Shown here: in pieces, positions 1 through 64,000 of the stretch | Numbering within the stretch: the stretch's first letter is position 1 | Layout of the letters: each line of letters starts with the position of its first letter | Assembly: GCA_000306725.1 (NCBI GenBank) | Contig: CP003083.1 | Coordinates: 806,001 to 870,000, forward strand | DNA from: Methanolobus psychrophilus R15 | GTDB lineage: Archaea; Halobacteriota; Methanosarcinia; Methanosarcinales; Methanosarcinaceae | Length of the DNA stretch: 64,000 nucleotides | Reading direction: 5' to 3' | Translations under genes and position numbers: made by a program | The notes under the pieces: model-generated | Seen by the model: the letters and a program-made list of their open reading frames with translations, nothing else | What the model was told of the DNA's origin: nothing | The model's database searches: none

Positions 1-81
1 AAAGGCAAGCATTCCAGTACCCATGTCCTTGAAAAGTTTCGAAAGAGAAAGGATGTAAAGCTGAGGGTCAAGGTGCCCTGA
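1..81 (+). CDS. C-terminal fragment of an unidentified protein (5' truncated by window edge)
   Basis: Frame 1 is open from the first base to a TGA at 79-81 and encodes 26 residues, rich in Lys, Arg and Val and ending in VKVP. It is too short to assign to a family. The next gene, on the minus strand, ends at 150, so this would be convergent with it. The 68 nt between them contain nothing I recognise. It could also be non-coding; the only support is the open frame and the plausible basic composition. Confidence 0.35.
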   Translation, partial: KGKHSSTHVLEKFRKRKDVKLRVKVP

Positions 82-149
82 AGAGGTACTGCTCATTTTC
101 TTAGATTCTGCAGGCAATCTTTGCATTTTGGTATCCTGTGGCTGATTTG

Positions 150-1010
150 TTATTCCAGGAAGGGATGCACAGTTTCCCGGATCATCCTAATCCTCTTTAC
201 TATCCGGTCCCTGTACCGGATGGCAATGCCACAACTTATAACTGCAAGCACCAGCCCTCCGAAGAAATCAGTTATCCAGTGTATACCCAGATAGAATATA
301 GTGAACTGGATGGAGAGGGTAAGCAGGACAGCTACTACCTTATATTTCATGAGGTTGGTCCTCAGGACAATTATCAGCATGGCAATAATGGAAAGCGCGG
401 CATGCAGGCTGGGAAAACAGTTATCGAAATAAGGGTCAACGCTCCTTAAACCCTCAAGTATTACAGGACTCAGCTGATAGAGCAGGGGAACTACGTTGGG
501 AAGTGTATAACCTGTTACCCTCACCGGAGCCAGCACCTGGAAAGGGAAAGCAATAATATAAGCTACCGTTATGGCAATGGCATACTCCTGCAGGACAGAT
601 ACCTTACCGCTGCATATGAGAGCCACAAAAGTGAAGATGAGCAGGAAAGAGAAACCGAACAGGTAGATGAAGGCACTGAAATATGTCAGTGCCGGACTTG
701 CAATTGTCTGGAATGCACTCACGGTGTTGCCTTCTAAGAGCAATATACTATGTGCGATTGTATATGTTGGCGTTATATCCAGCGCAGCCGTAATAGTTTC
801 CTGTGATTTGGCAAGTATGTACACGACAGATACCAATAAAATATAAGGAAGCACCTCATATGCAATTCTAAGCGGTGCTAAGTAATCATTTTTTTTGCCG
901 TTGGATATCATGTACTCTTTAGGCAGCAGAGTATAATAAGCTATCAAGGTCAATAATATGACAACAGGCGCCATTACAGTCATCAGGGCAATAGCTGTCA
1001 GTATATCCAC
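150..1010 (-). CDS. PAP2-family membrane phosphatase (Aur1/Ipt1-like)
   Basis: A polytopic membrane protein of 286 aa with about six to seven hydrophobic segments. The PAP2 signature is visible: a PSLHA motif in the middle part, with the catalytic His, and a later GIHWITD motif with the second His and the nucleophile-orienting Asp. PAP2 enzymes remove or transfer phosphate on lipid substrates at the membrane; the substrate here is unknown. It is the last gene of a probable operon with DNA ligase and a cupredoxin-like lipoprotein. The annotated start is GTG, with a GAGGA only about one base upstream. In-frame ATA (1004) or CTG (1001) would be better spaced, so the exact start is open. Confidence 0.8.
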   Translation of the reverse strand: MDILTAIALMTVMAPVVILLTLIAYYTLLPKEYMISNGKKNDYLAPLRIAYEVLPYILLVSVVYILAKSQETITAALDITPTYTIAHSILLLEGNTVSAFQTIASPALTYFSAFIYLFGFSFLLIFTFVALICSGKVSVLQEYAIAITVAYIIAFPFQVLAPVRVTGYTLPNVVPLLYQLSPVILEGLRSVDPYFDNCFPSLHAALSIIAMLIIVLRTNLMKYKVVAVLLTLSIQFTIFYLGIHWITDFFGGLVLAVISCGIAIRYRDRIVKRIRMIRETVHPFLE

Positions 1011-1099
1011 TCCTCAATGGTGTCTTTAAACCTGATATTTGTTCGCCCTGAAAGAAAATAATCGTTGTGCCTGAGGCAGGCACGAAATGAGAGAAAGCA

Positions 1100-1453
1100 T
1101 CATTCCACGATGACCATCCCGCTCCCGGTCCAGGGATGTGAGAGCAGGTAATAGTTGTAGGTCCCACGGGCATTGAAAGTGACACTATAGGTATCTCCCC
1201 TTCTCAGGGCAGGCGACTGGAATGAGCTACCACTTATGACTAATGCGGCAGTGTCATTACTTATCCATCTCACAGTATCGCCTTCCTTTATTGTGACTGC
1301 ATCAGGATCGAAAGAAAAATTATCGATATACACTACCGTTACACCGGGCTCTACATCATCTGCAGAAGCATCTCTGTCATATGCATTATCCAGGCAGCCC
1401 GCAAGAATCAGGAAGCTGGAGAGCAGGATAAATGTAATCAATTTTGTATTCAT
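1100..1453 (-). CDS. Cupredoxin-like lipoprotein lacking copper ligands
   Basis: 117 aa. A signal peptide ends in a lipobox (LAGC, Cys20), so the protein is probably lipid-anchored outside the cell membrane. Residues about 38-117 follow the plastocyanin/azurin-like pattern: an IDNFSFDP strand, an IKEGDTVRW strand, and a C-terminal [10 protein letters not shown] segment before a final VIVE strand. Blue-copper proteins of this type carry His, Cys, His and Met. Here only His106 is clearly in place. The position of the first His is Leu, the Cys position is Leu103, and the Met has moved to 113. It therefore probably does not bind copper in the usual way. Its ATG overlaps the ligase stop codon by 4 nt (ATGA), so the two are translationally coupled. 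Confidence 0.75.
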
Positions 1454-3174
1454 TTGCCACCTACTTCTGCATTACCGGGGTTAATTCCCCTTTCCCTCTG
1501 CAGGCGGTACATTTCCTCAAGCCTGCCAATGGTCTCAACATCTTCTAGCGATTTGTCATCCCTCACGTTCACGAGCCGGGGAAACCTGAGAGCATAGCCG
1601 GACTCATAATTGGTGCTCTTCTGTATCTCTTCGAATGCAACCTCGAATATAACCTGGGGTTTGAGCTCTATCTTTGTACCGGATTGCATAACTATCAGGT
1701 CCGAGAAGACTGCTGTCAGTTCAGATAGCTGCTCGTCGGAAAAACCTGTAGCTACTTTTCCGACAGGCAGGAAACGTCCTGTCTTGGGATCATGGCATGC
1801 AAGAGCATACGAACCCATGAAACTGGTACGTCTGCCATAGCCCCATTCGGCGCCTATCACGGCAAGGTCGAGTGTTTCCATGACAGGCTTCTTTTTAAGC
1901 CAGTTCTTCCCGCGTTTTCCAGGTGAATAAGGAGACTGGGGGTTCTTGATCATGATGCCTTCATGACCTGCCCTGAGAGCCTCTGTGTAGATGATATTGA
2001 TCTCTTCGGGGTCGCTGGTTACAACCTGCCGGTCCACACGGATGGAATCACCATTCTCAACGCAGCCCTCAAGCATTTCCCTTCTTTTTACCAAGGGAGC
2101 ATCTATAAGGCCCTCTCCATTAAGATACATTATATCAAAAATATTGATCGACAGCGGAATTTCCTTAGCAGTAGAATCTACTTCGTGCTTACGCCTCAGG
2201 CGCCTCAGTATGTCCTGGAAAGCTCTTGGGCGACCCCTCTCATCCATTGCGACAGCTTCACCGTCAAGTATGGCTGAATCCGTGTGAACATATTTCCTTA
2301 TCGACGCAGCAATATCAGGCAAAGAGCCGCTTATGTCCTCAAGCTTGCGGGAGTATAATGACACCCGGTCCCCATCTTTATGGATCTGCACCCTTGCACC
2401 GTCAAACTTCCACTCGATAGCTGCCTCGCCAATATCCGCGATAGCTGATTCGATAGTGGGAGCTATCTGCGCAAGCATCATTCTTATTGGGCGGTTCAAC
2501 TGCAGGCCAAGTCCTTCCACTGACTCTGCTCCACCTTCCCTTGCAGTGACTGACACAAGGCCCATGTCATTGGTAAGCATGAAAGCCCGCTCTACAGTAG
2601 CCACAGGAACATTGAAAGCAGATGCTATGGCATCACGCACGATTCCCTCACCGACACCTATTCTCAGGTCCTCTACGGCAAGTCTGGCTATATAACCAAC
2701 CTCATCAGGGGTTGCGCAGTTGAAAAGGTACTGAAGATTCTTTATCCTGGAAGTCTGGGAACCTTTGCCTGATGACCTTGAGATGGCATGGAAACGTTCG
2801 AACACTTCATGTATGGAAATATCAGGCGCTTCCTCCAGGAATGAGGAGAACGTCGCCTGACCCTTTGACCTTTTGGCGAGTGCCTTTACAGCAGTTTCAC
2901 CTATGTCGCCTGTGTCCCTTATGAGACCTTCTATGTCATTCACGGAGAGCCCGGAAGACTTTGCAAGAGCAGCATAGAGGATACCCGCTCCCACCCCCAC
3001 TTCCTGAGAGCTCCAGGCAGGGAATACTTCACCCATGACAAAATGAGTGACAATGGGAAGTTCTTCCGGACTTACTCTTTTTAGCAGCTCTGCAACCTGG
3101 GAAGTCATCTCCAGGGACCCCGGGGTCGCCTCTATCATCCTGCAGGCCTGTGAAAATTCCCTGAAACTTGTCAT
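1450..3174 (-). CDS. lig: ATP-dependent DNA ligase (archaeal DNA ligase I)
   Basis: 574 aa, the normal length for archaeal ATP-dependent ligases. It seals nicks in duplex DNA during replication and repair through a ligase-AMP intermediate. The N-terminal third is the helical DNA-binding domain. The adenylation motif [12 protein letters not shown] is near residue 250, with Lys as AMP acceptor. Later motifs include LDGEAVA and the HEGIMIKNP and KNWLKKKP segments, followed by an OB-fold domain. The start at 3174 has no Shine-Dalgarno sequence but lies about 23 nt after a good TATA box inside the 3' end of hom, which suggests a leaderless transcript. The cupredoxin-like and PAP2 genes follow. Confidence 0.95.
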
Positions 3175-3191
3175 GTTTATCGTAAAATGTG

Positions 3192-3201
3192 ATATTTATA
3201 T
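3192..3201 (-). promoter_or_regulatory. Probable TATA box of the DNA ligase operon
   Basis: On the minus strand this reads ATATAAATAT, centred about 23 nt before the ligase ATG. Archaeal TATA boxes lie about 25 nt before the transcription start, so the transcript would begin at or next to the ATG. No ribosome-binding site is present before the ATG, which fits leaderless translation. The box sits just before and partly within the region of the hom stop codon. Confidence 0.55.
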
Positions 3202-3206
3202 GAAGG

Positions 3207-4202
3207 TTATATCTTGTATATGCCGATAATATCACTCAGGATGGCACTGGCTGTTTCTATTGAGCCTGCACCTCTTCCTGTGATGGTGATTGGGCCTGCG
3301 AGGTCGGTCTGTACCGAGAAAACATTAAGCGTACCGCCTACGGCAAGAGGATGGCTCAGAGGTACCAGCTTTGGTGCAACATTGATCCTGCTGTCGTTCA
3401 CCTCACCTATCAGTTTAATGGCAAAACCATCAGCATTTGCAAGAGAAAGCGCTTCAGGAGTTATCCTTGTGATGCCTGTTACTGTCACATCCTTATAAGA
3501 GGCATTCATGCCGAAAATGGAATTGGCGACGATTACAAGCTTGGATGCCGTGTCGATTCCCTCAACATCGTAGGAGGGATCCTTTTCGGCTATCCCAAGT
3601 TCCTGAGCTTCTGCAAGCATCTGCTCGTAGGGGGCCTGCTCTTCCATCATGCGACTAAGGATATAGTTGCAAGTGCCATTGAAAATGCCTTCCATGCTGA
3701 TGATCCTGTTACCTGCAAGGACATCACATGCAAGGTTGATGACTGGCATCGCACCACCTACTGTAGCTTCGAACCTGCAATTAGAGCCGGATTTTTTCGC
3801 AGCTGCCATCACGTCTCCGTATTTTAGTGCAAGAGGGCCTTTGTTGGATGTCACCACGTCCATGCCCCTCTCAAAAGCTGTCATCATGTTGACAAGGCCC
3901 ACGCCTCCGGTCTCGATATTAGTAGGAGTGGTCTCTATTACCAGCTCGTGGCCCACAGTCCTGATAATCTCCGTACCCGAAACGGCTTCACTTCCCACGG
4001 TGCCAGTGTCCTTTTTCCTGGAAATGGCGGACGCGAGGTCCACACCATGGGGATCGATCACTGAGGCTCTTGAATCCGCTATCGCGACAACCTTCATATC
4101 TATGCCAATGCTGCGCAGGTAGTCACTCTTCCCGAGAAGCACCTTCGCCACACCCTGACCTACAGCCCCAAACCCTATAATTGATGCACGTATCGTTTTC
4201 AT
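3207..4202 (-). CDS. hom: Homoserine dehydrogenase
   Basis: 331 aa. It reduces aspartate semialdehyde to homoserine with NAD(P)H in the pathway to threonine and methionine. The Rossmann motif GFGAVGQGVA is near the N-terminus, followed by the TSNKGPLA substrate/cofactor segment, the GTCNYILSRM segment and an EKDPSYDVEGIDTASK catalytic region. There is no C-terminal ACT domain, but an ACT protein is encoded just upstream and may supply regulation. The ATG at 4202 was chosen because GGGAGATG precedes it and the sequence MKTIRASIIGFG is the usual N-terminus. A start at 4223 would overlap the upstream gene. Confidence 0.93.
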   Translation of the reverse strand: MKTIRASIIGFGAVGQGVAKVLLGKSDYLRSIGIDMKVVAIADSRASVIDPHGVDLASAISRKKDTGTVGSEAVSGTEIIRTVGHELVIETTPTNIETGGVGLVNMMTAFERGMDVVTSNKGPLALKYGDVMAAAKKSGSNCRFEATVGGAMPVINLACDVLAGNRIISMEGIFNGTCNYILSRMMEEQAPYEQMLAEAQELGIAEKDPSYDVEGIDTASKLVIVANSIFGMNASYKDVTVTGITRITPEALSLANADGFAIKLIGEVNDSRINVAPKLVPLSHPLAVGGTLNVFSVQTDLAGPITITGRGAGSIETASAILSDIIGIYKI

Positions 4203-4212
4203 TACATCTCCC

Positions 4213-4713
4213 TCAGTTAACACCTATAGGCTCTATGACCAGCAGGTCTTTCTCCCTGGCAATGGATTTCAGCAGTTCTATCGCAGCACTCATATGCTGC
4301 TTGCTCACAGCATCTATTTTAAGGGAAGCGGATGATGGCCTGTTAACCCGGGGCATTGCCAGGTTAAGGTCGACAATCTCAGCATATCCCGTATTGTCGA
4401 TCTTGTCAATGGTATCCTTGATATCAGTGTGGACTATATGACCAATAAGTATCACAGCGCCATGCTCAAGATACCTCTTCTCATCAACGCTAACTACACT
4501 GATCCCGCTTTCCTCAAGGAGGGAGATGATATTATCAAGATGATCGGACTTTATCTCAAACACCAGATGCACCGGGATCTTGCCACGGGGTGTCTTCTTC
4601 TCATGGTGGTGCACAACAGATATCAGATTGCCCTTAAATTCAGAAACAGGCTTCAGTGCAAGGACTAACTGCCCCGGGATGTCTTTCAGTTCAAGGTCCA
4701 TAGAAACTCGCAT
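4213..4713 (-). CDS. ACT-domain regulatory protein next to homoserine dehydrogenase
   Basis: 166 aa. The N-terminal half has the ACT pattern, with a DIPGQLVLALKPVSEF strand-helix and a GNLISVVHHHE segment; ACT domains bind amino acids and control metabolic enzymes. The C-terminal half looks like a second alpha/beta subdomain. A strong ribosome-binding site, GAGGTATAA, precedes the ATG. The gene lies 10 nt upstream of hom and is surely cotranscribed. By context it probably senses threonine, methionine or homoserine and acts on homoserine dehydrogenase; this is inference. Confidence 0.8.
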   Translation of the reverse strand: MRVSMDLELKDIPGQLVLALKPVSEFKGNLISVVHHHEKKTPRGKIPVHLVFEIKSDHLDNIISLLEESGISVVSVDEKRYLEHGAVILIGHIVHTDIKDTIDKIDNTGYAEIVDLNLAMPRVNRPSSASLKIDAVSKQHMSAAIELLKSIAREKDLLVIEPIGVN

Positions 4714-4778
4714 TTATACCTCGTAAGAGTCGATAAAATACTCTAAATGATTTCTGTATCCATAGGCATCAAATACAG

Positions 4779-5606
4779 TTATATATTTTGGTTTGGTCCT
4801 TCAGCTTCGGCCATTTCAGGCTCACTTCCCTCAGGAACTGCAAGTATTATAACATTACCGCGGCCTTTTTTGAATTTCTGCACTATGCCACGGTTCTCAA
4901 GATCGGATACCATCAGGCTGACCTTCGCCTCCGAGTGCTTAAGGGCACCCCTTAGGTCTTTCTGAGTAATACGGCCGCCATGTCTTGAAATGACGTAAAC
5001 GACCTCCTGCAGGTCATCCGGCAGAGCATTGTGCTCGTCACTCACGCTAAATAATGTCTCATCAGCGGGCAGGAATTCTTCTTCCCTGGCTAAGTTAACT
5101 TTGTGTCGTGTTGTCAGCAAGTGTGCACCAGCTACAAATGCCAGGGCCGTCAGTATAATCATGGACAGAGTGCCGTATGAGAATGAGCTTCTGCCCATGT
5201 CTGTCTCCTGTGCAAGGTCCGCAAGCTCGTTAAGTTCGGTAAACTCGGTCTCATCCAATCCCGAATCATAGAAAGTCGGGAGGAAGATAATATCCATAAC
5301 ATAGTCACCGGAACCCTTTATTGTGATCTCCTCCTGAGCGCTGTACACAAAGACGTTATTGCGGTAATAGCTTGCAGAGATCACATAGTTGCCTGGGGCT
5401 AGGTTGAAGGAATAGAGTCCATACCTTGCAAGCATTGACTGGGAGGGTGTTGAATTTACTTCTACTATCACGTTCTCAAGAGGTTCAAAGGTTCCCCATT
5501 CATAGATGACCCCGTGAACTGTTGCCATGTCGGCTCCTTGCGCAAGAGGGACACCGATGATGAAAAGTAATAAGAAAAAAGTACAGAGAATGTTTTTGGC
5601 TGACAC
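4779..5606 (-). CDS. Membrane-anchored protein with exported beta domain and cytoplasmic winged-helix domain
   Basis: 275 aa starting at a GTG. Residues 1-25 form a signal peptide. Residues about 28-112 resemble a carboxypeptidase-regulatory-like/CNA-B beta-sandwich (GVIYEWGTFEPLENVIVEV and a SFNLAPGNYVISA strand). A transmembrane helix lies near residues 146-165. The C-terminal part, about 190-255, is a winged-helix of MarR type (ISRHGGRITQKDLRGAL then an SEAKVSLMVSDLENRGI recognition helix). The layout suggests an external sensor joined directly to an internal DNA-binding domain. The gene is divergent from the secreted protein gene at 5856, a possible target. The DNA-binding role is inferred. 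Confidence 0.75.
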   Translation of the reverse strand: MSAKNILCTFFLLLFIIGVPLAQGADMATVHGVIYEWGTFEPLENVIVEVNSTPSQSMLARYGLYSFNLAPGNYVISASYYRNNVFVYSAQEEITIKGSGDYVMDIIFLPTFYDSGLDETEFTELNELADLAQETDMGRSSFSYGTLSMIILTALAFVAGAHLLTTRHKVNLAREEEFLPADETLFSVSDEHNALPDDLQEVVYVISRHGGRITQKDLRGALKHSEAKVSLMVSDLENRGIVQKFKKGRGNVIILAVPEGSEPEMAEAEGPNQNI

Positions 5607-5855
5607 AATTTGTATAATTAGGAAGTACTTGCATTTAACGCTTTCCTAAACGAAATCTGAAGAGACATAAAGCTTTATCAAGCAAATAAAGTGATAATAA
5701 TGCCTGTAAACAGGATACTTTCCTGAGAAAGACAGCGTAAAGTAAAGTAAGTATATATGCTCTCCTGAGAATCCGGAAATTGCGTGAGAAACAGGCAACA
5801 GCTGCGTTTCAAACGAAGATCATCAGAGAATATACGAGAGAACAGAGGCAAAACA

Positions 5856-7157
5856 ATGAAAACAACACTAAAGTTATTCGCATACTTTGCAATGGCACTC
5901 ATGGTGGTAAGCATTTTCTCCACTGGAGCTCTTGCTGCATCTGACAACGCACAGAAGAACGCTGTTCAGATCAAAGACCGTGACCGCGACATGGTCAATG
6001 CCAACGAGAACGCCTTGCGCAAACAGACAGAGGGCCTTAACAACACGACCCTCATGAACAGGGTGAACGAGAAGAAGAATGTAAAAGCCGGTTATCTTGA
6101 TGCCAGGGACAACTTCGTAAAGCTGAAGAACAGCGACAAAAACCTTGCGTCACAAGAAGCCATTGAGGCTACAAAAGAATACCTGAACAGCACTATTGAC
6201 TATATGACCAGCTCTCTTGATGATGAAGAATACATCGCACAGCTGGAACTGGTAAAAGAGGATGTGGCTGCAGCAACTAGCAGGAAGGAGCTTTCTGAGT
6301 CCGCCCGGGATATAAGGAACATCTGGAAGGACGCAAACATGCAGAAGACCATGTCAGCTTCAAAGCCCGTTAATAACAAGCTCAGTGCTGTCATAAGGGC
6401 ATCCGAGAACATGGCACTGCGCCTGGAAAACGAGATTGCACGCCTGGAGAGCAACGGTGAGGATGTAACTGAGCTCAGGTCAATGCTTGAGGAGTACAGG
6501 ATACTGATATCTGAAGCAAAAGCATCTCAGCTCGAGGCAGTAAACGCCACTGATGCAGATGAAAGGGCCAATCTTGTAAGGAACATGAACATGGCAGGCC
6601 AGAAGATAAAGGAAGCAAACATCCTTCAGAGGGATATGCTCAAAAACCTGAAGCAACACCGTGAAGGACTGGTAGTGCTTGGAGTAAACAACACCTTTAC
6701 AGCCGAAGGGAAAGGAACTGCGATACTTTCAGGCGATATCACACTCAGCTTTACTGCCACTAATGCAAAGCTGGTGATCAAGGACATGGCAGGGGATGCA
6801 GTTATCAACACGAGTGACTCATCTTATGAGTCATCCAATATCGATGCCGGGAACAGCAGCAGTAATAACAGGGCGTTTGTCTTCCATAACCTTACCGGGA
6901 CAGTCACTATTGAAGGCAGCCGCCTTACAGTGATGATCCAATCAGAGGATATGTCACTCTCTGTTGACGGAGAAGGTACAGCAGTCCTCTCAGGCGATGG
7001 TTCCTATGAGCTCAGCGGTGTCACTAAGGAATGGGCAAAGCACGATGATGCAGAGGAAGAAGCTGATGAGAGCTCAGAAGAATCTGACGAGAATGAGGAA
7101 GATGATAACTCTGAGAACGAATCAGAGAACAATTCCGGTAACCTGACTGGCATCTGA
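5856..7157 (+). CDS. Secreted helical protein with beta repeats and acidic tail
   Basis: 433 aa, no family recognised. A signal peptide ends at ALAA near residue 27. Residues about 30-270 are highly charged and helix-rich, likely coiled coil. Residues about 275-390 are beta-rich and hold two related segments, GKGTAILSGDITL and GEGTAVLSGDGSY, about 80 residues apart. The last 35 residues are almost all Asp, Glu, Ser and Asn. The ATG at 5856 follows an AGAGG and starts a normal signal peptide, which the upstream in-frame ATG does not. A TATA-like TATATA at about 5751 would give a leader of about 75 nt. A surface or cell-wall role is possible; acidic tails like this can bind cations. Confidence 0.75.
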   Translation: MKTTLKLFAYFAMALMVVSIFSTGALAASDNAQKNAVQIKDRDRDMVNANENALRKQTEGLNNTTLMNRVNEKKNVKAGYLDARDNFVKLKNSDKNLASQEAIEATKEYLNSTIDYMTSSLDDEEYIAQLELVKEDVAAATSRKELSESARDIRNIWKDANMQKTMSASKPVNNKLSAVIRASENMALRLENEIARLESNGEDVTELRSMLEEYRILISEAKASQLEAVNATDADERANLVRNMNMAGQKIKEANILQRDMLKNLKQHREGLVVLGVNNTFTAEGKGTAILSGDITLSFTATNAKLVIKDMAGDAVINTSDSSYESSNIDAGNSSSNNRAFVFHNLTGTVTIEGSRLTVMIQSEDMSLSVDGEGTAVLSGDGSYELSGVTKEWAKHDDAEEEADESSEESDENEEDDNSENESENNSGNLTGI

Positions 7158-7220
7158 AAGGCAGGCATAATAGATGAAAAGAATTAAAAGATAAATATAT
7201 TCGTAAGGGGATGAAGATTA

Positions 7221-7490
7221 ATGCTAAAACAAAAAAGCGTCCTGATGCTAGGGATAATTGTATTGGGCTTAATCGTTTCAGGCTGCACTGACAACAAGTT
7301 CCAGGGGGATGCTGCTCTCTCCGATGATGTAAGTGGGGCGGATCTATCTGAGGCAGATGCATTACTCAGAGACGAGCAGATCGGTATCACCGACCCTGAA
7401 ATAATGCAGCTTGAAGCCGAGATGGCAGAACTTGAAGCACTTATTGAAGGAATGGATACCGGAGAGAACATCTCAGTCGAAGAGATATGA
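7221..7490 (+). CDS. Small acidic lipoprotein of unknown function
   Basis: 89 aa. A hydrophobic signal sequence ends in a lipobox, VSGC, with Cys22, so the mature protein is a lipid-anchored peptide of about 68 residues. It is strongly acidic (Asp/Glu-rich), with a short Leu/Glu-rich helix near the C-terminus. The ribosome-binding site GGGGATGA precedes the ATG. It lies 63 nt after the secreted acidic protein and could be cotranscribed with it, though a TATA-like GATAAATATA at 7190 could drive it alone. The stop codon lies inside the terminator hairpin. I recognise no family. Confidence 0.7.
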   Translation: MLKQKSVLMLGIIVLGLIVSGCTDNKFQGDAALSDDVSGADLSEADALLRDEQIGITDPEIMQLEAEMAELEALIEGMDTGENISVEEI

Positions 7491-7526
7491 GTACGGTACT
7501 CATATCTCATTTTCACTCTTTTTTCC
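7482..7526 (+). terminator. Perfect 13-bp hairpin followed by T-rich run
   Basis: Bases 7482-7494 and 7496-7508 are exact reverse complements (GAGATATGAGTAC and its complement) separated by one base, followed by a T-rich stretch ending in TTTTTT at about 7519-7524. The stem includes the stop codon of the lipoprotein gene. It reads as an intrinsic-type terminator or a strong 3'-end-stabilising structure. Confidence 0.7.
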
Positions 7527-7630
7527 AGCTGCAGGTTGTAAGTGATATTTGTAGGGTCTGAAAATATGATTACCTGTAGAACCATCGTATCAAAATACAT
7601 ATATAGATGTACAAACAATTATATATCGAT

Positions 7631-7650
7631 TATGAGAACATATGAGAACA
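7631..7650 (+). repeat. Tandem 10-bp repeat before htpX
   Basis: TATGAGAACA occurs twice in direct succession, 18 nt before the htpX ATG. A TATA-like stretch at 7614-7626 places the transcription start close to the repeat, so it could be an operator around the start site or part of the leader. Direct repeats of about one helical turn suit a DNA-binding protein, but no regulator is known for it. Confidence 0.45.
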
Positions 7651-7667
7651 TCTCTACGAGGTAAAAA

Positions 7668-8525
7668 ATGGGGAATATGCTTAAGACAACATTACTGCTG
7701 GCCACACTGACAGGTCTGCTGGTTATCGTAGGCCAGATGGTTGGCGGGACTTCGGGAATGATAATTGCCTTCATATTTGCAGTTATCATGAACTTCGGTA
7801 CTTACTGGTACAGCGATAAGATAGTCCTGAAAATGTACCGCGCACAGGAAGTGACAGCTGCAGATTATCCGGAGTTATACGGAATTGTGCAGAAGCTTAC
7901 ACTGCGTGCAAACCTTCCCATGCCTAAGGTTTATATCGTCAATACATCAATGCCTAATGCATTTGCAACCGGAAGGAATCCGCAGCATGCAGCAGTCGCT
8001 GCAACCACAGGAATACTCGGCCTGCTGAATGCAGAAGAACTGGAAGGTGTGCTTGCACACGAACTTGCACACGTAAAGAACCGTGACACGTTGATCAGTG
8101 CAGTTGCGGCAACTATCGCCGGTGTTATCACAATGCTAGCCACATGGGCCCAGTGGGCAGCCATTTTCGGGGGCATCGGAGGAAGGGATAACGAAGGAAG
8201 CGGAAATATCATAGGGTTTATCGCGCTCGCAATAGTAGCACCCTTTGCAGCCACAATAATCCAGTTAGCCATCTCAAGGTCCAGGGAATTTGCTGCCGAT
8301 GCCGAGGGAGCACGCATCTCGCAGAAGCCATGGGCACTTGCAAATGCACTGGAGAAACTCGAATATGGGTCTACTCATTACAGAGAACGAAGAGGGGATG
8401 TGCATGCATCAGAAAGCACAGCACACATGTTCATAGTGAACCCCTTGAAGGGAAGCTCCCTCATGAACCTGTTCAGGACACACCCTGTGACAGAGGAGCG
8501 CATTAAGCGCCTCCGTGCAATGTGA
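7668..8525 (+). CDS. htpX: HtpX-type membrane zinc metalloprotease
   Basis: 285 aa. It is a family M48B integral-membrane protease that degrades damaged membrane proteins. Two N-terminal transmembrane segments (about 5-45) precede the zinc motif [10 protein letters not shown] (about residue 131), two more hydrophobic segments follow (about 145-205), and the third zinc ligand, Glu, is in [17 protein letters not shown] serves as ribosome-binding site before the ATG. The gene ends 15 nt from the convergent DUF488 gene, and that gap is nearly filled by the palindrome TCCAACGTTGGA (8529-8540). Confidence 0.93.
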
Positions 8526-8540
8526 AGTTCCAACGTTGGA

Positions 8541-8987
8541 TCAGAAACTAAAGAGGCTCACCTGACCAGGCTCGATCAGGTGAATCACCTCTATATCATT
8601 TTCTTCCAGTTTTATAGAAAGATAATGCCTGTGGCACCCCTTGGGGCTTTTTTCTGCACACATAAGCACCACTTTTCCACCTCCTTCATGAATCCGGACA
8701 ATATATGCCAGAAGTTTTGCAAAACAGTTCCTGAACTCATCAGTCTCCATGTATTCGAGATAGGTGGAGTCACGCATGCCTCCAACCCCTTCACAATGAA
8801 TATAGAGTATATCGTGCAGAGGAAGGGATTTTTCCAATGATTCCCTGTTGAAATCATCAAATGTTGACTGAGGATACCTCCTGATATCAACAAGGTTGCT
8901 TATCCTGTTCTCAGCAAGCATCCGCACAAAGTCATTAAAGGACCTGTTACCATATCCTATGCTATAGCATTGAGTTTTTCGCACCAT
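8541..8987 (-). CDS. DUF488 family protein
   Basis: 148 aa, small, soluble and Cys-containing. The family pattern is clear: YSIGYGNRSFNDFVRML at the N-terminus, LVDIRRYPQS, and a C-terminal LMCAEKSPKGCHRH segment with conserved Cys, Lys and His. Its molecular function is not established. The ATG at 8987 was chosen over a TTG one codon earlier. No ribosome-binding site is visible, and a TATA-like TTAGATAAAG about 23 nt upstream would make it leaderless. It is convergent with htpX. Confidence 0.85.
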   Translation of the reverse strand: MVRKTQCYSIGYGNRSFNDFVRMLAENRISNLVDIRRYPQSTFDDFNRESLEKSLPLHDILYIHCEGVGGMRDSTYLEYMETDEFRNCFAKLLAYIVRIHEGGGKVVLMCAEKSPKGCHRHYLSIKLEENDIEVIHLIEPGQVSLFSF

Positions 8988-9114
8988 CAAAGGATAATAG
9001 TTCTTTATCTAATTGAAGACATCGAAAGAGAGAGCATTGCCATTACTAGCATATGTTGCCATCAGTGACCATTGTTGTCATCATATGCTTACAACAAACG
9101 CTTTTGTCATCGAT

Positions 9115-12100
9115 TCACTCATCATGGCCCTGATCCACAATGATAAATGTAAAAGTGCTTCCTTTTCCTTCCTCACTTTCCACCCATATCTTTCCATCGT
9201 GCATCTCAACAAATCGCTTGGCAAGTGCAAGTCCCAGACCTGTACCCCCATATCTTCTTTTGTTCGATGCATCTACCTGCATGAAAGGATCGAATATCTC
9301 CTCCAGCCGTTGTACGGGAATGCCGATTCCGGTATCTGAAACGGATACCTCGAGAATGTTATCGGCCCGCCTGGCAACGACTGAGACCTTACCATTGTCC
9401 GGAGTAAACTTGATAGCATTACTCAGCAGATTATACATGATCTGCTTGAGCTTTAATTTGTCAGCAAATATACCCGGGTCCTGAACATCATCCATTATAT
9501 CTATCTCAATACTCTTTCGTAATGACAGGGGATACAGAGATCTTTGGACCTCTCCAAGCAACTTTGAAACCGAGAAGTTTTCGCAGTCTAGTTCCATTTT
9601 ACCTGCTTCGACCTTTGACAGGTCCAAAACGTCATTTATCACTTCAAGGAGATGTTTGCCGCTTTTCAGGATATGGTCAACGAATTGGACTTGCTTATCG
9701 TTCAATTCACCAAACTTCTGCGTGCTCAGAATATCTGAAAAACCAATTACAGCCGTAAGAGGAGTGCGTAGTTCATGGCTCATATTGGCCAGGAACTCCG
9801 ATTTGATACGGTTGTTCTCTTCTGCCATCATTTTGGCTTCTATCAGGGAATGCTCGGCTTTTTTACGATCAGTGATGTCACGATAGTTCAACAAGACCCC
9901 CTTTATAGCAGGGTCATGCAATAGATTGATACCTGTGAACTCAATCCATTTATAACTGCCATTCTTGCAAAGATACCTGGATTCCCCGGTTGATATAGCT
10001 CCTGGTTTCTCCAGAATCGTCGAAAAGACTTTCTGCGTGCTTACATAGTCATCCGGATGAATGTTCTTCCATGCAGGGACTCCAATGATCTCCTCCGGTC
10101 TCCAGCCAAACCACCGTTCAATATTCGGGCTTTTGAAGTTATTTATCCCATCTTTGTCTACGATAGCGATAATATCGGCAATGTTTGTGATCATGGCATT
10201 CAGTTTGGCTTCGCTTTCCCTTAATGATCCCTCTGCGTTCTTCTGTTCTGTTATGTCCCTGAATTCTACTACACGGACCTGCTTCCCCTTGTAAGGGATA
10301 TTCTTTGCTTCCAGCCTGGCCGGGTACTCAGTGCCGTCTTTGTGAAGTCCCATTACTTCATAGGGTTCCTCAAAACCCGAGAGGATATTCTTCATTACAG
10401 TATCGCGGTAATCTTCTGCTATAAGCAGCAATCCATCCACTCCGATAAGTTCCTCAACGGTATAGCCCGAGATTTCCGAAAGGCCCAGGTTGCAGTCCAG
10501 AATGACACCTTTATCATGGATGGCGATACCTCCAAAGGATGCATTATGGAGTGACTTGAATCGCTCTTCACTCTCTTTAAGTGCCTCTTCCGCGTTCTTA
10601 CGATGGATAGCTTCACCGATACCGTCAGCCACGACCCGGAGAAGTTTGATATCGTCATCGTGCCATTCCCGTGCGTTCACACAATCGTCAAATCCGATGA
10701 ATCCCCAAAACTCCGTCCCGGAGAATATCGGCAGAATCAGGACTGAAAGAATGCCCTGTTCTGCAAGGATCGTCCTGTCAGGTTCATTCAGTTCCTCCAC
10801 TAAATGTGCATAATATTGCTCTGACTGCAATGTTGCAAGAAGCGTCGAGGATCCTTCACTATATGGCAGACGTTTGAGGACAGGATTATCAATTTGCTCA
10901 GTGACACCATCGCCAACAACCTCGTATATCTGGGACATGCAAAGACCAAGCTCTGAATCCGTCTCATTCTGGAAGATATAGGACCTGCTATTATCAACAG
11001 CATGGTGGAGCTTCACCAGTATCCCGGGTAATATTGCATCCATGTCTTCCGGCTCAAGCAGGAGATGCATACATTCCACTGTTGCAAGCTCGTAGTCAAG
11101 CCTTCTTTTTAGCTCTTCTTCGACCTTTCTCCGTTTATCTTCGATCTCGAACTTGTAGAATGCAAATCCCAGATCATCTGCCACTTCCCGGAAAAGATGC
11201 TGTTCTTCCTCAAGACTGGCATATTCCAAGGGAACCGACACTGTCAGGGTGCCATATAAAGTATTATTGTACTGCAGACAATAACACATAACGGCACGTT
11301 CTGAATATTCATGCGCTAAAGGACAAGCTGAACAACTTTCATCAGTGTTGCTTATGATTGTGATCTGTCTGGTCCCAAGAGCATTCTTCATACATACAGG
11401 GAATATACCCTGCTCCAGCTGTTTGCTAAATGCTTCTAAATTATCATCACAACCCGAAAAGGCTGTTGATATTACAGCTCCATCATGATCAAATACAGCA
11501 ATCCATGCATTATAATATCCCAGAGTCTCGGTCAGGTTCTGGCAGGCTTTTTCAATAAGTTGTGCAGGATCATTCTCCTTGGTGATGAGCTGGTTCACAT
11601 TTCTGATTCCCAGGAGGACTTTTTTCAGATGGTTTTCACGTTCTTCGGCCTGCTTATATTCGGTGATGTCTTGGAACGAGCCTATGATCTTTTTGACCTT
11701 ACAATTCTCAATGACAGGTTTTCCTATTGTACGGACCCACTTAGTATTGCCTTTTGCAGTTACCATTTCCAGTTCAAGGTCATAGGGCATGGCATTGTTT
11801 ATAGCCGCATTTGTAGCCTCGGTGATTTTCTGCTTCGATGCCCCTGTATAGAAACCGATACCTTTTTCCACGTTAGTTGGATCGAGAGGATCCATATCGT
11901 GGATGCGGGCAACTTCTTCTGTCCAGGTGCCCTCTAAGATTTCTGCATCGAACTCCCAACCTCCAACTTTGGCCATTTCTCCGGTGCGTTTGAGCAAATC
12001 CAGCAAGTACTGAGCTTTTTCTTCTGCCAGCTTGCGTTCTGTGATATCTCTGGAGATACTAAGGACCACTTGCTTTCCATTATAGACCACCAGGCTGGAT

Positions 12101-12651
12101 TTTATCTCCACAGGTATTGTCTTTCCATCTTTAGCAACGTGAGTAGTTTCAAATACCTGGCTCAGGTCGGTCCTCATTCGACCAACCAGACCACTCACCT
12201 CTTCCGGGCTTAATGTGGCATCAATGTCTTCAGGCCTCATGTTAAGCAGTTCTTCCCTGGAATAGCCCAAAGCATTAACGACAGAATCATTTACATCGAT
12301 TATATTCCCATCAAAGTCAATGACCCATACCTTGTCAGTCATCCCGTTGATCAATGACCTATACTTCTCTTCGCTTTCACGCAATTCTTCCTTGGTCTTT
12401 AAAAGAACTTTCTGTGATGTAAGGAGTGACTCTGTCCGTGGTTTCAGATAGAAGTACAATAGTGAGCCAGTGACAATGACAAAGCCCCATCCTTTATAGG
12501 TCTGAAGCCTGGAGTACAAGACCATATCTGAGACAAACCATCCCAGAAAAGTGTCTGAGAATATGACCCAGGCACTGGCCAGAAGAAGATACAGAATAGT
12601 AACTCTCTGTATCCCTGTTATTTCTTTTTCGATACTGGCCTGGATGCTCAT
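9115..12651 (-). CDS. Multi-PAS/GAF membrane sensor histidine kinase
   Basis: 1178 aa. Two transmembrane segments lie at about 18-40 and 52-68. They are followed by PAS domains (about 85-205 and 215-330), a GAF-like domain (about 350-500) with a Cys-rich stretch, a second GAF (about 525-690), two more PAS domains (about 700-815 and 820-940), a HisKA domain with the phospho-acceptor His in NMSHELRTPL (about 960) and a HATPase domain with DTGIGI and GGTGLGLALAKR boxes. No receiver domain or response regulator gene is nearby. GATGAGG precedes the ATG. The Cys residues (single Cys near 418, CSACP near 440, CYC near 457) could bind heme or metal or sense redox, as proposed for some Methanosarcina kinases; this is inference. 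Confidence 0.92.
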   Translation of the reverse strand: MSIQASIEKEITGIQRVTILYLLLASAWVIFSDTFLGWFVSDMVLYSRLQTYKGWGFVIVTGSLLYFYLKPRTESLLTSQKVLLKTKEELRESEEKYRSLINGMTDKVWVIDFDGNIIDVNDSVVNALGYSREELLNMRPEDIDATLSPEEVSGLVGRMRTDLSQVFETTHVAKDGKTIPVEIKSSLVVYNGKQVVLSISRDITERKLAEEKAQYLLDLLKRTGEMAKVGGWEFDAEILEGTWTEEVARIHDMDPLDPTNVEKGIGFYTGASKQKITEATNAAINNAMPYDLELEMVTAKGNTKWVRTIGKPVIENCKVKKIIGSFQDITEYKQAEERENHLKKVLLGIRNVNQLITKENDPAQLIEKACQNLTETLGYYNAWIAVFDHDGAVISTAFSGCDDNLEAFSKQLEQGIFPVCMKNALGTRQITIISNTDESCSACPLAHEYSERAVMCYCLQYNNTLYGTLTVSVPLEYASLEEEQHLFREVADDLGFAFYKFEIEDKRRKVEEELKRRLDYELATVECMHLLLEPEDMDAILPGILVKLHHAVDNSRSYIFQNETDSELGLCMSQIYEVVGDGVTEQIDNPVLKRLPYSEGSSTLLATLQSEQYYAHLVEELNEPDRTILAEQGILSVLILPIFSGTEFWGFIGFDDCVNAREWHDDDIKLLRVVADGIGEAIHRKNAEEALKESEERFKSLHNASFGGIAIHDKGVILDCNLGLSEISGYTVEELIGVDGLLLIAEDYRDTVMKNILSGFEEPYEVMGLHKDGTEYPARLEAKNIPYKGKQVRVVEFRDITEQKNAEGSLRESEAKLNAMITNIADIIAIVDKDGINNFKSPNIERWFGWRPEEIIGVPAWKNIHPDDYVSTQKVFSTILEKPGAISTGESRYLCKNGSYKWIEFTGINLLHDPAIKGVLLNYRDITDRKKAEHSLIEAKMMAEENNRIKSEFLANMSHELRTPLTAVIGFSDILSTQKFGELNDKQVQFVDHILKSGKHLLEVINDVLDLSKVEAGKMELDCENFSVSKLLGEVQRSLYPLSLRKSIEIDIMDDVQDPGIFADKLKLKQIMYNLLSNAIKFTPDNGKVSVVARRADNILEVSVSDTGIGIPVQRLEEIFDPFMQVDASNKRRYGGTGLGLALAKRFVEMHDGKIWVESEEGKGSTFTFIIVDQGHDE

Positions 12652-12986
12652 AGATTAGCCTCATCAATAAAATCAGATTTTGAAGTTTAGATTGATGCAA
12701 TAATAAATTATACGTGCATATTAATATATTTTCCATCGTGCATTCGCTTTCAACATACACTCCATTAATCCTTACTGCCCTTTGCCATAATAACTTTGTT
12801 CTGAAGGAGCATTATTCAAAGGAATCTATGGAATGTAAAAGTTATTTAATATCCACACTCGGTCCCTACAGATATGTATATATATCATTATTTCATGCTT
12901 GACAGCAAAAATTATACAAGCGTCGCTGTTTATGAAAATGTACCGGAATAAACTGAACTGATAACTTTTCGGGATAAGAGGATAAA
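12652..12986. other. Divergent intergenic region, histidine kinase / aroA
   Basis: 335 nt of AT-rich sequence between divergent genes, with no credible open frame. A TATATATAT stretch at about 12877-12886 could serve aroA with a leader of about 85 nt, and AATAATAAATTATA at about 12698-12712 could serve the kinase. I see no RNA gene or strong hairpin. Confidence 0.5.
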
Positions 12987-14267
12987 ATGAAAGTATCTGC
13001 CGGCATCTCCAAAATCAATGGTGAAGTATTTGCACCGTCTTCAAAAAGCTATACACACAGGGCCATCACTATTGCCTCGCTCTCGCAGGAGTGTATTGTC
13101 AACAGGCCACTCCTGTCAGCCGATACCCTGGCAACAGTAAGAGCCTGCGAAGCCTTCGGTGCACGTATTGACAGGCAGGATGACAGGCTGGTAGTCCACG
13201 GATTCGGGGGAAAGCCAAATTTGCCGGATAATGTTATCGATGTTGCGAATTCCGGCACTACTTTGAGATTCATGACAGCCATTTCTGCCCTGCTGAAAGG
13301 CACGACTGTACTGACAGGGGACAGCTCCATCAGGACGCGTCCCAACAAACCCCTCCTTGAAGTTCTGAATGATCTGGGAGTAGAGGCATTTTCCACCCGT
13401 GACAACGGATGTGCGCCAATCGTTGTAAAAGGCAGGCTCAACGGCGGCACTGCTACGATAGATGGCTCCATAAGTTCCCAGTTCATCTCTGCTTTGCTCA
13501 TAGCCTGTCCTCTCACAGCCAACGATACTGTAATTTCCATAAAAGGCAATCTTAAGTCCAGACCATACGTGGATGTCACGATCGAACTTCTAAGACAGGC
13601 GAGTGTGGAAATAATCGTGGAAGAGAACGGCAATATTAGTTTCATCATCCCTGCAGGCCAGAAGTATAATCTCAGGGAGTATACGGTTCCAGGCGATTTC
13701 TCATCAGCTTCCTATCTGCTCGCGGCTGCAGCCATCACAAGGTCCTCTGTCGTTGTCAAGAACCTTTTCCCCTCAAAGCAGGGCGACGTTGAGATCATCG
13801 ATGTGCTCAGGCGCATGGGAGCTGACATATCATGGAACATGGAAGAAGGCATCGTGAGCGTGGCAGGGGACAGGAAACTCAAAGGCACTACATTCGATGC
13901 CGGGGCCACCCCTGACCTGGTGCCCACTATTGCGGTGCTGGCAGCATGCGCAGAGGGTGTCACGGTGATAGGAAATGCCGAACATGTCCGCTACAAGGAG
14001 ACCGACAGGCTACATGCGATGGCAATAGAACTCACAAAAATGGGAATCAATATCAAAGAAGAAAGGGACAGCCTTACAATAACCGGAGGGGAACTGCACG
14101 GTGCCGATGTACACGGCTGGCATGATCACAGGATAGTGATGTCACTTACAATTGCCGGCATGGTGGCAGGGAACACTACGGTCGATACGGTCGAGTCTAT
14201 TGATATATCCTACCCGGAGTTCTTTGAGGATATGAAATCCCTCGGAGCAGACCTGAAAGTATCCTGA
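12987..14267 (+). CDS. aroA: 3-phosphoshikimate 1-carboxyvinyltransferase (EPSP synthase)
   Basis: 426 aa, normal length. It joins phosphoenolpyruvate to shikimate-3-phosphate in the pathway to chorismate and aromatic amino acids. Visible family motifs are SSKSYTHRA near residue 20, NSGTTLRFM near 88, the phosphate-binding GDSSIRTRPNKPL, SSQFISALL, and the C-terminal KETDRLHAM and GWHDHRIVMS. AAGAGG lies seven bases before the ATG. It stands alone, and its 3' end faces the hydantoinase-like gene with a 50-nt gap. Confidence 0.96.
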   Translation: MKVSAGISKINGEVFAPSSKSYTHRAITIASLSQECIVNRPLLSADTLATVRACEAFGARIDRQDDRLVVHGFGGKPNLPDNVIDVANSGTTLRFMTAISALLKGTTVLTGDSSIRTRPNKPLLEVLNDLGVEAFSTRDNGCAPIVVKGRLNGGTATIDGSISSQFISALLIACPLTANDTVISIKGNLKSRPYVDVTIELLRQASVEIIVEENGNISFIIPAGQKYNLREYTVPGDFSSASYLLAAAAITRSSVVVKNLFPSKQGDVEIIDVLRRMGADISWNMEEGIVSVAGDRKLKGTTFDAGATPDLVPTIAVLAACAEGVTVIGNAEHVRYKETDRLHAMAIELTKMGINIKEERDSLTITGGELHGADVHGWHDHRIVMSLTIAGMVAGNTTVDTVESIDISYPEFFEDMKSLGADLKVS

Positions 14268-14317
14268 GATCCCAAGGATAATTAGAAAAACAAAAAGTGA
14301 AGGGAACTAACCTCCAT

Positions 14318-16369
14318 TCATTTCCCGGAATACGAGAACTCTGAAGCTTTGCGGGAGCTGATGGCTTTCTTTCTCATGTAATCAGGAACCACATCCTTTT
14401 CGACCACTGCCCGGGATGTGCCTATGCCCACCACAATGACCTTGGTCTCAACAGGCTCTTCCCCTTCCCTGATAGAAAGTTCTTTTCTTGTGACTTCGAT
14501 CTCCACCTCACTGGGAGAATATCCTGCTGCCTGCATGTAGTCCATTACAAGTTTCTTTCCGGTGACGATTGCATATTCAATGGCTTCCAGATGCTCGGCG
14601 AATATATACCTGCCGTCAGGGGCGAACACAAAGTATTTCAGGACCTCCTTTGCATTCTTCAGTTCCTCAAGAGTTACATCCTCACCGGTTATGGGAGCAA
14701 AATCCCTCTTAACAAGTATCTCCACACGCTTGATGCCTTTACCCACAAGGGCGCCTACTGCATTGCCTACACTTGAATGTTCGGGGACCACTATTTGGGC
14801 ATCTATGAGCTTTTCCATCTCTTCCTTAAAGGCACCTACAGGACCGCCCAGCAGTACGACAGGAGTTTCTATCTTAAAGCGGGTGAAGTTCTCACCGGAG
14901 AGGATCCTGTCAACAACAGATTCAGGGATGCCTTCCACCAGATACGAGATAAGGTCGTGAGCCATATTCTTTGCTACCTTCCGCCTTACCTCGGTGCAGA
15001 ACTCCTCTTTTGTCATTCTTACAAACTTTGAAAGCCTTTCAGCGCCTATGATCGATGCTTCGGCATCCCACAGCCTGAATTCACTAAGCACATGCAATGC
15101 GTCGGTAGGCGTGAATGCGATTGCCTGGACAAGACGTTTCTGGATAAGGCTGTCCAGTGATCTGACGCCGGGCTGCTTCTTAAGCCGGAGGAAGAGTTCA
15201 TGATATGATATCGGCACGCTCTGTATGGCATCATATACCTCTTCCTCGAACTTGTTAAGCTCCATAGGCTTTGTAGCCGTCCTTACAAAGAACTTAGTAG
15301 GCTGCACGTTCTCGCAGAACAGCTTTCTGGAAGGTGCCTTGCACTCCTGGAGTTTGGCCATGAAACCCGGATACTCGACTGCGGCACGACACAGCGGGAT
15401 GACTCTCCGGGGGCCTATGAACATCCGCTCATCGTGGACCCATACATGGCTGTCGCCGCCTGTTGCAGAGGTTTCCATTTTTATGGCTTTCACCATGGTC
15501 TTCCAGCCGCCGACAACAGCTCCCTGGTCACTGAGCTCCGGGATACCGTTTCTGATAAGTGCGACGTCGGTGCTTGTACCTCCTACATCCACCATTGCAC
15601 ATGTATCATATCCTGTAAGGTATGCCGCACCTACAAGACTGGCAGCGGGCCCTGAGAAAATAGATTCGATGGGTCTCTCAAGTGCCTCTTCCATGCCGAC
15701 CACCGAACCGTCACATTTGAGCATTAGAAGATTGGCATCAATGCCCCTTGAACTGATATCCTGCATAATGGACTGGATGAACTTATGAGTGATAGGAAGC
15801 AGCTGGGCGTTCAGGTAGGCAGTTATGGAACGGTCATATGCTCCCACTTCCTGCGAGAGTTCGTGCCCGCATACTACCGGCAGCCCTGTAAGGTCCCTAA
15901 TGATCTTCTTCACCCTGAGCTCATGATCCGAATTCCTGTTGCTGAAAAAAGAAGATACTGCAAACGCTGCAACATGGTCTTTTATTTCCGCTGCGAACCT
16001 TTTAACCCCTTCCTCATCCAGGGGCGTAGCTTCCTCTCCATTACTGGTATGTCCTCCGCTAAGCTGCACGTAGTACTTTGCGGGAAAACCTTCCTTCGGA
16101 ATCACATAATCCCCTACCAGTATCACACCTACAGGGAAGCCGGTGTCCTCAAGTATGGTATTTGTGGACAGGGTCGTTGAAACAGAGACCAGTTTCACAT
16201 CTTTCACATAATCAGGTGTCAGCCCATCAATGACTTTTTTAATGCCGCTTATAGGGTCAGGATATGTGGTGAGTACCTTGGCAGACTCCAATATCACACC
16301 ATCCGAGTCACGAACTATAACAGCGTCCGTAAACGTTCCACCTGCATCTATTCCCAGACTGTATTGCAT
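14318..16369 (-). CDS. Hydantoinase/oxoprolinase family protein (HyuA-like)
   Basis: 683 aa. The actin-fold ATPase pattern of the HyuA/5-oxoprolinase family is clear: GIDAGGTFTDAVI at the N-terminus, an STNTILE segment, ELSQEVGAYDRS, and a second phosphate loop DVGGTSTDVALI near residue 258. Members hydrolyse ATP to open or carboxylate small cyclic amides or ketones. The second (HyuB) subunit that usually partners catalytic forms is not adjacent, so the substrate is unknown. GAAGGAG precedes the ATG, and a GAATATAACTT TATA-like box lies upstream. It is downstream of mcrA on the same strand but separated from it by a terminator. Confidence 0.85.
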   Translation of the reverse strand: MQYSLGIDAGGTFTDAVIVRDSDGVILESAKVLTTYPDPISGIKKVIDGLTPDYVKDVKLVSVSTTLSTNTILEDTGFPVGVILVGDYVIPKEGFPAKYYVQLSGGHTSNGEEATPLDEEGVKRFAAEIKDHVAAFAVSSFFSNRNSDHELRVKKIIRDLTGLPVVCGHELSQEVGAYDRSITAYLNAQLLPITHKFIQSIMQDISSRGIDANLLMLKCDGSVVGMEEALERPIESIFSGPAASLVGAAYLTGYDTCAMVDVGGTSTDVALIRNGIPELSDQGAVVGGWKTMVKAIKMETSATGGDSHVWVHDERMFIGPRRVIPLCRAAVEYPGFMAKLQECKAPSRKLFCENVQPTKFFVRTATKPMELNKFEEEVYDAIQSVPISYHELFLRLKKQPGVRSLDSLIQKRLVQAIAFTPTDALHVLSEFRLWDAEASIIGAERLSKFVRMTKEEFCTEVRRKVAKNMAHDLISYLVEGIPESVVDRILSGENFTRFKIETPVVLLGGPVGAFKEEMEKLIDAQIVVPEHSSVGNAVGALVGKGIKRVEILVKRDFAPITGEDVTLEELKNAKEVLKYFVFAPDGRYIFAEHLEAIEYAIVTGKKLVMDYMQAAGYSPSEVEIEVTRKELSIREGEEPVETKVIVVGIGTSRAVVEKDVVPDYMRKKAISSRKASEFSYSGK

Positions 16370-16479
16370 GTTGCGCGCTCCTTCAAAAATGGATATGGTA
16401 AGTTATATTCAGAAAGTATGTCAAAAACAAGGGTTTTGCAATATTTAAGCATTACCAATAACAATGGATAAGGAAGAAT

Positions 16480-16556
16480 GTATCAGAAATCCGCGTTCAT
16501 CAGTTGTCATTTCAGACACGGATTAACGAAGATTCACACAGATGAACTGCATTCAT
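16480..16556. repeat. Intergenic sequence resembling a widespread dispersed repeat phrase
   Basis: The segment contains ATCCGCGTTCATC, CACGGATTAACGAAGATTC and CACAGATGAAC in succession, alternating motifs of a kind I recall from dispersed intergenic elements in many prokaryotic genomes. Only one copy is present in this window, so repetition cannot be shown here. It lies in the 274-nt gap between the mcrA terminator and the hydantoinase-like gene, which otherwise shows nothing. Confidence 0.3.
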
Positions 16557-16589
16557 GGATATTGTGATCCGAAGAGTCTCAAAGCATGA

Positions 16590-16628
16590 AGCACAAAAAA
16601 GAAAAGAGAAGTAGGCATGAAGCCTACT
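16590..16628 (-). terminator. Terminator of the mcr operon
   Basis: On the minus strand a 7-bp stem (AGTAGGC and GCCTACT) with a 5-nt loop follows mcrA by about 15 nt and runs into a pyrimidine stretch ending in TTTTTT. It is the expected end of the mcrBDCGA transcript. Confidence 0.7.
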
Positions 16629-16643
16629 TTTGCTCTATATTGT

Positions 16644-18362
16644 TTACTTTGCCGGGATGATGAGTGATCTCTCACCAGCAGGCTCGAACTCTCTGAGAGC
16701 TCCCCTACCGAATTCCTTCCTTGGAGCAGTGAAGTCAAAGGGCAGGAGTTCGTCTGCGAAACAGACCTTGATGAGTGGGTTGACAGCGAATGCGTCTCCA
16801 CGGCCTGCGTGTGCAGCGGATGTGATACCGGAGTATCCACCCTGGTGTCCTACGTTCATTGCGTAGTTGGGGTAGTTTGGTCCACGGAGCTCAAGAGCCA
16901 GACCTTCGTCGGACTGGTAGGACAACACGTTTGTTGCACCACACTGGTCCTGGAGGTCGTAACCGAAGAAACCGAGACGGCCGTGTGCTTCCTTGTGCAG
17001 GTACATTGAGAGGTACCATGCGGAAAGACCGGCATTTCCGTTTCCGGTTGCAATTGCTGTTGCACAGCCTGCTGCTGCGGAAAGGCTTGTTGCCCTCTGG
17101 GAACCTCCGAAGTGGTCCTCGAGTGTTGTCGGGTATTTCTCGTAGTTCTCCAGACCGTAGATGGTGGACTCTGTTGCAATGTCCTTGACAACTTCGAGGG
17201 TTGCCTTGACCTTGTTGTCCTTACCGGTCTTTGCTGCACCATCGTACTTGTCATTGATGTAGTCTACATCGTAGTAGAGGTTGTCATCAAGGATGTTGTT
17301 GGTGTATGCAGCTGTTGCGTACTGTGTGAAACCGACACCACCGGACATGTATGATCCAAGCCAGATCTGGTCGTAGAGCATACAGCCTCCGCCTACTACC
17401 TCAAGGGCGACCTTTGCAGGGTCCTCAGGTGTTACACGGCTGGTCTGGATGATATCTGCGAAGTGACCGAAGGAGATTCCTCCTGGCTCGTTTGGACCAC
17501 GTGCACGCCTTGCAGGGAGCATCTCACCCATTGAGAGCACACCTGCGTGCTTTGCTGCATATGAAAGGTCAGCTACTGCTGCTTCACCGGCACACATGCT
17601 GTATGCGGAGATGAAGGACATACCGACCTGCATAGCCATCCACCTGCTTGTCTGTGCACCGTCTGTTACTCTGCTGACGATGGTTGGGATGTGGGCTGCC
17701 TGCCAGCTTGTCTTGCCTATTGCTGCCTTGATGGTCTCTGCCTGTTCTGCAGGGAACTGCTTGTTGATGTCGATAAGGAACTGCTTGTCGATCTCATCTG
17801 CAAGTTCGTCGTCACCGGTGAACACCTTGACATAACAGTCGTCTACAAGTGCAGGGTGGGTTTCGACCATGTGTTCCTGAACTACTGCTCCTCCCGGGAG
17901 TGCGTGGTTGAGGGTCTCAAGGTAGTGGTTGATGGTCTCTGGTGTGACTTCGATACCGAGTCTTTTCTCGAGTGTCTCGTGTGCCATGTCCATACCGACG
18001 ACCACAGTCCTCCTGATGTCGTCCCACATCTGCTGCATTGCAGCGTTGTTGACGTAGTGGAGGTCATCGATCTCGACCATCATGTCCGTGCCGGATATGA
18101 AGGATGGGGTAAGTGCTCTCTGACCGAGTGGTATACCACCGCAGTGCATCATTGGGTTGTAACCGACAAGCCCTCTCTTCTTTGCTATTTCCTGACCTGC
18201 CTTCTTCATTTCAACTTTACGGGGGTTCTGCTCGACACCAAGCCTGTAGTACTTACCGACCATGTCAGTGATCTCACCACCCTGCATCTTGTTAGATCCA
18301 TGTTCCTTTGTGAACTTGATTTCCATGTGTTTTGCAAACATCTTCTTTCTGTCATTTGCCAT
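16644..18362 (-). CDS. mcrA: Methyl-coenzyme M reductase subunit alpha
   Basis: 572 aa. Catalytic subunit of the F430-containing McrABG hexamer that releases methane from methyl-coenzyme M and coenzyme B in the cytoplasm. Hallmarks are the YNPMMH segment, [18 protein letters not shown], the [14 protein letters not shown] arginine region, [19 protein letters not shown], and [15 protein letters not shown], which carries the sites for thioglycine, didehydroaspartate and S-methylcysteine in well-studied enzymes. An upstream GTG and ATG are in frame; the ATG at 18362 was chosen because GAGGTGAT lies four bases before it and homologs begin there. Last gene of mcrBDCGA, 14 nt after mcrG. Confidence 0.98.
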
Positions 18363-18376
18363 TATCATCACCTCAT

Positions 18377-19123
18377 TTATTCAGGCTTGAAGCCGTAGAT
18401 GGTTCTCTTGTCGAATACTCTGTGGACCCACTCAATGACTTCCTTGTCATTTCTGAATGCGACATTGTCGACACGGTAAATGGTTGTCCTCTTTGCAGCC
18501 TCTTCTTCTGACATTGGCTTTCCGAGGTTGACCTTCTTGTCGATCGGCCTGCCTACCTGGTCCTTGTGCATTATGACGATGTTGCCTTCCTTCCTGGTCC
18601 TGTCAAGCATGTCGAACATTAAGCCATCTTCAGGAAGTCTCAGGGAGTGACCGTGGACTGTTGCGCCCCTCAGGCTTGCAAGTGCCGGGCAGGTCATCTC
18701 TGTCTCCAGCTGGAACTTTGCAACCTGTTCCATGTCTCTCTCACGGGCCTCAACGACCTGACGACCGGAGAGTGTACCTGGGTCGACACCTCTGAAGTTT
18801 ATAGCTGCTGCGTATGATCTGAAGTAAGGGGTTGCTGGTGCGTTGTACATAGAGTCAACGAACTGAACGTATCTTACTCTGTCACCGGCCTTTGCGCCTG
18901 GTGTTGCTTCTACGGTCTGCCTTATGGAGCAGTCTGGCTCACCCATTTCTGCAAGTGGTGGGTGGGTGCTTGGGTAGTCACTGCCCGGTGCACGGTGTCC
19001 AAGCATAAGTGTCAGGTCATCGTCGGAGATGTCTCTGAGCTTCTCCACTTTACCTGACATATGCTTCCTTCTGTTTTCTGCAACGGATGTTGCTCCTGGA
19101 TAAAACTGTGGTTTATATACCAT
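18377..19123 (-). CDS. mcrG: Methyl-coenzyme M reductase subunit gamma
   Basis: 248 aa. Structural subunit of the McrABG hexamer, helping to form the active-site channel and coenzyme sites. Family sequence is evident: [15 protein letters not shown] at the N-terminus, [39 protein letters not shown] and the C-terminal [22 protein letters not shown] precedes two in-frame ATGs; the second, at 19123, is correctly spaced and gives the usual N-terminus [10 protein letters not shown]. It sits 12 nt after mcrC. Confidence 0.98.
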
Positions 19124-19135
19124 AATCATTCACTC

Positions 19136-19738
19136 CTAATTCTCTAATGATCTCATTGTGATCTTTACAGCTTTCACGAGTTCGTTCAGCTTTTCTCTTG
19201 AACATGATTCTCCTCGTGTTACTCCTGTCACAATTTCCATAACCCTTCCTTTTGTCAGAATATCGCTATCTTTAGGTTTCACAAGCCTTGTCTTCACTCC
19301 TGCCTCTGCAAAGTCCTCGAAATCCACGAGGGTCTGACAGACAACTACTGCAGGAACGCTCGCTTCTTCCAGAATTGCCTTTACTTTCCGTATCACATGG
19401 TCCCTTATGTTGCCTGTGTGAATCACAGCGACCTTGTGCCTGTTTATCTGTGCGACCTCTTCCGGGCTTATCCCGAAAGAACCGGAACCCAGATTCGTGT
19501 CCGGCACCCCTGAACCTGTGTTCAGGACCATTACACTTACCTGTATCTCTTCACGACGCATTCCATATGTGAGTTCACATACGGGTTTTGTGATATGCCT
19601 TCTCCCGGGACTCATTGCAACAGCAATTACATCAGCTCTGCCGGTTTCAGATAAGGTTCCGCGCTGAGCGAGCCCTCCTCCTCTGCCAAGGCCCATGCCG
19701 TGCCTGCAATCAACAACCTGCGTTTCCCGGTCGAACAT
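19136..19738 (-). CDS. mcrC: Methyl-coenzyme M reductase operon protein C
   Basis: 200 aa. McrC is not part of the purified enzyme; from published work it belongs to the ATP-dependent complex that reductively activates the nickel of F430. The family pattern includes DCRHGMGLGRGGGLAQRGT near the N-terminus, MSPGRRHITKPVCE, and HTGNIRDHVI. It begins four nt after the mcrD stop, with GAGTGAT formed partly by the end of mcrD as ribosome-binding site, so translation is likely coupled. Confidence 0.95.
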   Translation of the reverse strand: MFDRETQVVDCRHGMGLGRGGGLAQRGTLSETGRADVIAVAMSPGRRHITKPVCELTYGMRREEIQVSVMVLNTGSGVPDTNLGSGSFGISPEEVAQINRHKVAVIHTGNIRDHVIRKVKAILEEASVPAVVVCQTLVDFEDFAEAGVKTRLVKPKDSDILTKGRVMEIVTGVTRGESCSREKLNELVKAVKITMRSLEN

Positions 19739-19742
19739 AGTA

Positions 19743-20234
19743 TCACTCGCTTTTCTTATTCAGGATACATATGGGTTTTTTACTCAGCTTGCCCTTTGGA
19801 TCGGCCATTCCAAGCAACATCGGATCCGCATCCGGCCCGCGTTTTGCGTAATCGGTAACGGTCTGTGTAGTTGGTATGAAAAGACCTTCCCTGAACTCAT
19901 ACGAGAACGGGAGCAATCTGTCACAGATCTCTCTGATGTTTTCCTTTACATCGGCATCGGTAACTTCCAGACGAACGCCGCCTACACTCACTTCAAGGTC
20001 GATTTCCTGGCCGGCAACCACTATCACCTTGTTCGCAGGGTGATTAACGGTCTCACCGGTAGCAGGACCATAAGGTACTGTTTGCGGGATCCTGGGTCCG
20101 TGAACGAAGAACCTGACAACGCCTTCCAGCATAGCGATCTCATTGAGTAATGCCTCGGCTGTATCTGGATTTAACAGCCTGCTGGGATATATCTCAAGTT
20201 GCAGGTAATCTGTATTTGGAGAAGCATCGGACAT
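19743..20234 (-). CDS. mcrD: Methyl-coenzyme M reductase operon protein D
   Basis: 163 aa. McrD is a small conserved protein of mcr operons that associates with the reductase; a role in assembly, cofactor delivery or maturation is suggested but not settled. The sequence has the family's LQLEIYPSRLLNPDTAEALL start, the FVHGPRIPQTVPYGPA segment and the VGGVRLEV strand. It lies between mcrB (40 nt upstream) and mcrC. The ribosome-binding site is weak (AAAGGTTA). Confidence 0.95.
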   Translation of the reverse strand: MSDASPNTDYLQLEIYPSRLLNPDTAEALLNEIAMLEGVVRFFVHGPRIPQTVPYGPATGETVNHPANKVIVVAGQEIDLEVSVGGVRLEVTDADVKENIREICDRLLPFSYEFREGLFIPTTQTVTDYAKRGPDADPMLLGMADPKGKLSKKPICILNKKSE

Positions 20235-20274
20235 ATTTGTTTAACCTTTGGATATTCTAACTGGGTTTTGTGCC

Positions 20275-21579
20275 TTAGAGAGCTCCTGCTACTGCCTTTA
20301 TAGGCTCCTTGAACTCTGGTATTGATCCAAACACACTACCCACAAGTGCAGATGTCTTCTCGACTGTGAACATCTGTGTACCTGCATCAAGTGAAACTGC
20401 TGCGCAGACACATGGAATTGCGAAACCTCTGGAGTGCCTGGTCACAACGTGGTTACCGTTGAAGATACCTGGTCCGCCGCCACCGTAAATGGAGTGGCTG
20501 AAGAAGGAGAAACCGACAGCTGTACCCTGGGATCTGCCCATGTCACAGCCTGGAAGACCTGTTTCTTTCTCGAGGATGTCGTTGAAGTACAGCAGAGTTG
20601 ATGACACATTCTGAGCTGCCCTGGCTGCACCACAGTTTACCATGGTAGCTGCAAGCTGACCTGCTGCTGCACATGCATTCCACATTGAGACATCGTTTGC
20701 CTTGTAGAAGTTGTATCCGGATGGTGCTGTCTTGTCAACAGATATGATACCTGCTTCAAGAGCCTTGTCGACCACGGACTGGACTACAGTACCGATAGTA
20801 CCGTTCTTACCGTTCTCCTTTACGAGGTCGAAAACGATGTTGTTTGCGTTAAGACCCTGGAATGCAAGACCAAGTAACTGGTGCCTTTCGAAAGGACCAA
20901 CAGCGTTACCCATCTCGTACATGCCTACCTGCTCAAAGATTGAGGAGAGTGCTGCTGCATTCATTGCCTTCTTGCCGGTGATTGCTGCAACGTGGTTTGT
21001 AGTGATGTTCCTGAGTGAGAAACCGAGACCTTCGTTGTTCTGTGGGATACTGAGGATCGATGCAATGTTTCCGCCCATCATGTCCATGGTCTGTGGGTAG
21101 CTTCCCCATACAGCGGACTTGACGATTGGTGCGTCGAACATGTCAGTCTTGTACATGTCGATGATTGCCTGAACGACTGCTGCACCGGTCACAGTGCTTG
21201 CAGACACATAGTCAGCGCCTACAAGTGCCCTTACGCTTGGTACCTGTACAAGGAGCTGCTTTCCGCCTGCCAGTACCTTTACATTGGTGTCATCGCCTTC
21301 TTTTGCCATGACAAAGCCTTTAACTGCGTCCTGGATTGCGCTTGCGTTGGCAACAACATCGTACTTGAGTTCCCTTCCAAGGATCTTGCGTCCGAGGCCG
21401 CCCATCTTTCCGCTCTCGAGAGCTTTCTCGATACCGGCAAGGTTGACTGCAACGGTTCTCTTGGTATCCTTAATGATGTTTTGAATTGCTGCGTTTCTTG
21501 TTGGCGCAATATCCATAAGATCGACACCACTTTCCAGCAATTTACCTCTATCGTCGTAAATGTCTATTTTATCAGACAC
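20275..21579 (-). CDS. mcrB: Methyl-coenzyme M reductase subunit beta
   Basis: 434 aa, full family length. Structural subunit of McrABG lining the active site. Recognisable segments are [19 protein letters not shown] at the N-terminus, [43 protein letters not shown] and the C-terminal [20 protein letters not shown]. Translation starts at GTG, with AGGAGG about eight bases upstream. It is the first gene of the operon, and its leader is long (about 130-180 nt by the candidate TATA boxes). Confidence 0.98.
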
Positions 21580-21813
21580 GTGTATTTTCCTCCTATGTTC
21601 TTATTCAGAAATCACCCAACCGGAAATGTACAGTTCGAGTCACTGATGAACAATTACTCTGTACCACATATACTTCCTGTACGAAAAATCTCCATTGGGA
21701 ATTCTCGGAACTATTAAGTAACGATGGTGTTTAAACCTTTTGCATCATAGTGCTCCCAATCGCGCAATCATCAGACAGGGATATAAAATATTTTTGAAAT
21801 AGGACATTTTTTC

Positions 21814-21833
21814 ACCTGAAACATACCTCAGGT
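21814..21833. promoter_or_regulatory. Inverted repeat, candidate operator between mcr and mmp10
   Basis: Perfect 6-bp arms ACCTGA and TCAGGT separated by 8 bases, so the half-sites are 14 bp apart. It sits about 30-50 bp upstream of the likely mcr TATA box and about 75 bp upstream of the mmp10 TATA box. The symmetry suits a dimeric regulator. No binding protein is known. Confidence 0.4.
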
Positions 21834-21903
21834 CCTATTCAACAATGTACTCAATATGAGTGAATCGGGAATCCAAATAGATAGATAATAATGTATCGCA
21901 AAA

Positions 21904-21916
21904 GTTTAAATAATAC
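21904..21916 (+). promoter_or_regulatory. TATA box of mmp10 (leaderless start)
   Basis: GTTTAAATAATAC is centred 29 nt before the mmp10 ATG, so transcription should begin within about 3 nt of the start codon. No ribosome-binding site is present. A short inverted repeat, AGTGT/ACACT (21921-21937), ends directly at the ATG. Confidence 0.6.
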
Positions 21917-21937
21917 AAATAGTGTCTAAAAAACACT

Positions 21938-23173
21938 ATGGAAATCATCGCAGATGTGGGAGGGAATCCCGGCATTGATTGCAAGGGATTTTGCACATAT
22001 TGTTATTTCAAAAAGGTAAAAGAAGTACAGCCATTTGGATGCAAGTACTGTTTTCCGTTCATAAAAGGTTGCGACTATTGCACCAGAGGAGTACGGGAAT
22101 CATACTCCGGATTCAAACCTGCTGAATACGTGTTCCAGGAAACGTACCAGAAGATGCGCTTCAATCAGGAGAACATCGATAAGATTACCATCAGCGGAGG
22201 AGGAGATGTAAGCTGCTACCCCGAACTGATGCCGCTGGTTGCCAACCTTTCACAGTTCGGATTGCCCATCCACCTGGGATACACCAGCGGCAAAGGTTTC
22301 AGTGAAGGCAATGAAGCTGAATTCTTCATAAATTACGGAGTTACCGAAGTTTCATTTACTGTTTTTGCAACAGACCCCGGGATACGCGGAAAATATATGC
22401 ATGATATGCATCCTGAGGCGTCATTGCAGGTCCTCAGGGACTTCTGCAGCAGTTGTGATGTTTATGCAGCCATTGTGGTCATACCCGGAATAAACGACGG
22501 AGGAGTGCTTGAGAACACTCTTGGAGATCTTGAGGTCATGGGAGCAAAAGGAGCCATACTAATGCGCTTTGCCAACAGGTGCGATGAAGGCCTCATACTC
22601 AATAACGCTCCTGTAATGGAGGGGATAGAGAGCCACAGCATAGAAGAGTTCACAAGTATCGTCCGTCAGGCTGCTCAGAGGCATAAGCTGAGAATTACAG
22701 GCACCCCGCTCGAAGACCCCCTTACAGGTTCACCCTTTGCAATCAGGAATGAAAAAGATGCGCTAGCACAGCTTCCGGCAGTCACAAAAGAGGCCACACT
22801 ACTTACAAGCAGGGCCGCGGCAGAAAGGCTTGCTGAGGTTTTCAGTAAACTGGGCAGCAGCATAAATGTGGTTGCCGTAGGAAAAGACATCGGATGCCTA
22901 ATCACCATAGAGGATTTGCAAGCTCTGGACCTTGCTGATGTGAAAGAGACCGTGATAATTCCCGGAAGAACTTTCGTTCATGACCCCGAGGCAAAGAAAA
23001 TGCTCTCAAGGGACGGCATTGATAGGTTCGTGCGCAGAGGGCCGGATATGCTCAGCTATGATGGTGAGATGTCTATCGGAATGACAAAAAAGGAAGTCCT
23101 GGACTTTGAGATAAAGCAGCTCACAGAACTCATACAGGAAATAAACGCCATCGGACTTCCGCTTAAGAAATAA
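21938..23173 (+). CDS. mmp10: Methanogenesis marker protein 10, radical SAM arginine methylase of McrA
   Basis: 411 aa. Mmp10 installs the 5-C-(S)-methyl group on an active-site-proximal arginine of McrA, using a radical-SAM iron-sulfur cluster. The cluster motif is Cys15-x3-Cys19-x2-Cys22 in CKGFCTYC, followed by two CxxC pairs (35/38 and 45/48) that probably bind metal. [12 protein letters not shown] follows, as in the GGE-like SAM-binding region. The gene is divergent from the mcr operon that encodes its substrate. Leaderless translation is likely. Its 3' end is three bases from the polD end. Confidence 0.96.
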
Positions 23174-23176
23174 CAC

Positions 23177-26100
23177 CTACATGAACTCGGAGAGACCCAG
23201 CTGCCTGGACTTGTCATTCTCGAAAAGGGATTTCATGTCCAGTCCCAGGAGATCTATCCTCTGTTTCGTATAACTTGAGACATTGTACTTTTCCGCAACT
23301 CTTTTTGAAACTTCAAGGTACTTCTTGACCGCCCCCTCGTGGACAGTAAGTACTACATTCCCTCCACATTTGGGGCAGGCACCTGTCAGCGGTGGCCGCC
23401 TGAACTTGGCGGCGCATTTCATGCACCTTGTACCCTGCCTTGAGAAAGCCCTGAGATTACCGAACATATCAGGCAGGAAATGGGACATGAGTACCCTTTC
23501 AGCAACATCTGCCGCGTCAACAGCACGTATCTTGTCGGCCAGGGCGAGTTGCGCGTCCATTTTATCCACCATACTGCCAAGTGTCTTATAGGCGCAGTGC
23601 AGAGGTCCTGCAGCAATATCGGTAGTATCATGAGTGAACATGAAATTATCATACTGCAGAGGCGTATTGAGTCTGCGGCTCACAAGGTCTATAATCTTCT
23701 CGAAATCCTTGGGATTGGGGTACAGAAGGGTCGCCTCATAGAATTCAAGCGGGTAATGGTCACATACGTCGATATTGTGAGCTTCCTTATCAACTTCGCT
23801 CGGATCTATCCTGGTGGTCAGCACAAGAGGAGCATCCATCTTTCCGCCTCTCTTGTCCGGAAGATAGTCACGCGAGAAGTTCAGCAGCCCGTCCATAAGC
23901 AACATGACACAGTCCTCATCACCGTCACAGTTGCGCCTCTTTGCAGCATGGAAGAAGGGATGGGCGTAACCTACCGAAGCTTTTGTGAAACCTACCAGCC
24001 TGCCAAGCACACCCGCGGATGTGTGAGGAGCAAGACCCATAACAAGCGCACCAACCAGATCCTCAATCACCTCAGCATTATAGAAAGGCTCCTCTTTATA
24101 GTATTTCACAAGCAGGTCATCGATATACTTAGTCGTGCGCATCAGGTATTCTGCACAGTCATAAGAAACGACGATATCCTGCACTTTCAGGCATACAACC
24201 TGATCTTCATTTTCAATAGCTTTTCCATAAATATCCTCAGTATATCCGAGGTCATGCAGCATATCAACAGTGACGCCAAGCTCATCAGCCCGGATGTGTG
24301 TCAGGGGGATATCCGACATATCATACCTTACAGTCCCGTCCTTGAAAGTGAATATATCATGCTTTGCCCTCAGTATGCCTTTCTCCAGAGGTTCCGGGGT
24401 CATGTCCCTGGACATCATCCGCTTAACACCTTTAAGCTGCTCTATATTGCTTTCACGCTCTCCAAGCCTCTCGAACGCACCCTGGTAAATGCTCTTAAAA
24501 TCAATTGCCTGCATCTTTACACAAGTTGTCTTTGTGCCGCATTTCGGACACTCGGGCTTCTGCACAGATATGCCGCACCTTGGGCAGGACAGCTTTGGGA
24601 TAGTGAATTCCCCGCAATCGCAACGATATTGATAGTTGTGGGTACCGCATGACGGACACACCCTGTTGCCTATCTCAACACTGATAAGCCCCACCTTCTC
24701 GTTCATGGACGCCTTATAGCTGGCAGCAGTCTCCAGTTTCCTTGTATTGCCACCGGTATCACCTATAGGGAACAATACATGAGGAGCAGGAGACATCTTC
24801 CTTTTATTGGACTTCTCAGGCCGTCCCATCCTTGCACCTATCCTCATAGGAGCACGTGCGCGTACTTTAAGACCGCTTACCTGGTTGACCGCATCGAGCG
24901 CATCCCCGGATGGAAGAGAGTCCCATTGTTTCCTTAGAGCCTCATCAAGGCCAAGGCACCTGATGAAGGGTTTTGGAGTCTCGATACTAATCTTTTCTTC
25001 CTTTATCCTATGAGTCACCAGCAGCTTCTCAAGAATCACTTTGATACCTTTCTCAATGGATAGTTCAAAGGGGAGGTCAAGGCAATTTCCGTCCATGAGC
25101 GATCCACTGGAGGATACAAAAGAAGACAATGTGGCGAACTCCCCCACAGTTATATCATGCCAGAGATAAGTGAACTTGGGATGCAGCGGAACACCATAAG
25201 CCCTGCATAGTTCAAGCGCAAGCTCCTGAGAAGGATCTTTCAGCTCAGGCATATCGGGTCCCCTGCCATCCGCAAGTTTCTCATATTCCTGTATCCACCA
25301 TTCAAAGCAATAGGAAGCCGGGATCAGAGGATGGTTATTCTCCAGGAAATCGCCATAATTTATGAGGATCTCGCCGATATCTATAATGCATTCCACTTCA
25401 GGATGCAGTTCATAAGCTATCTTTTCATCATCTATCCTGAGAACATCCCCCGATTTTAGTCTTACCGTAGGCCCCTCCAGGGAATCAACCGGAGCCATTC
25501 CTGCCGCTTTTCCGGGACGTTCGACCTTGAGCTGTGTACCTGCAACAACAAAACTATCCAGTATGACCATGCTTGCGGGGCTTATTCCTGCTGCGGCAAA
25601 AGATGTGTTCCTTGACCTCCCATACCTTAGCCTGAAACCTCCCGGCCGCATGGGGTGCGAGAATACCGGCCTGCCTGCTATCAGGTCGGTCAGATATTTT
25701 TCTTTAGGCTTGACACCTTTTGAATCATCCTTACTTTCATCACTCTTTATACCTGATATCAGTTTATTGAGCCAGTCCCAGCCATCCAGTTCAAGTTTGT
25801 TGACATGCTTTAGAACCTTGGGAGCCTTCAGCGCCAGTCCTTCCGCAAGCACAAGGGCCATTCCTCCGCGTACCCTGTTGGTCTCGATCCTTTCCAGATT
25901 GCGATGACCTTCCACCTCTTCAGCTTCAGTGGGTTCCCCGTCAATGCATATAGGACAGTTCTCAACGATGAGCCGGATCTCATCTTCCGAGGGAGTGTAC
26001 TGCAATGTAGCCACGCGCCTGTACAGGAGGATCTCCTCAATGTACCTTTCAACTTCTTCCTTGCGCGGTTTGTACCTGTCAATTCCCACAGCACGCCTTA

Positions 26101-26596
26101 CGTAGTCACCCACAAGCACGGACAATGCCTGGGCTGTGCCTCCTGCACTTCGTATCGGACCAGCATAAAAGATACTGATATACTCTGAGCCATCATCGTT
26201 CTTGCCTATATCCACACGATCGATACCTTCAATTGGTGCGGCAACAACACCCTCTGTAAGCATTGCAACGGAAACACGGATAGCAGCCTCTATTGCCGCA
26301 GCCCTGGAAGGGAATTCACCTACAATACCTTCCGCAACTGCTTTACCGATGGCAAGAGCACCTTCTTCACGGGACATGGTCTCCTCGAATATGCGTATCT
26401 GCGCAGCCACGCCTTTGACGCCAATAAGGTTCTCGACCCTGTCAGCCATATCCTTTGCAAGAGGGATCTCCACCCATGGTTTTGGGTCCTTGCCCTTGGA
26501 ACGTGCCCTGTTGGCAATCTCTATCTCATGCTTCAGATTTGACTCAAGTCCTTCAAAATAAGCTTTCATGGAGTCGCTTACAACTATCTCGCCCAT
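23177..26596 (-). CDS. polC: DNA polymerase D large subunit (DP2)
   Basis: 1139 aa without intein. Catalytic subunit of the archaeal replicative polymerase PolD; the small DP1 subunit is not in the window. The catalytic region is seen as [19 protein letters not shown] with acidic residues, plus the upstream conserved [19 protein letters not shown]. Cys-rich zinc modules occur at about 640-690 ([27 protein letters not shown]) and near the C-terminus ([22 protein letters not shown]-terminal tail after it). A strong GAGGTTGTGA precedes the ATG. It converges on mmp10 with a 3-nt gap. Confidence 0.96.
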
Positions 26597-26626
26597 TCAC
26601 AACCTCTGCAGATGACCAGTTTTATC

Positions 26627-26640
26627 TACGTACTACGTAC
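26627..26640. repeat. Tandem 7-bp repeat upstream of polC
   Basis: TACGTAC occurs twice in direct succession about 30-45 nt before the polC start codon, just downstream of a possible minus-strand TATA (CTTTTTATCC). It may mark the transcription start or an operator. Confidence 0.35.
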
Positions 26641-26762
26641 TTGAGGATAAAAAGTATTGTCCTGCACAAAAAACGGTTATTACGCCTACATGAGTATTAG
26701 TGAGTAGTATATAAACTAGGGAAGGAGACATGATAGCACCTGCCCGCCGATATAAAGAATAA

Positions 26763-26786
26763 GACGTTTTTAAAGACGTTTTTAAA
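26763..26786. repeat. Tandem 12-bp repeat GACGTTTTTAAA x2
   Basis: Two exact contiguous copies. Each contains TTTTTAAA, which on either strand resembles a TATA element. It lies in the 212-nt gap between polC and the winged-helix gene, about 170 nt before the polC start, just past the hairpin that probably ends the winged-helix transcript. Confidence 0.5.
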
Positions 26787-26792
26787 TTTATC

Positions 26793-26804
26793 AGGCCGCG
26801 GCCT
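26793..26804 (-). terminator. Perfect GC palindrome after the winged-helix gene
   Basis: AGGCCGCGGCCT is a perfect 12-bp palindrome in an otherwise AT-rich gap, 4 nt after the stop codon of the winged-helix gene, followed on the minus strand by GATAAATTTAAAAA. It resembles a short terminator stem, although there is no T run. Confidence 0.45.
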
Positions 26805-26808
26805 ATAC

Positions 26809-27036
26809 CTAGCGAACATCAAGCTCACTTGCAAGGTCTTTATACACGCGGCCTTTGTCTGTTGTAACGAACAGGTTACCCTTTTGTTCGATCAACTGCT
26901 TGTCTTCCAGTCGTTCCAGATATTTATTCGCTATTGTTGAATTCAAGTTGGCCCCGTATACGATTTGCGTTTTCTTGGCGCCGTTCATAGCAATCTTCAA
27001 GATCGCAAGCGTAATGTCCAATCTACTTCTTCTGAT
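26809..27036 (-). CDS. Small winged-helix protein, probable ATC start codon
   Basis: 75 aa. A single winged-helix domain of the archaeal HTH_45 type (DITLAILKIAMNGAKKTQIV, then NSTIANKYLERLEDKQLI and a wing with FVTTDKGRVYKDL). It is probably a DNA-binding regulator with unknown target. As I remember the family, homologs begin with a Met followed by RRS or RRT and a Leu-Asp/Glu-Ile segment. Here the matching RRSRLDI is preceded by ATC (27036), not ATG, and GGGGGG lies seven bases before it. The first conventional codon is a TTG at 27021, which would cut into the conserved N-terminus. An ATC start is therefore proposed but unproven. Confidence 0.65.
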   Translation of the reverse strand: MRRSRLDITLAILKIAMNGAKKTQIVYGANLNSTIANKYLERLEDKQLIEQKGNLFVTTDKGRVYKDLASELDVR

Positions 27037-27238
27037 AAGAATGCCCCCCAGCTTCTTTATACAGTAATGTCCCGATTAGTACTCACGGGTTGATAAAAGA
27101 ATATTGAGATGCAAATATTTAACCTAATCGTTTTGGAATATTCTTTCCAAATACCATTCAAGAACAAAAAACCCTTATATATAAGAGGATAGCAATAATC
27201 AACCGGACTATATCCGGCAACAGGCGGACAACAGATAG

Positions 27239-27252
27239 ATTTATAATTAATA
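27239..27252 (+). promoter_or_regulatory. Probable TATA box of the tRNA-Leu transcript
   Basis: The AT-rich TTTATAATTAATAC stretch lies about 35-40 nt before the tRNA, giving a start about 15 nt upstream of the mature 5' end. A second candidate, TTATATATAAG (27176-27184), lies about 100 nt upstream. Confidence 0.45.
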
Positions 27253-27282
27253 CCGATGTAGAATTGTCGAAAATCTCATATT

Positions 27283-27368
27283 GCGGGAGTAACCAAGCGG
27301 CCAAAGGTGGTAGACTCAAGATCTTCTCGCGAAGGCGTTCGGGGGTTCGAATCCCTTCTCCCGCACCA
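27283..27368 (+). tRNA. tRNA-Leu (anticodon CAA)
   Basis: 86 nt including an encoded CCA end. The acceptor stem GCGGGAG pairs with CTCCCGC (27358-27364), discriminator A. The anticodon loop CTCAAGA gives CAA, reading UUG. The long variable arm (TCGCGAAGGCG region) marks a class II tRNA, and the T arm has GGTTCGAATCC. One anticodon-stem pair (T-T) appears mismatched. No intron is seen. The CCA is followed after 15 nt by the fumarase start codon. Confidence 0.95.
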
Positions 27369-27383
27369 TACAGGTGATCTTTT

Positions 27384-28223
27384 TTGGCAGGAGACGTTTC
27401 TTACGATATTGTTGTGAACTCCGTTGTTGAGATACTGAAGAAAGCTCAGACAGGCCTACCACAGGATGTTACCGATGCCCTCAGAAGAGCAGAGGCTCAG
27501 GAATCCTTGCCTATTGCAAAAGAACAGCTGGAAGCTATCCTGAGGAACATCGATATCGCATCCAGGAAACAGATACCCCTGTGTCAGGACACAGGTATCC
27601 TTATCTTTTTCGTGGAAATTGGCAGGGAAGTGAGACTTGATTTTGACCTTGAGGCAGCCATCATCGAGGGAGCGAGGATAGCCACCGAGTGCATTCCCCT
27701 GCGCCCGAATGCAGTAGACCCTCTCACACGCCACAACACAGGAACAAATACAGGCGACGGTATACCGGATATAAAATACGAGTTCGTGGAAGGAGATCAA
27801 ATCAGGATCACAGCAGCTCCGAAAGGTGCAGGCTCCGAGAACATGAGCGCACTTAAGATGTTCAACCCTACAGAGGCGGGCCGCATCCGAGAATTCGTGC
27901 TTGAGACAGTACTTAAGGCGGGCGGCAAGCCCTGCCCGCCAATTATCGTGGGAATTGGCATTGGTGGCTCTTTTGATAAGGCAGCAAGGCTTTCCAAGCT
28001 TGCCTTGCTGGAAGATACCGATAAGATGGACGGATTCGAAAGGAGTATACTGAAAGATATAAATGCCCTTGGTATCGGTCCCATGGGACTTGGGGGAGAT
28101 AACACGGCCCTTGCAGTTCATGTCAAAAAAGCGTACTGCCACGCAGCATCCCTGCCTGTGGCGGTCAACATACAATGCTGGGCCAACAGGCATGCTTCTG
28201 TGACACTGGAGGGAAGTAAATGA
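27384..28223 (+). CDS. fumA: Fumarate hydratase class I, alpha subunit
   Basis: 279 aa. N-terminal-type subunit of the two-subunit iron-sulfur fumarase interconverting fumarate and malate in the partial citric acid cycle. Family segments include [20 protein letters not shown] with a cluster-ligand Cys, [16 protein letters not shown], and [19 protein letters not shown] with another Cys. Translation starts at TTG, with GGTGATC five bases before it. The ribosome-binding site begins only about four bases after the CCA of tRNA-Leu, so the gene has no room for its own promoter and is probably on a tRNA-mRNA transcript. It overlaps fumB by 4 nt. Confidence 0.93.
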
Positions 28224-28798
28224 AGGAGTTCCACCTTAGCACTCCCCTGAAAAAGTCAGACATTGACCAGCTTTCAGTTGGTGACGTCATCTACCTTACA
28301 GGCACGTTCCTGACAGCCCGGGATGAAGCTCATGCCCGTATACTTGAATTTGCAGAAAGGGGAGAAGAGCTTCCCTTTGACCTTGAGGGAGCCGCCATCT
28401 ACCACTGCGGACCCCTTATGCAACAAAGGGAAGGGGAATGGGAAGTCATTGCCGCAGGCCCGACCACAAGCGCGCGCATGTCAAAGATGACGCCCCACCT
28501 CCTTGAAAAGTACAATGTCACAGCACTTATAGGAAAAGGGGGCATGAACAATGTTGCCGGCTCACTTAAAGGAAAATGCGTCTACCTTGCATTCACCGGA
28601 GGATGCGCCGCCCTTGCTGCAGAGAATATCCGGAAAGTGGAGAACGTACACTGGCAGGATCTGGGAATGCCCGAGGCCGTGTGGGTGCTGAAGGTAGAGA
28701 ACTTCGGCCCTCTCATTGTAGGCATAGATGCAAAAGGCAACGATCTTTTTGCAAAAATAGAGGAAAAGGCCAGAAGTGTTTTTTCCGGCCTTATATAA
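28220..28798 (+). CDS. fumB: Fumarate hydratase class I, beta subunit
   Basis: 192 aa. C-terminal-type subunit that completes the class I fumarase. Recognised by [19 protein letters not shown], the AIYHCGPLM segment, AGPTTSARM and the [10 protein letters not shown] loop, then CAALAAENI. The ATG overlaps the fumA stop (ATGA), so the subunits are coupled. Its 3' end overlaps the convergent TadC-like gene by 8 bp. Confidence 0.94.
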
Positions 28799-29795
28799 GG
28801 AAAGTGAAGATCACCCAGGCGATCATTGTCATGATAACAGAGTGCTTCAGTCCCTGAGTGACAGCCCCTTCGCCCATCTGACCTGCAACAAGCCCGCTCA
28901 TGAATCCCTGAATAACTGCCGCATGCATCATTATTCTCGCATACTGAGCCGGGTCGAATGCACCAATGAACCCTGAACCAGCTCCTGAGGCCTGGGCGGC
29001 TTTACCCGCTTCTGCCATGGTCGGGACGAATGTTGACGTAAGCATCGCTATAACAAAAATGAAAACAAAGAAAGACATGTAGCTGATAACTACATATACC
29101 ATCATGTTTCCCCGCCTTTCGCGCTCAAGCACTTTTACTTCCCGGGCATCACGGGCAGCTGCTTCCAGCACGGAGGATACACGCCCTCCTGCCCTGCTTG
29201 CCTGGTTGATGAGAGACACAGACCTTACGATTACGGGAGTAGGCACTCTTTTTGAAAAGTTAATCAGTGTCTGCTCAAAGGATATGCCCCAGGACATAGA
29301 TCTATCCATCTGCTGAACTTCTTTTGTTAGAGTCCCGTATTCACCTTTTGCAACTGTGCTCACAGATTTTGAAAGAGTGAGGCCTGCCCTGCTCAGCTCA
29401 GAGAGATCCCTGAGGAAAGTTGGCAGGTACTCTTCTACTTTGTCTATATTCGTGAACTTTTTATGAAATGCAATAGCTGGAGGAGTGATAGTAATCAGGA
29501 CCGTAAAGATAATGACATCATCTATAAGCGGAGTACCCCAGGCCATTCTCATTCCCAGAGCAAACACTAGCAAAGCCATTGGCAAGCTGATAGCGAGTGT
29601 GTATTCCGGATGTGCACTGAAAGTTTCGCCGGGTCTTTTCAAAAAGTCCTTGATAGCTAAATTCTTTTTCGCATCCTCCATCCGGGAGTTGATCAGGCCA
29701 TCTTCCAGTCTGCACAGTTCTTCCTCGCTAAGGGACTTGAAGGAGGCAAACTCTTCCTCGATCAGATTTGTCTTGATCATATCCTTAATCTTCAT
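28791..29795 (-). CDS. Type II secretion system F/TadC-like membrane protein
   Basis: 334 aa. Inner-membrane platform protein of archaeal type IV pilus or Tad-like machines. A cytoplasmic N-terminal part with [18 protein letters not shown] is followed by hydrophobic segments near 85-130. The T2SSF core has an [20 protein letters not shown] helix pair and [19 protein letters not shown], and C-terminal transmembrane segments end the protein. GGAGG precedes the ATG, which lies two nt after the upstream TadB-like gene. Last gene of the four-gene pilus cluster. Confidence 0.85.
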
Positions 29796-29796
29796 A

Positions 29797-30720
29797 TTAT
29801 GCCTCCGGGGTCAAAGTACTTATTAAAATGACATACATGATGCTGCCTATCGGAATCAGCGCATAGATGATCAGATAAAGGAATATCATCTGTGCACTCC
29901 CCATGATAGACATGATAGACATCACAACTATCAGGAAAAGTGGGCCTGCCACAAAAGCAGTTACATAAGTTTCTCCCAGAAGCCCTAGGGTTTCCAGAAA
30001 TTCTTTCTGGTTCTGCCTGTTTTCCTGAATGTACTGGTCTGCTTTTACCTGGAAATAAGTCTCAACATGTCCACCAGAAGTCACAACCGTTATTGCCCCT
30101 TGCAGAAAATCCTGCAGCATTAATGAAGGCGTCGTTGCCGATAGGTTTTTCATAGCTGTGACAAGGTCATCACCAAGTATTTCAAGATCACGAACAAGAT
30201 ACCTGAATTCTACAGACACCTGGCCATAGATACTGTTATTAGCAAGGGACCTGAAAAGGTCGACAGGAAGGACACCTGCACCTGACATTGCTGACATGTA
30301 GTTCACAGCATAGGGCAGAAGAGTATCAATGTTCCTCTTTCGGTCGCCAGCCATTATTGCAGGGTATAGCAGAAATGTCTTGTAAACTGCAAGGAAAACT
30401 ATGCCCACTACAAATATACTGGCAAACAAAGCAACTACAATAGATTTATACGCCAGATAAGGAGCTGTCCAGGCCGGGAACATTAATCTTGTGGCTCTTA
30501 TTTCAGGCACTCCTAAAATCATAACGATTGCACTAAAGCCAGCAAGAGCAACAACAGAGCAGATAATGGAACTTAGCAGCGCACCGGAAAGATAGGTATC
30601 ATAAGCCAGGTCCATCCTGTTCTTCATCAGGCTATATCGAAGACCAAAGTAGTCCATCCTTTTTTTTGCATAGTACTTGCCAAAGATGTTGAATGCAAAT
30701 GTGAAATATAGGTTAGACAT
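29797..30720 (-). CDS. Type II secretion system F/TadB-like membrane protein
   Basis: 307 aa. A second T2SSF-type platform protein, paralogous to the next gene. Transmembrane segments lie near 50-75, 95-130, and at the C-terminus (about 250-300). The soluble core contains LPYAVNYMSAMSGAGVLPVD, LVRDLEILGDDLVTAMKNL and DFLQGAITVVTSGGHVE. Its ATG overlaps the stop codon region of the ATPase gene by 8 nt. The pairing of two F-type proteins after one ATPase is the tadA-tadB-tadC order. Confidence 0.85.
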   Translation of the reverse strand: MSNLYFTFAFNIFGKYYAKKRMDYFGLRYSLMKNRMDLAYDTYLSGALLSSIICSVVALAGFSAIVMILGVPEIRATRLMFPAWTAPYLAYKSIVVALFASIFVVGIVFLAVYKTFLLYPAIMAGDRKRNIDTLLPYAVNYMSAMSGAGVLPVDLFRSLANNSIYGQVSVEFRYLVRDLEILGDDLVTAMKNLSATTPSLMLQDFLQGAITVVTSGGHVETYFQVKADQYIQENRQNQKEFLETLGLLGETYVTAFVAGPLFLIVVMSIMSIMGSAQMIFLYLIIYALIPIGSIMYVILISTLTPEA

Positions 30721-32785
30721 ACATATCCTGCCTCACCATTTTCATTACTGTTTCCGGTTCGCGGTTGTATGCAACCACTACCTTGGCAAAGTCCCTGAAG
30801 TGAGACACTTTCTTCTCTCTGGTCCACTCAAGGATCTCCTGACGACGCTTTAACTCGTCACGTACCCGTTCCTCGGTCCAGCCCCTGTTCTCCATCACAC
30901 TCTCAATCACATAGGATCTGCCTGAATACTGGAACATATCTCTTGCCGCATCCCATGAGAATACGTCATTTGTCAGCAGTTCACCTGTACGCGGATCAAC
31001 ACCCACTACCTCGGTAAGCGTCTTGCACCTCCTGACACGCTTGTCGCCAACCTTGACCTGCACCTGGATAGCTATAAGGTCAAGAGCCTGGATCATTATC
31101 CTGGGGACATTGATGGGAGGGTTTTCCAGCCTGTGGATGGCCGAAGCAACAGAGTCAGCATGCATCGTTGAGAAGGTAGTGTGACCTGTGGACATTGCCT
31201 GGAAGAGCGTCAGTGCCTCTGCTCCGCGCACCTCACCCACAATTATATATTCTGGTCTCTGCCTCAGGGATGCCCTGAGAAGCTCATACATCTCGATAGA
31301 GCCTTTGTCTCCGCTTCCGAATGACTGCCTTGTGACACCCGGTATCCAGTTGGGGTGAGAGAGGTTGAGTTCCCTTGTGTCTTCTATGGACACTATTTTC
31401 ATCTCAGGCTGGATGAAAAGGGAGACAGCGTTCATTGCAGTCGTTTTCCCTGAAGCCGTACCGCCTGCAAATACAAGGCTCTTGCTGGAATCCACTGCCA
31501 GCCAAAGATAAGCCAGCATGGCTGTGGAAAATGTATGGTAATCTATCAGGTTTGCCGGTGTTATGGGGTTATCCTTGAACCTCCGGATGGTGAATGTGCT
31601 GCCACGGGTCGTGATTTCACGCCCAAGTGTGAGCTGTATACGGGAGCCATCCGGCATTGTTGCATCCAGAAGCGGATTTGCTATGGAAACATGCCTTCCG
31701 CAAATCTGGGCTATTTTGATGGCAAAGGAATCTACCTCTTCATCACCTGCAAATTCTACACTGGTAGGAATGGAATTATAGACTTTATGATAAACATAGA
31801 TAGGAGTGTTTGGTCCGTCGCATGATATATCTTCAAGATTGGGATCTCTCATAAACGGATCGATCTCACCGTAACCTACGAAGTTACGGACAATATAGTA
31901 CATTATCTTTTCACGCTTCTTTGGAGAGATATCGATCTGGTACTCCTGGAGATAGGCCATTACTTTATCCCGCAGGAAGAACTCTGCGTTCTTTCGGGAC
32001 ACCTCTTTGAGATTGATATCAAGCGTTTCAATGAATTTCGTCTTAATGGCATCCAGCAACTCCTGTTCCTTCTGGGAAAGCTTTGGTTCCATAGCCTGAT
32101 ACTGGAATTCGTGTGATTCCGGGTTGTAGGCTATCCTTATGTACGCATAAGGTGCATTTACACCGTACAGTTCCACTTCCTTAAAGGGACTGTCTTGAGG
32201 GATAGTAAAATCAACTATGGGCCCATGTGCTATCATGTCATATGGATCGGTATTGATCTTCTTCCTTGCGAAAAGCTTGTTCACACGATCTTTAAGGCTT
32301 TCCTGATCATCATCGTCTTCAGAATAATCATCTTCTGTTACAGGTATCTCAAATATCTCTTTTAGGATCAGGCTCCAGTAAGTCTCTCTTTCTTCGGGGA
32401 TGTCTTCTACATAGCGTATATCTTCAAAGGACACATCGATCTTGCCCTTTAACTCTGCGATGCTTACAGTCTCATCTGCAGGCAGTATAAGGTTTGCAAG
32501 CTCATCTACAAAAGAGTCTTCATTAATACGAGGTAGCAGCTCACTTGTATTATCATCAGCCAGATCTTCACTATTTATCTGTTTTCCCATTACATCTCGG
32601 TTTTGCATTCCAGAAGTGCCACCTCTTAAAGCTGATAGCCTGGAACCGATAGATGTTTTCGCATACTGCGGTTTACGCCCCTCAGTGTCTGGAACTGAAC
32701 GCACGCTCCCAACATCCAGGCCATCGTCAAGAAACACCAGAGCAGTCTCTTTACCCTGTTTATCTTTATCTGAGTGATGATCCAT
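30713..32785 (-). CDS. Type II/IV secretion ATPase (TadA/FlaI-like)
   Basis: 690 aa. A hexameric motor ATPase for pilus assembly or secretion. A charged N-terminal extension of about 200 residues is unlike known short forms. The core has a two-part N-domain (YYIVRNFVGYGEIDPFMRDP), Walker A GGTASGKTT near residue 440, an Asp box (IEDTRELNL), Walker B IIVGEVRGAEAL, and a His box (STGHTTFSTMHADS). The ATG at 32785 was chosen because AGGAG precedes it and it clears the upstream gene's stop. It is coupled to the TadB-like gene by overlap. Confidence 0.9.
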   Translation of the reverse strand: MDHHSDKDKQGKETALVFLDDGLDVGSVRSVPDTEGRKPQYAKTSIGSRLSALRGGTSGMQNRDVMGKQINSEDLADDNTSELLPRINEDSFVDELANLILPADETVSIAELKGKIDVSFEDIRYVEDIPEERETYWSLILKEIFEIPVTEDDYSEDDDDQESLKDRVNKLFARKKINTDPYDMIAHGPIVDFTIPQDSPFKEVELYGVNAPYAYIRIAYNPESHEFQYQAMEPKLSQKEQELLDAIKTKFIETLDINLKEVSRKNAEFFLRDKVMAYLQEYQIDISPKKREKIMYYIVRNFVGYGEIDPFMRDPNLEDISCDGPNTPIYVYHKVYNSIPTSVEFAGDEEVDSFAIKIAQICGRHVSIANPLLDATMPDGSRIQLTLGREITTRGSTFTIRRFKDNPITPANLIDYHTFSTAMLAYLWLAVDSSKSLVFAGGTASGKTTAMNAVSLFIQPEMKIVSIEDTRELNLSHPNWIPGVTRQSFGSGDKGSIEMYELLRASLRQRPEYIIVGEVRGAEALTLFQAMSTGHTTFSTMHADSVASAIHRLENPPINVPRIMIQALDLIAIQVQVKVGDKRVRRCKTLTEVVGVDPRTGELLTNDVFSWDAARDMFQYSGRSYVIESVMENRGWTEERVRDELKRRQEILEWTREKKVSHFRDFAKVVVAYNREPETVMKMVRQDMYV

Positions 32786-32808
32786 TTTTACCAGCTCCTG
32801 TAAACAGA

Positions 32809-33606
32809 TCACTCGCTCTTGTTCTTAGAGAAGGAGAGTTTCTTGCCCTTCTTTGCCCCTTTCCTATCCTCTACGAAAGTCTCAACTGCAGGGATCTTTA
32901 TTCCTGCAACGGATGCAGAAAGGCGATTGAACCCTACCGAAACCGGAGATCCAGGGTATTTGACCACAACAGGAGATTTAAAAGCCATTGAGTTCTTGAC
33001 ATTGGCATCTTCCGGCAGGTTCTCAAGTACTTTAATATCAAGGGTACTTTCTATCCGATCTGCACTGAGCTCGTTGGAGGTTACCCCGGTCCTGTTCAGG
33101 AACAGTCCAAGGAATTGTTTGTCCAAGGACGTCGCAACAGCCTTTATTTTCATAGCACCTGCAAGGGAAGCAACATCCGGATTCAAGACCTGTATCACCT
33201 CATCAGCCAGGGAGATCGCAGAAATGGAATTCTTTGTGATGCCTGTAGGAGAGTCCACAATTATAAAGTCATAATTCTCCCGGAGACTTTCAATGACATC
33301 AGCCAGCTTATCAGGATCCGTGTTCATAAAGCTCTGCAAAGAAATGCTGCCGGGTATGACTTTCATGTTGTTTGGACCGTCATAGATTGCCTCTTTGATG
33401 TCTGCATTACCTGCGAGAACATCATGCAATGTGGCTTTGGAGGTTTCAATACCCAACATTAACCCAATGGTAGGCATCCCTATATCTGCATCAATGAGAA
33501 GCGTATTCTTGGCAAAACCTGCAATTGCAGCCCCAATGTTTATCGCGACAGTGGTTGAACCGGTACCACCTTTTCCGGAAATAGTTGTGTATATCTTTGC
33601 AGTCAT
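32809..33606 (-). CDS. MinD/ParA-family ATPase, TadZ-like, with altered P-loop
   Basis: 265 aa. SIMIBI-class ATPase of the MinD type: a deviant Walker A at residues 10-19 (SGKGGTGSTT), LIDADIGMPTIGLMLGIE as Walker A', and IIVDSPTGITKNS as Walker B. The signature Lys12 is present but the usual P-loop lysine, position 17, is Ser. Its place directly ahead of tadA-tadB-tadC-like genes matches TadZ, which positions the pilus machine at the cell pole in bacteria. GGGGTG precedes the ATG. The last 20 residues are Lys-rich. Confidence 0.85.
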   Translation of the reverse strand: MTAKIYTTISGKGGTGSTTVAINIGAAIAGFAKNTLLIDADIGMPTIGLMLGIETSKATLHDVLAGNADIKEAIYDGPNNMKVIPGSISLQSFMNTDPDKLADVIESLRENYDFIIVDSPTGITKNSISAISLADEVIQVLNPDVASLAGAMKIKAVATSLDKQFLGLFLNRTGVTSNELSADRIESTLDIKVLENLPEDANVKNSMAFKSPVVVKYPGSPVSVGFNRLSASVAGIKIPAVETFVEDRKGAKKGKKLSFSKNKSE

Positions 33607-33788
33607 CGAACACCCCTTGAAGAGATTGATATTGTATCCTATATGTACTGGCTGAGTAAGCCATATATTATAATACTAAATATATTTATTAAAATAAGGT
33701 AGTGTAAATATAAAAAGATATCCATAATAACTCCCGGTCACTTTCAGCAAACCAAGCAATAAATACTATAATATCAACAGGAAGGATC

Positions 33789-34310
33789 ATGGAAGAAAAG
33801 AATGAAAGGAACGTAAAGCTGTTCATTTACCATGCAAGTCAGTGTGATCCGAAAAAATGCACGGGAAAGAAAATGGCGCGCTTTGAGCTTGCCCGGCTTT
33901 TCGACCAGGTGAACAGGATACCCCGCGAGTCCATCCTCTTGGACCCGATGGCAGAGAAGGCGCTCTCACCGCAAGACAGTAACAGGAAAGGTATCACTGT
34001 CCTTGATTGTTCATGGGAGCATGTAGAGGAAGTATTCCCCCAGCTTGTCAGGCTCAAGCTTCAGCATCGTGCGCTGCCTTACCTTGTCGCAGGCAATCCG
34101 GTGAACTTTGGCAGGCCGTTCAAACTCACATCAGCGGAAGCCTTCGCCGCCGCCCTGTACATCCTGGGCCACAAAGAGCAGGCACATTCAATAATGAACA
34201 AATTCAACTGGGGACATACTTTCCTGGAGCTTAATTACGAGCCTCTCGAGGAGTACTCCACAGCAAAGGACAGTAAAGAGATATTGAGGATACAGAGCGA
34301 ATATATTTGA
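33789..34310 (+). CDS. tsr3: Tsr3-like rRNA aminocarboxypropyltransferase (DUF367)
   Basis: 173 aa. Tsr3 transfers the aminocarboxypropyl group of S-adenosylmethionine to a hypermodified small-subunit rRNA uridine. The family is recognised by [20 protein letters not shown] near the start, [31 protein letters not shown] and [22 protein letters not shown] lies before the ATG. The gene is divergent from the pilus cluster and lies 24 nt before the LOG-like gene. Confidence 0.92.
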
Positions 34311-34334
34311 TACAGATATTACAAAGGTGTCCGG

Positions 34335-34790
34335 ATGAAGATGCAGATTGGAGTAATAGGTGCCGGTACATGCGAGGAGAGTATCGAGAAGATGGCCGAG
34401 GAAGTGGGACGGGAAATAGCAAAGAGAGGGGCCATCCTTATATGCGGAGGCCGCAGCGGTGTTATGGAAGCCTCAGCCAGAGGAGCGAAAATGGAAGCTG
34501 GCACTACATTGGGAATTCTTCCCGGAGATTGCCGTCAGGATGCAAATAAGCATATAGATATTGCTGTCCTTAGTAACATGGGACACGCCAGGAATGCTAT
34601 TATCGCGCAATCATGCGATGCATTGATAGCTATTGGGGGTGAATACGGCACGCTTTCTGAGATCGCACTTTCCCTGAAAATGGGAAAAAAGGTTGTCACC
34701 CTTGGATCAAAATGGGAGATAGAGGGAACTATAAAGGCCAGCAATCCTGTGGGGGCTGTTGAACTGGCAATGAGTGATCTGCGATCTTGA
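34335..34790 (+). CDS. TIGR00725/LOG-like nucleotide-binding protein
   Basis: 151 aa. A small Rossmann-fold protein of the LOG/putative lysine decarboxylase-like group: IGVIGAGTCEESI at the N-terminus, LICGGRSGVMEASARGA, GILPGD and the IAIGGEYGTLSEIALSL region with the GGxGTxxE motif typical of LOG phosphoribohydrolases. The exact substrate in archaea is unknown. GGTGT lies before the ATG, and the gene is probably cotranscribed with tsr3. Confidence 0.85.
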   Translation: MKMQIGVIGAGTCEESIEKMAEEVGREIAKRGAILICGGRSGVMEASARGAKMEAGTTLGILPGDCRQDANKHIDIAVLSNMGHARNAIIAQSCDALIAIGGEYGTLSEIALSLKMGKKVVTLGSKWEIEGTIKASNPVGAVELAMSDLRS

Positions 34791-34846
34791 AACCAGTTCT
34801 TTGCCCGGATAGTATTTTATTGTCCCTTTCTTCCATCGTTCTTGTA

Positions 34847-35620
34847 TCACAACTCTATGACTATCCCCAGTGGGCAGTGATCCGATCCCGGAACATCAGG
34901 CATGATGAACGAGTCAAGGATGTTTTCCATGGCATTCTCACTTACATAGAAGTAGTCTATTCTCCATCCCACGTTGCGAGTCCTTGCTCCTGACCTCATG
35001 CTCCACCACGTATATTGCCCTGGCTCCGGATGCAGGGACCTGAATGTATCAACGTATCCTTGTGAGAGGAACCTGTCTATCCACGCCCTCTCCTCCGGGA
35101 GAAAACCTGATATAGTCTCGTTCTCTTTCGGACGCGCCAAATCTATCTCCCGGTGGGCGGTGTTCACGTCACCACAGATAATAAGCTTCCTTCCCTGCTT
35201 TTTCAGTTCCAGGGCATATTCCAGAAAAGCATCGTAGAACTCCATTTTGTAGGCCAGCCTTTCAGGAGAGGCTTTGCCATTGGGGAAATAAATATTTAAC
35301 AGTATGAAATCGCCATAGTCTGCGATAAGGATCCGTCCTTCGCTGTCAAATTTTGGGATTCCGAAGCCGCATTTTATGCTTAAGGGCTCTTTTTTAGTGT
35401 AGAGTGCCACACCACTGTACCCTTTTTTTTCAGCCGAGGAGAAATAGCTACGATAACCGTTCACTTCAGTAAGATCCGAACCCAGCTGTTCTTTTTGTGC
35501 CTTTGTCTCCTGGATGCAGAGGATATCAGGCTGCTCTTTTTGCAGCCACTCCAGGAAACCTTTTTTTTGAACAGACCTTATTCCATTGACATTCCATGAG
35601 ATAATCCGTATTTTTTCCAT
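34847..35620 (-). CDS. xth: Exodeoxyribonuclease III / AP endonuclease
   Basis: 257 aa. Endonuclease/exonuclease/phosphatase-fold enzyme that cleaves abasic sites and trims 3' ends in base-excision repair. Catalytic segments: [19 protein letters not shown] with the metal-binding Glu, [39 protein letters not shown], and the final GSDHCPLGI with the catalytic Asp-His. The ATG at 35620 gives the usual [11 protein letters not shown] start. In-frame TTG (35638) and ATG (35632) are alternatives. A TATA-like GATTATAATAGAG about 32 nt upstream suggests a very short leader. Confidence 0.94.
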
Positions 35621-35886
35621 AGCATGACCCATGTACAAATAAACTTACTCTATTATAATCCTCCCCAGCCCAGCTGATCAGAACATATATATTTCAGACA
35701 GAATCTGCATTATCTATATAGGTAAACCTCATATATTTGCTGTGCAGAATACGCCCATGCATGATGCTGTATTTGGCTTGCATCGATGAATCACCCGGAT
35801 AAGTGTCAGCATCGGTGTCCTTCAAAGCAATTTACAAAGAGCCCTGATAGGTAATCTGGAAGTCACCAGAAAGAGGATACAAATAA

Positions 35887-38142
35887 ATGGCCACAGCTGG
35901 AACTCAGGAAAGATTGGGACGTGGCCTGGGCTTTTTCTCGACTTTTGCCATCGGCACCGGTACTATGATCGGGGCGGGAATATTCATCCTCCCGGGCATT
36001 GCCATGGCAAACGCAGGTCCTGGGGCAATACTTTCTTTCTTGCTTGGAGGCATCATTTCTATAGCCACAGCCATCAGTATGGCAGAGCTGGCAACAGGAA
36101 TGCCTTCTGCCGGTGGAAGCTACTATTATATCAGCCGCACAATGGGAGCGGTACTTGGTGCAGTGATAGGTCTTGGCTCCTGGCTGGCACTGATATTCAA
36201 AGGTTCATTTGCCCTTATAGGGCTGGCCGAGTATTTCCAGCTCTTCTATCATCTGCCCCTCTATCTCATTGCAGTTGCTGCCGGAATCATTCTCCTTGTG
36301 ATAAACTACCGTGGTGCTAAAAGCAGTGGCTCGCTTCAGAATATTACTGTGGCACTTCTAATCGTTATCCTCCTGGCGTTCATATCAGAAGTGGCATTGT
36401 TCATAGAGCCTGGCAACTTCACACCTGTCCTGCCTTACGGACCGGCATCCGTCCTGACCACTACAGGTATGATCTTCATATCCTACTTGGGACTTGCAGA
36501 GCTTTCCGCAGTCTCCGAGGAGGTCAAGAATCCATCAAGGAACCTGCCTCTTGCCTTTATTGCCTCGGCGGTGGCAGTGACGCTGTTCTACGTTGGCATA
36601 ATGGCAGTGGTTGTAGGAATCTCGGCTCCCGGCACGGCCGCATCCACAGTCACCCCTCTTGCAGACATCGCCGGAATGCTTGCCGGGGATGCAGGTAGGA
36701 TTATCATAGTATTTGGTGCGCTCATCGCCACGCTCTCCACAGCCAACGGAGCCATATTGTCATCTTCCAGGTTTCCCTTTGCCATGAGCAGGGATGCACT
36801 GATGCCAAAATGGTTCATAACAATCCATAAGAAGTTTGAGACCCCTTCCAATGCCATACTGGTGACTGGGCTGATCATGATCCTGCTATTGTTCCTCTTC
36901 GACATACAGCAACTTGCAAGACTGGGAGGGGCTTTCAATATACTTATCTTCGTCCTGCTGAACGTGGCCGTAATAATCCTCAGGAAGCGGACCCTTCCCG
37001 GCTATGAGCCTACCTTCAGGGATCCGTTCTTCCCACTGACCCAGATAATAGGGATAGGAGGAAGCCTTATACTGCTGCCGCTTCTGGGAGTACTGCCTTT
37101 GTTCTTTGCGCTTGTCATGGTGTTTGCCGGAGTAGGCTGGTTCAGGTATTATGGAAGGGGCAAAGCCACACCTAAATACACCCTGTTCGACCTGCTTGAG
37201 AACACAGTTGAAAGAGCGAATGTAAAACCCGGGTCAGTAGTCAAGGTATTGGTGCCTATCTCCAATCCCAGGCATGAGCGCGACCTCCTTAAACTGGCAG
37301 ACTATCTTGGTAGCGAGATCATCGGACTTCACGTTATCAAGGTTCCGGACCAGACGAGCCTGCAGGTAGCCAGGGAAGCATTTCGCGACAGGCATACGGC
37401 AATGGATTTCAGTTTCAAGAGGGAATTTGACAGGTATCCTGTGATCATTGGTCACAAAAGAGACTACATTGTTGCTTTTGACCATGACATAGCAAATTCG
37501 ATAAACGAACAGGCTGAGATAGAGAACGTTGATACTATTATCATGGGATGGCATGAAAGCAGATTCCAGTATTTCCTCGGGGAAGTGGCAAGTGATGTAC
37601 TTGCTTCCTCTAAAAAGCAGATCCTCCTCCTGAAAGGATACCTGCCGGACAGGATAAGCACGATACTTGTCGCATATAATGGCAAGGAGAACTCAGTGCA
37701 GGGCCTTCACATGGCCAGGAAGCTGGCTGCCAATACAGGGGCTCAGATAGTGATAATAACAGTCATCAGTCCCGATGAGGAACAGGACAGGAAGGAGGAG
37801 ATCACTGCAAAGATATCCGAACTGGCGGCGGAAGAGGACACGATACCTACTGAATGCAGAGTACTGGAAAGATACTCTGTAGAAGATGCCATACTGGAAG
37901 CAGCTGAAGGCAGCGATGTGACCATAATAGGCGATTCCAGCCAGAGGTTCAAGGTATCCCTGATAGGGACCATGTCCCAGAGGATTGCCAGGCATTCAAA
38001 AAAACCGGTCCTTATTGTAAAAAGACCAAGACCCATATCCAGGGAAAGCCTGAACTACTTTTTGAAAAAGGTCTTGCGCAAATGCAGGGCAGAACTGCAA
38101 AGGCGGAAATTGTACCGCAGCACGGAATCTTCCAGTCCATAG
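35887..38142 (+). CDS. APC-family amino acid permease fused to universal stress domains
   Basis: 751 aa. Residues about 15-430 form a 12-helix APC-type transporter, with GTMIGAGIFILPGIA in the first helix and GGSYYYISRTMG in helix 3. Residues about 450-735 are cytoplasmic and hold two Usp-like domains; the second ends in GTMSQRIARHSKKPVLIVK, typical of nucleotide-binding Usp proteins. The Usp part probably regulates transport according to energy state. This fusion is known in archaea and bacteria. The ATG at 35887 has only a weak upstream AGAGG. Confidence 0.92.
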   Translation: MATAGTQERLGRGLGFFSTFAIGTGTMIGAGIFILPGIAMANAGPGAILSFLLGGIISIATAISMAELATGMPSAGGSYYYISRTMGAVLGAVIGLGSWLALIFKGSFALIGLAEYFQLFYHLPLYLIAVAAGIILLVINYRGAKSSGSLQNITVALLIVILLAFISEVALFIEPGNFTPVLPYGPASVLTTTGMIFISYLGLAELSAVSEEVKNPSRNLPLAFIASAVAVTLFYVGIMAVVVGISAPGTAASTVTPLADIAGMLAGDAGRIIIVFGALIATLSTANGAILSSSRFPFAMSRDALMPKWFITIHKKFETPSNAILVTGLIMILLLFLFDIQQLARLGGAFNILIFVLLNVAVIILRKRTLPGYEPTFRDPFFPLTQIIGIGGSLILLPLLGVLPLFFALVMVFAGVGWFRYYGRGKATPKYTLFDLLENTVERANVKPGSVVKVLVPISNPRHERDLLKLADYLGSEIIGLHVIKVPDQTSLQVAREAFRDRHTAMDFSFKREFDRYPVIIGHKRDYIVAFDHDIANSINEQAEIENVDTIIMGWHESRFQYFLGEVASDVLASSKKQILLLKGYLPDRISTILVAYNGKENSVQGLHMARKLAANTGAQIVIITVISPDEEQDRKEEITAKISELAAEEDTIPTECRVLERYSVEDAILEAAEGSDVTIIGDSSQRFKVSLIGTMSQRIARHSKKPVLIVKRPRPISRESLNYFLKKVLRKCRAELQRRKLYRSTESSSP

Positions 38143-38295
38143 ATTCGCTGTGCTTAGAAATATAAAGTGGTCAGATCCGTATCCGGAAATGATAAAGTAT
38201 GCATCCTCAGCAATTGGCTTTGTCAGGTTTTACTATGCAATTTTCCCATGGTGAGTTTTACATATTAGTTACCAAGAAAAAGACTTAAATAATAA

Positions 38296-38314
38296 TGATT
38301 CCTATTTAGAATTA
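38296..38314. promoter_or_regulatory. Near-palindrome at the fur-prx promoter
   Basis: TGATTC and GAATTA (one mismatch from perfect) are separated by 7 bases, directly after a TATA-like CTTAAATAAT (38284-38293). The expected transcription start, about 38314, would be covered by a protein bound here. AT-rich palindromes of this size are typical for Fur/PerR repressors, so autoregulation by the adjacent gene is a reasonable guess. Confidence 0.4.
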
Positions 38315-38382
38315 GATATTAAAACGGATTTGCTAAAAGCAAACACAACCATAAAAGACTGAAATTGAAGGAATGATCACAG

Positions 38383-38775
38383 ACGAGTACAGAAGGCATC
38401 AAATACACAAATCAAAGGATAGAGATCCTGCAGTTCCTGAAGGAATTCGACGGGCATCCTACCGTAGAAGACGTGTACGAAGGCGTCAGGAAAAGGCTGA
38501 CCAGGATAAGTAAAGCCACTGTATACAGCAATCTAAGATTCCTGGCTGAAAAAGGCCTGATCAAAGAGGTGAACATCAAGGGAGTTTCCAGGTTTGAGGC
38601 AAATCTTGTACCGCACCACCACATCATCTGTATTGAATGTGGTAAGATATCTGATTACGAATCAGAAGAACTGACAGATTACTCGCTGAAGATAGCGAGT
38701 GATATAGAAGACTTTGAAGTAGAGACCACAGATACGAACTTTTACGGATTCTGTAAAGAATGTATGGAGGAATAA
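38383..38775 (+). CDS. Fur/PerR-family metalloregulator with non-standard start
   Basis: 130 aa if begun at ACG 38383. The N-terminal winged helix (IKYTNQRIEILQFLKEFDGH, then ISKATVYSNLRFLAEKGLI), the PHHHIICIECGKISD metal site and the C-terminal CKEC pair identify a Fur/PerR repressor. The conserved N-terminus lies upstream of the first conventional codon, a GTG at 38473, which would remove 30 residues. Either ACG is the start (GGAATGATC four bases before), or translation begins at the ATG of 38373 and shifts by +1 within about 15 nt, or one base is wrong. It ends one base before the peroxiredoxin ATG. Confidence 0.75.
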   Translation, partial: TSTEGIKYTNQRIEILQFLKEFDGHPTVEDVYEGVRKRLTRISKATVYSNLRFLAEKGLIKEVNIKGVSRFEANLVPHHHIICIECGKISDYESEELTDYSLKIASDIEDFEVETTDTNFYGFCKECMEE

Positions 38776-38776
38776 T

Positions 38777-39448
38777 ATGGACGAAATAGTAACAATGCCG
38801 CTCATAGGCGATGATGCACCGACGTTTACAGCAAAGACGACCATGGGAGAGATCAATTTCCCCAAGGACTACAAAGGCAAATGGGTCATCCTCTTCAGCC
38901 ACCCGGCAGACTTCACGCCTGTGTGTACCACGGAGTTCATGACATTTGCAAGCATGCAGAAGGATTTCAAAGCACTAAATTGTGAGCTCATCGGCCTGTC
39001 CATCGATAGCATCTACGCCCACATTGCATGGCTTAGGACCATCAAGGAAAAGATAGAGTACAAGGGAATGAAAAATGTAGAGGTGGCTTTCCCTGTTATC
39101 GAAGACCTCAAGATGACCGTTGCAAAGAAATTCGGAATGCTTCAGCCAGGTGCTTCCGACACCCAGGCTGTAAGGGCAGTGTTCTTCATGGATCCCAAGG
39201 CCAAGATAAGGGCCATACTCTACTACCCGCTCTCAAACGGCAGGAATATGGACGAGGTCATGAGGCTGCTTAAAGCCATGCAGAAGTCTGACGCAGAAGG
39301 TGTTGCAACACCAGCGAACTGGCAGCCAGGAGAAGACGTCATAATCCCGCCACCCGGATCATGCGGAGTTGCAAAAGAAAGAGTCGAGTCCAAGGATGCA
39401 AACACATACTGTCTCGACTGGTTCATGTGCTTCAAGAAACAATCTTAA
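38777..39448 (+). CDS. Peroxiredoxin (AhpC/TSA, archaeal Prx6 type)
   Basis: 223 aa. It reduces hydrogen and organic peroxides. The peroxidatic Cys is in HPADFTPVCTTEF (about residue 50). C-terminal cysteines in PGSCGV and YCLDWFMCF are candidates for resolving Cys. The length and the extended C-terminus are those of archaeal 1-Cys-type peroxiredoxins working as large oligomers. GGAGG precedes the ATG. It follows the Fur-like gene by one base and precedes a ferritin-like gene, forming an oxidative-stress operon. Confidence 0.94.
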   Translation: MDEIVTMPLIGDDAPTFTAKTTMGEINFPKDYKGKWVILFSHPADFTPVCTTEFMTFASMQKDFKALNCELIGLSIDSIYAHIAWLRTIKEKIEYKGMKNVEVAFPVIEDLKMTVAKKFGMLQPGASDTQAVRAVFFMDPKAKIRAILYYPLSNGRNMDEVMRLLKAMQKSDAEGVATPANWQPGEDVIIPPPGSCGVAKERVESKDANTYCLDWFMCFKKQS

Positions 39449-39485
39449 ATAGTTTAGTAGTCTAGTTGATAAAGGTGACACAAAA

Positions 39486-39989
39486 ATCGGAACAAAAGGA
39501 ATCCAAATACTTGAAACTCTCGGAGTAGATGTCAAGGATCTGATCGAATCACTGAACAAGGCACTGGCAGATGAGTGGCTTGCATATTATCAGTACTGGG
39601 TAGGGGCCAAGGTCATCAAGGGCCCTATGAAGGAAGAGGCGGCAGCCGAACTTATCCAGCATGCTGCTGACGAGCTCAGGCACGCAGATATGGTGGCATC
39701 AAGGATCATACAGCTTGGAGGAACTCCCATACTCTCACCGGAAGAATGGTTAAAGGTAAGCAACTGTGGATATGATGCTCCAATTGATCCTTTTGTAAAG
39801 AGGGTCCTTGAACAGAACATCAAAGGCGAGCAGTGCGCGATCCAGACTTATAACACTATATTGAACAAAGTCAAGGATAAGGACCCTGTGACCTACAATA
39901 TGGTCCTGCAAATAATGACCGATGAGATCGAGCACGAGGATGACCTACAGGCAGTTCTCGAAGACATCGAACTTCTACAACAGAAATAA
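39486..39989 (+). CDS. Ferritin-like diiron protein with ATC start codon
   Basis: 167 aa. A four-helix ferritin-like protein: LNKALADEWLAYYQYWVGAK (first metal Glu), AADELRHADMVASRIIQ (Glu and His), EQNIKGEQCAIQTY, and MTDEIEHEDDLQAVL (Glu, His). It probably oxidises or stores iron, removing the Fenton reagent in an operon with peroxiredoxin. As I remember the family, homologs start M-x-T-K-G-I. Here GTKGI is preceded by ATC, with GGTGA seven bases before it. No ATG, GTG or TTG exists in frame before 39627, which would delete helix 1. The open frame begins after a TAG near 39449. Confidence 0.75.
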   Translation: MGTKGIQILETLGVDVKDLIESLNKALADEWLAYYQYWVGAKVIKGPMKEEAAAELIQHAADELRHADMVASRIIQLGGTPILSPEEWLKVSNCGYDAPIDPFVKRVLEQNIKGEQCAIQTYNTILNKVKDKDPVTYNMVLQIMTDEIEHEDDLQAVLEDIELLQQK

Positions 39990-40014
39990 AATAAGCCGGG
40001 GTGGGCTTATCCAG

Positions 40015-40066
40015 GCATCCCCGTCCACAGACCTTATCTGTGAAAGGGGATGCATACTTCTTTTTT
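40015..40066 (+). terminator. Nested hairpin terminator of the oxidative-stress operon
   Basis: Outer stem GCATCCCC (40015-40022) pairs with GGGGATGC (40046-40053), and an inner CACAGA/TCTGTG stem lies within; CTTCTTTTTTC follows. A separate 7-bp stem ATAAGCC/GGCTTAT (39991-40010) precedes it. Together they form a strong 3' end after the ferritin-like gene. Confidence 0.7.
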
Positions 40067-40255
40067 CAGTGATTTTTACTTAAGATGAGATGATATCTCC
40101 TTATTGGAAACCTTTGTTTGCGATAAGTATATTTAGCAGAATGATTTTTAGATTTAAAAGTTGAAAGCCCGCACAAAACAAAAACTTCTTTGCGGCGTTT
40201 TCCGATTGAACAACGTTCTAGAATTCATTCATCTCATGAGGACTTTGGAGACAAT

Positions 40256-42481
40256 ATGCATCTCATCATAGCAGAGAAACATATAGCGGCAAAAAGGATA
40301 GCAAGCATCCTTGCCCAGGACAAATTAAAACAGGTGAGGGTCAGCGGAGTCGACACCTATGAATATGGCACAGGTGAGGACAGGAAAGTGTTCATCGGGC
40401 TGAGCGGACATATTGTAAAGCTGGACTTCCCCAAGGCCTACAATAACTGGCAGAAGGTTGAGGCAAAAGAACTGATAGATGCTCAGGTCATAACAACTTC
40501 CACGCAGGTAAAGATAGTATCTGCACTCAAAAAACTGGGTAAGGAAGCTACAAAAGCTACTATAGCCACTGACTACGACAGGGAGGGAGAACTTATCGGC
40601 GTCGAAGCGGTGGACATATTAAAGAGTGTCAATCCCGACATAGAGTTTGACAGGGTCCACTACAGTGCCATCACACCTAAGGAGATACACGATACCTTTG
40701 AGAATCCTGCCAAGATCGATTTCAGCCTTGCTGATGCCGGACATTCGAGACAGGTCATAGACCTTGTGTGGGGTGCTTCCCTTACGCGCTATATATCCTT
40801 GGCTGCCGGAAGACTGGGCAACATGTTCCTTTCTGTGGGCAGAGTACAATCACCTACGCTTGCCCTTATAGTGGAGCGGGAAAAGGAGAGGGATGCTTTT
40901 GTGGCCAGGAAATACTGGGAACTTTCCGCAAGCCTGCGAACAAGGAAGGGAGAGGTCTTTGTGGCTGAGCACAAAACCAGCCGGTTCTGGGAAAAGGAAG
41001 AGGTCGACAGTGCTCTCAGTGCACTTAAAGACACTGCGGTGGTCTCAAGCATAACCACTTCCACCAAGACTGACAAACAGCCTACGCCTTTCAATACCAC
41101 GGAGTTCATCAGTGCAGCCAGTACAATGGGTTATACTGCCTCAAGCGCAATGAACATCGCAGAGTCGCTTTACATGAACGGTTTCATCTCATATCCCAGG
41201 ACTGACAACACAGTCTATCCTGAGAGCATCGACCTTCGGGCACAGATAGAAATCTTTACCAAGGGCCCATTCAAGGAGTACGCTGAAAAGCTCCTTGCAA
41301 TGAAAGAGCTCGTGCCCACAAGAGGCAAGAAGGAAACAACGGATCACCCGCCTATCTATCCTGCCTCCCTTGCAAAGAAGTCCGAACTAAGCGAGCAGGA
41401 GTGGAAACTATATGAACTGGTGGTCAGGCGTTTCTTTGCAACATTTGCAGAACCTGCAGAGTGGGAGACCATCAAGGCGCGTTTCGACATTACCGGAGAG
41501 GAGTTCAAGGCAAACGGAGCCAGGCTCGTTAAACCCGGATGGCGATGGTACTATCCATATAATGCACCAGAGGACAGGCTGCTGCCCGCCCTGGCAGAAG
41601 GCGATGAGCTGGAAGTCCTGAGCAAGGATGTCGCAGAAAAGGAAACGCAACCACCTGGCAGATACGGACAGGGCAGGCTTATCAAGCTCATGGAAGAGCT
41701 TGGACTTGGCACAAAGGCAACACGCCATGAGATCATAAGCAAGTTATACTCCAGGGCATATATCCACGGCAATCCGCTCCAGCCCACAAAGACCGCCTTT
41801 GCTGTTGTCGAGTCACTTGAGAAGTTCGCTCCCACCATATCAAAACCCGACATGACAAGTAAACTGGAAGAAGATATGGACAGGATAGCGGAAGGGAACA
41901 TTCCGGAAGATGAAGTTCTCAAGGAATCAAGGGAGATGCTGTTCTCGGTCTTCCGGGACCTTGAGGAGAACAGGGACAATATCAGTGAATCCTTGCGTGC
42001 CGGCCTGAGAGAGGATAAGATAATAGGGGTTTGCCCTGAATGCAGTTCCAAGCTCATGGTCATGCGCTCAAAGAAAGGAGGGCGATTCATCGGGTGCGAA
42101 GGGTACCCGGAGTGCAATTTCTCACTGCCTCTGCCTAGAGGTGGGAAAGTGATAGTTACAGATAAGACCTGCGACCAGCATGGCCTCTACAATATCACCA
42201 TTATCAATTCAGGGAAGAGGCCATGGAACCTTGGATGCCCGCAGTGCAACTTCCTTGAATGGAGAAAAGTACAGGACGAAGAGAAGAAGAATAACAACGG
42301 TAAGATAAAACCTAAGAAGATAACCGACATAACAGGTATAGGCAAGGTCACCGCTGAGAAGCTTACAGAGGCGGGAATATCCGATGTCAAGGACCTGGTC
42401 GGCATGGATCCGCTGGAGCTTTCAAAAACCACCAATATCCCGGTGAAGAAGATAAGGGGCTGGCAGGATGCCATTGCCTGA
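40256..42481 (+). CDS. topA: DNA topoisomerase I (type IA)
   Basis: 741 aa. Relaxes negative supercoils through a 5'-phosphotyrosine link. Toprim domain with TDYDREGELIG near residue 106, and the active Tyr in GFISYPRTDN near residue 313. A C-terminal zinc module (CPECSS, then GCEGYPEC) begins near 592. The last 55 residues form a helix-hairpin-helix (ITDITGIGKVTAEKLTEAGI), which extends DNA binding and is not universal. The ATG at 40256 follows GGAG and gives MHLIIAEKHIAAKRIA. The longer upstream frame has no family similarity. Confidence 0.95.
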   Translation: MHLIIAEKHIAAKRIASILAQDKLKQVRVSGVDTYEYGTGEDRKVFIGLSGHIVKLDFPKAYNNWQKVEAKELIDAQVITTSTQVKIVSALKKLGKEATKATIATDYDREGELIGVEAVDILKSVNPDIEFDRVHYSAITPKEIHDTFENPAKIDFSLADAGHSRQVIDLVWGASLTRYISLAAGRLGNMFLSVGRVQSPTLALIVEREKERDAFVARKYWELSASLRTRKGEVFVAEHKTSRFWEKEEVDSALSALKDTAVVSSITTSTKTDKQPTPFNTTEFISAASTMGYTASSAMNIAESLYMNGFISYPRTDNTVYPESIDLRAQIEIFTKGPFKEYAEKLLAMKELVPTRGKKETTDHPPIYPASLAKKSELSEQEWKLYELVVRRFFATFAEPAEWETIKARFDITGEEFKANGARLVKPGWRWYYPYNAPEDRLLPALAEGDELEVLSKDVAEKETQPPGRYGQGRLIKLMEELGLGTKATRHEIISKLYSRAYIHGNPLQPTKTAFAVVESLEKFAPTISKPDMTSKLEEDMDRIAEGNIPEDEVLKESREMLFSVFRDLEENRDNISESLRAGLREDKIIGVCPECSSKLMVMRSKKGGRFIGCEGYPECNFSLPLPRGGKVIVTDKTCDQHGLYNITIINSGKRPWNLGCPQCNFLEWRKVQDEEKKNNNGKIKPKKITDITGIGKVTAEKLTEAGISDVKDLVGMDPLELSKTTNIPVKKIRGWQDAIA

Positions 42482-42497
42482 GATGTAGGTGATAGGG

Positions 42498-43736
42498 TTG
42501 GAACTGGAATTTAAAGGAGCATGCAGAGAAGTTGGGCGTTCGGCCATTCTGGTCGATGACAGGATAATGATAGACTATGGCTTGAAGCCAGGTGAGGTCA
42601 CCCAGTACCCGGTGAATGGTGCGCGACCGGAGGTTGTGATGGTATCGCATGCACACCTTGACCACTCCGGTGCCGTGCCAAATCTGATGGACATCGCGCC
42701 CGATGTATTCATGACACCCATGACATTCGACCTTGCAAGCATGCTAGCTAGGGATACTCTGAGGATTGCAGAAAGAAGCAGGGAAATAGCGGCATATGAT
42801 AGCACAGACCTTTCAAGGTTCGTCGAAAACACTCATCGGATCGAAACTGGCATGGAGTTTCACACTCATGGCTACAAGGCACAGTTCTATGACGCCGGGC
42901 ACATACCGGGTGCTGCAGCTATCCGTCTTGAAGACAAGAAAGAGAAGAGCATCTACTATACAGGAGATATAAACACAATCGACACCAGGCTTGTATCCGG
43001 GGCTACGGAATTCCCGGACGCTGATGCACTCATAATAGAGAGCACATATTTCGGGAACGACCACCCGCCCAGGAAAGAGATCGAGAGGGCTTTTATAGAC
43101 TCGCTCATGGATACGCTCAATGTGGGAGGTAATGTGATAGTTCCCGCTTTTGCTATCGGAAGGACGCAGGAGATATTAATGCTTCTGGATGCACACGGCA
43201 TCAAAGCCTATGTGGACGGGCTTGGTGTTTCCGCCTACAAGATAATGATCAAGCATCCGGATACCCTGCGCAACCCCACGCACCTCAGGAGAGCTTTTGC
43301 AAATGCTATCATTGTAGACGGACCTAAAAGGGATAAAGTGCCTCTTGAATCAACTGTCATAGTAACGACCGCTGGGATGCTGAGTGGCGGGCCTGTACTG
43401 TATTACCTTAAGAAACTATACAAGGACCCAAAGTCAAAAATCCTTCTGACAGGTTATCAGGTAGAGGGCACAAACGGCAGGATGGCCCTGGACAACGGCA
43501 TGATCGAGAATGACGGAGTTATCCAGCAACTGGGGATAAAGGTTGAGCAATATGACTTCTCGGCGCACTGTGGTGATAAAGAGCTCAAGGGAATTGTGAA
43601 GGACTTCTGCGACAGGGGCACAGAGCATGTGTTCACCATGCACGGAGAAGATACCGAAGGCTTTGCAGAATGGATAAAAAACGAAACAGGCGTAGATGCG
43701 CAGGCTCCTCAGCTGGGAAACCACTTCACTGTCTGA
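42498..43736 (+). CDS. Beta-CASP metallo-beta-lactamase RNase (aCPSF2-like)
   Basis: 412 aa. Archaeal ribonuclease of the CPSF73/RNase J superfamily without KH domains. Metal motif HAHLDHSG near residue 50, DAGHIPGAA, IYYTGDINT, and beta-CASP motifs IVPAFAIGRTQEIL, TTAGMLSGGP and the final FSAHCGD and MHGE. It processes or degrades RNA. The start is set at TTG 42498, because GGTGAT lies four bases before it and homologs begin with a similar hydrophobic/acidic stretch; GTG at 42489 is possible. It lies 16 nt after topA. It overlaps the convergent TPR gene by 11 bp. Confidence 0.9.
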   Translation: MELEFKGACREVGRSAILVDDRIMIDYGLKPGEVTQYPVNGARPEVVMVSHAHLDHSGAVPNLMDIAPDVFMTPMTFDLASMLARDTLRIAERSREIAAYDSTDLSRFVENTHRIETGMEFHTHGYKAQFYDAGHIPGAAAIRLEDKKEKSIYYTGDINTIDTRLVSGATEFPDADALIIESTYFGNDHPPRKEIERAFIDSLMDTLNVGGNVIVPAFAIGRTQEILMLLDAHGIKAYVDGLGVSAYKIMIKHPDTLRNPTHLRRAFANAIIVDGPKRDKVPLESTVIVTTAGMLSGGPVLYYLKKLYKDPKSKILLTGYQVEGTNGRMALDNGMIENDGVIQQLGIKVEQYDFSAHCGDKELKGIVKDFCDRGTEHVFTMHGEDTEGFAEWIKNETGVDAQAPQLGNHFTV

Positions 43737-44373
43737 TGATTTGGGAATGTGCCTGGACAGCAAGGCCATTCTTCATTTTAGCCTCTTCCATTGCAAGCCG
43801 CATATTCTCTATGGCATCTGCATGTTCAGGATCTATTGAAAGGACTTTTGAAAAACATTCGGCTGCATTCTCATAAAGGCCAAGATCAAGATATGCCAGC
43901 CCTTTTTTATTCCACACGATGGCAAACTTGCAATCAAGCTCGATATCCTTATGGACCTTGCTGTAACATTCAATAGCCTCCCTGTGCCTGCCAGTATACG
44001 CAAGGACATCACCTTTGTTGATCCAGGCGTTATCGTTGCGCGAGTCAAGCGCCAGGATCCTGTTATAACATCTGATGGATTCTTCGAATCTCCGAAGATT
44101 GAAAAGGGCAACTCCCATATTATACCATACTTCAGTGTCACTCTTATTGTACTTCAGGGATCTCTCGAAACATTCCATCGATTCCTCATACATTCCCATG
44201 AAAGTGTAGGCAATGCCTTTATTATTCCATATAAGAGCAAGAGCTTCATCACTCCAGAGAACAGGATCCCTTGTTTCACATTCGAGTATGAGGTCAAAAT
44301 ACTCTATTTTTTCTTCCGGCTCCTCTGCATCAAAAGCCAGTTTGAACCATTCTTCAGGTGTATCGCTCTCCAT
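43726..44373 (-). CDS. Tetratricopeptide repeat protein
   Basis: 215 aa. At least four TPR units of 34-36 residues are visible (IWNNKGIAYTFMGMYEESME, VWYNMGVALFNLRRFEESIR, AWINKGDVLAYTGRHREAIE, VWNKKGLAYLDLGLYENAAE), each with the usual Gly/Ala pattern. No signal peptide or transmembrane segment is present, so it is a cytoplasmic protein-protein interaction scaffold with unknown partner. The neighbourhood gives no clear clue. Confidence 0.85.
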   Translation of the reverse strand: MESDTPEEWFKLAFDAEEPEEKIEYFDLILECETRDPVLWSDEALALIWNNKGIAYTFMGMYEESMECFERSLKYNKSDTEVWYNMGVALFNLRRFEESIRCYNRILALDSRNDNAWINKGDVLAYTGRHREAIECYSKVHKDIELDCKFAIVWNKKGLAYLDLGLYENAAECFSKVLSIDPEHADAIENMRLAMEEAKMKNGLAVQAHSQIIRQ

Positions 44374-44606
44374 CCCGCCAACCAGCCCCGAGATAAGATA
44401 AGAAGATAATAAATATGCAAATATCAGTATATTACTACCATTCCAATTTTGTTAATGCATATCAACATTATTAACTTATCGAATCTTTTCGGCAGCTTAA
44501 TGTAGATTTGGTGAATAGTTGCATGGGCGGTATGCGATACCGGGTAAAAACAACATCTTACGCACCATCATTTATTTCCCGGCGCAGGAAAATAATTAAA
44601 GTGCCC

Positions 44607-45122
44607 CTAGGACTTCCTCATATCATCCACATGCATGACCTGATCAGCATCAATACCCACGAGACACATCCCTCTTTTATCCATGGCCCATATACTGCTC
44701 TTGCCGCCAAGGTCTGCAGGGATATCTTCCGATGGGAGGTTATTGATATCTATGCAGCATGAGCTTGATCCTATGTAACAGTCAGGATTCAGTTCCATTA
44801 TACTGATAGCCTTCCGTAGAAATGAAAGCAGTTCATGGATATCTTCCCTGTCCCATTGAACAATCCTTGAACAGATTACGCGCAACAGGGTCTTAGCAAC
44901 ACCCGGGTTTGCCAGCATCTTGTTAGAAAGGCACAGGGAAGCATTCTCATACCTTACCTCATCATCAAGGCCACGAAAACAATATATGCCCTCATCAACC
45001 ATCTTTGGCAGATCCAACGGATATTCAGATTCTAAGATAGCTTTCTTAACATCATCTGCCTCAAGATCATAGACATCAGCTATCCTTTTTATTGCCTTCT
45101 CTATCAATACACCGGTATCCAT
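44607..45122 (-). CDS. Unrecognised conserved-looking protein after mobA
   Basis: 171 aa, soluble and acidic. The N-terminal 35 residues are helical, with an EADDVKKAILESEYPLDL segment. A GSSSCC sequence with two adjacent cysteines lies near residue 120, and the C-terminus is WAMDKRGMCLVGIDADQV. GAGGTAG gives a good ribosome-binding site before the ATG, and the gene lies 25 nt after mobA, so it is probably part of the DUF460-mobA transcript. I do not recognise the family. A hairpin CGGTAT-GCG-ATACCG at 44528-44542, about 65 nt downstream, may end the transcript. Confidence 0.7.
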   Translation of the reverse strand: MDTGVLIEKAIKRIADVYDLEADDVKKAILESEYPLDLPKMVDEGIYCFRGLDDEVRYENASLCLSNKMLANPGVAKTLLRVICSRIVQWDREDIHELLSFLRKAISIMELNPDCYIGSSSCCIDINNLPSEDIPADLGGKSSIWAMDKRGMCLVGIDADQVMHVDDMRKS

Positions 45123-45147
45123 TGAACTACCTCAGTAGGACACTAAA

Positions 45148-45753
45148 TTAATTGCCTTCTAACCCTGCCAGGTCTTCAGGAGTGTTTATGTTTATAAATG
45201 TATTTCTCCCTTTGTTAAATTCACCCAGATCCCTGGTTTCAGGGAACATGACATTCTCAAGTTTCAGCACGGGGGACATGGCAAACCTGTCCCCCTCAAG
45301 CAAGGACATCTCTATTGCATGCAGCATCGGGACTCTCTTATAGACACCATGTAAGGGTTCCTTTCTTCCGGAATCACTTACAGGAACCACTGCATTGTGG
45401 CTTTCTGCCAGTTCGAAAAGGCGCTCAATGACATCAGCATCGATGTAGGGCATATCACAGGCTACAACAAGCACATACTCTCCCGAAGCCTCCCTGAACC
45501 CTTCCAGCATTCCGGCAAGTGGTCCAGCATGTTGAATTGTATCAAGCACTGTTTTTCTTCCACTTACATATCCACCGAAATGCCTGAGCTGGGCCTCATC
45601 CCTGAAAGAGATTATGACCTCATCGCATACCCGGTCCAGAACCCGCAGGGTATTCTCTATGAAAGTGTTACCGTTTAAGAGAAGCAATGCTTTTTCCCTG
45701 CCTTCAAGCCTTGTTCCAAGACCTCCGGCCAGAAGTAATGAGGATCGTTTCAT
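45148..45753 (-). CDS. mobA: Molybdenum cofactor guanylyltransferase
   Basis: 201 aa. Transfers GMP to molybdopterin to make the dinucleotide cofactor of enzymes such as formylmethanofuran dehydrogenase. The nucleotidyltransferase signature LLAGGLGTRLEGREKALL is at the N-terminus, followed by HAGPLAGML and VVACDMPYID with the metal-binding Asp. It ends in FININTPEDL, as the family does. The ATG at 45753 was chosen because GAGGTACC precedes it and MKRSSLLLAGG is the usual start. It lies 13 nt after DUF460. Confidence 0.9.
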   Translation of the reverse strand: MKRSSLLLAGGLGTRLEGREKALLLLNGNTFIENTLRVLDRVCDEVIISFRDEAQLRHFGGYVSGRKTVLDTIQHAGPLAGMLEGFREASGEYVLVVACDMPYIDADVIERLFELAESHNAVVPVSDSGRKEPLHGVYKRVPMLHAIEMSLLEGDRFAMSPVLKLENVMFPETRDLGEFNKGRNTFININTPEDLAGLEGN

Positions 45754-45766
45754 GAAAATGGTACCT

Positions 45767-47740
45767 CTATGCAAGCCCCCGCCTGCGCTCACTACGGTAT
45801 TCGTCAAGTATTGACTTGAACTGCCGGTGCTCTTTCTCTTTAAGGCGCTCCTTTGCTCTTTCTTCCCACTTGCTTATGGCCTCGTCCAGCCTTGCAGGGT
45901 CGACCATTGCAAAGTCATCCACTCTTTGCACTTCCAGGCCTTTGATTACAGGCAGGTTGGAATCATAGAAATATTCAAGGGCGGCGTGCGGCATTTCCTC
46001 AGAGATTATAATTGCACGAATCTCTGATTCCGTGAACATTGAGGCGGTAACAGGGCCTCCTCCACTGGGGTTTTCAAGATACACAAGGTCGCCTTTTTTA
46101 AGCCCGTACATTTCTTTCGTATGCTGGATGGCTTCCTTTGCAAATGACTTGACGACCTTTACAGGCAGGCCCTCGCCTTTCATCTCTTTCTTATGGATCT
46201 GTTTAAGTCGCTTGGTATGGTAACGCTGATTCTTGAGGGACTGGCGGACACTGGCTAGCTCCTTTTTTAGTAGGTTTATTTCATTGTCGCGTATCTGCAC
46301 CTCTTTTTCCCTGCGAACCTTAAGATAGCCGGAACCCTTCATTTTATTAATGCGATTTTCCAGTGTCTCAATGGACCTCTCTTTCTGCCCGGAATCATAT
46401 TTAAGCTCGGCCACGTACTCTTTAAGCTGTTTGATCTGCGCATTTTTCTGGCTCAATTCCTCCCTGAGCCTGCTCAGCTGCATATCAGCATCCGTCACTT
46501 CGGCTTTTTCCGGTTCTGGCCCGGGCTCTTTCTTTACTTTAGGAGATGGCATCACTTTTTCAATGGCATCTTCTATGGAGGCACCATGAATCACATGGAA
46601 CTTTATCGTATCAATATCAAGATACTTTGGAGCCTTTTTCTCGACCCGGGAAAAGACATTCTTGTAATTCTTATAAGTCGTAAGTGCAGCGGCTAGTGAA
46701 TCCCTTTCATGGTCATTGGAATAGCCGAGGGGACGGGCCAGTGCTATCTTATCCTCTGCCCTCATCTCCCCGCCCGGAGTTCCCAGGACAGCATTAAAAC
46801 TGCGGCGTATCTTCTCAACGGCTGCCGGTGTGGGGAAGACATCTGTTGCAACTACGGCAGGCTTTCCGTATTCAGCTATCAGTTTAACGACCTCATCATG
46901 GGATATCCCACGGGTGCTTCGCAGGAGCAGAAGTTCCCCTTCAAGGGAAAGTATAGCTATGCCCACAGTGGTTCCGGGATCTATCCCGACGATGGTATGC
47001 TTGCGGCCTTTTTTCTTTATTGGCAGGTACTTTATCTTGTCCCGTTCCACGCTCTTTACTGTTACCTGCACATCAGCGGTTGATGAAGGTTTGATGGGAA
47101 CACGCTCCCTTTTTGCATTAACCGTGTACTCTGCCCTGACATAGCCGCCAAAACCCTCAGTGGTCTTGAGAGTATAAGTAAAACCGGTATCCCGAGAGAA
47201 TCTGCGCAGTACATTCTCGATTTCCCTGCTCTTCTCTTTCACACCCCCATGTACTTTCCTTCTGTAGCGGTTCTGGCTCCAGCCGCCCCTCCCCAGAGAG
47301 CGGGCCCTGCTGACCTTTATCTTTGTGACATCTTCAAAAAGAGAGACTTCGCAACCCACGCCAAGACTTGTAAGCGTGGCACATGCTTCGGCTTCCTCAA
47401 CCGGGTTGAACTGGTTGAAAGATATACCGTGTTCCTGGGCAAGGCGCAGCAGAGGTTTCTGGTGAATGCCGCCTGTGACCTGGACCAGTTTTGTGTTCTC
47501 AGGCAGCTTTCCAAGGAACTGCATCAGTTCATTCTTGTCAGCCGCCAGTTCGTAGATATTGTCCACCGCAATGTAGTCAGGACGGTCCTTCTGCACCATC
47601 CTGAGTATCTTATGCCTGCGCAGCATGGTATGATGCGTGACTTCGCCTTCATTGAGGATCGCAACTGCATACCTTGGCACATCCTGGGCCCGGGAGGAAC
47701 CCTTTGCGATATCAATACCGTAAATGACCCCATTCTGCAT
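45767..47740 (-). CDS. DUF460 protein, RNase H-fold nuclease-like with coiled coil
   Basis: 657 aa. An archaeal conserved protein with a RuvC/YqgF-like fold: YGIDIAKGSS at the start, and a second HTIVGIDPGTTVGIAIL site near residue 250 with the DxGxxxG pattern of RNase H-like nucleases. A Lys/Glu-rich coiled coil spans about 425-520, followed by a C-terminal domain. Its role, perhaps in RNA or DNA processing, is not established. There is no clear ribosome-binding site before the ATG. It is the first gene of a likely three-gene operon with mobA. Confidence 0.85.
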   Translation of the reverse strand: MQNGVIYGIDIAKGSSRAQDVPRYAVAILNEGEVTHHTMLRRHKILRMVQKDRPDYIAVDNIYELAADKNELMQFLGKLPENTKLVQVTGGIHQKPLLRLAQEHGISFNQFNPVEEAEACATLTSLGVGCEVSLFEDVTKIKVSRARSLGRGGWSQNRYRRKVHGGVKEKSREIENVLRRFSRDTGFTYTLKTTEGFGGYVRAEYTVNAKRERVPIKPSSTADVQVTVKSVERDKIKYLPIKKKGRKHTIVGIDPGTTVGIAILSLEGELLLLRSTRGISHDEVVKLIAEYGKPAVVATDVFPTPAAVEKIRRSFNAVLGTPGGEMRAEDKIALARPLGYSNDHERDSLAAALTTYKNYKNVFSRVEKKAPKYLDIDTIKFHVIHGASIEDAIEKVMPSPKVKKEPGPEPEKAEVTDADMQLSRLREELSQKNAQIKQLKEYVAELKYDSGQKERSIETLENRINKMKGSGYLKVRREKEVQIRDNEINLLKKELASVRQSLKNQRYHTKRLKQIHKKEMKGEGLPVKVVKSFAKEAIQHTKEMYGLKKGDLVYLENPSGGGPVTASMFTESEIRAIIISEEMPHAALEYFYDSNLPVIKGLEVQRVDDFAMVDPARLDEAISKWEERAKERLKEKEHRQFKSILDEYRSERRRGLA

Positions 47741-47772
47741 ATAATAGAACTTATGTTGACGATAGCATATAG

Positions 47773-48669
47773 TTATGACTCTTGGGTCTGCTTTATGTAT
47801 TGCATGACATCATCCTGGTCCCGGTCTATGTTGTACTTACGCTTGAAGTATTTAATTACGTTAAGGACATCCCTGCCCAGCAGCTCATCTGCATGTGGAT
47901 GGCTGTTCTCTACGTATTGAGGCCAGTCGATGATCTGCACCCCGCCGTCATATACAAAGATATTATATTCGCTTATATCGGAGTGGATGATACCTTTGCT
48001 GTAAGTGACCTTCAACTGATCGATGATCGCGTTCATGAACCATTCCGGCTCCTCGAGCTTTGTGCGATAGAGAAGGGAACCTGGCGCGACTTCCATGACA
48101 AGTGCATGGCGGTTGTTATCTATCAGTTTTGGCACGGCCACATCCGGATAGAGCTGGCGCATGATGTCGGCTTCCCTTTTTGCTGCAAGCCTGGCGGCAT
48201 ATATCCATGAGAAGTGCTCTTTGTCATCCAGATGGGAGCGCACCCTTTTCACACTCTTGAAACTGGTCCTGCCTTCCCTGTGGAACTTGATGATCACTCC
48301 CTGTGGCTCACCTATCCCGAGTTCGGGCTGTTTTATAGCTTCGATAACGACGGATTCCTTCCCAACACCGATCTCATCCCCGATGGCACTCACTGTTCCC
48401 CTCTTAACGAATGTGTTGAGGGCGAGCGCATCGTAGGCATCATAGTATATCTGGTATCCTTCATAGGGAACATTGGTTGCCACAACCATCTTTTTTCGCA
48501 TTAACTGCCTTATCCTGTAATCCAGCATCGAGAAAGGAAGGCGCGTGAACTTGATCACTTCATCCATCGGCACCCACTCATAGTGCTTCATCCCAATCTC
48601 TATACCCTGCAGTATGCGCAGGTCCTTGCTGTCCAGTTCCTTAAATACTTTTATGACGTCGTCTATCAT
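47773..48669 (-). CDS. rio2: Rio2 atypical serine kinase
   Basis: 298 aa. Rio2 acts in late maturation of the small ribosomal subunit as an ATPase/kinase. An N-terminal winged helix (residues 1-90) precedes the RIO kinase fold. The phosphate loop is degenerate (IGVGKESVV), the catalytic loop is IIHSDISEYNIF with Asp and Asn, and the metal-binding Asp is in IIDWPQYV. No ribosome-binding site is visible before the ATG; a TATATG-like box about 50 nt upstream may drive it. DUF460 follows, 32 nt downstream. Confidence 0.95.
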   Translation of the reverse strand: MIDDVIKVFKELDSKDLRILQGIEIGMKHYEWVPMDEVIKFTRLPFSMLDYRIRQLMRKKMVVATNVPYEGYQIYYDAYDALALNTFVKRGTVSAIGDEIGVGKESVVIEAIKQPELGIGEPQGVIIKFHREGRTSFKSVKRVRSHLDDKEHFSWIYAARLAAKREADIMRQLYPDVAVPKLIDNNRHALVMEVAPGSLLYRTKLEEPEWFMNAIIDQLKVTYSKGIIHSDISEYNIFVYDGGVQIIDWPQYVENSHPHADELLGRDVLNVIKYFKRKYNIDRDQDDVMQYIKQTQES

Positions 48670-48780
48670 TTGGTGTGTAATTGCCGGGATGGTTTAGAAT
48701 GTTTGTGGTTGGGTCGGCATATAACTAGCATTCGCCATGTAATACGTTTTAGAGGAAGTCTTTGTGGAGTAGACCATAAG

Positions 48781-49965
48781 CTATGCAAATCTCTCCCACG
48801 CCTCTTCCTCAACCCTCCTCATAACTTCCTTCAGCGGGATCCGGGACTTCTCCGCAACCTTGCGGCAGTCCTCGTATTCCGCTGACATGTGCAATATTTC
48901 CCCTGTCCGGTCCTGGGCTATCTTGACCGCGACCTCGAATACCTCTCCCCTGATGGATACATCGACCTTCTCCATCCTTCGGTCTGCTACATATCGATGC
49001 TTTGTGGGTATCACACGAACACCAAGAGTGCCGGTCTCCTTCATCAGAACCCTGGCTACATGGTCGCTGTCCTGCGGTTTTGTTATCACTTTGATGATAT
49101 GCCCGGTCCTGCCTTTTTTCATGGTCGTGGGAGTGATGGTGACATCACGCGCGCCGGCTGACAGCAATCTCTCAAAAAGATTCCCGAGCACCTCGCCGGT
49201 CACATCGTCTACATTGGTTTCCAGCACCTCAATCGTGTCCCGGGACAGAGTGTCCTGCAAATCCATGAGTATCGAACGAAGCACATTGGGGTCCTCGGTA
49301 TCCGCATCCCCGGCACCATAACCGATAGATACAACGCGTCCCCGGGGGATATTCTCGACAGGTTTTGAGAAATATGCCAGAAGGGCTGCACCTGTAGGGG
49401 TCAGAAGCTCCCTGTTTCCCAAACCATAAAAAAATAGCCCGCTGCTTTTGAGTATTTCCAGGGTTGCAGGCGCAGGAACTGCCATCCTTCCATGTGCAGC
49501 CTTCACTTTTCCCCCGCCGACATTTACCGCAGTGCACAACACTGCATCTGCAGCAATCTCATGAAAGGCAAAGCATGAGCCTATGACATCCGCAAGAGCG
49601 TCATTCTGTCCAACCTCATGGAAGTGCAGGTCTTGCAGAGGAAGCCCGTGAATCTTTGACTCGGCTTCCCCCATTATGGCAAACACGCCAAGAGCGCTCT
49701 GCTCAACCCCGGCAGGAAGTCCTGCGCTTTTAATGACATCAACAAGCTCGTAGTAATGCCTGTGGTGGGTTTCGCGGGGGGCATGGACCTTTACATCAAC
49801 TGCCTCGATGCCGCGTTTGTTGACGCTTCCCACGGATACGGAAACATCCACTGCGGATTCTATGATTTCCCTGACCTTTTCCCTGTCCGCACCAAGCCCA
49901 ATAAGGCTTGCAAGTATCATATCCCCGGCAGCGCCTGAGAATGGTTCGAATATAAGCGACCTCAT
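48781..49965 (-). CDS. larC: Nickel-pincer cofactor biosynthesis protein LarC
   Basis: 394 aa. LarC inserts nickel into the pyridinium bis-thiocarboxylate precursor (cyclometallation) to form the NPN cofactor of lactate racemase-like enzymes. The family is recognised by FEPFSGAAGDMILASLIGLG at the start, LHFHEVGQNDALAD (metal-binding His-rich), the GVPTPT-like region LLTPTGAALL, and the ETNVDDVTGEVLG segment. It is one continuous gene; some bacteria encode LarC in two frames. larB lies 74 nt upstream on the same strand. No larA or larE is in the window. Confidence 0.92.
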   Translation of the reverse strand: MRSLIFEPFSGAAGDMILASLIGLGADREKVREIIESAVDVSVSVGSVNKRGIEAVDVKVHAPRETHHRHYYELVDVIKSAGLPAGVEQSALGVFAIMGEAESKIHGLPLQDLHFHEVGQNDALADVIGSCFAFHEIAADAVLCTAVNVGGGKVKAAHGRMAVPAPATLEILKSSGLFFYGLGNRELLTPTGAALLAYFSKPVENIPRGRVVSIGYGAGDADTEDPNVLRSILMDLQDTLSRDTIEVLETNVDDVTGEVLGNLFERLLSAGARDVTITPTTMKKGRTGHIIKVITKPQDSDHVARVLMKETGTLGVRVIPTKHRYVADRRMEKVDVSIRGEVFEVAVKIAQDRTGEILHMSAEYEDCRKVAEKSRIPLKEVMRRVEEEAWERFA

Positions 49966-50039
49966 GCTTTCACATCATTGTAATAATTGAATAGGGATAT
50001 TGCTGGTAGTAATTTATACAGGAAGCAGCATTTCCAGAG

Positions 50040-50846
50040 TTAATCCCTGCTACGTGCCTTTGCAACCGTGTTTGCAATCCTTGCGGCAAAAGAGCCCGCC
50101 ACAAACCCTGCATCGATATTCACCACAGAGAGAACAGAACATGATTGCAACATGGAGAGCAGGGCAGCTTCACCCTTTGCTCCGGCACCATAGCCGGTAG
50201 AAACGGGAACACCAATGACTGGTACATCCACCAGTCCGGAAACTACGGTTGGCAGAGTGCCTTCCCGCCGCCCTACGGTGGGCAGAGTGCCTCCCCGCCC
50301 GGCTGCCACAACTATGGCATCCGGCTTGCGGTCCTGCAACTTGATCATCTCGCCAACCAGCCTGTGGAAACCTGCAACGCCCACATCATATATGGCGATA
50401 GTCTCACATCCCATCTCATGGGCTACCATACGGGCCTCCTCAGCAACATCTATGTCAGCAGTCCCGGCGGTAATGATAGCTACAAGGCCTCCGGTTTTCG
50501 GAGAAGGCGTGCCGTCATGGACAACCGCTGCGGTCCTGTGCATACTCCATTCGATATTACCGGGATGGAACGAGGACTCAAGAGATTCCATGTGCTTTAT
50601 TCCAAGACGGGTGATAAGCACTCTTCCTGTTGCAGCCACCTGTACCTTTGCTATCTCAACCACATCTTCAGGGTCCTTCCCTTCCGCAAGGATGGCTTCC
50701 ATGATACCTGTGCGATGCCTGCGGAATATATCTACTTTTGCAATATCTGAAACCGGAACATAGCCCATGGAGCGTATATGCCCTTCCGCAACCTCTGGTT
50801 CCATCTCATTGTTCTTTATCTTACTAAGTATGTCCTTTAGTTCCAT
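50040..50846 (-). CDS. larB: Nickel-pincer cofactor biosynthesis protein LarB with 10-codon duplication
   Basis: 268 aa. LarB carboxylates nicotinic acid adenine dinucleotide and hydrolyses the phosphoanhydride bond, the first step of the NPN cofactor. The C-terminal half is PurE-like: AAVVHDGTPSPKTGGLVAIITAGTADIDVAEEA, VGVAGFHRL, and a TLPTVVSGLVDVPVIGVP region. Where other members have one GxEGTLPTV segment, this protein has two in tandem (GGTLPTVGRR then EGTLPTVVSG), from a 30-bp duplication at 50244-50303. GGAGCA precedes the ATG. larC follows. Confidence 0.92.
   Translation of the reverse strand: MELKDILSKIKNNEMEPEVAEGHIRSMGYVPVSDIAKVDIFRRHRTGIMEAILAEGKDPEDVVEIAKVQVAATGRVLITRLGIKHMESLESSFHPGNIEWSMHRTAAVVHDGTPSPKTGGLVAIITAGTADIDVAEEARMVAHEMGCETIAIYDVGVAGFHRLVGEMIKLQDRKPDAIVVAAGRGGTLPTVGRREGTLPTVVSGLVDVPVIGVPVSTGYGAGAKGEAALLSMLQSCSVLSVVNIDAGFVAGSFAARIANTVAKARSRD
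50244..50303 (-). repeat. In-frame 30-bp tandem duplication in larB
   Basis: Two adjacent 30-bp units starting TACGGT on the plus strand, identical at 25 of 30 positions by my alignment. Because the unit is a multiple of three, the larB frame is kept and 10 residues are added beside the active-site loop. Confidence 0.8.
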
Positions 50847-50916
50847 TTCATGCTCCCTGTTCTTTTTGCACGATCACGATAGAAAAGTATAATATGGATG
50901 AAATTCTGTTCCCATT

Positions 50917-51126
50917 ATGGAAGGACCGCTTGGAAAAATATATAGTTTGCCGATTGCACTCCTGCTTATAATTGGCGCCTTACTGAGTGCATTTTTGTTC
51001 TACAGCATGATGAAATATGCAGAATCAGGCAGTCTGATAATGGTAATTCTGCTCGCGATTGCAATCTCTATAGTTGCACTGGTTATCGGACAGGCCATTA
51101 AGTTCCAGCAGTTCAAAAAGCTTTAA
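50917..51126 (+). CDS. Small two-helix membrane protein
   Basis: 69 aa. Two strongly hydrophobic helices (about 11-31 and 38-60) are joined by a short YAESGS loop, with a Lys/Gln-rich C-terminal tail. No catalytic motif and no family recognised. The ATG at 50917 has no clear ribosome-binding site and lies 70 nt from the divergent larB. It ends 6 nt from the convergent DUF2111 gene. Confidence 0.6.
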   Translation: MEGPLGKIYSLPIALLLIIGALLSAFLFYSMMKYAESGSLIMVILLAIAISIVALVIGQAIKFQQFKKL

Positions 51127-51132
51127 AGCAAC

Positions 51133-51558
51133 TTACTTCATTCTGCTCCTTGCTTCTTCGACTTCATCGATGATTCCCGGATATTCCCTGAACATGTACA
51201 GGATGTCCATTGCAGCCACCAGGTCAACAACACCTATGGCAGCTATCACATCACCTTCATGTGCCCTTATAGGAACCACGACTACGGATTTTCCCTTATA
51301 GGTCCCTTCGGAAGGGACCGTCCTGATAAGAGTATTGGTCCGGAGGACTTCTTCAAGGACCGGACCCGTGTAATCTTTCTCAAGGACCACACCTCTCTCC
51401 ATGCGGATGCCCTTGTAGTTCTTACTGCGGATGGTGACAGGTATCCCAAGCAGGGCATGTACCACCTGAGCTACAGGCTGCAGATCATCGGCAGTGGAGT
51501 CCGCGCATATCCTGAGACAATACTGATCATTCTCGTTGTTACAAACCATCTTGAACAT
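51133..51558 (-). CDS. DUF2111 methanogen-specific protein
   Basis: 141 aa. The sequence matches my memory of DUF2111: ICADSTADDLQPVAQVVHAL, GIPVTIRSKNYKGIRMERG and the C-terminal GDVIAAIGVVDLVAAMDIL. The family is found in methanogens and has no known function; the C-terminal part resembles small ligand-binding domains. The start could also be the ATG three codons downstream (51549), which has GGGATG better spaced. A four-Cys N-terminus (CNNEN, YCLRIC) is unusual for so small a protein. Confidence 0.75.
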   Translation of the reverse strand: MFKMVCNNENDQYCLRICADSTADDLQPVAQVVHALLGIPVTIRSKNYKGIRMERGVVLEKDYTGPVLEEVLRTNTLIRTVPSEGTYKGKSVVVVPIRAHEGDVIAAIGVVDLVAAMDILYMFREYPGIIDEVEEARSRMK

Positions 51559-51592
51559 CCCATATTATGATTTTAGAGCCATAAAGATATCT

Positions 51593-52519
51593 TCATCGCA
51601 TCAGTTTAAGATCTGTTACATATTCCTGCGCTGAGATCGCTGCCACGGCCCCGTCAGCAACTGCCGTAACAACCTGCCAGAGAGGGCTCACACGGCAATC
51701 ACCAGCTGCGTAGATGCCTTTTACAGATGTCTCCATTCTTTCATTTGTTACTATGAAGCCTTTTCCATTCTTATTCAGTTCAACTATTCCCGTATTAGGG
51801 TTGATGCCAACATATATGAAGACGCCTTCTACATTCTTTTCGATTCTCTCCTGGGTCTTCACATTTCTCATCATGACCTTCTCGACAGCATCCTCACCTG
51901 CAATCTCTTCAACAACCGTATCCCAGATGAATTCGATATTCTCTTTCATAAAAGCCCTTTGCTGCAGTACTTTACAGGCCCTCAGGCTGTCCCTCCTGTG
52001 AACAACATAGACCTTGCTTGCGATACCGGAAAGTATTAGGGCATCGGTGACAGCCGATTCACCCCCGCCTATAACGAGAACTTCCTGGTCTGCAAAGAAA
52101 GCAGCATCGCAGGTAGCGCAATATGAAACACCTTTGCCCAGAAGCTCTTTCTCTCCCGGGACACCGAGTAGTTGCGGATTTGCACCTGTAGCTATGATGA
52201 CTGCAAGAGCATGAAGCTCCTCCTCGTGGGTGAAAACTATCTTTTTACCTGCCGCATCCTCTACCTTCCTGACATCGGCTTTCTTTATAGTGATCCCGTT
52301 AGCCAGCGCATGCTCCCTGAAGCGGGCCATAAGCTCCTTGCCGGAAGTTGAAACAAAACCAGGGTAGTTCTCGATCACATTTGCCACCGAGATCTGACCC
52401 GGGACTGCGGATTGCTCAAGCACCAGTGTTTCCAGACCATACCTTGCTGCGTATATTCCTGCAGCCAGTCCTGCAGGCCCTGCACCTACAATGATCAGGT
52501 CATACATGATCATAGCCAT
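51593..52519 (-). CDS. trxB: Thioredoxin reductase
   Basis: 308 aa. FAD-dependent reductase passing electrons to thioredoxin or glutaredoxin-like proteins. GAGPAGLAAGIYAARYG binds FAD, the redox-active pair is CATCDAAFF near residue 138, and the second Rossmann motif GGGESAVTDA with a VVHRRDSLRA segment suggests NADPH binding. The C-terminal GIYAAGDCRVSP completes the FAD site. Its ATG overlaps the stop codon of the upstream glutaredoxin-like gene (TGATG), so they are coupled; the ATG four codons later is an alternative. Confidence 0.95.
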   Translation of the reverse strand: MAMIMYDLIIVGAGPAGLAAGIYAARYGLETLVLEQSAVPGQISVANVIENYPGFVSTSGKELMARFREHALANGITIKKADVRKVEDAAGKKIVFTHEEELHALAVIIATGANPQLLGVPGEKELLGKGVSYCATCDAAFFADQEVLVIGGGESAVTDALILSGIASKVYVVHRRDSLRACKVLQQRAFMKENIEFIWDTVVEEIAGEDAVEKVMMRNVKTQERIEKNVEGVFIYVGINPNTGIVELNKNGKGFIVTNERMETSVKGIYAAGDCRVSPLWQVVTAVADGAVAAISAQEYVTDLKLMR

Positions 52520-52764
52520 CAGACTATTATGACATTGCTTGCTTTTTCCCTGTCCGGGACCCCTACGAATACCACTTTGTCATCGATTATAGTTGTAGGG
52601 ATAGAACGTATCTTGAACTTTTTTGCAAGTTCTTTACCCTCAGGCGTGTCCAGCTCAACTTCCTCATACTCAAAGTCATATTTATCCTTCAGTTCCCGCC
52701 AGAGATCCTTTGCACTCGGGCAGAAATGACACCATTCTGAATGAACAAGCGTTACCTTTACCAA
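52519..52764 (-). CDS. Glutaredoxin-like thioredoxin-family protein
   Basis: 81 aa. A small thioredoxin fold with the redox motif CHFC at residues 11-14 (EWCHFCPSAKDL) and a cis-Pro segment RSIPTTII. Small archaeal proteins of this type work as disulfide reductants. It overlaps trxB, which almost certainly reduces it. The start at 52764 has little ribosome-binding sequence. Confidence 0.9.
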   Translation of the reverse strand: MVKVTLVHSEWCHFCPSAKDLWRELKDKYDFEYEEVELDTPEGKELAKKFKIRSIPTTIIDDKVVFVGVPDREKASNVIIV

Positions 52765-53025
52765 AATATACCACTCCTGTTATGATTTGTTAGTAATCTG
52801 TTATTTATTCTATTATCTGAAAAGTATATCTAATTATTGACCCTTAATGCGCTCTCTTAGATTGGCTCCAAATTGACATCCATACTCGGCCCACATTTTT
52901 TGATCATACTTTTTTGTATATAAGGCATATTAAACTCAAAATAAAGAGAATATAAAGTAAAAAATAAATACAAAGACTAATGTTATATCAATTCGACTTA
53001 TTCTAAAAAAAACAGGAGATACCAA

Positions 53026-53721
53026 ATGCCACGCTATACAATGGAAGAATTCATAAAGACAACCGGCCAGAAGGACCTGGGGGAAGGAAAGTTCGAACTG
53101 GAGCGCGACAGACTGCTAGAGGTCAACCTTGATGGCAGAGTTTGGATAAAAAGAGGCGCCATGGTTGCATACCTGGGTAATGTAAAGTTCACTCGCGAGG
53201 GAGTGCTTGAACACGGACTTGGGAAATTTGTAAAAAAAGCCTTTACGGGAGAAGGGGTATCCCTTACAAAAGCCGAAGGTACAGGCAAAGTGTATCTGGC
53301 CGATACAGGAAAGAAGATATCCATTATCAACCTGAATAACGAGTCCATCTTTGTCAACGGTAATGACCTGCTTGCCTTTGAGGAGAGTGTCAGCTGGGAT
53401 ATCAAGCTTATGAAGAGAATGGCAAGCATGATGTCAGGGGGCCTTTTCAACGTCAAGCTGGAAGGAACGGGCATGGTGGCAATAACTACGCACTATGATC
53501 CCCTTACACTCAGAGTTACCAGTGACCAGCCGGTATATACCGACCCAAATGCTACAGTTGCCTGGTCAGGAAACCTTGTCCCCGAGCTCAAGACCGATAT
53601 ATCCCTCAAGACATTCGTCGGAAGGTCCAGTGGCGAGAGCGTACAGATGGCTTTCAGAGGAGAAGGATTTGTTGTAGTGCAGCCCTTTGAAGAGGTCATG
53701 TACGTCACGACAACAGCCTGA
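53026..53721 (+). CDS. AIM24 family protein
   Basis: 231 aa. A beta-rich protein of the AIM24 (former DUF124) family: [21 protein letters not shown] near the start, [38 protein letters not shown], and a C-terminal [11 protein letters not shown] segment. The fold resembles the TRAP-like beta-prism; the function in prokaryotes is unknown. AGGAGA precedes the ATG. The 260-nt upstream gap is AT-rich, with TTTGTATATAAGG at about 52911-52923 as possible promoter. Confidence 0.88.
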
Positions 53722-53788
53722 GACAGAGAGCGTAGAGAACATAATTCTGCAGGGTATATCCCTGCAAATCTTTGAGATTCTCTGCAAT

Positions 53789-54502
53789 TTACCCTTTTGT
53801 GATGCAGTCATAATCCACATTGACCCTTGTCATCGGAGGGACATCACCCCATAAGCCCACATATTCTCCCTGTATCACTATCGCGCCTTTTATCCCGGGC
53901 GTACCACTTACAACACTAAAGGAAGCTTCGACAGCATCCCTCCCTACACCTGTCGCATTTCCCAGAGCTGTAGCTGCGGAGTCAGCCAGCGCAACATCGT
54001 CGGAAAAAACAACAGCAGCATCTGCCATTCCGAAACTTATGGATGGACCTACTGTGCCTGACGAGGTGCAGATGCCTGTGATGGCACCACTCTCCTTCAG
54101 GGTGAAACCAAGATGATTAAGCGGAGATTCTCCCGCATAGATGCCCACCACTACCGGGCGATCATTGATGATTGCGATATCTCCTCCGTTATCGACAATA
54201 GCAAAGGTGGCTCCCGCATCAACCATCGCTTCGACTGCAAAGGCAGAGATAGTGCCTGCCACAGCGCTCATAGGACCTATACCCATGGTACGGGCTGCAT
54301 CTGCCATCCTTCTTATGATAAGAGGAGCTTCACCTTTTATGTAGTAGGGTTCAAGGCTCGTTCTGAAGTAAGGGTCAAAGGAGATGTATCTTTCAAGCTC
54401 ACGTCTCTGACGGATGATCTGCTCTTTGGCTGCTTCTATGTGAGAGCGCTCATCCGCCTGGATGGTCACTATGGTTTCCTTCAACCTGTAATGTTCTTTC
54501 AT
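53789..54502 (-). CDS. UPF0280/COG2122 ApbE-like protein of the homocysteine cluster
   Basis: 237 aa. UPF0280 family: [21 protein letters not shown] and the [12 protein letters not shown] segment resemble the ApbE flavin-transfer fold, and [23 protein letters not shown] is conserved. In Methanosarcina acetivorans the neighbour set COG2122-COG1900-NIL-ferredoxin (MA1820-MA1822) is tied to making homocysteine from aspartate semialdehyde and sulfide. The exact role of this member is less clear. The ribosome-binding site is weak. It is 29 nt downstream of the NIL-ferredoxin gene. Confidence 0.85.
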
Positions 54503-54531
54503 GCGGGAAGAATTGTGGCTTCAGGCCTGGA

Positions 54532-54924
54532 TCACTTGTTGTTCAGCAAAGTAAGGGCCCTGTGAGGACACATTTCAACACATGTACCGCACTGGATGCA
54601 TTTTGCCTGGTCGACCTTAAGGCTGTAATCCTCATCCAGTGAGAATACCCTGGTCGGGCATACAGACATGCACGCACTGCATTCAACACATTCATCCTCG
54701 TTCCATTCGATAGGAGCGTCAAGCTTCGTGACACGCGCACCCCTGGATGTTAATGCCTGATACATCTCGTCGTAATGCTCTTCCAATACATCAGCAACAA
54801 CCTCCCCATGGGAACGGTCAAAATGCGCCTGTGAGACGTTCAGGAGGACCCCCGTCTCGAGGATCGACTCTGCAATGATAGGCCTGCCGACAGTTTCACT
54901 TGAAATATTGATCTTGATCTTCAT
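54532..54924 (-). CDS. NIL-domain ferredoxin of homocysteine biosynthesis
   Basis: 130 aa. Residues 1-75 form a NIL (ligand-binding-like) domain. Residues about 75-125 carry two 4Fe-4S motifs, CVECSACMSVCP and CIQCGTCVEMCP. Its M. acetivorans homolog (MA1822) takes part with COG1900 in homocysteine formation, probably supplying reducing equivalents or handling the persulfide. GGAGG precedes the ATG, two nt after the COG1900 stop. Confidence 0.92.
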   Translation of the reverse strand: MKIKINISSETVGRPIIAESILETGVLLNVSQAHFDRSHGEVVADVLEEHYDEMYQALTSRGARVTKLDAPIEWNEDECVECSACMSVCPTRVFSLDEDYSLKVDQAKCIQCGTCVEMCPHRALTLLNNK

Positions 54925-54925
54925 T

Positions 54926-56428
54926 TCAGTGCCTCCTTGCGAATAATTTACTTATGTCATCACTTGTGATGATTGCCACGACCTGGTTCATACTGTTGAT
55001 CACAGGAAGAGCAGACACGCCGTGCTGGTCAAGACGCCTGGCAACAACAGCAACCTGCTCATCAGCCTGGGCAGTGATCACTTTGCGTGTCATGATGTCC
55101 TCCACAAGGTCAAACTTATCCAGGGAGACCGCTTTTGAAATATCCCAGGCTGTCACTATGCCGGCCAGGGTATTATCCTTATTGACCACAGGCAGGTGAT
55201 TGAAAGCCGTCTCCATTATGATCTTTGCTGCTTTGTAGACACTTGCGTCCTTATCTATGGTCACTACAGTTGCAGACATGATATCAGACACAAAAGAAAC
55301 ACCTTCGGTCTCTTTCATTGGATGTGACAATGTATTTTCAGGCAGTCGTTCAACAGGCATACTAACAAAGAAGTCACCCCGGGAAATCCAGTCCTTAAGT
55401 TCAGAAGCTATTATCCGGGCCCTCTTAAAGCTTGAGAGTGACGAAGTTGCGACATCCCTGCCTTCAATCTCCACATGACCGGAACGCAATTCCTCGTATG
55501 TGACTTTGCGCAAAGCCGGGCGGTCACGGCTGGGGATAGAATAATCAAGGATATTGGTTGTGATATCTGCATCCTTTACAGCAGTAGCCTGCGCAACCCT
55601 TTCGTCAAGTACCGGTATGGGTATGCCCATTCCCACATAAAGGGAAGTGCCATACCCCGTGAAATTTGCAGCTCTTATGTATTCAGGGTCCATCTTCTTG
55701 AGATCGCCCTGCACCATTAGAGTACCAAACCTGCCTGCGGAAGCATGCTGAGTACCCTGCCCGACAACATATCCCTGAGCGCCACCCAGGAAGATGCGCG
55801 TACCGGTGCCGATGGTCAGATACTCAGGATCATTGGACAGAGGGGACAGGACACCTGCACCCGAATATGTGACATTGCCAAACCTTGGCAGCAGGGAGCC
55901 CATATAAGTATGGATCGTCTGTTTGGAACTATTTGTCGCTGCATTGTATTTCTGGTATGCATTACGGGGGTTGATCATTATTGCCTGGTTCATGTCCTCA
56001 AGAGTAAGGGAAGTATCAAGGACTTTACGTGGATAACAATCAGTTCCATGGGATATCGCATGCACGTCTACGGACTTGCCACGCAGCAGGTCCTCTATAA
56101 CATGCGCGCCGCCATAGTCCATGCCCATGGATTCAGAGAGCTGCGTGGCACCCATGTATGCATCCACGGCTGCTACGCCCGTATATGCCTCAACGTCATT
56201 CATCCAGACCTTCTGCATTTTGATAGGAGGCTCAGAGTGGCCTAAATTGAACCAGACACCTGAGGAGCACATTGCTCCGAAGGTACCTGTAGTAACCACG
56301 TCCACTTCACGTGCCGCGCCTTCAGGACCGAGTTCCCCTACGATATTTACCATTTCCTCGGCGGTGACAACATTCACACTTCCATCCCTGATCTTAGCGT
56401 TTATTTCATGAATTGTTTTTTTGACCAT
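54926..56428 (-). CDS. Aspartate-semialdehyde sulfurtransferase (COG1900) with CBS domains
   Basis: 500 aa. DUF39/COG1900 protein that turns aspartate semialdehyde into homocysteine in methanogens. The two cysteines reported as essential in M. acetivorans MA1821, Cys54 (FGAMCSSG) and Cys131 (SHGTDCYP), fall at exactly these positions here. A GAQGYVVGQGTQHASAGRFG segment is also conserved. A pair of CBS domains (about 380-500), which often bind adenosyl ligands, forms the C-terminus. First gene of a three-gene operon; GAAGGTATAA before the ATG is the ribosome-binding site. Confidence 0.93.
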   Translation of the reverse strand: MVKKTIHEINAKIRDGSVNVVTAEEMVNIVGELGPEGAAREVDVVTTGTFGAMCSSGVWFNLGHSEPPIKMQKVWMNDVEAYTGVAAVDAYMGATQLSESMGMDYGGAHVIEDLLRGKSVDVHAISHGTDCYPRKVLDTSLTLEDMNQAIMINPRNAYQKYNAATNSSKQTIHTYMGSLLPRFGNVTYSGAGVLSPLSNDPEYLTIGTGTRIFLGGAQGYVVGQGTQHASAGRFGTLMVQGDLKKMDPEYIRAANFTGYGTSLYVGMGIPIPVLDERVAQATAVKDADITTNILDYSIPSRDRPALRKVTYEELRSGHVEIEGRDVATSSLSSFKRARIIASELKDWISRGDFFVSMPVERLPENTLSHPMKETEGVSFVSDIMSATVVTIDKDASVYKAAKIIMETAFNHLPVVNKDNTLAGIVTAWDISKAVSLDKFDLVEDIMTRKVITAQADEQVAVVARRLDQHGVSALPVINSMNQVVAIITSDDISKLFARRH

Positions 56429-56637
56429 GCGTTATACCTTCAGGATTATAAAAAATTAATAATTTTGTTTACTATAAATTACTTATGGTAATTTCAGCCG
56501 GACATTGTTTTCTCGATATTACTCAACAGAACAGCTTAGAAAACTGATTAGACTATCAGAACAAGTAGATGACATGGTAATCCTTAAAAAAAGATGTGCA
56601 AAAATAGAAGAATACAGAAAAGAAGCCACCTACAACA

Positions 56638-57165
56638 TCAATCTATCCGGACTGGCCTCTGCTTCCCGAACTCTTTTTTATTCAATACTACTTCAAGCAC
56701 TCCGTTCCTGTAAGTGGCTTTTGCACTGTCAGGATCCACACCCGTCGGGAGCTCGATATCCTCGGTATACTTCTGCTCTTTACCGGCTGCTTTAAGCTGC
56801 ATGGAATTCTCTGTTGCAAGAAGTTCTATCTCTTCTTTCTCTATCCCGGGCAGTTCTGCAGTAACATATAAATTATCATCGATCTCACATACATCTATCA
56901 GTGGTTTCCTTTCATCCACACGGATCTGCTGCCTTCCAAAGCGGCTCTCATCAGGTGAAGGTACATTACCGAACTCATTTATCTCAGGTTCTTCACCCGG
57001 ACGCTGCGAGATAGAAAAACCATAGACAAACGGCTGTTTTGAAAGATCATCCATGTCTACACCGAACCTTTCCATCATATGCTCTATGATATCTTCAATA
57101 TCACTGAAGTCCTCATCATCCAGGATATCTTCAAAAAAACTTCGCCTCTTTCTTTTATCTGACAT
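56638..57165 (-). CDS. Small heat-shock protein Hsp20
   Basis: 175 aa. ATP-independent holdase of the alpha-crystallin family. An acidic N-terminal region (FFEDILDDEDFSDIEDIIEHM) precedes the crystallin domain (about 85-170: KPLIDVCEIDDNLYVTAELPG and a final YRNGVLEVVL strand). The ATG at 57165 was chosen for its AAGTGGTG; the upstream in-frame start adds an implausible Cys-rich leader. It is divergent from the MFS transporter. Confidence 0.92.
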   Translation of the reverse strand: MSDKRKRRSFFEDILDDEDFSDIEDIIEHMMERFGVDMDDLSKQPFVYGFSISQRPGEEPEINEFGNVPSPDESRFGRQQIRVDERKPLIDVCEIDDNLYVTAELPGIEKEEIELLATENSMQLKAAGKEQKYTEDIELPTGVDPDSAKATYRNGVLEVVLNKKEFGKQRPVRID

Positions 57166-57280
57166 TGATAAACACCACTTTGATATTCGGAATGGTCTAC
57201 AATAGACAATACACTCTAAATAGGTATGCATTCTTAACTATTTTGCTTTGATCGTCTGTCAATCAAAGCAGTGATGCCAT

Positions 57281-57290
57281 AATATATAAC
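57281..57290 (+). promoter_or_regulatory. TATA box of the MFS transporter gene
   Basis: AATATATAAC is centred 28 nt before the ATG at 57314, and no ribosome-binding site is seen, so the transcript is probably leaderless. Confidence 0.5.
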
Positions 57291-57313
57291 TGTTTAAGCA
57301 AGCTATTAGCATA

Positions 57314-58639
57314 ATGACATTGGGTTCCATGAACTCCACGGCCGGTCAAAAAGCACTATTTCCCCTGTATACAGTTACGTTCATCGGGACCCTGGGTTTT
57401 GGCATTATACTCACATTCCTTGTTTTTCTCGTGACAGACTATGGAGGTAATGCGCTTGTATATGGCCTGCTTGCCTCTACATATCCCGTATTCCAGCTTA
57501 TCGGGGCCCCGGTGCTTGGCCAGTGGTCTGACATCTACGGAAGGAAGAAGGTTTTGCTTCTTAGCCAGTTAGGAACGGTGACTGCATGGATCATATTCCT
57601 TATAGCACTCTTTATCCCGGTCACTCCTTTGATACAGATCGAATCCAATCTCCTTGGTTCGTTCGTAATAACCCTTCCTTTAGCTGTTATCTTCTTTGCA
57701 CGGGCACTCGACGGTCTTACAGGAGGTAATGTATCTGTTGCCAATGCTTATCTGGCAGACCTGACATCCGAGGAAGACAGGAACAAGAACTACGGGCAGA
57801 TGTCAATGGCATCCAATCTTGGATATGTCATCGGTCCTGCACTTGCAGGCATTCTGGGAACAACGGTCTACGGAGAAACCCTCCCGGTCTTAGCAGCTTT
57901 GGTGATATCCGTTTTAGGAGCCCTGATCATTATAGTATACCTCCCGAATCCTCCTGTTTGTATCATTGAAGAGTACCCTGCTTCCAAGAGCATTGCAAAA
58001 GTACTTGGCCAGGAACACAAAGAATGTTACACGCCTGAAGCAGGAAAAAAGATCGCCCTTAAGGAAGTGTTCAGGCTCGAGAATGTTCCTTTCATGATAC
58101 TGGTTTACTTTTTGATTTTCCTGGGATTCAACATATACTATACTGCATTCCCCATCTTTGCTGCTGTTGCTCTGGAATGGAGCCCGGCAGAGCTTGGAAT
58201 ATACTTTTCAGTAATAAGCGCCCTTATGGCTTTTGTCCAGGGGCCCGTACTGGCCAGACTTGCAACTAGGTACACAGAACCAATACTGATCGTTACCGGA
58301 GGCTTTATCCTTGGCATACAGTTCCTTCTGATAATACCCGGTAACATGTATCTGATATATCTTGCAGCACTTTTCTTTGCATTCGGTAACGGAGTGATGT
58401 GGCCCTGCATCCTCTCTATCCTCTCCAAGTTCGCAGGTAAGGTCTACCAGGGTTCAGTACAGGGTTTTGCCATGAGCGCCGGCAGCCTCGCAAGCATATT
58501 GGGACTTCTTGCAGGCGGATTGCTGTACACGCAATTAAGGACAACTGCATTCCTCATAGCTGCCCTGATAATCTTTTCTGTTGTTATTTTGTCTTTCAGG
58601 CTGATTGGAATGGATATGAAAGGAGATAAAGAAGAATAG
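57314..58639 (+). CDS. MFS transporter (DHA1/tetracycline-efflux-like)
   Basis: 441 aa with about 12 transmembrane segments. The cytoplasmic loop motif GQWSDIYGRKKVL between helices 2 and 3 and the antiporter-like LGYVIGPALAGILG in helix 5 are typical of drug/metabolite efflux pumps. A soluble loop of about 50 residues between helices 6 and 7 (YPASKSIAKVLGQEH) is long. Substrate unknown. An alternative start lies five codons downstream. Confidence 0.9.
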   Translation: MTLGSMNSTAGQKALFPLYTVTFIGTLGFGIILTFLVFLVTDYGGNALVYGLLASTYPVFQLIGAPVLGQWSDIYGRKKVLLLSQLGTVTAWIIFLIALFIPVTPLIQIESNLLGSFVITLPLAVIFFARALDGLTGGNVSVANAYLADLTSEEDRNKNYGQMSMASNLGYVIGPALAGILGTTVYGETLPVLAALVISVLGALIIIVYLPNPPVCIIEEYPASKSIAKVLGQEHKECYTPEAGKKIALKEVFRLENVPFMILVYFLIFLGFNIYYTAFPIFAAVALEWSPAELGIYFSVISALMAFVQGPVLARLATRYTEPILIVTGGFILGIQFLLIIPGNMYLIYLAALFFAFGNGVMWPCILSILSKFAGKVYQGSVQGFAMSAGSLASILGLLAGGLLYTQLRTTAFLIAALIIFSVVILSFRLIGMDMKGDKEE

Positions 58640-58719
58640 GTTTTTCATTACAACAACAATGTTAAGAGCAAGAAGATTAGAAAGGGATATCAGAAAAAAG
58701 TAATTGTGGAGGCATTTAG

Positions 58720-59022
58720 ATGGTAAATCTGAAAGAATTGTTTATGAAAGAGAATGTAGGAGGTCTTGACCTCATATTAAGGGCTCTTTTTGGGTCACTT
58801 GCGATATCTGCCCTGGCACTTGGCGTTGCAAAGCGCAGTAAATGGAAGTGGATACTGGCGCTTATAGGTTTCACCGGCATATTTTCATCCATCACACGCC
58901 ACTGTACACCTTATGAGCTGCTTGGGATCAATACCGCACGTCCCGGAGAAAGCAATGAGAAGGGTTTAAGAGGAAGTCATAGGGCAATCGCTGAAGAAGA
59001 CCAATTACAAGAAAATGAATGA
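58720..59022 (+). CDS. DUF2892-type small membrane protein
   Basis: 100 aa. Two hydrophobic segments (about 22-42 and 45-60) with the ENVGGLDLILRALFG start and CTPYELLGINT end that mark DUF2892 proteins, found as membrane domains of YgaP-like rhodaneses. The charged 30-residue tail is specific to this copy. GGAGG precedes the ATG. It lies 80 nt after the MFS gene and is convergent with the histidine kinase. Confidence 0.85.
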   Translation: MVNLKELFMKENVGGLDLILRALFGSLAISALALGVAKRSKWKWILALIGFTGIFSSITRHCTPYELLGINTARPGESNEKGLRGSHRAIAEEDQLQENE

Positions 59023-59052
59023 GGTTGCAGACACATTCCGCAGGGGAAGGGA

Positions 59053-60543
59053 TTATATAAGAACTATATGTTCGTCCTCTTCGTAGAGAGGGAGCGACAC
59101 ATGAACTTTCGTGCCAACTCCTTCTCTGCTCTCCACCCATATGTTTCCTTTATGCACGTCTACAATGTTCTTAGCAAGGTAGAGTCCCAGACCATTGCCC
59201 CCGTAGTTGCGGGTCATTGAACCATCTACCTGGTAGAATCTCTCGAATATCCGAGGTATCTGATTCTCAGGTATCCCTATCCCGTTATCTGATACCTCTA
59301 CATGCATGATTCCACTTTCCTCGTAGGCACGAATACTTATGTGGCTCCTATAGGGTGAGAATTTGACCGCATTATCTATAAGGTAGACGAAGAGCTGTTT
59401 CAGCAGTTCGGCATTACCATATATGAAATGAAGACGTTTATAGTAATCAGTGTTAAGGATCATTCCTTTTTCTTCTACTTTAAATGACAGGCTCTTGACA
59501 GCATTTCCCATGACATCTGCCAGGCTTAAGGGAGAGAAGACATGTTGCTTTTTAAACTGGAAGGCATTCATGTGTAAGAGCGACTCTATCAGTCGATTCA
59601 GGCGCTCAGAGTTGGAGACTATCACCTTCAGCCCATGTTTCTGCTTTTCGTTCATATCGCCCAGCATGCCCTCATACATTATCTCACTGTACCCTTTTAT
59701 GGAGATCAGGGGGGTCTTTAGCTCGTGGGTCACATTGGATACGAATTCGTCTTTCATCTTTTCAAGCGACTTCAGCTCCTCATAGGCCTTGGTGGTCTTT
59801 TCCAGGAGCTGTATGTTCTCGACCGTTATTCCGGCAAGCTTACCAACGCTTTCAAGCACATATGTATCATCCTCATTAAGCTTCAACTGCTTCTTCAGGG
59901 AAAACATAAAAAAGCCGGTCACTGCATTCCTTGCTACCATAGGGATAGCAATAACATTATCCAAGTCCAGCTCCGGGAAGATATCAGGTTTCACTTCAAG
60001 AACATGCGGTTTTTCGGTCTTCCTGGACAAAGTGCTTATTTCCATGATATCCACTATCAGAGGATGATCTAGAGGGATACTTGCAAGACCTTTTTTCAAC
60101 CGGACAGGCATTTCAGCATCTGCAAACATTGAGGCTTTGTCAGAGTCCTGTTTTATCAGATGGATGAAACCGTAGTTCGCATTAAGATACGAAAGAAGTT
60201 CGTTCAGAACATTCTCTAAAAAATCGTGGACATCATGGGAGCTGGCGGATACAGATGCTGCAGAATGGAGAATAAGCAGTTCCCGGTCTTTTCTGCTCAC
60301 TTTTCTCTCAGCATTCTGGCATTGTACCGTCAACTGGGAGAGAGTGATGCCTGAAAGCAGGAATACAATGACTAAAAAAGAGTGAAGATAAAGTTCCCTG
60401 CCTGGAAAATACGCAAGCAACTCAGAGAGAATGGTATCATTTATGAAAAGGAAGTCTATAAAAGGATCATGGGTCACAGCCAATAGGCAGAAAAATAAGA
60501 TTATGCACAATGTAATACTTGTAAATAATAGGTTGTTTTTCAT
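59053..60543 (-). CDS. Membrane sensor histidine kinase with GAF domain
   Basis: 496 aa. Two transmembrane segments (about 5-25 and 55-78) are followed by a coiled linker, a GAF domain (about 100-250), a HisKA domain with NVTHELKTPLISIKGYSE, and a HATPase domain with DNGIGIPENQ and GGNGLGLYLAKNIVDVH. It has no receiver and no adjacent response regulator. The start at 60543 was chosen because the TATA box at 60605-60615 places transcription near 60583, downstream of earlier in-frame starts, and because it begins a clean hydrophobic helix. GGTGGT lies directly before it. Confidence 0.9.
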   Translation of the reverse strand: MKNNLLFTSITLCIILFFCLLAVTHDPFIDFLFINDTILSELLAYFPGRELYLHSFLVIVFLLSGITLSQLTVQCQNAERKVSRKDRELLILHSAASVSASSHDVHDFLENVLNELLSYLNANYGFIHLIKQDSDKASMFADAEMPVRLKKGLASIPLDHPLIVDIMEISTLSRKTEKPHVLEVKPDIFPELDLDNVIAIPMVARNAVTGFFMFSLKKQLKLNEDDTYVLESVGKLAGITVENIQLLEKTTKAYEELKSLEKMKDEFVSNVTHELKTPLISIKGYSEIMYEGMLGDMNEKQKHGLKVIVSNSERLNRLIESLLHMNAFQFKKQHVFSPLSLADVMGNAVKSLSFKVEEKGMILNTDYYKRLHFIYGNAELLKQLFVYLIDNAVKFSPYRSHISIRAYEESGIMHVEVSDNGIGIPENQIPRIFERFYQVDGSMTRNYGGNGLGLYLAKNIVDVHKGNIWVESREGVGTKVHVSLPLYEEDEHIVLI

Positions 60544-60604
60544 GGACCACCAATAACTGCCTGTAACCAATCGTTTCTGTATATACATGTAGGCACGAAG
60601 CACA

Positions 60605-60615
60605 AATATATAAAA
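60605..60615 (-). promoter_or_regulatory. TATA box of the GAF histidine kinase
   Basis: Reads TTTTATATATT on the minus strand, centred about 67 nt before the chosen start, giving a leader of about 40 nt that contains the GGTGGT. Confidence 0.45.
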
Positions 60616-60731
60616 CTTCACACATAGAATGCTTATGAGTCCGCAAGAAGGATACACAAATTTAAAAGCAACATCAAATTGATTAAAGAGTAAACATGCA
60701 TTGTCAATATAAATTATGCTTCTCTGGCAAA

Positions 60732-60809
60732 AGTAAGCTTAACACTTACTCAATGCTTAAGTTTTTAAGCAGTTATACGTATGTAGGTTGCGCGCCTGGA
60801 AGACCAGGC
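60732..60809 (+). ncRNA. Three successive hairpins ahead of serA (leader RNA or small RNA)
   Basis: In 78 nt there are three perfect stems: AGTAAG/CTTACT (60732-60750), TGCTTAA/TTAAGCA with a 4-nt loop (60754-60771), and GCCTGG/CCAGGC with an AAGA loop (60794-60809). An ATATAAATT box at about 60708 puts the transcription start at the first stem. The stretch lies in the 398-nt divergent gap between the kinase and serA, 133 nt before the serA ATG. It may be a structured leader controlling serA or an independent RNA. No known riboswitch is recognised. Confidence 0.35.
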
Positions 60810-60941
60810 AGATTAAAAGTCAGTATTATGCATATGTTGGAGACAATTATAAAATGTATGGCTGCAGTTCTACTATAAAACTGTACATATGTGTCATAAT
60901 ATCATAGTCGAACAATCACATTGATCCATGGAGCAAATATC

Positions 60942-62513
60942 ATGAGAATATTAGTCAGCGACCCATTATCTGAACAGGGATTGGCAATACTCGGTCAGCA
61001 ATTCACAGTGGACGTATTAACCAAACTTTCCGAAGAAGAACTCATAGAGAAGATACCTGATTACGATGCCCTTGTCATCCGTAGCGGGACTCAGGTCACA
61101 AGGAAAGTGATAGAAGCGGCCGATAAAATGAAGATAATAGGCAGAGCCGGCGTGGGCGTGGATAATGTTGATGTTGAGGCTGCCACTGAGAAAGGGATCA
61201 TTGTCACTAATGCGCCTGAAGGCAATATGCTGTCCGCTGCCGAACACACTATTGCAATGATGATGGGACTTGCAAGGAATATACCACAGGCCAATGCCTC
61301 CCTTAAATCCAAAAAATGGGAGCGCAACAAATTCATGGGTGTCGAGGTCAACGGCAAGATCCTGGGAGTCATCGGCCTTGGACGCATCGGAGCTGAAGTT
61401 GCGAAGAGAGCGCAGGGACTTAATATGGATATTCTTGCATATGACCCGTTCATTTCAGAGGAGAAGGCAAATGAACTGGGAGTCAGGCTCATGTCAGTGC
61501 ATGAGATAGTAAAGGAAGCAGACTTTATCACCGTGCACACCCCGCTCACAAAAGAGACAAGGAACATCATCGACACGAGAGAATTCGAGATGATGAAGAG
61601 CAATGTAAGGATCATCAACTGCGCCCGCGGAGGTATTATCAATGAGGAAGCACTTGCACAAGCCCTTAAGTTGGGCAGGATAGCTGGTGCCGCAGTGGAT
61701 GTGTTCGTGAACGAGCCGCCTTTTGACAGCCCTATGCTCGAATGCGATAATCTCATAGCAACCCCTCACTTAGGTGCATCCACGGAAGAAGCACAGGTCA
61801 ATGTAGCAGTATCAGTTGCAGAAGAGATCGTAGCTGTACTGAATGGCGGTGTTTCCAAGAATGCGATCAATATACCATCTGTCAAGCCTGAGGTCATGTC
61901 CGTGCTTGCACCGTACATCCAGCTTGCTGAGACGATGAGCAAAGCCTGCGCACAGTTACTTGGAAAGAACTATGAGAAGATCGAGATCTCATACCAGGGA
62001 GACATCGCGGGGAAAGACACAAGGCCTATTACCGTCGCTGCCGTGAAAGGCATGCTGCAGGTAGCTCTTGGGTCAGCCGTCAACTATGTCAACGCAAACA
62101 GCCTTGCAAAATCCAGAAAGGTAGAGGTCATCGAGAGCAAATCACAGACTTCGGATGAATACGCCTCCATTGTCAAGATAAGGATCACAAAGGGTAATGA
62201 GAGCCAGTCCATTACAGGTACGGTCATTGGCAACGCTGCCAAGATAATCGGGATCAATGGCGAGAACGTCGACCTGGCACCAGCCGGATACATAATTGTG
62301 GCAACTCACATCAATAAGCCCAATGTGATAGGACCCTGCTGTATCGTACTGGGAAAGAATAACATCAATATTTCAGGTATGCAGGTTGGCAGAGTGCCAA
62401 TCGGAGAAGTAACTATTATGGCATTGAATGTAGATTCCGAAGTCCCTGAGCCCATCCTTAAGGAGATGAGGGCCGTTGAAGGGATCATTGATGCCAAGCT
62501 TATTAAACTCTGA
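60942..62513 (+). CDS. serA: D-3-phosphoglycerate dehydrogenase
   Basis: 523 aa, the long form with an ASB domain (about 320-445) and a C-terminal ACT domain (about 452-523). First step of serine synthesis: 3-phosphoglycerate to phosphohydroxypyruvate. NAD-binding GLGRIGAEVAKRAQG near 146, RIINCARGGIINEEAL with catalytic Arg, and ATPHLGASTEEAQ with catalytic His. ACT domains of this type bind serine for feedback. The ATG at 60942 follows GGAG and gives MRILVSDPL. Its leader contains the hairpin string. The next gene starts 8 nt later. Confidence 0.96.
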   Translation: MRILVSDPLSEQGLAILGQQFTVDVLTKLSEEELIEKIPDYDALVIRSGTQVTRKVIEAADKMKIIGRAGVGVDNVDVEAATEKGIIVTNAPEGNMLSAAEHTIAMMMGLARNIPQANASLKSKKWERNKFMGVEVNGKILGVIGLGRIGAEVAKRAQGLNMDILAYDPFISEEKANELGVRLMSVHEIVKEADFITVHTPLTKETRNIIDTREFEMMKSNVRIINCARGGIINEEALAQALKLGRIAGAAVDVFVNEPPFDSPMLECDNLIATPHLGASTEEAQVNVAVSVAEEIVAVLNGGVSKNAINIPSVKPEVMSVLAPYIQLAETMSKACAQLLGKNYEKIEISYQGDIAGKDTRPITVAAVKGMLQVALGSAVNYVNANSLAKSRKVEVIESKSQTSDEYASIVKIRITKGNESQSITGTVIGNAAKIIGINGENVDLAPAGYIIVATHINKPNVIGPCCIVLGKNNINISGMQVGRVPIGEVTIMALNVDSEVPEPILKEMRAVEGIIDAKLIKL

Positions 62514-62521
62514 GTTACAAA

Positions 62522-63031
62522 ATGAAAGTGGCGGAAGACGATCAGCCAATGATGAGGAAGCGAATATATCACCGGTTCCCCCACAGGGAAGTGGAATTCG
62601 AACAAAAGTACCGTTACCATTCGGACTTACCTTTTTTTACGAGGGTAATGGCTAACATGGATGGAAAGTTCGGTATGTTCGTTACCGAATCTATCACCCA
62701 GAGAGGACACCGTATACAGGCCAAACGTGAGATACGTGTGGAGATCGTTACCAATGGTGTCGACTTTGGGCCACTGAACTATGATAACGTCGATGAGATC
62801 GTAGAGAGCATCGAGAAGGAAGGGATCCTGGATTTCAGGGTCCATTTGCACTATAGCTACCTTGACGGAAAATACAACCGAGTGGCTTTCAGGGGTGATG
62901 TGTACCTTGTGCGCGCCATTCTTGAGAATGAGCTTCTTGTGCTTCAGATCAACCATATCGACGGCCAGAAAAGGACCGAGTGCGGCAGGGTTGCAGACAC
63001 TATTATTGATGAACTCAGACGTGGATCATAA
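62522..63031 (+). CDS. Conserved-looking archaeal protein after serA
   Basis: 169 aa, soluble, basic N-terminus (KRIYHRFPHREVEFEQKYRY) and a beta-rich remainder with EIVTNGVDFGPLNYDNVDEI and RVHLHYSYLDGKYNRV. I do not recognise the family. It starts eight nt after serA and its stop codon overlaps the next gene's ATG by one base, so it belongs to the serA transcript. Confidence 0.75.
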   Translation: MKVAEDDQPMMRKRIYHRFPHREVEFEQKYRYHSDLPFFTRVMANMDGKFGMFVTESITQRGHRIQAKREIRVEIVTNGVDFGPLNYDNVDEIVESIEKEGILDFRVHLHYSYLDGKYNRVAFRGDVYLVRAILENELLVLQINHIDGQKRTECGRVADTIIDELRRGS

Positions 63032-63495
63032 TGGATGATGAACTGAAGCTTGTTGTTGCCACCCCTTTTAAGAAAAAGGCGGCAACATCACTTTCTATAA
63101 AGGATTTTGAATTTGCTCTATCCTTTGATCTAAAATGGATGGCTCCCCCCTTAGCTTCAAAAGCAAGGGACAAAGCAATAAGTTCCGGGCTTTTAAGGCT
63201 TGAGGACAACAGGCTTATACCCACCTTTGATGTTGCGCATACTGAACTGCCGAATGGGTTCAAGCCTTCAGGTAGCCTTTTTGCAGAAAAGATGCTTCTG
63301 GAAGAATTAATATCCATGATAGCCACAAAGGCAGGCAAGAGTGAAAAGGAAGCAGCAGCCCTTATAAATGGCACGCAAGAGCAACTCGGAGACCTTGTGG
63401 AAATCGAAGTTGCCGGCCTCATCGCCGCAAAAGAAGCGGGATGCGATACAGGCGACATTTATGGCAAGGTATATGCAAGAGTATTCCATAGATAA
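63031..63495 (+). CDS. DUF2240 family protein
   Basis: 154 aa. The DUF2240 pattern is visible: LVVATPFKKKAATSLSIKDF, FALSFDLKWMAPPLASKA, and LEDNRLIPTFDVA. A helical C-terminal half follows. Function unknown; the N-terminal part resembles a small helix-turn-helix fold. The ATG shares a base with the preceding stop, so they are coupled. Third gene of the serA operon. Confidence 0.85.
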   Translation: MDDELKLVVATPFKKKAATSLSIKDFEFALSFDLKWMAPPLASKARDKAISSGLLRLEDNRLIPTFDVAHTELPNGFKPSGSLFAEKMLLEELISMIATKAGKSEKEAAALINGTQEQLGDLVEIEVAGLIAAKEAGCDTGDIYGKVYARVFHR

Positions 63496-63500
63496 AGCAC

Positions 63501-63527
63501 ATAACATTTATGTACTAGTAATGTTAT
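63501..63527 (+). terminator. Hairpin after the serA operon
   Basis: Perfect 8-bp arms ATAACATT and AATGTTAT with an 11-nt loop, starting six bases after the DUF2240 stop. There is no T run, so it may act as a 3'-end structure more than as an intrinsic terminator. Confidence 0.45.
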
Positions 63528-63596
63528 TGAAAGGACGAATCTATGCAATATGGATTCATCATGTTCTTACTTTATTGGCACCTGATGGATGTTCGA

Positions 63597-63612
63597 ACGC
63601 ATATTGATGCGT
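63597..63612 (+). promoter_or_regulatory. Hairpin in the leader of the L18e operon
   Basis: ACGCAT and ATGCGT form a perfect 6-bp stem with an ATTG tetraloop, 30 nt before the L18e ATG. A TATA-like TTACTTTATTGG at about 63569 puts it near the 5' end of the transcript. A ribosomal-protein autoregulation site is one possibility. Confidence 0.35.
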
Positions 63613-63642
63613 GAGTGAGACATAATCTTGCGGAGGAACATT

Positions 63643-64000
63643 ATGAGCAAGAGTACACGAGCTAAAATCACTAGAAAGACAAACCCAAGGATCCCGCAAC
63701 TGATCAATGATCTGAAGCAGGGCTCCCGTGATAACGAGGTCATGGTCTGGAGAGACATAGCCAAGAGGCTTGAAGCACCCAGGCAGAACTATGCTGAGGT
63801 AAACCTTAGTAAGATCAGCAGGTATGCACAGGACAATGAGACAGTCCTCATACCAGGTAAAGTACTTGGCTCCGGCCTTATAGGCAAGGCAGTGAATGTG
63901 GCAGCATTAAGCTTCAGCACTACTGCGAAGGACAAGATCACCGGTCTTGGTGGAAAGTGCATGACCATAGAACAGCTCCTTGCAGAGAATCCCAAGGGCT
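63643..64000 (+). CDS. rpl18e: 50S ribosomal protein L18e (3' end outside window)
   Basis: The first 119 residues are present; only a few are missing from the usual length of about 121-125. Large-subunit ribosomal protein of archaea and eukaryotes. Recognised by KTNPRIPQLINDLKQGSRDN near the start, VWRDIAKRLEAPRQNYAEVN, and VLIPGKVLGSGLIGKAVNVA. GGAGG precedes the ATG. In archaea it usually begins an operon with L13, S9 and RNA polymerase subunits, which should follow beyond the window. Confidence 0.96.
   Translation, partial: MSKSTRAKITRKTNPRIPQLINDLKQGSRDNEVMVWRDIAKRLEAPRQNYAEVNLSKISRYAQDNETVLIPGKVLGSGLIGKAVNVAALSFSTTAKDKITGLGGKCMTIEQLLAENPKG

Follow-up and report, generated by a model that had tools for sequence, protein, structure and literature searches.

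A conserved ACG codon as the probable translation start of a PerR-like repressor gene in Methanolobus

Organization of the locus

The window is a 64,000 nucleotide stretch of the Methanolobus psychrophilus R15 genome, which is complete in one contig of 3,072,769 bases. It carries an operon on the forward (+) strand with the gene order perR-prx-ferritin. The perR-like gene is situated at 38383..38775 and consists of 130 codons plus the stop codon TAA (38773-38775). The peroxiredoxin gene (AhpC/1-Cys Prx family, 38777..39448, + strand) begins with ATG at 38777, one base after the perR stop, and displays GGAGGA at 38766-38771. The third gene encodes a ferritin/DPS-like protein (39486..39989, +) and shows ATC in place of ATG.

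A TATA-box-like element, TTAAATAAT, is found at 38285..38293 (+) and would belong to the operon promoter; a T-T-A-A-A/G-T-A-A block recurs in every Methanolobus upstream region that was aligned. An imperfect inverted repeat, ATTCCTATTTAGAAT, follows at 38298..38312 (+) and is a possible auto-regulatory operator. A+T-rich dyads that resemble it are found in some relatives.

A second operon is present in the same genome (L002, G000:C1:15385), with the gene order perR, prx, ferritin remnant, katG. Its Fur protein is 96% identical to that of the window copy. The ferritin remnant between prx and katG is at L002:2599-2829 (G000:C1:16483-16713). A similar remnant is found in G011:C8 and in G003; G008 has a fragment that is rearranged.

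Similarity of the gene product to PerR

The amino acid sequence displays a FUR domain (PF01475) with an E-value = 1.2e-29 and a score of 103.3 bits vs. the Pfam gathering score of 23.1. The best solved relative is Bacillus subtilis PerR (PDB 2fe3, E-value = 1.5e-22), with which the domain layout and two CxxC pairs are shared. H37, H91, H93 and D104 are also aligned, but a Glu is found in the Methanolobus protein at the position of D85. The five residues H37, D85, H91, H93 and D104 (PerR numbering) are the regulatory ligands of PerR. The best NCBIfam model is likewise a PerR, but the score of 101 bits is below its cut-off of 180. Thus the gene product appears closest to PerR, and is a putative PerR-like repressor of the Fur family encoded first in a peroxide-defence operon. 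The gene context of prx, ferritin and katG suggests that it may repress its own operon in a peroxide-responsive manner.

The start region and its conservation in Methanolobus

In the window copy, the Fur/PerR-like frame opens after a TGA (38374-38376), which closes the frame upstream and which overlaps an out-of-frame ATG at 38373-38375 (38373..38376 for the overlapping pair, +). No in-frame ATG, GTG or TTG is found from this TGA to the GTG at codon 31 (38473..38475, +), the first conventional in-frame start. The absence of a conventional start before 38473 had been proposed in a sequence-only reading of this DNA, and all of its coordinates proved correct when re-checked. The sequence GGAATGATC is present at 38370-38378, and four bases, ACAG, separate it from an ACG at 38383..38385 (+).

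The same gene was compared in 27 Methanolobus genomes, with one gene copy cut by a contig end. ACG is found at the start position in eight copies from six genomes: two each in G000 and G011, and one each in G018, G008, G003 and G017. The assemblies are independent and include that of an isolate, M. halotolerans SY-01 (G003). In 18 other Methanolobus orthologs an ATG occupies this same codon, five codons before the Ile of the conserved IKYTNQR sequence, which gives strong comparative support to ACG 38383 as the start, as the sequence-only reading had suggested. In G009 and G026 the ATG is situated eight codons before this Ile. In these two close relatives (L009, L010) the ATG, which is part of an ATGATC, precedes the usual ATG position by three codons, is offset by one base from the register of the window ATG at 38373, and has no clear Shine-Dalgarno sequence.

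The eight ACG copies form one clade (support 98/98) in a tree built on codons 3′ of the start region, and all eight frames are open. The clade contains both katG-linked and ferritin-linked operons, thus the ACG has persisted in both paralogs. The best explanation from the sequence comparison is that the ACG start was fixed once.

The same gene in other genera shows conventional ATG or TTG starts upstream. In the more distant relatives G071 and L048, an ATG is found upstream of an ACG codon, which makes the position of the ancestral start less certain. The G071 sequence (L103, another genus) reads ATG-GAT-GGA-TTA-AAT-ACG before the conserved region, with no clear Shine-Dalgarno sequence upstream of the ATG; the GGATTA preceding its ACG is similar to the leader of the ACG clade. 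A search with the pattern GGAWKGATYACAGACG gave matches in 7 of 112 genomes of the family, and outside the perR-like gene there were two chance matches within other reading frames.

The start region of the second operon in M. psychrophilus reads GGAAGGATCACAG-ACG-GAT-ACG-GAA-GGC-ATC. The ACG is kept and the out-of-frame ATG is absent, which removes both a single-base error and a +1 shift common to the two copies.

Shine-Dalgarno pairing and the leader

An extended Shine-Dalgarno-like block, AGGAATGATC, is present at 38369..38378 (+) and takes the form AGGAAkGATy in the clade. It pairs in two parts with the 3′ end of 16S rRNA, GGATCACCTCCT, and the energy of this pairing ranges from −7.2 to −9.2 kcal/mol among the eight copies. 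In the calculated pairing, the distance from its end to the ACG equals the distance from its end to the ATG in most sister species. The block is the most conserved part of the leader; the sequence AGGAA.GAT.ACAGACG is conserved, and the leader further upstream drifts.

Other leader features were considered. The leader is weakly structured around the Shine-Dalgarno block and the ACG, so a start within a stable leader hairpin was rejected. A short upstream open reading frame, TTG-AAG-GAA-TGA, with re-initiation at the ACG was also rejected, as it is confined to the window copy and G018.

A search for initiator-type tRNAs used the pattern of the anticodon arm and required T as the last anticodon base, which CAT and CGT share. 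It gave only two tRNAs, a tRNA-Met(CAT) and a tRNA-Arg(TCT); the sole initiator-type tRNA found by this pattern has the anticodon CAT, and the idea of a further initiator tRNA that carries CGU was rejected. A stricter initiator pattern gave no match.

Bounds on the site of initiation

In-frame stops are found close to the ACG. The TGA ends 6 bases (2 codons) upstream in L001 and L005, and in L031 a TAG ends 15 bases (5 codons) upstream. Over codons −4 to 0, pairwise comparison gives 19 nonsynonymous differences and 0 synonymous ones, the pattern that a leader should show. Codons 6–30 show a pN/pS of 0.07 vs. 0.12 for the rest of the gene, indicative of strong purifying selection; thus the region before GTG 38473 appears to be translated. 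There is no in-frame ATG, GTG or TTG from the ACG to codon 31 in any clade copy, and within codons −1 to 5 the ACG at position 1 alone is both shared by all copies and a single base away from ATG. Near-cognate initiation is characterized by a region from the upstream stop to the conserved coding sequence that lacks a conventional start, and by a codon that differs from ATG by one base, aligns with the ATG of orthologs and is conserved across species; both features are found here.

The invariance of the ACG is not significant alone, as 11 of the 25 four-fold codons whose amino acid is conserved show no variation in the clade either. The case for the ACG, a sequence-based one, rests on its position, on the bounding stops and on the Shine-Dalgarno geometry. 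On this comparative evidence the ACG is very probably a real, conserved start codon.

Other possible starts

Initiation might take place at the near-cognate ATC of codon 6 (38398), which would give a protein five residues shorter. ATC or ATA, one change from ATG, is present here in all copies, and residues 1–5 are not conserved. However, the Shine-Dalgarno block is about 20 bases away, the sister species begin at the ACG position, and those species have a conserved Ile at codon 6. Initiation at codon 6 is improbable.

The GTG at codon 31, used as a sole or second start, would produce a 100-residue protein. It is found in 8 of 8 clade members and in 0 of 27 other sequences, and is the only synonymous clade-specific codon. 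Its fixation in the clade possibly reflects an internal start or chance. But the constraint on codons 6–30 shows that these are translated, the GTG has no credible Shine-Dalgarno sequence, and its product would be without the first DNA-binding helix and a metal-ligand His. It was rejected as the main start, and even the broader proposal, with a second start included, is quite improbable.

A programmed +1 frameshift, in which ribosomes begin at ATG 38373 and then shift into the Fur frame, was the other reading offered from the sequence. This ATG is preceded by AAGGA and is only one base out of frame, and G009 and G026 begin at an in-frame ATG in a similar ATGATC context. But six of the eight ACG copies lack this ATG and read GGAAGGAT, among them the second copy of the same genome, and the proposed joining by a +1 shift fails on this point. 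The ATG is derived, a recent G-to-T change in the window/G018 (L005) pair that also created the TGA, and there is no evident shift site. A conserved other-frame start combined with a conserved shift site, as would be characteristic of +1 frameshifting, is not found in the clade, and the frameshift is very unlikely. An out-of-frame open reading frame of 46 codons (38373-38513) overlaps the Fur start; its ATG is found only here and in G018.

C-to-U editing of the mRNA, a process of plant organelles, could convert the ACG to AUG but is less likely still; direct ACG initiation requires no extra machinery, and such mRNA editing is not known to occur in methanogens. Such editing does convert ACG to AUG at chloroplast starts (PMC9845219). 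An assembly error or pseudogene, for which the private ATC of the adjoining ferritin could be cited as a possible error, has almost no likelihood given the ACG in six genomes, eight open frames and strong purifying selection. The single-base error named in the sequence-only reading, one that restores an ATG-led frame, is excluded by the same ACG in independent genomes.

The ferritin ATC

The ferritin start is ATG in 10 of 10 other comparable starts, among them G018 (99% identical), G011, G017, G013, G020, G024, G026, G009 and the second copy. The ATC at 39486-39488 is private to the window genome, whereas the ACG of the perR-like gene is clade-wide and old; thus there is no shared control of the two odd starts, and the common translational control suggested earlier does not hold. 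The ferritin ATC reflects either a change confined to this genome or an error.

Proposed mechanism and effect

The extended Shine-Dalgarno AGGAAkGATy, four bases upstream, would position the 30S subunit at ACG 38383, and the usual initiator tRNA(Met) would decode the ACG. The first residue is then presumably methionine. Initiation at the ACG is expected to be weak, which would keep the repressor scarce in relation to the peroxiredoxin, whose gene follows on the same mRNA. A low repressor level may in turn give the operon a higher basal level or faster induction. With an ACG for the repressor and an ATG behind GGAGGA for prx on one mRNA, a low repressor/enzyme ratio is the simplest effect, and the ACG start probably serves to lower the repressor amount relative to peroxiredoxin. 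The repressor level would then be set by selection rather than be tolerated drift. Since the ACG has persisted in two paralogs and six genomes, its function is presumably at least adequate.

In one E. coli reporter study, which is not archaeal, ACG gave approximately 0.1–1.5% of ATG activity (PMC6925171), and in Haloferax even UUG is unused on short-leader transcripts (PMC4574771); thus the yield from the ACG could be very low. A literature search found no figure for ACG start strength in archaea, and the papers searched contained no N-terminal peptide, profiling or reporter result for initiation at this ACG. The main text of the M. psychrophilus transcription start site study (PMC5378194) does not mention the perR-like gene. 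A further, rather doubtful proposal is that ACG initiation is conditional on stress or temperature. It would then act as a switch above peroxide sensing by PerR, possibly together with a DNA-binding-defective 100-residue product from the codon-31 GTG.

Relation to known systems

The bacterial infC gene begins with a near-cognate AUU and encodes the initiation factor that discriminates against its own codon. Like infC, the perR-like gene shows a conserved start outside ATG/GTG/TTG that is placed by a Shine-Dalgarno sequence, and the level of the product matters in both; however the PerR-like protein has no role in start-codon discrimination. The E. coli lacI gene has a GTG start, which gives lower repressor and higher basal operon expression (PMC11445065). 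Both genes are repressors with a sub-optimal start codon, in which less repressor raises the basal expression of the operon, but GTG is a normal prokaryotic start and ACG is not, and lacI is not co-transcribed with its target. In addition, the effect is documented for lacI and predicted from sequence for the perR-like gene. ACG starts occur in eukaryotes and their viruses, e.g. the Sendai virus P/C mRNA (cited in PMC9845219). The codon is the same and the initiator tRNA(Met) would be as well, but there the start is selected by scanning and context, and in the archaeon by Shine-Dalgarno pairing.

The archaeal starts named in a review are AUG, GUG and UUG (PMC7531240), and another review reports archaeal non-canonical translation as shown only in elongation and termination (PMC8211752). 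The ACG start is thus unusual for archaea and is a variant of known near-cognate initiation. Annotation restricted to ATG/GTG/TTG would remove 30 residues, some of them in the DNA-binding domain, from the protein in at least six genomes. A conserved ACG in a methanogen provides a ready test of the strictness of archaeal initiation, as the sister species with ATG can serve as controls. The same system would test whether lineages set the level of a repressor by means of a poor start.
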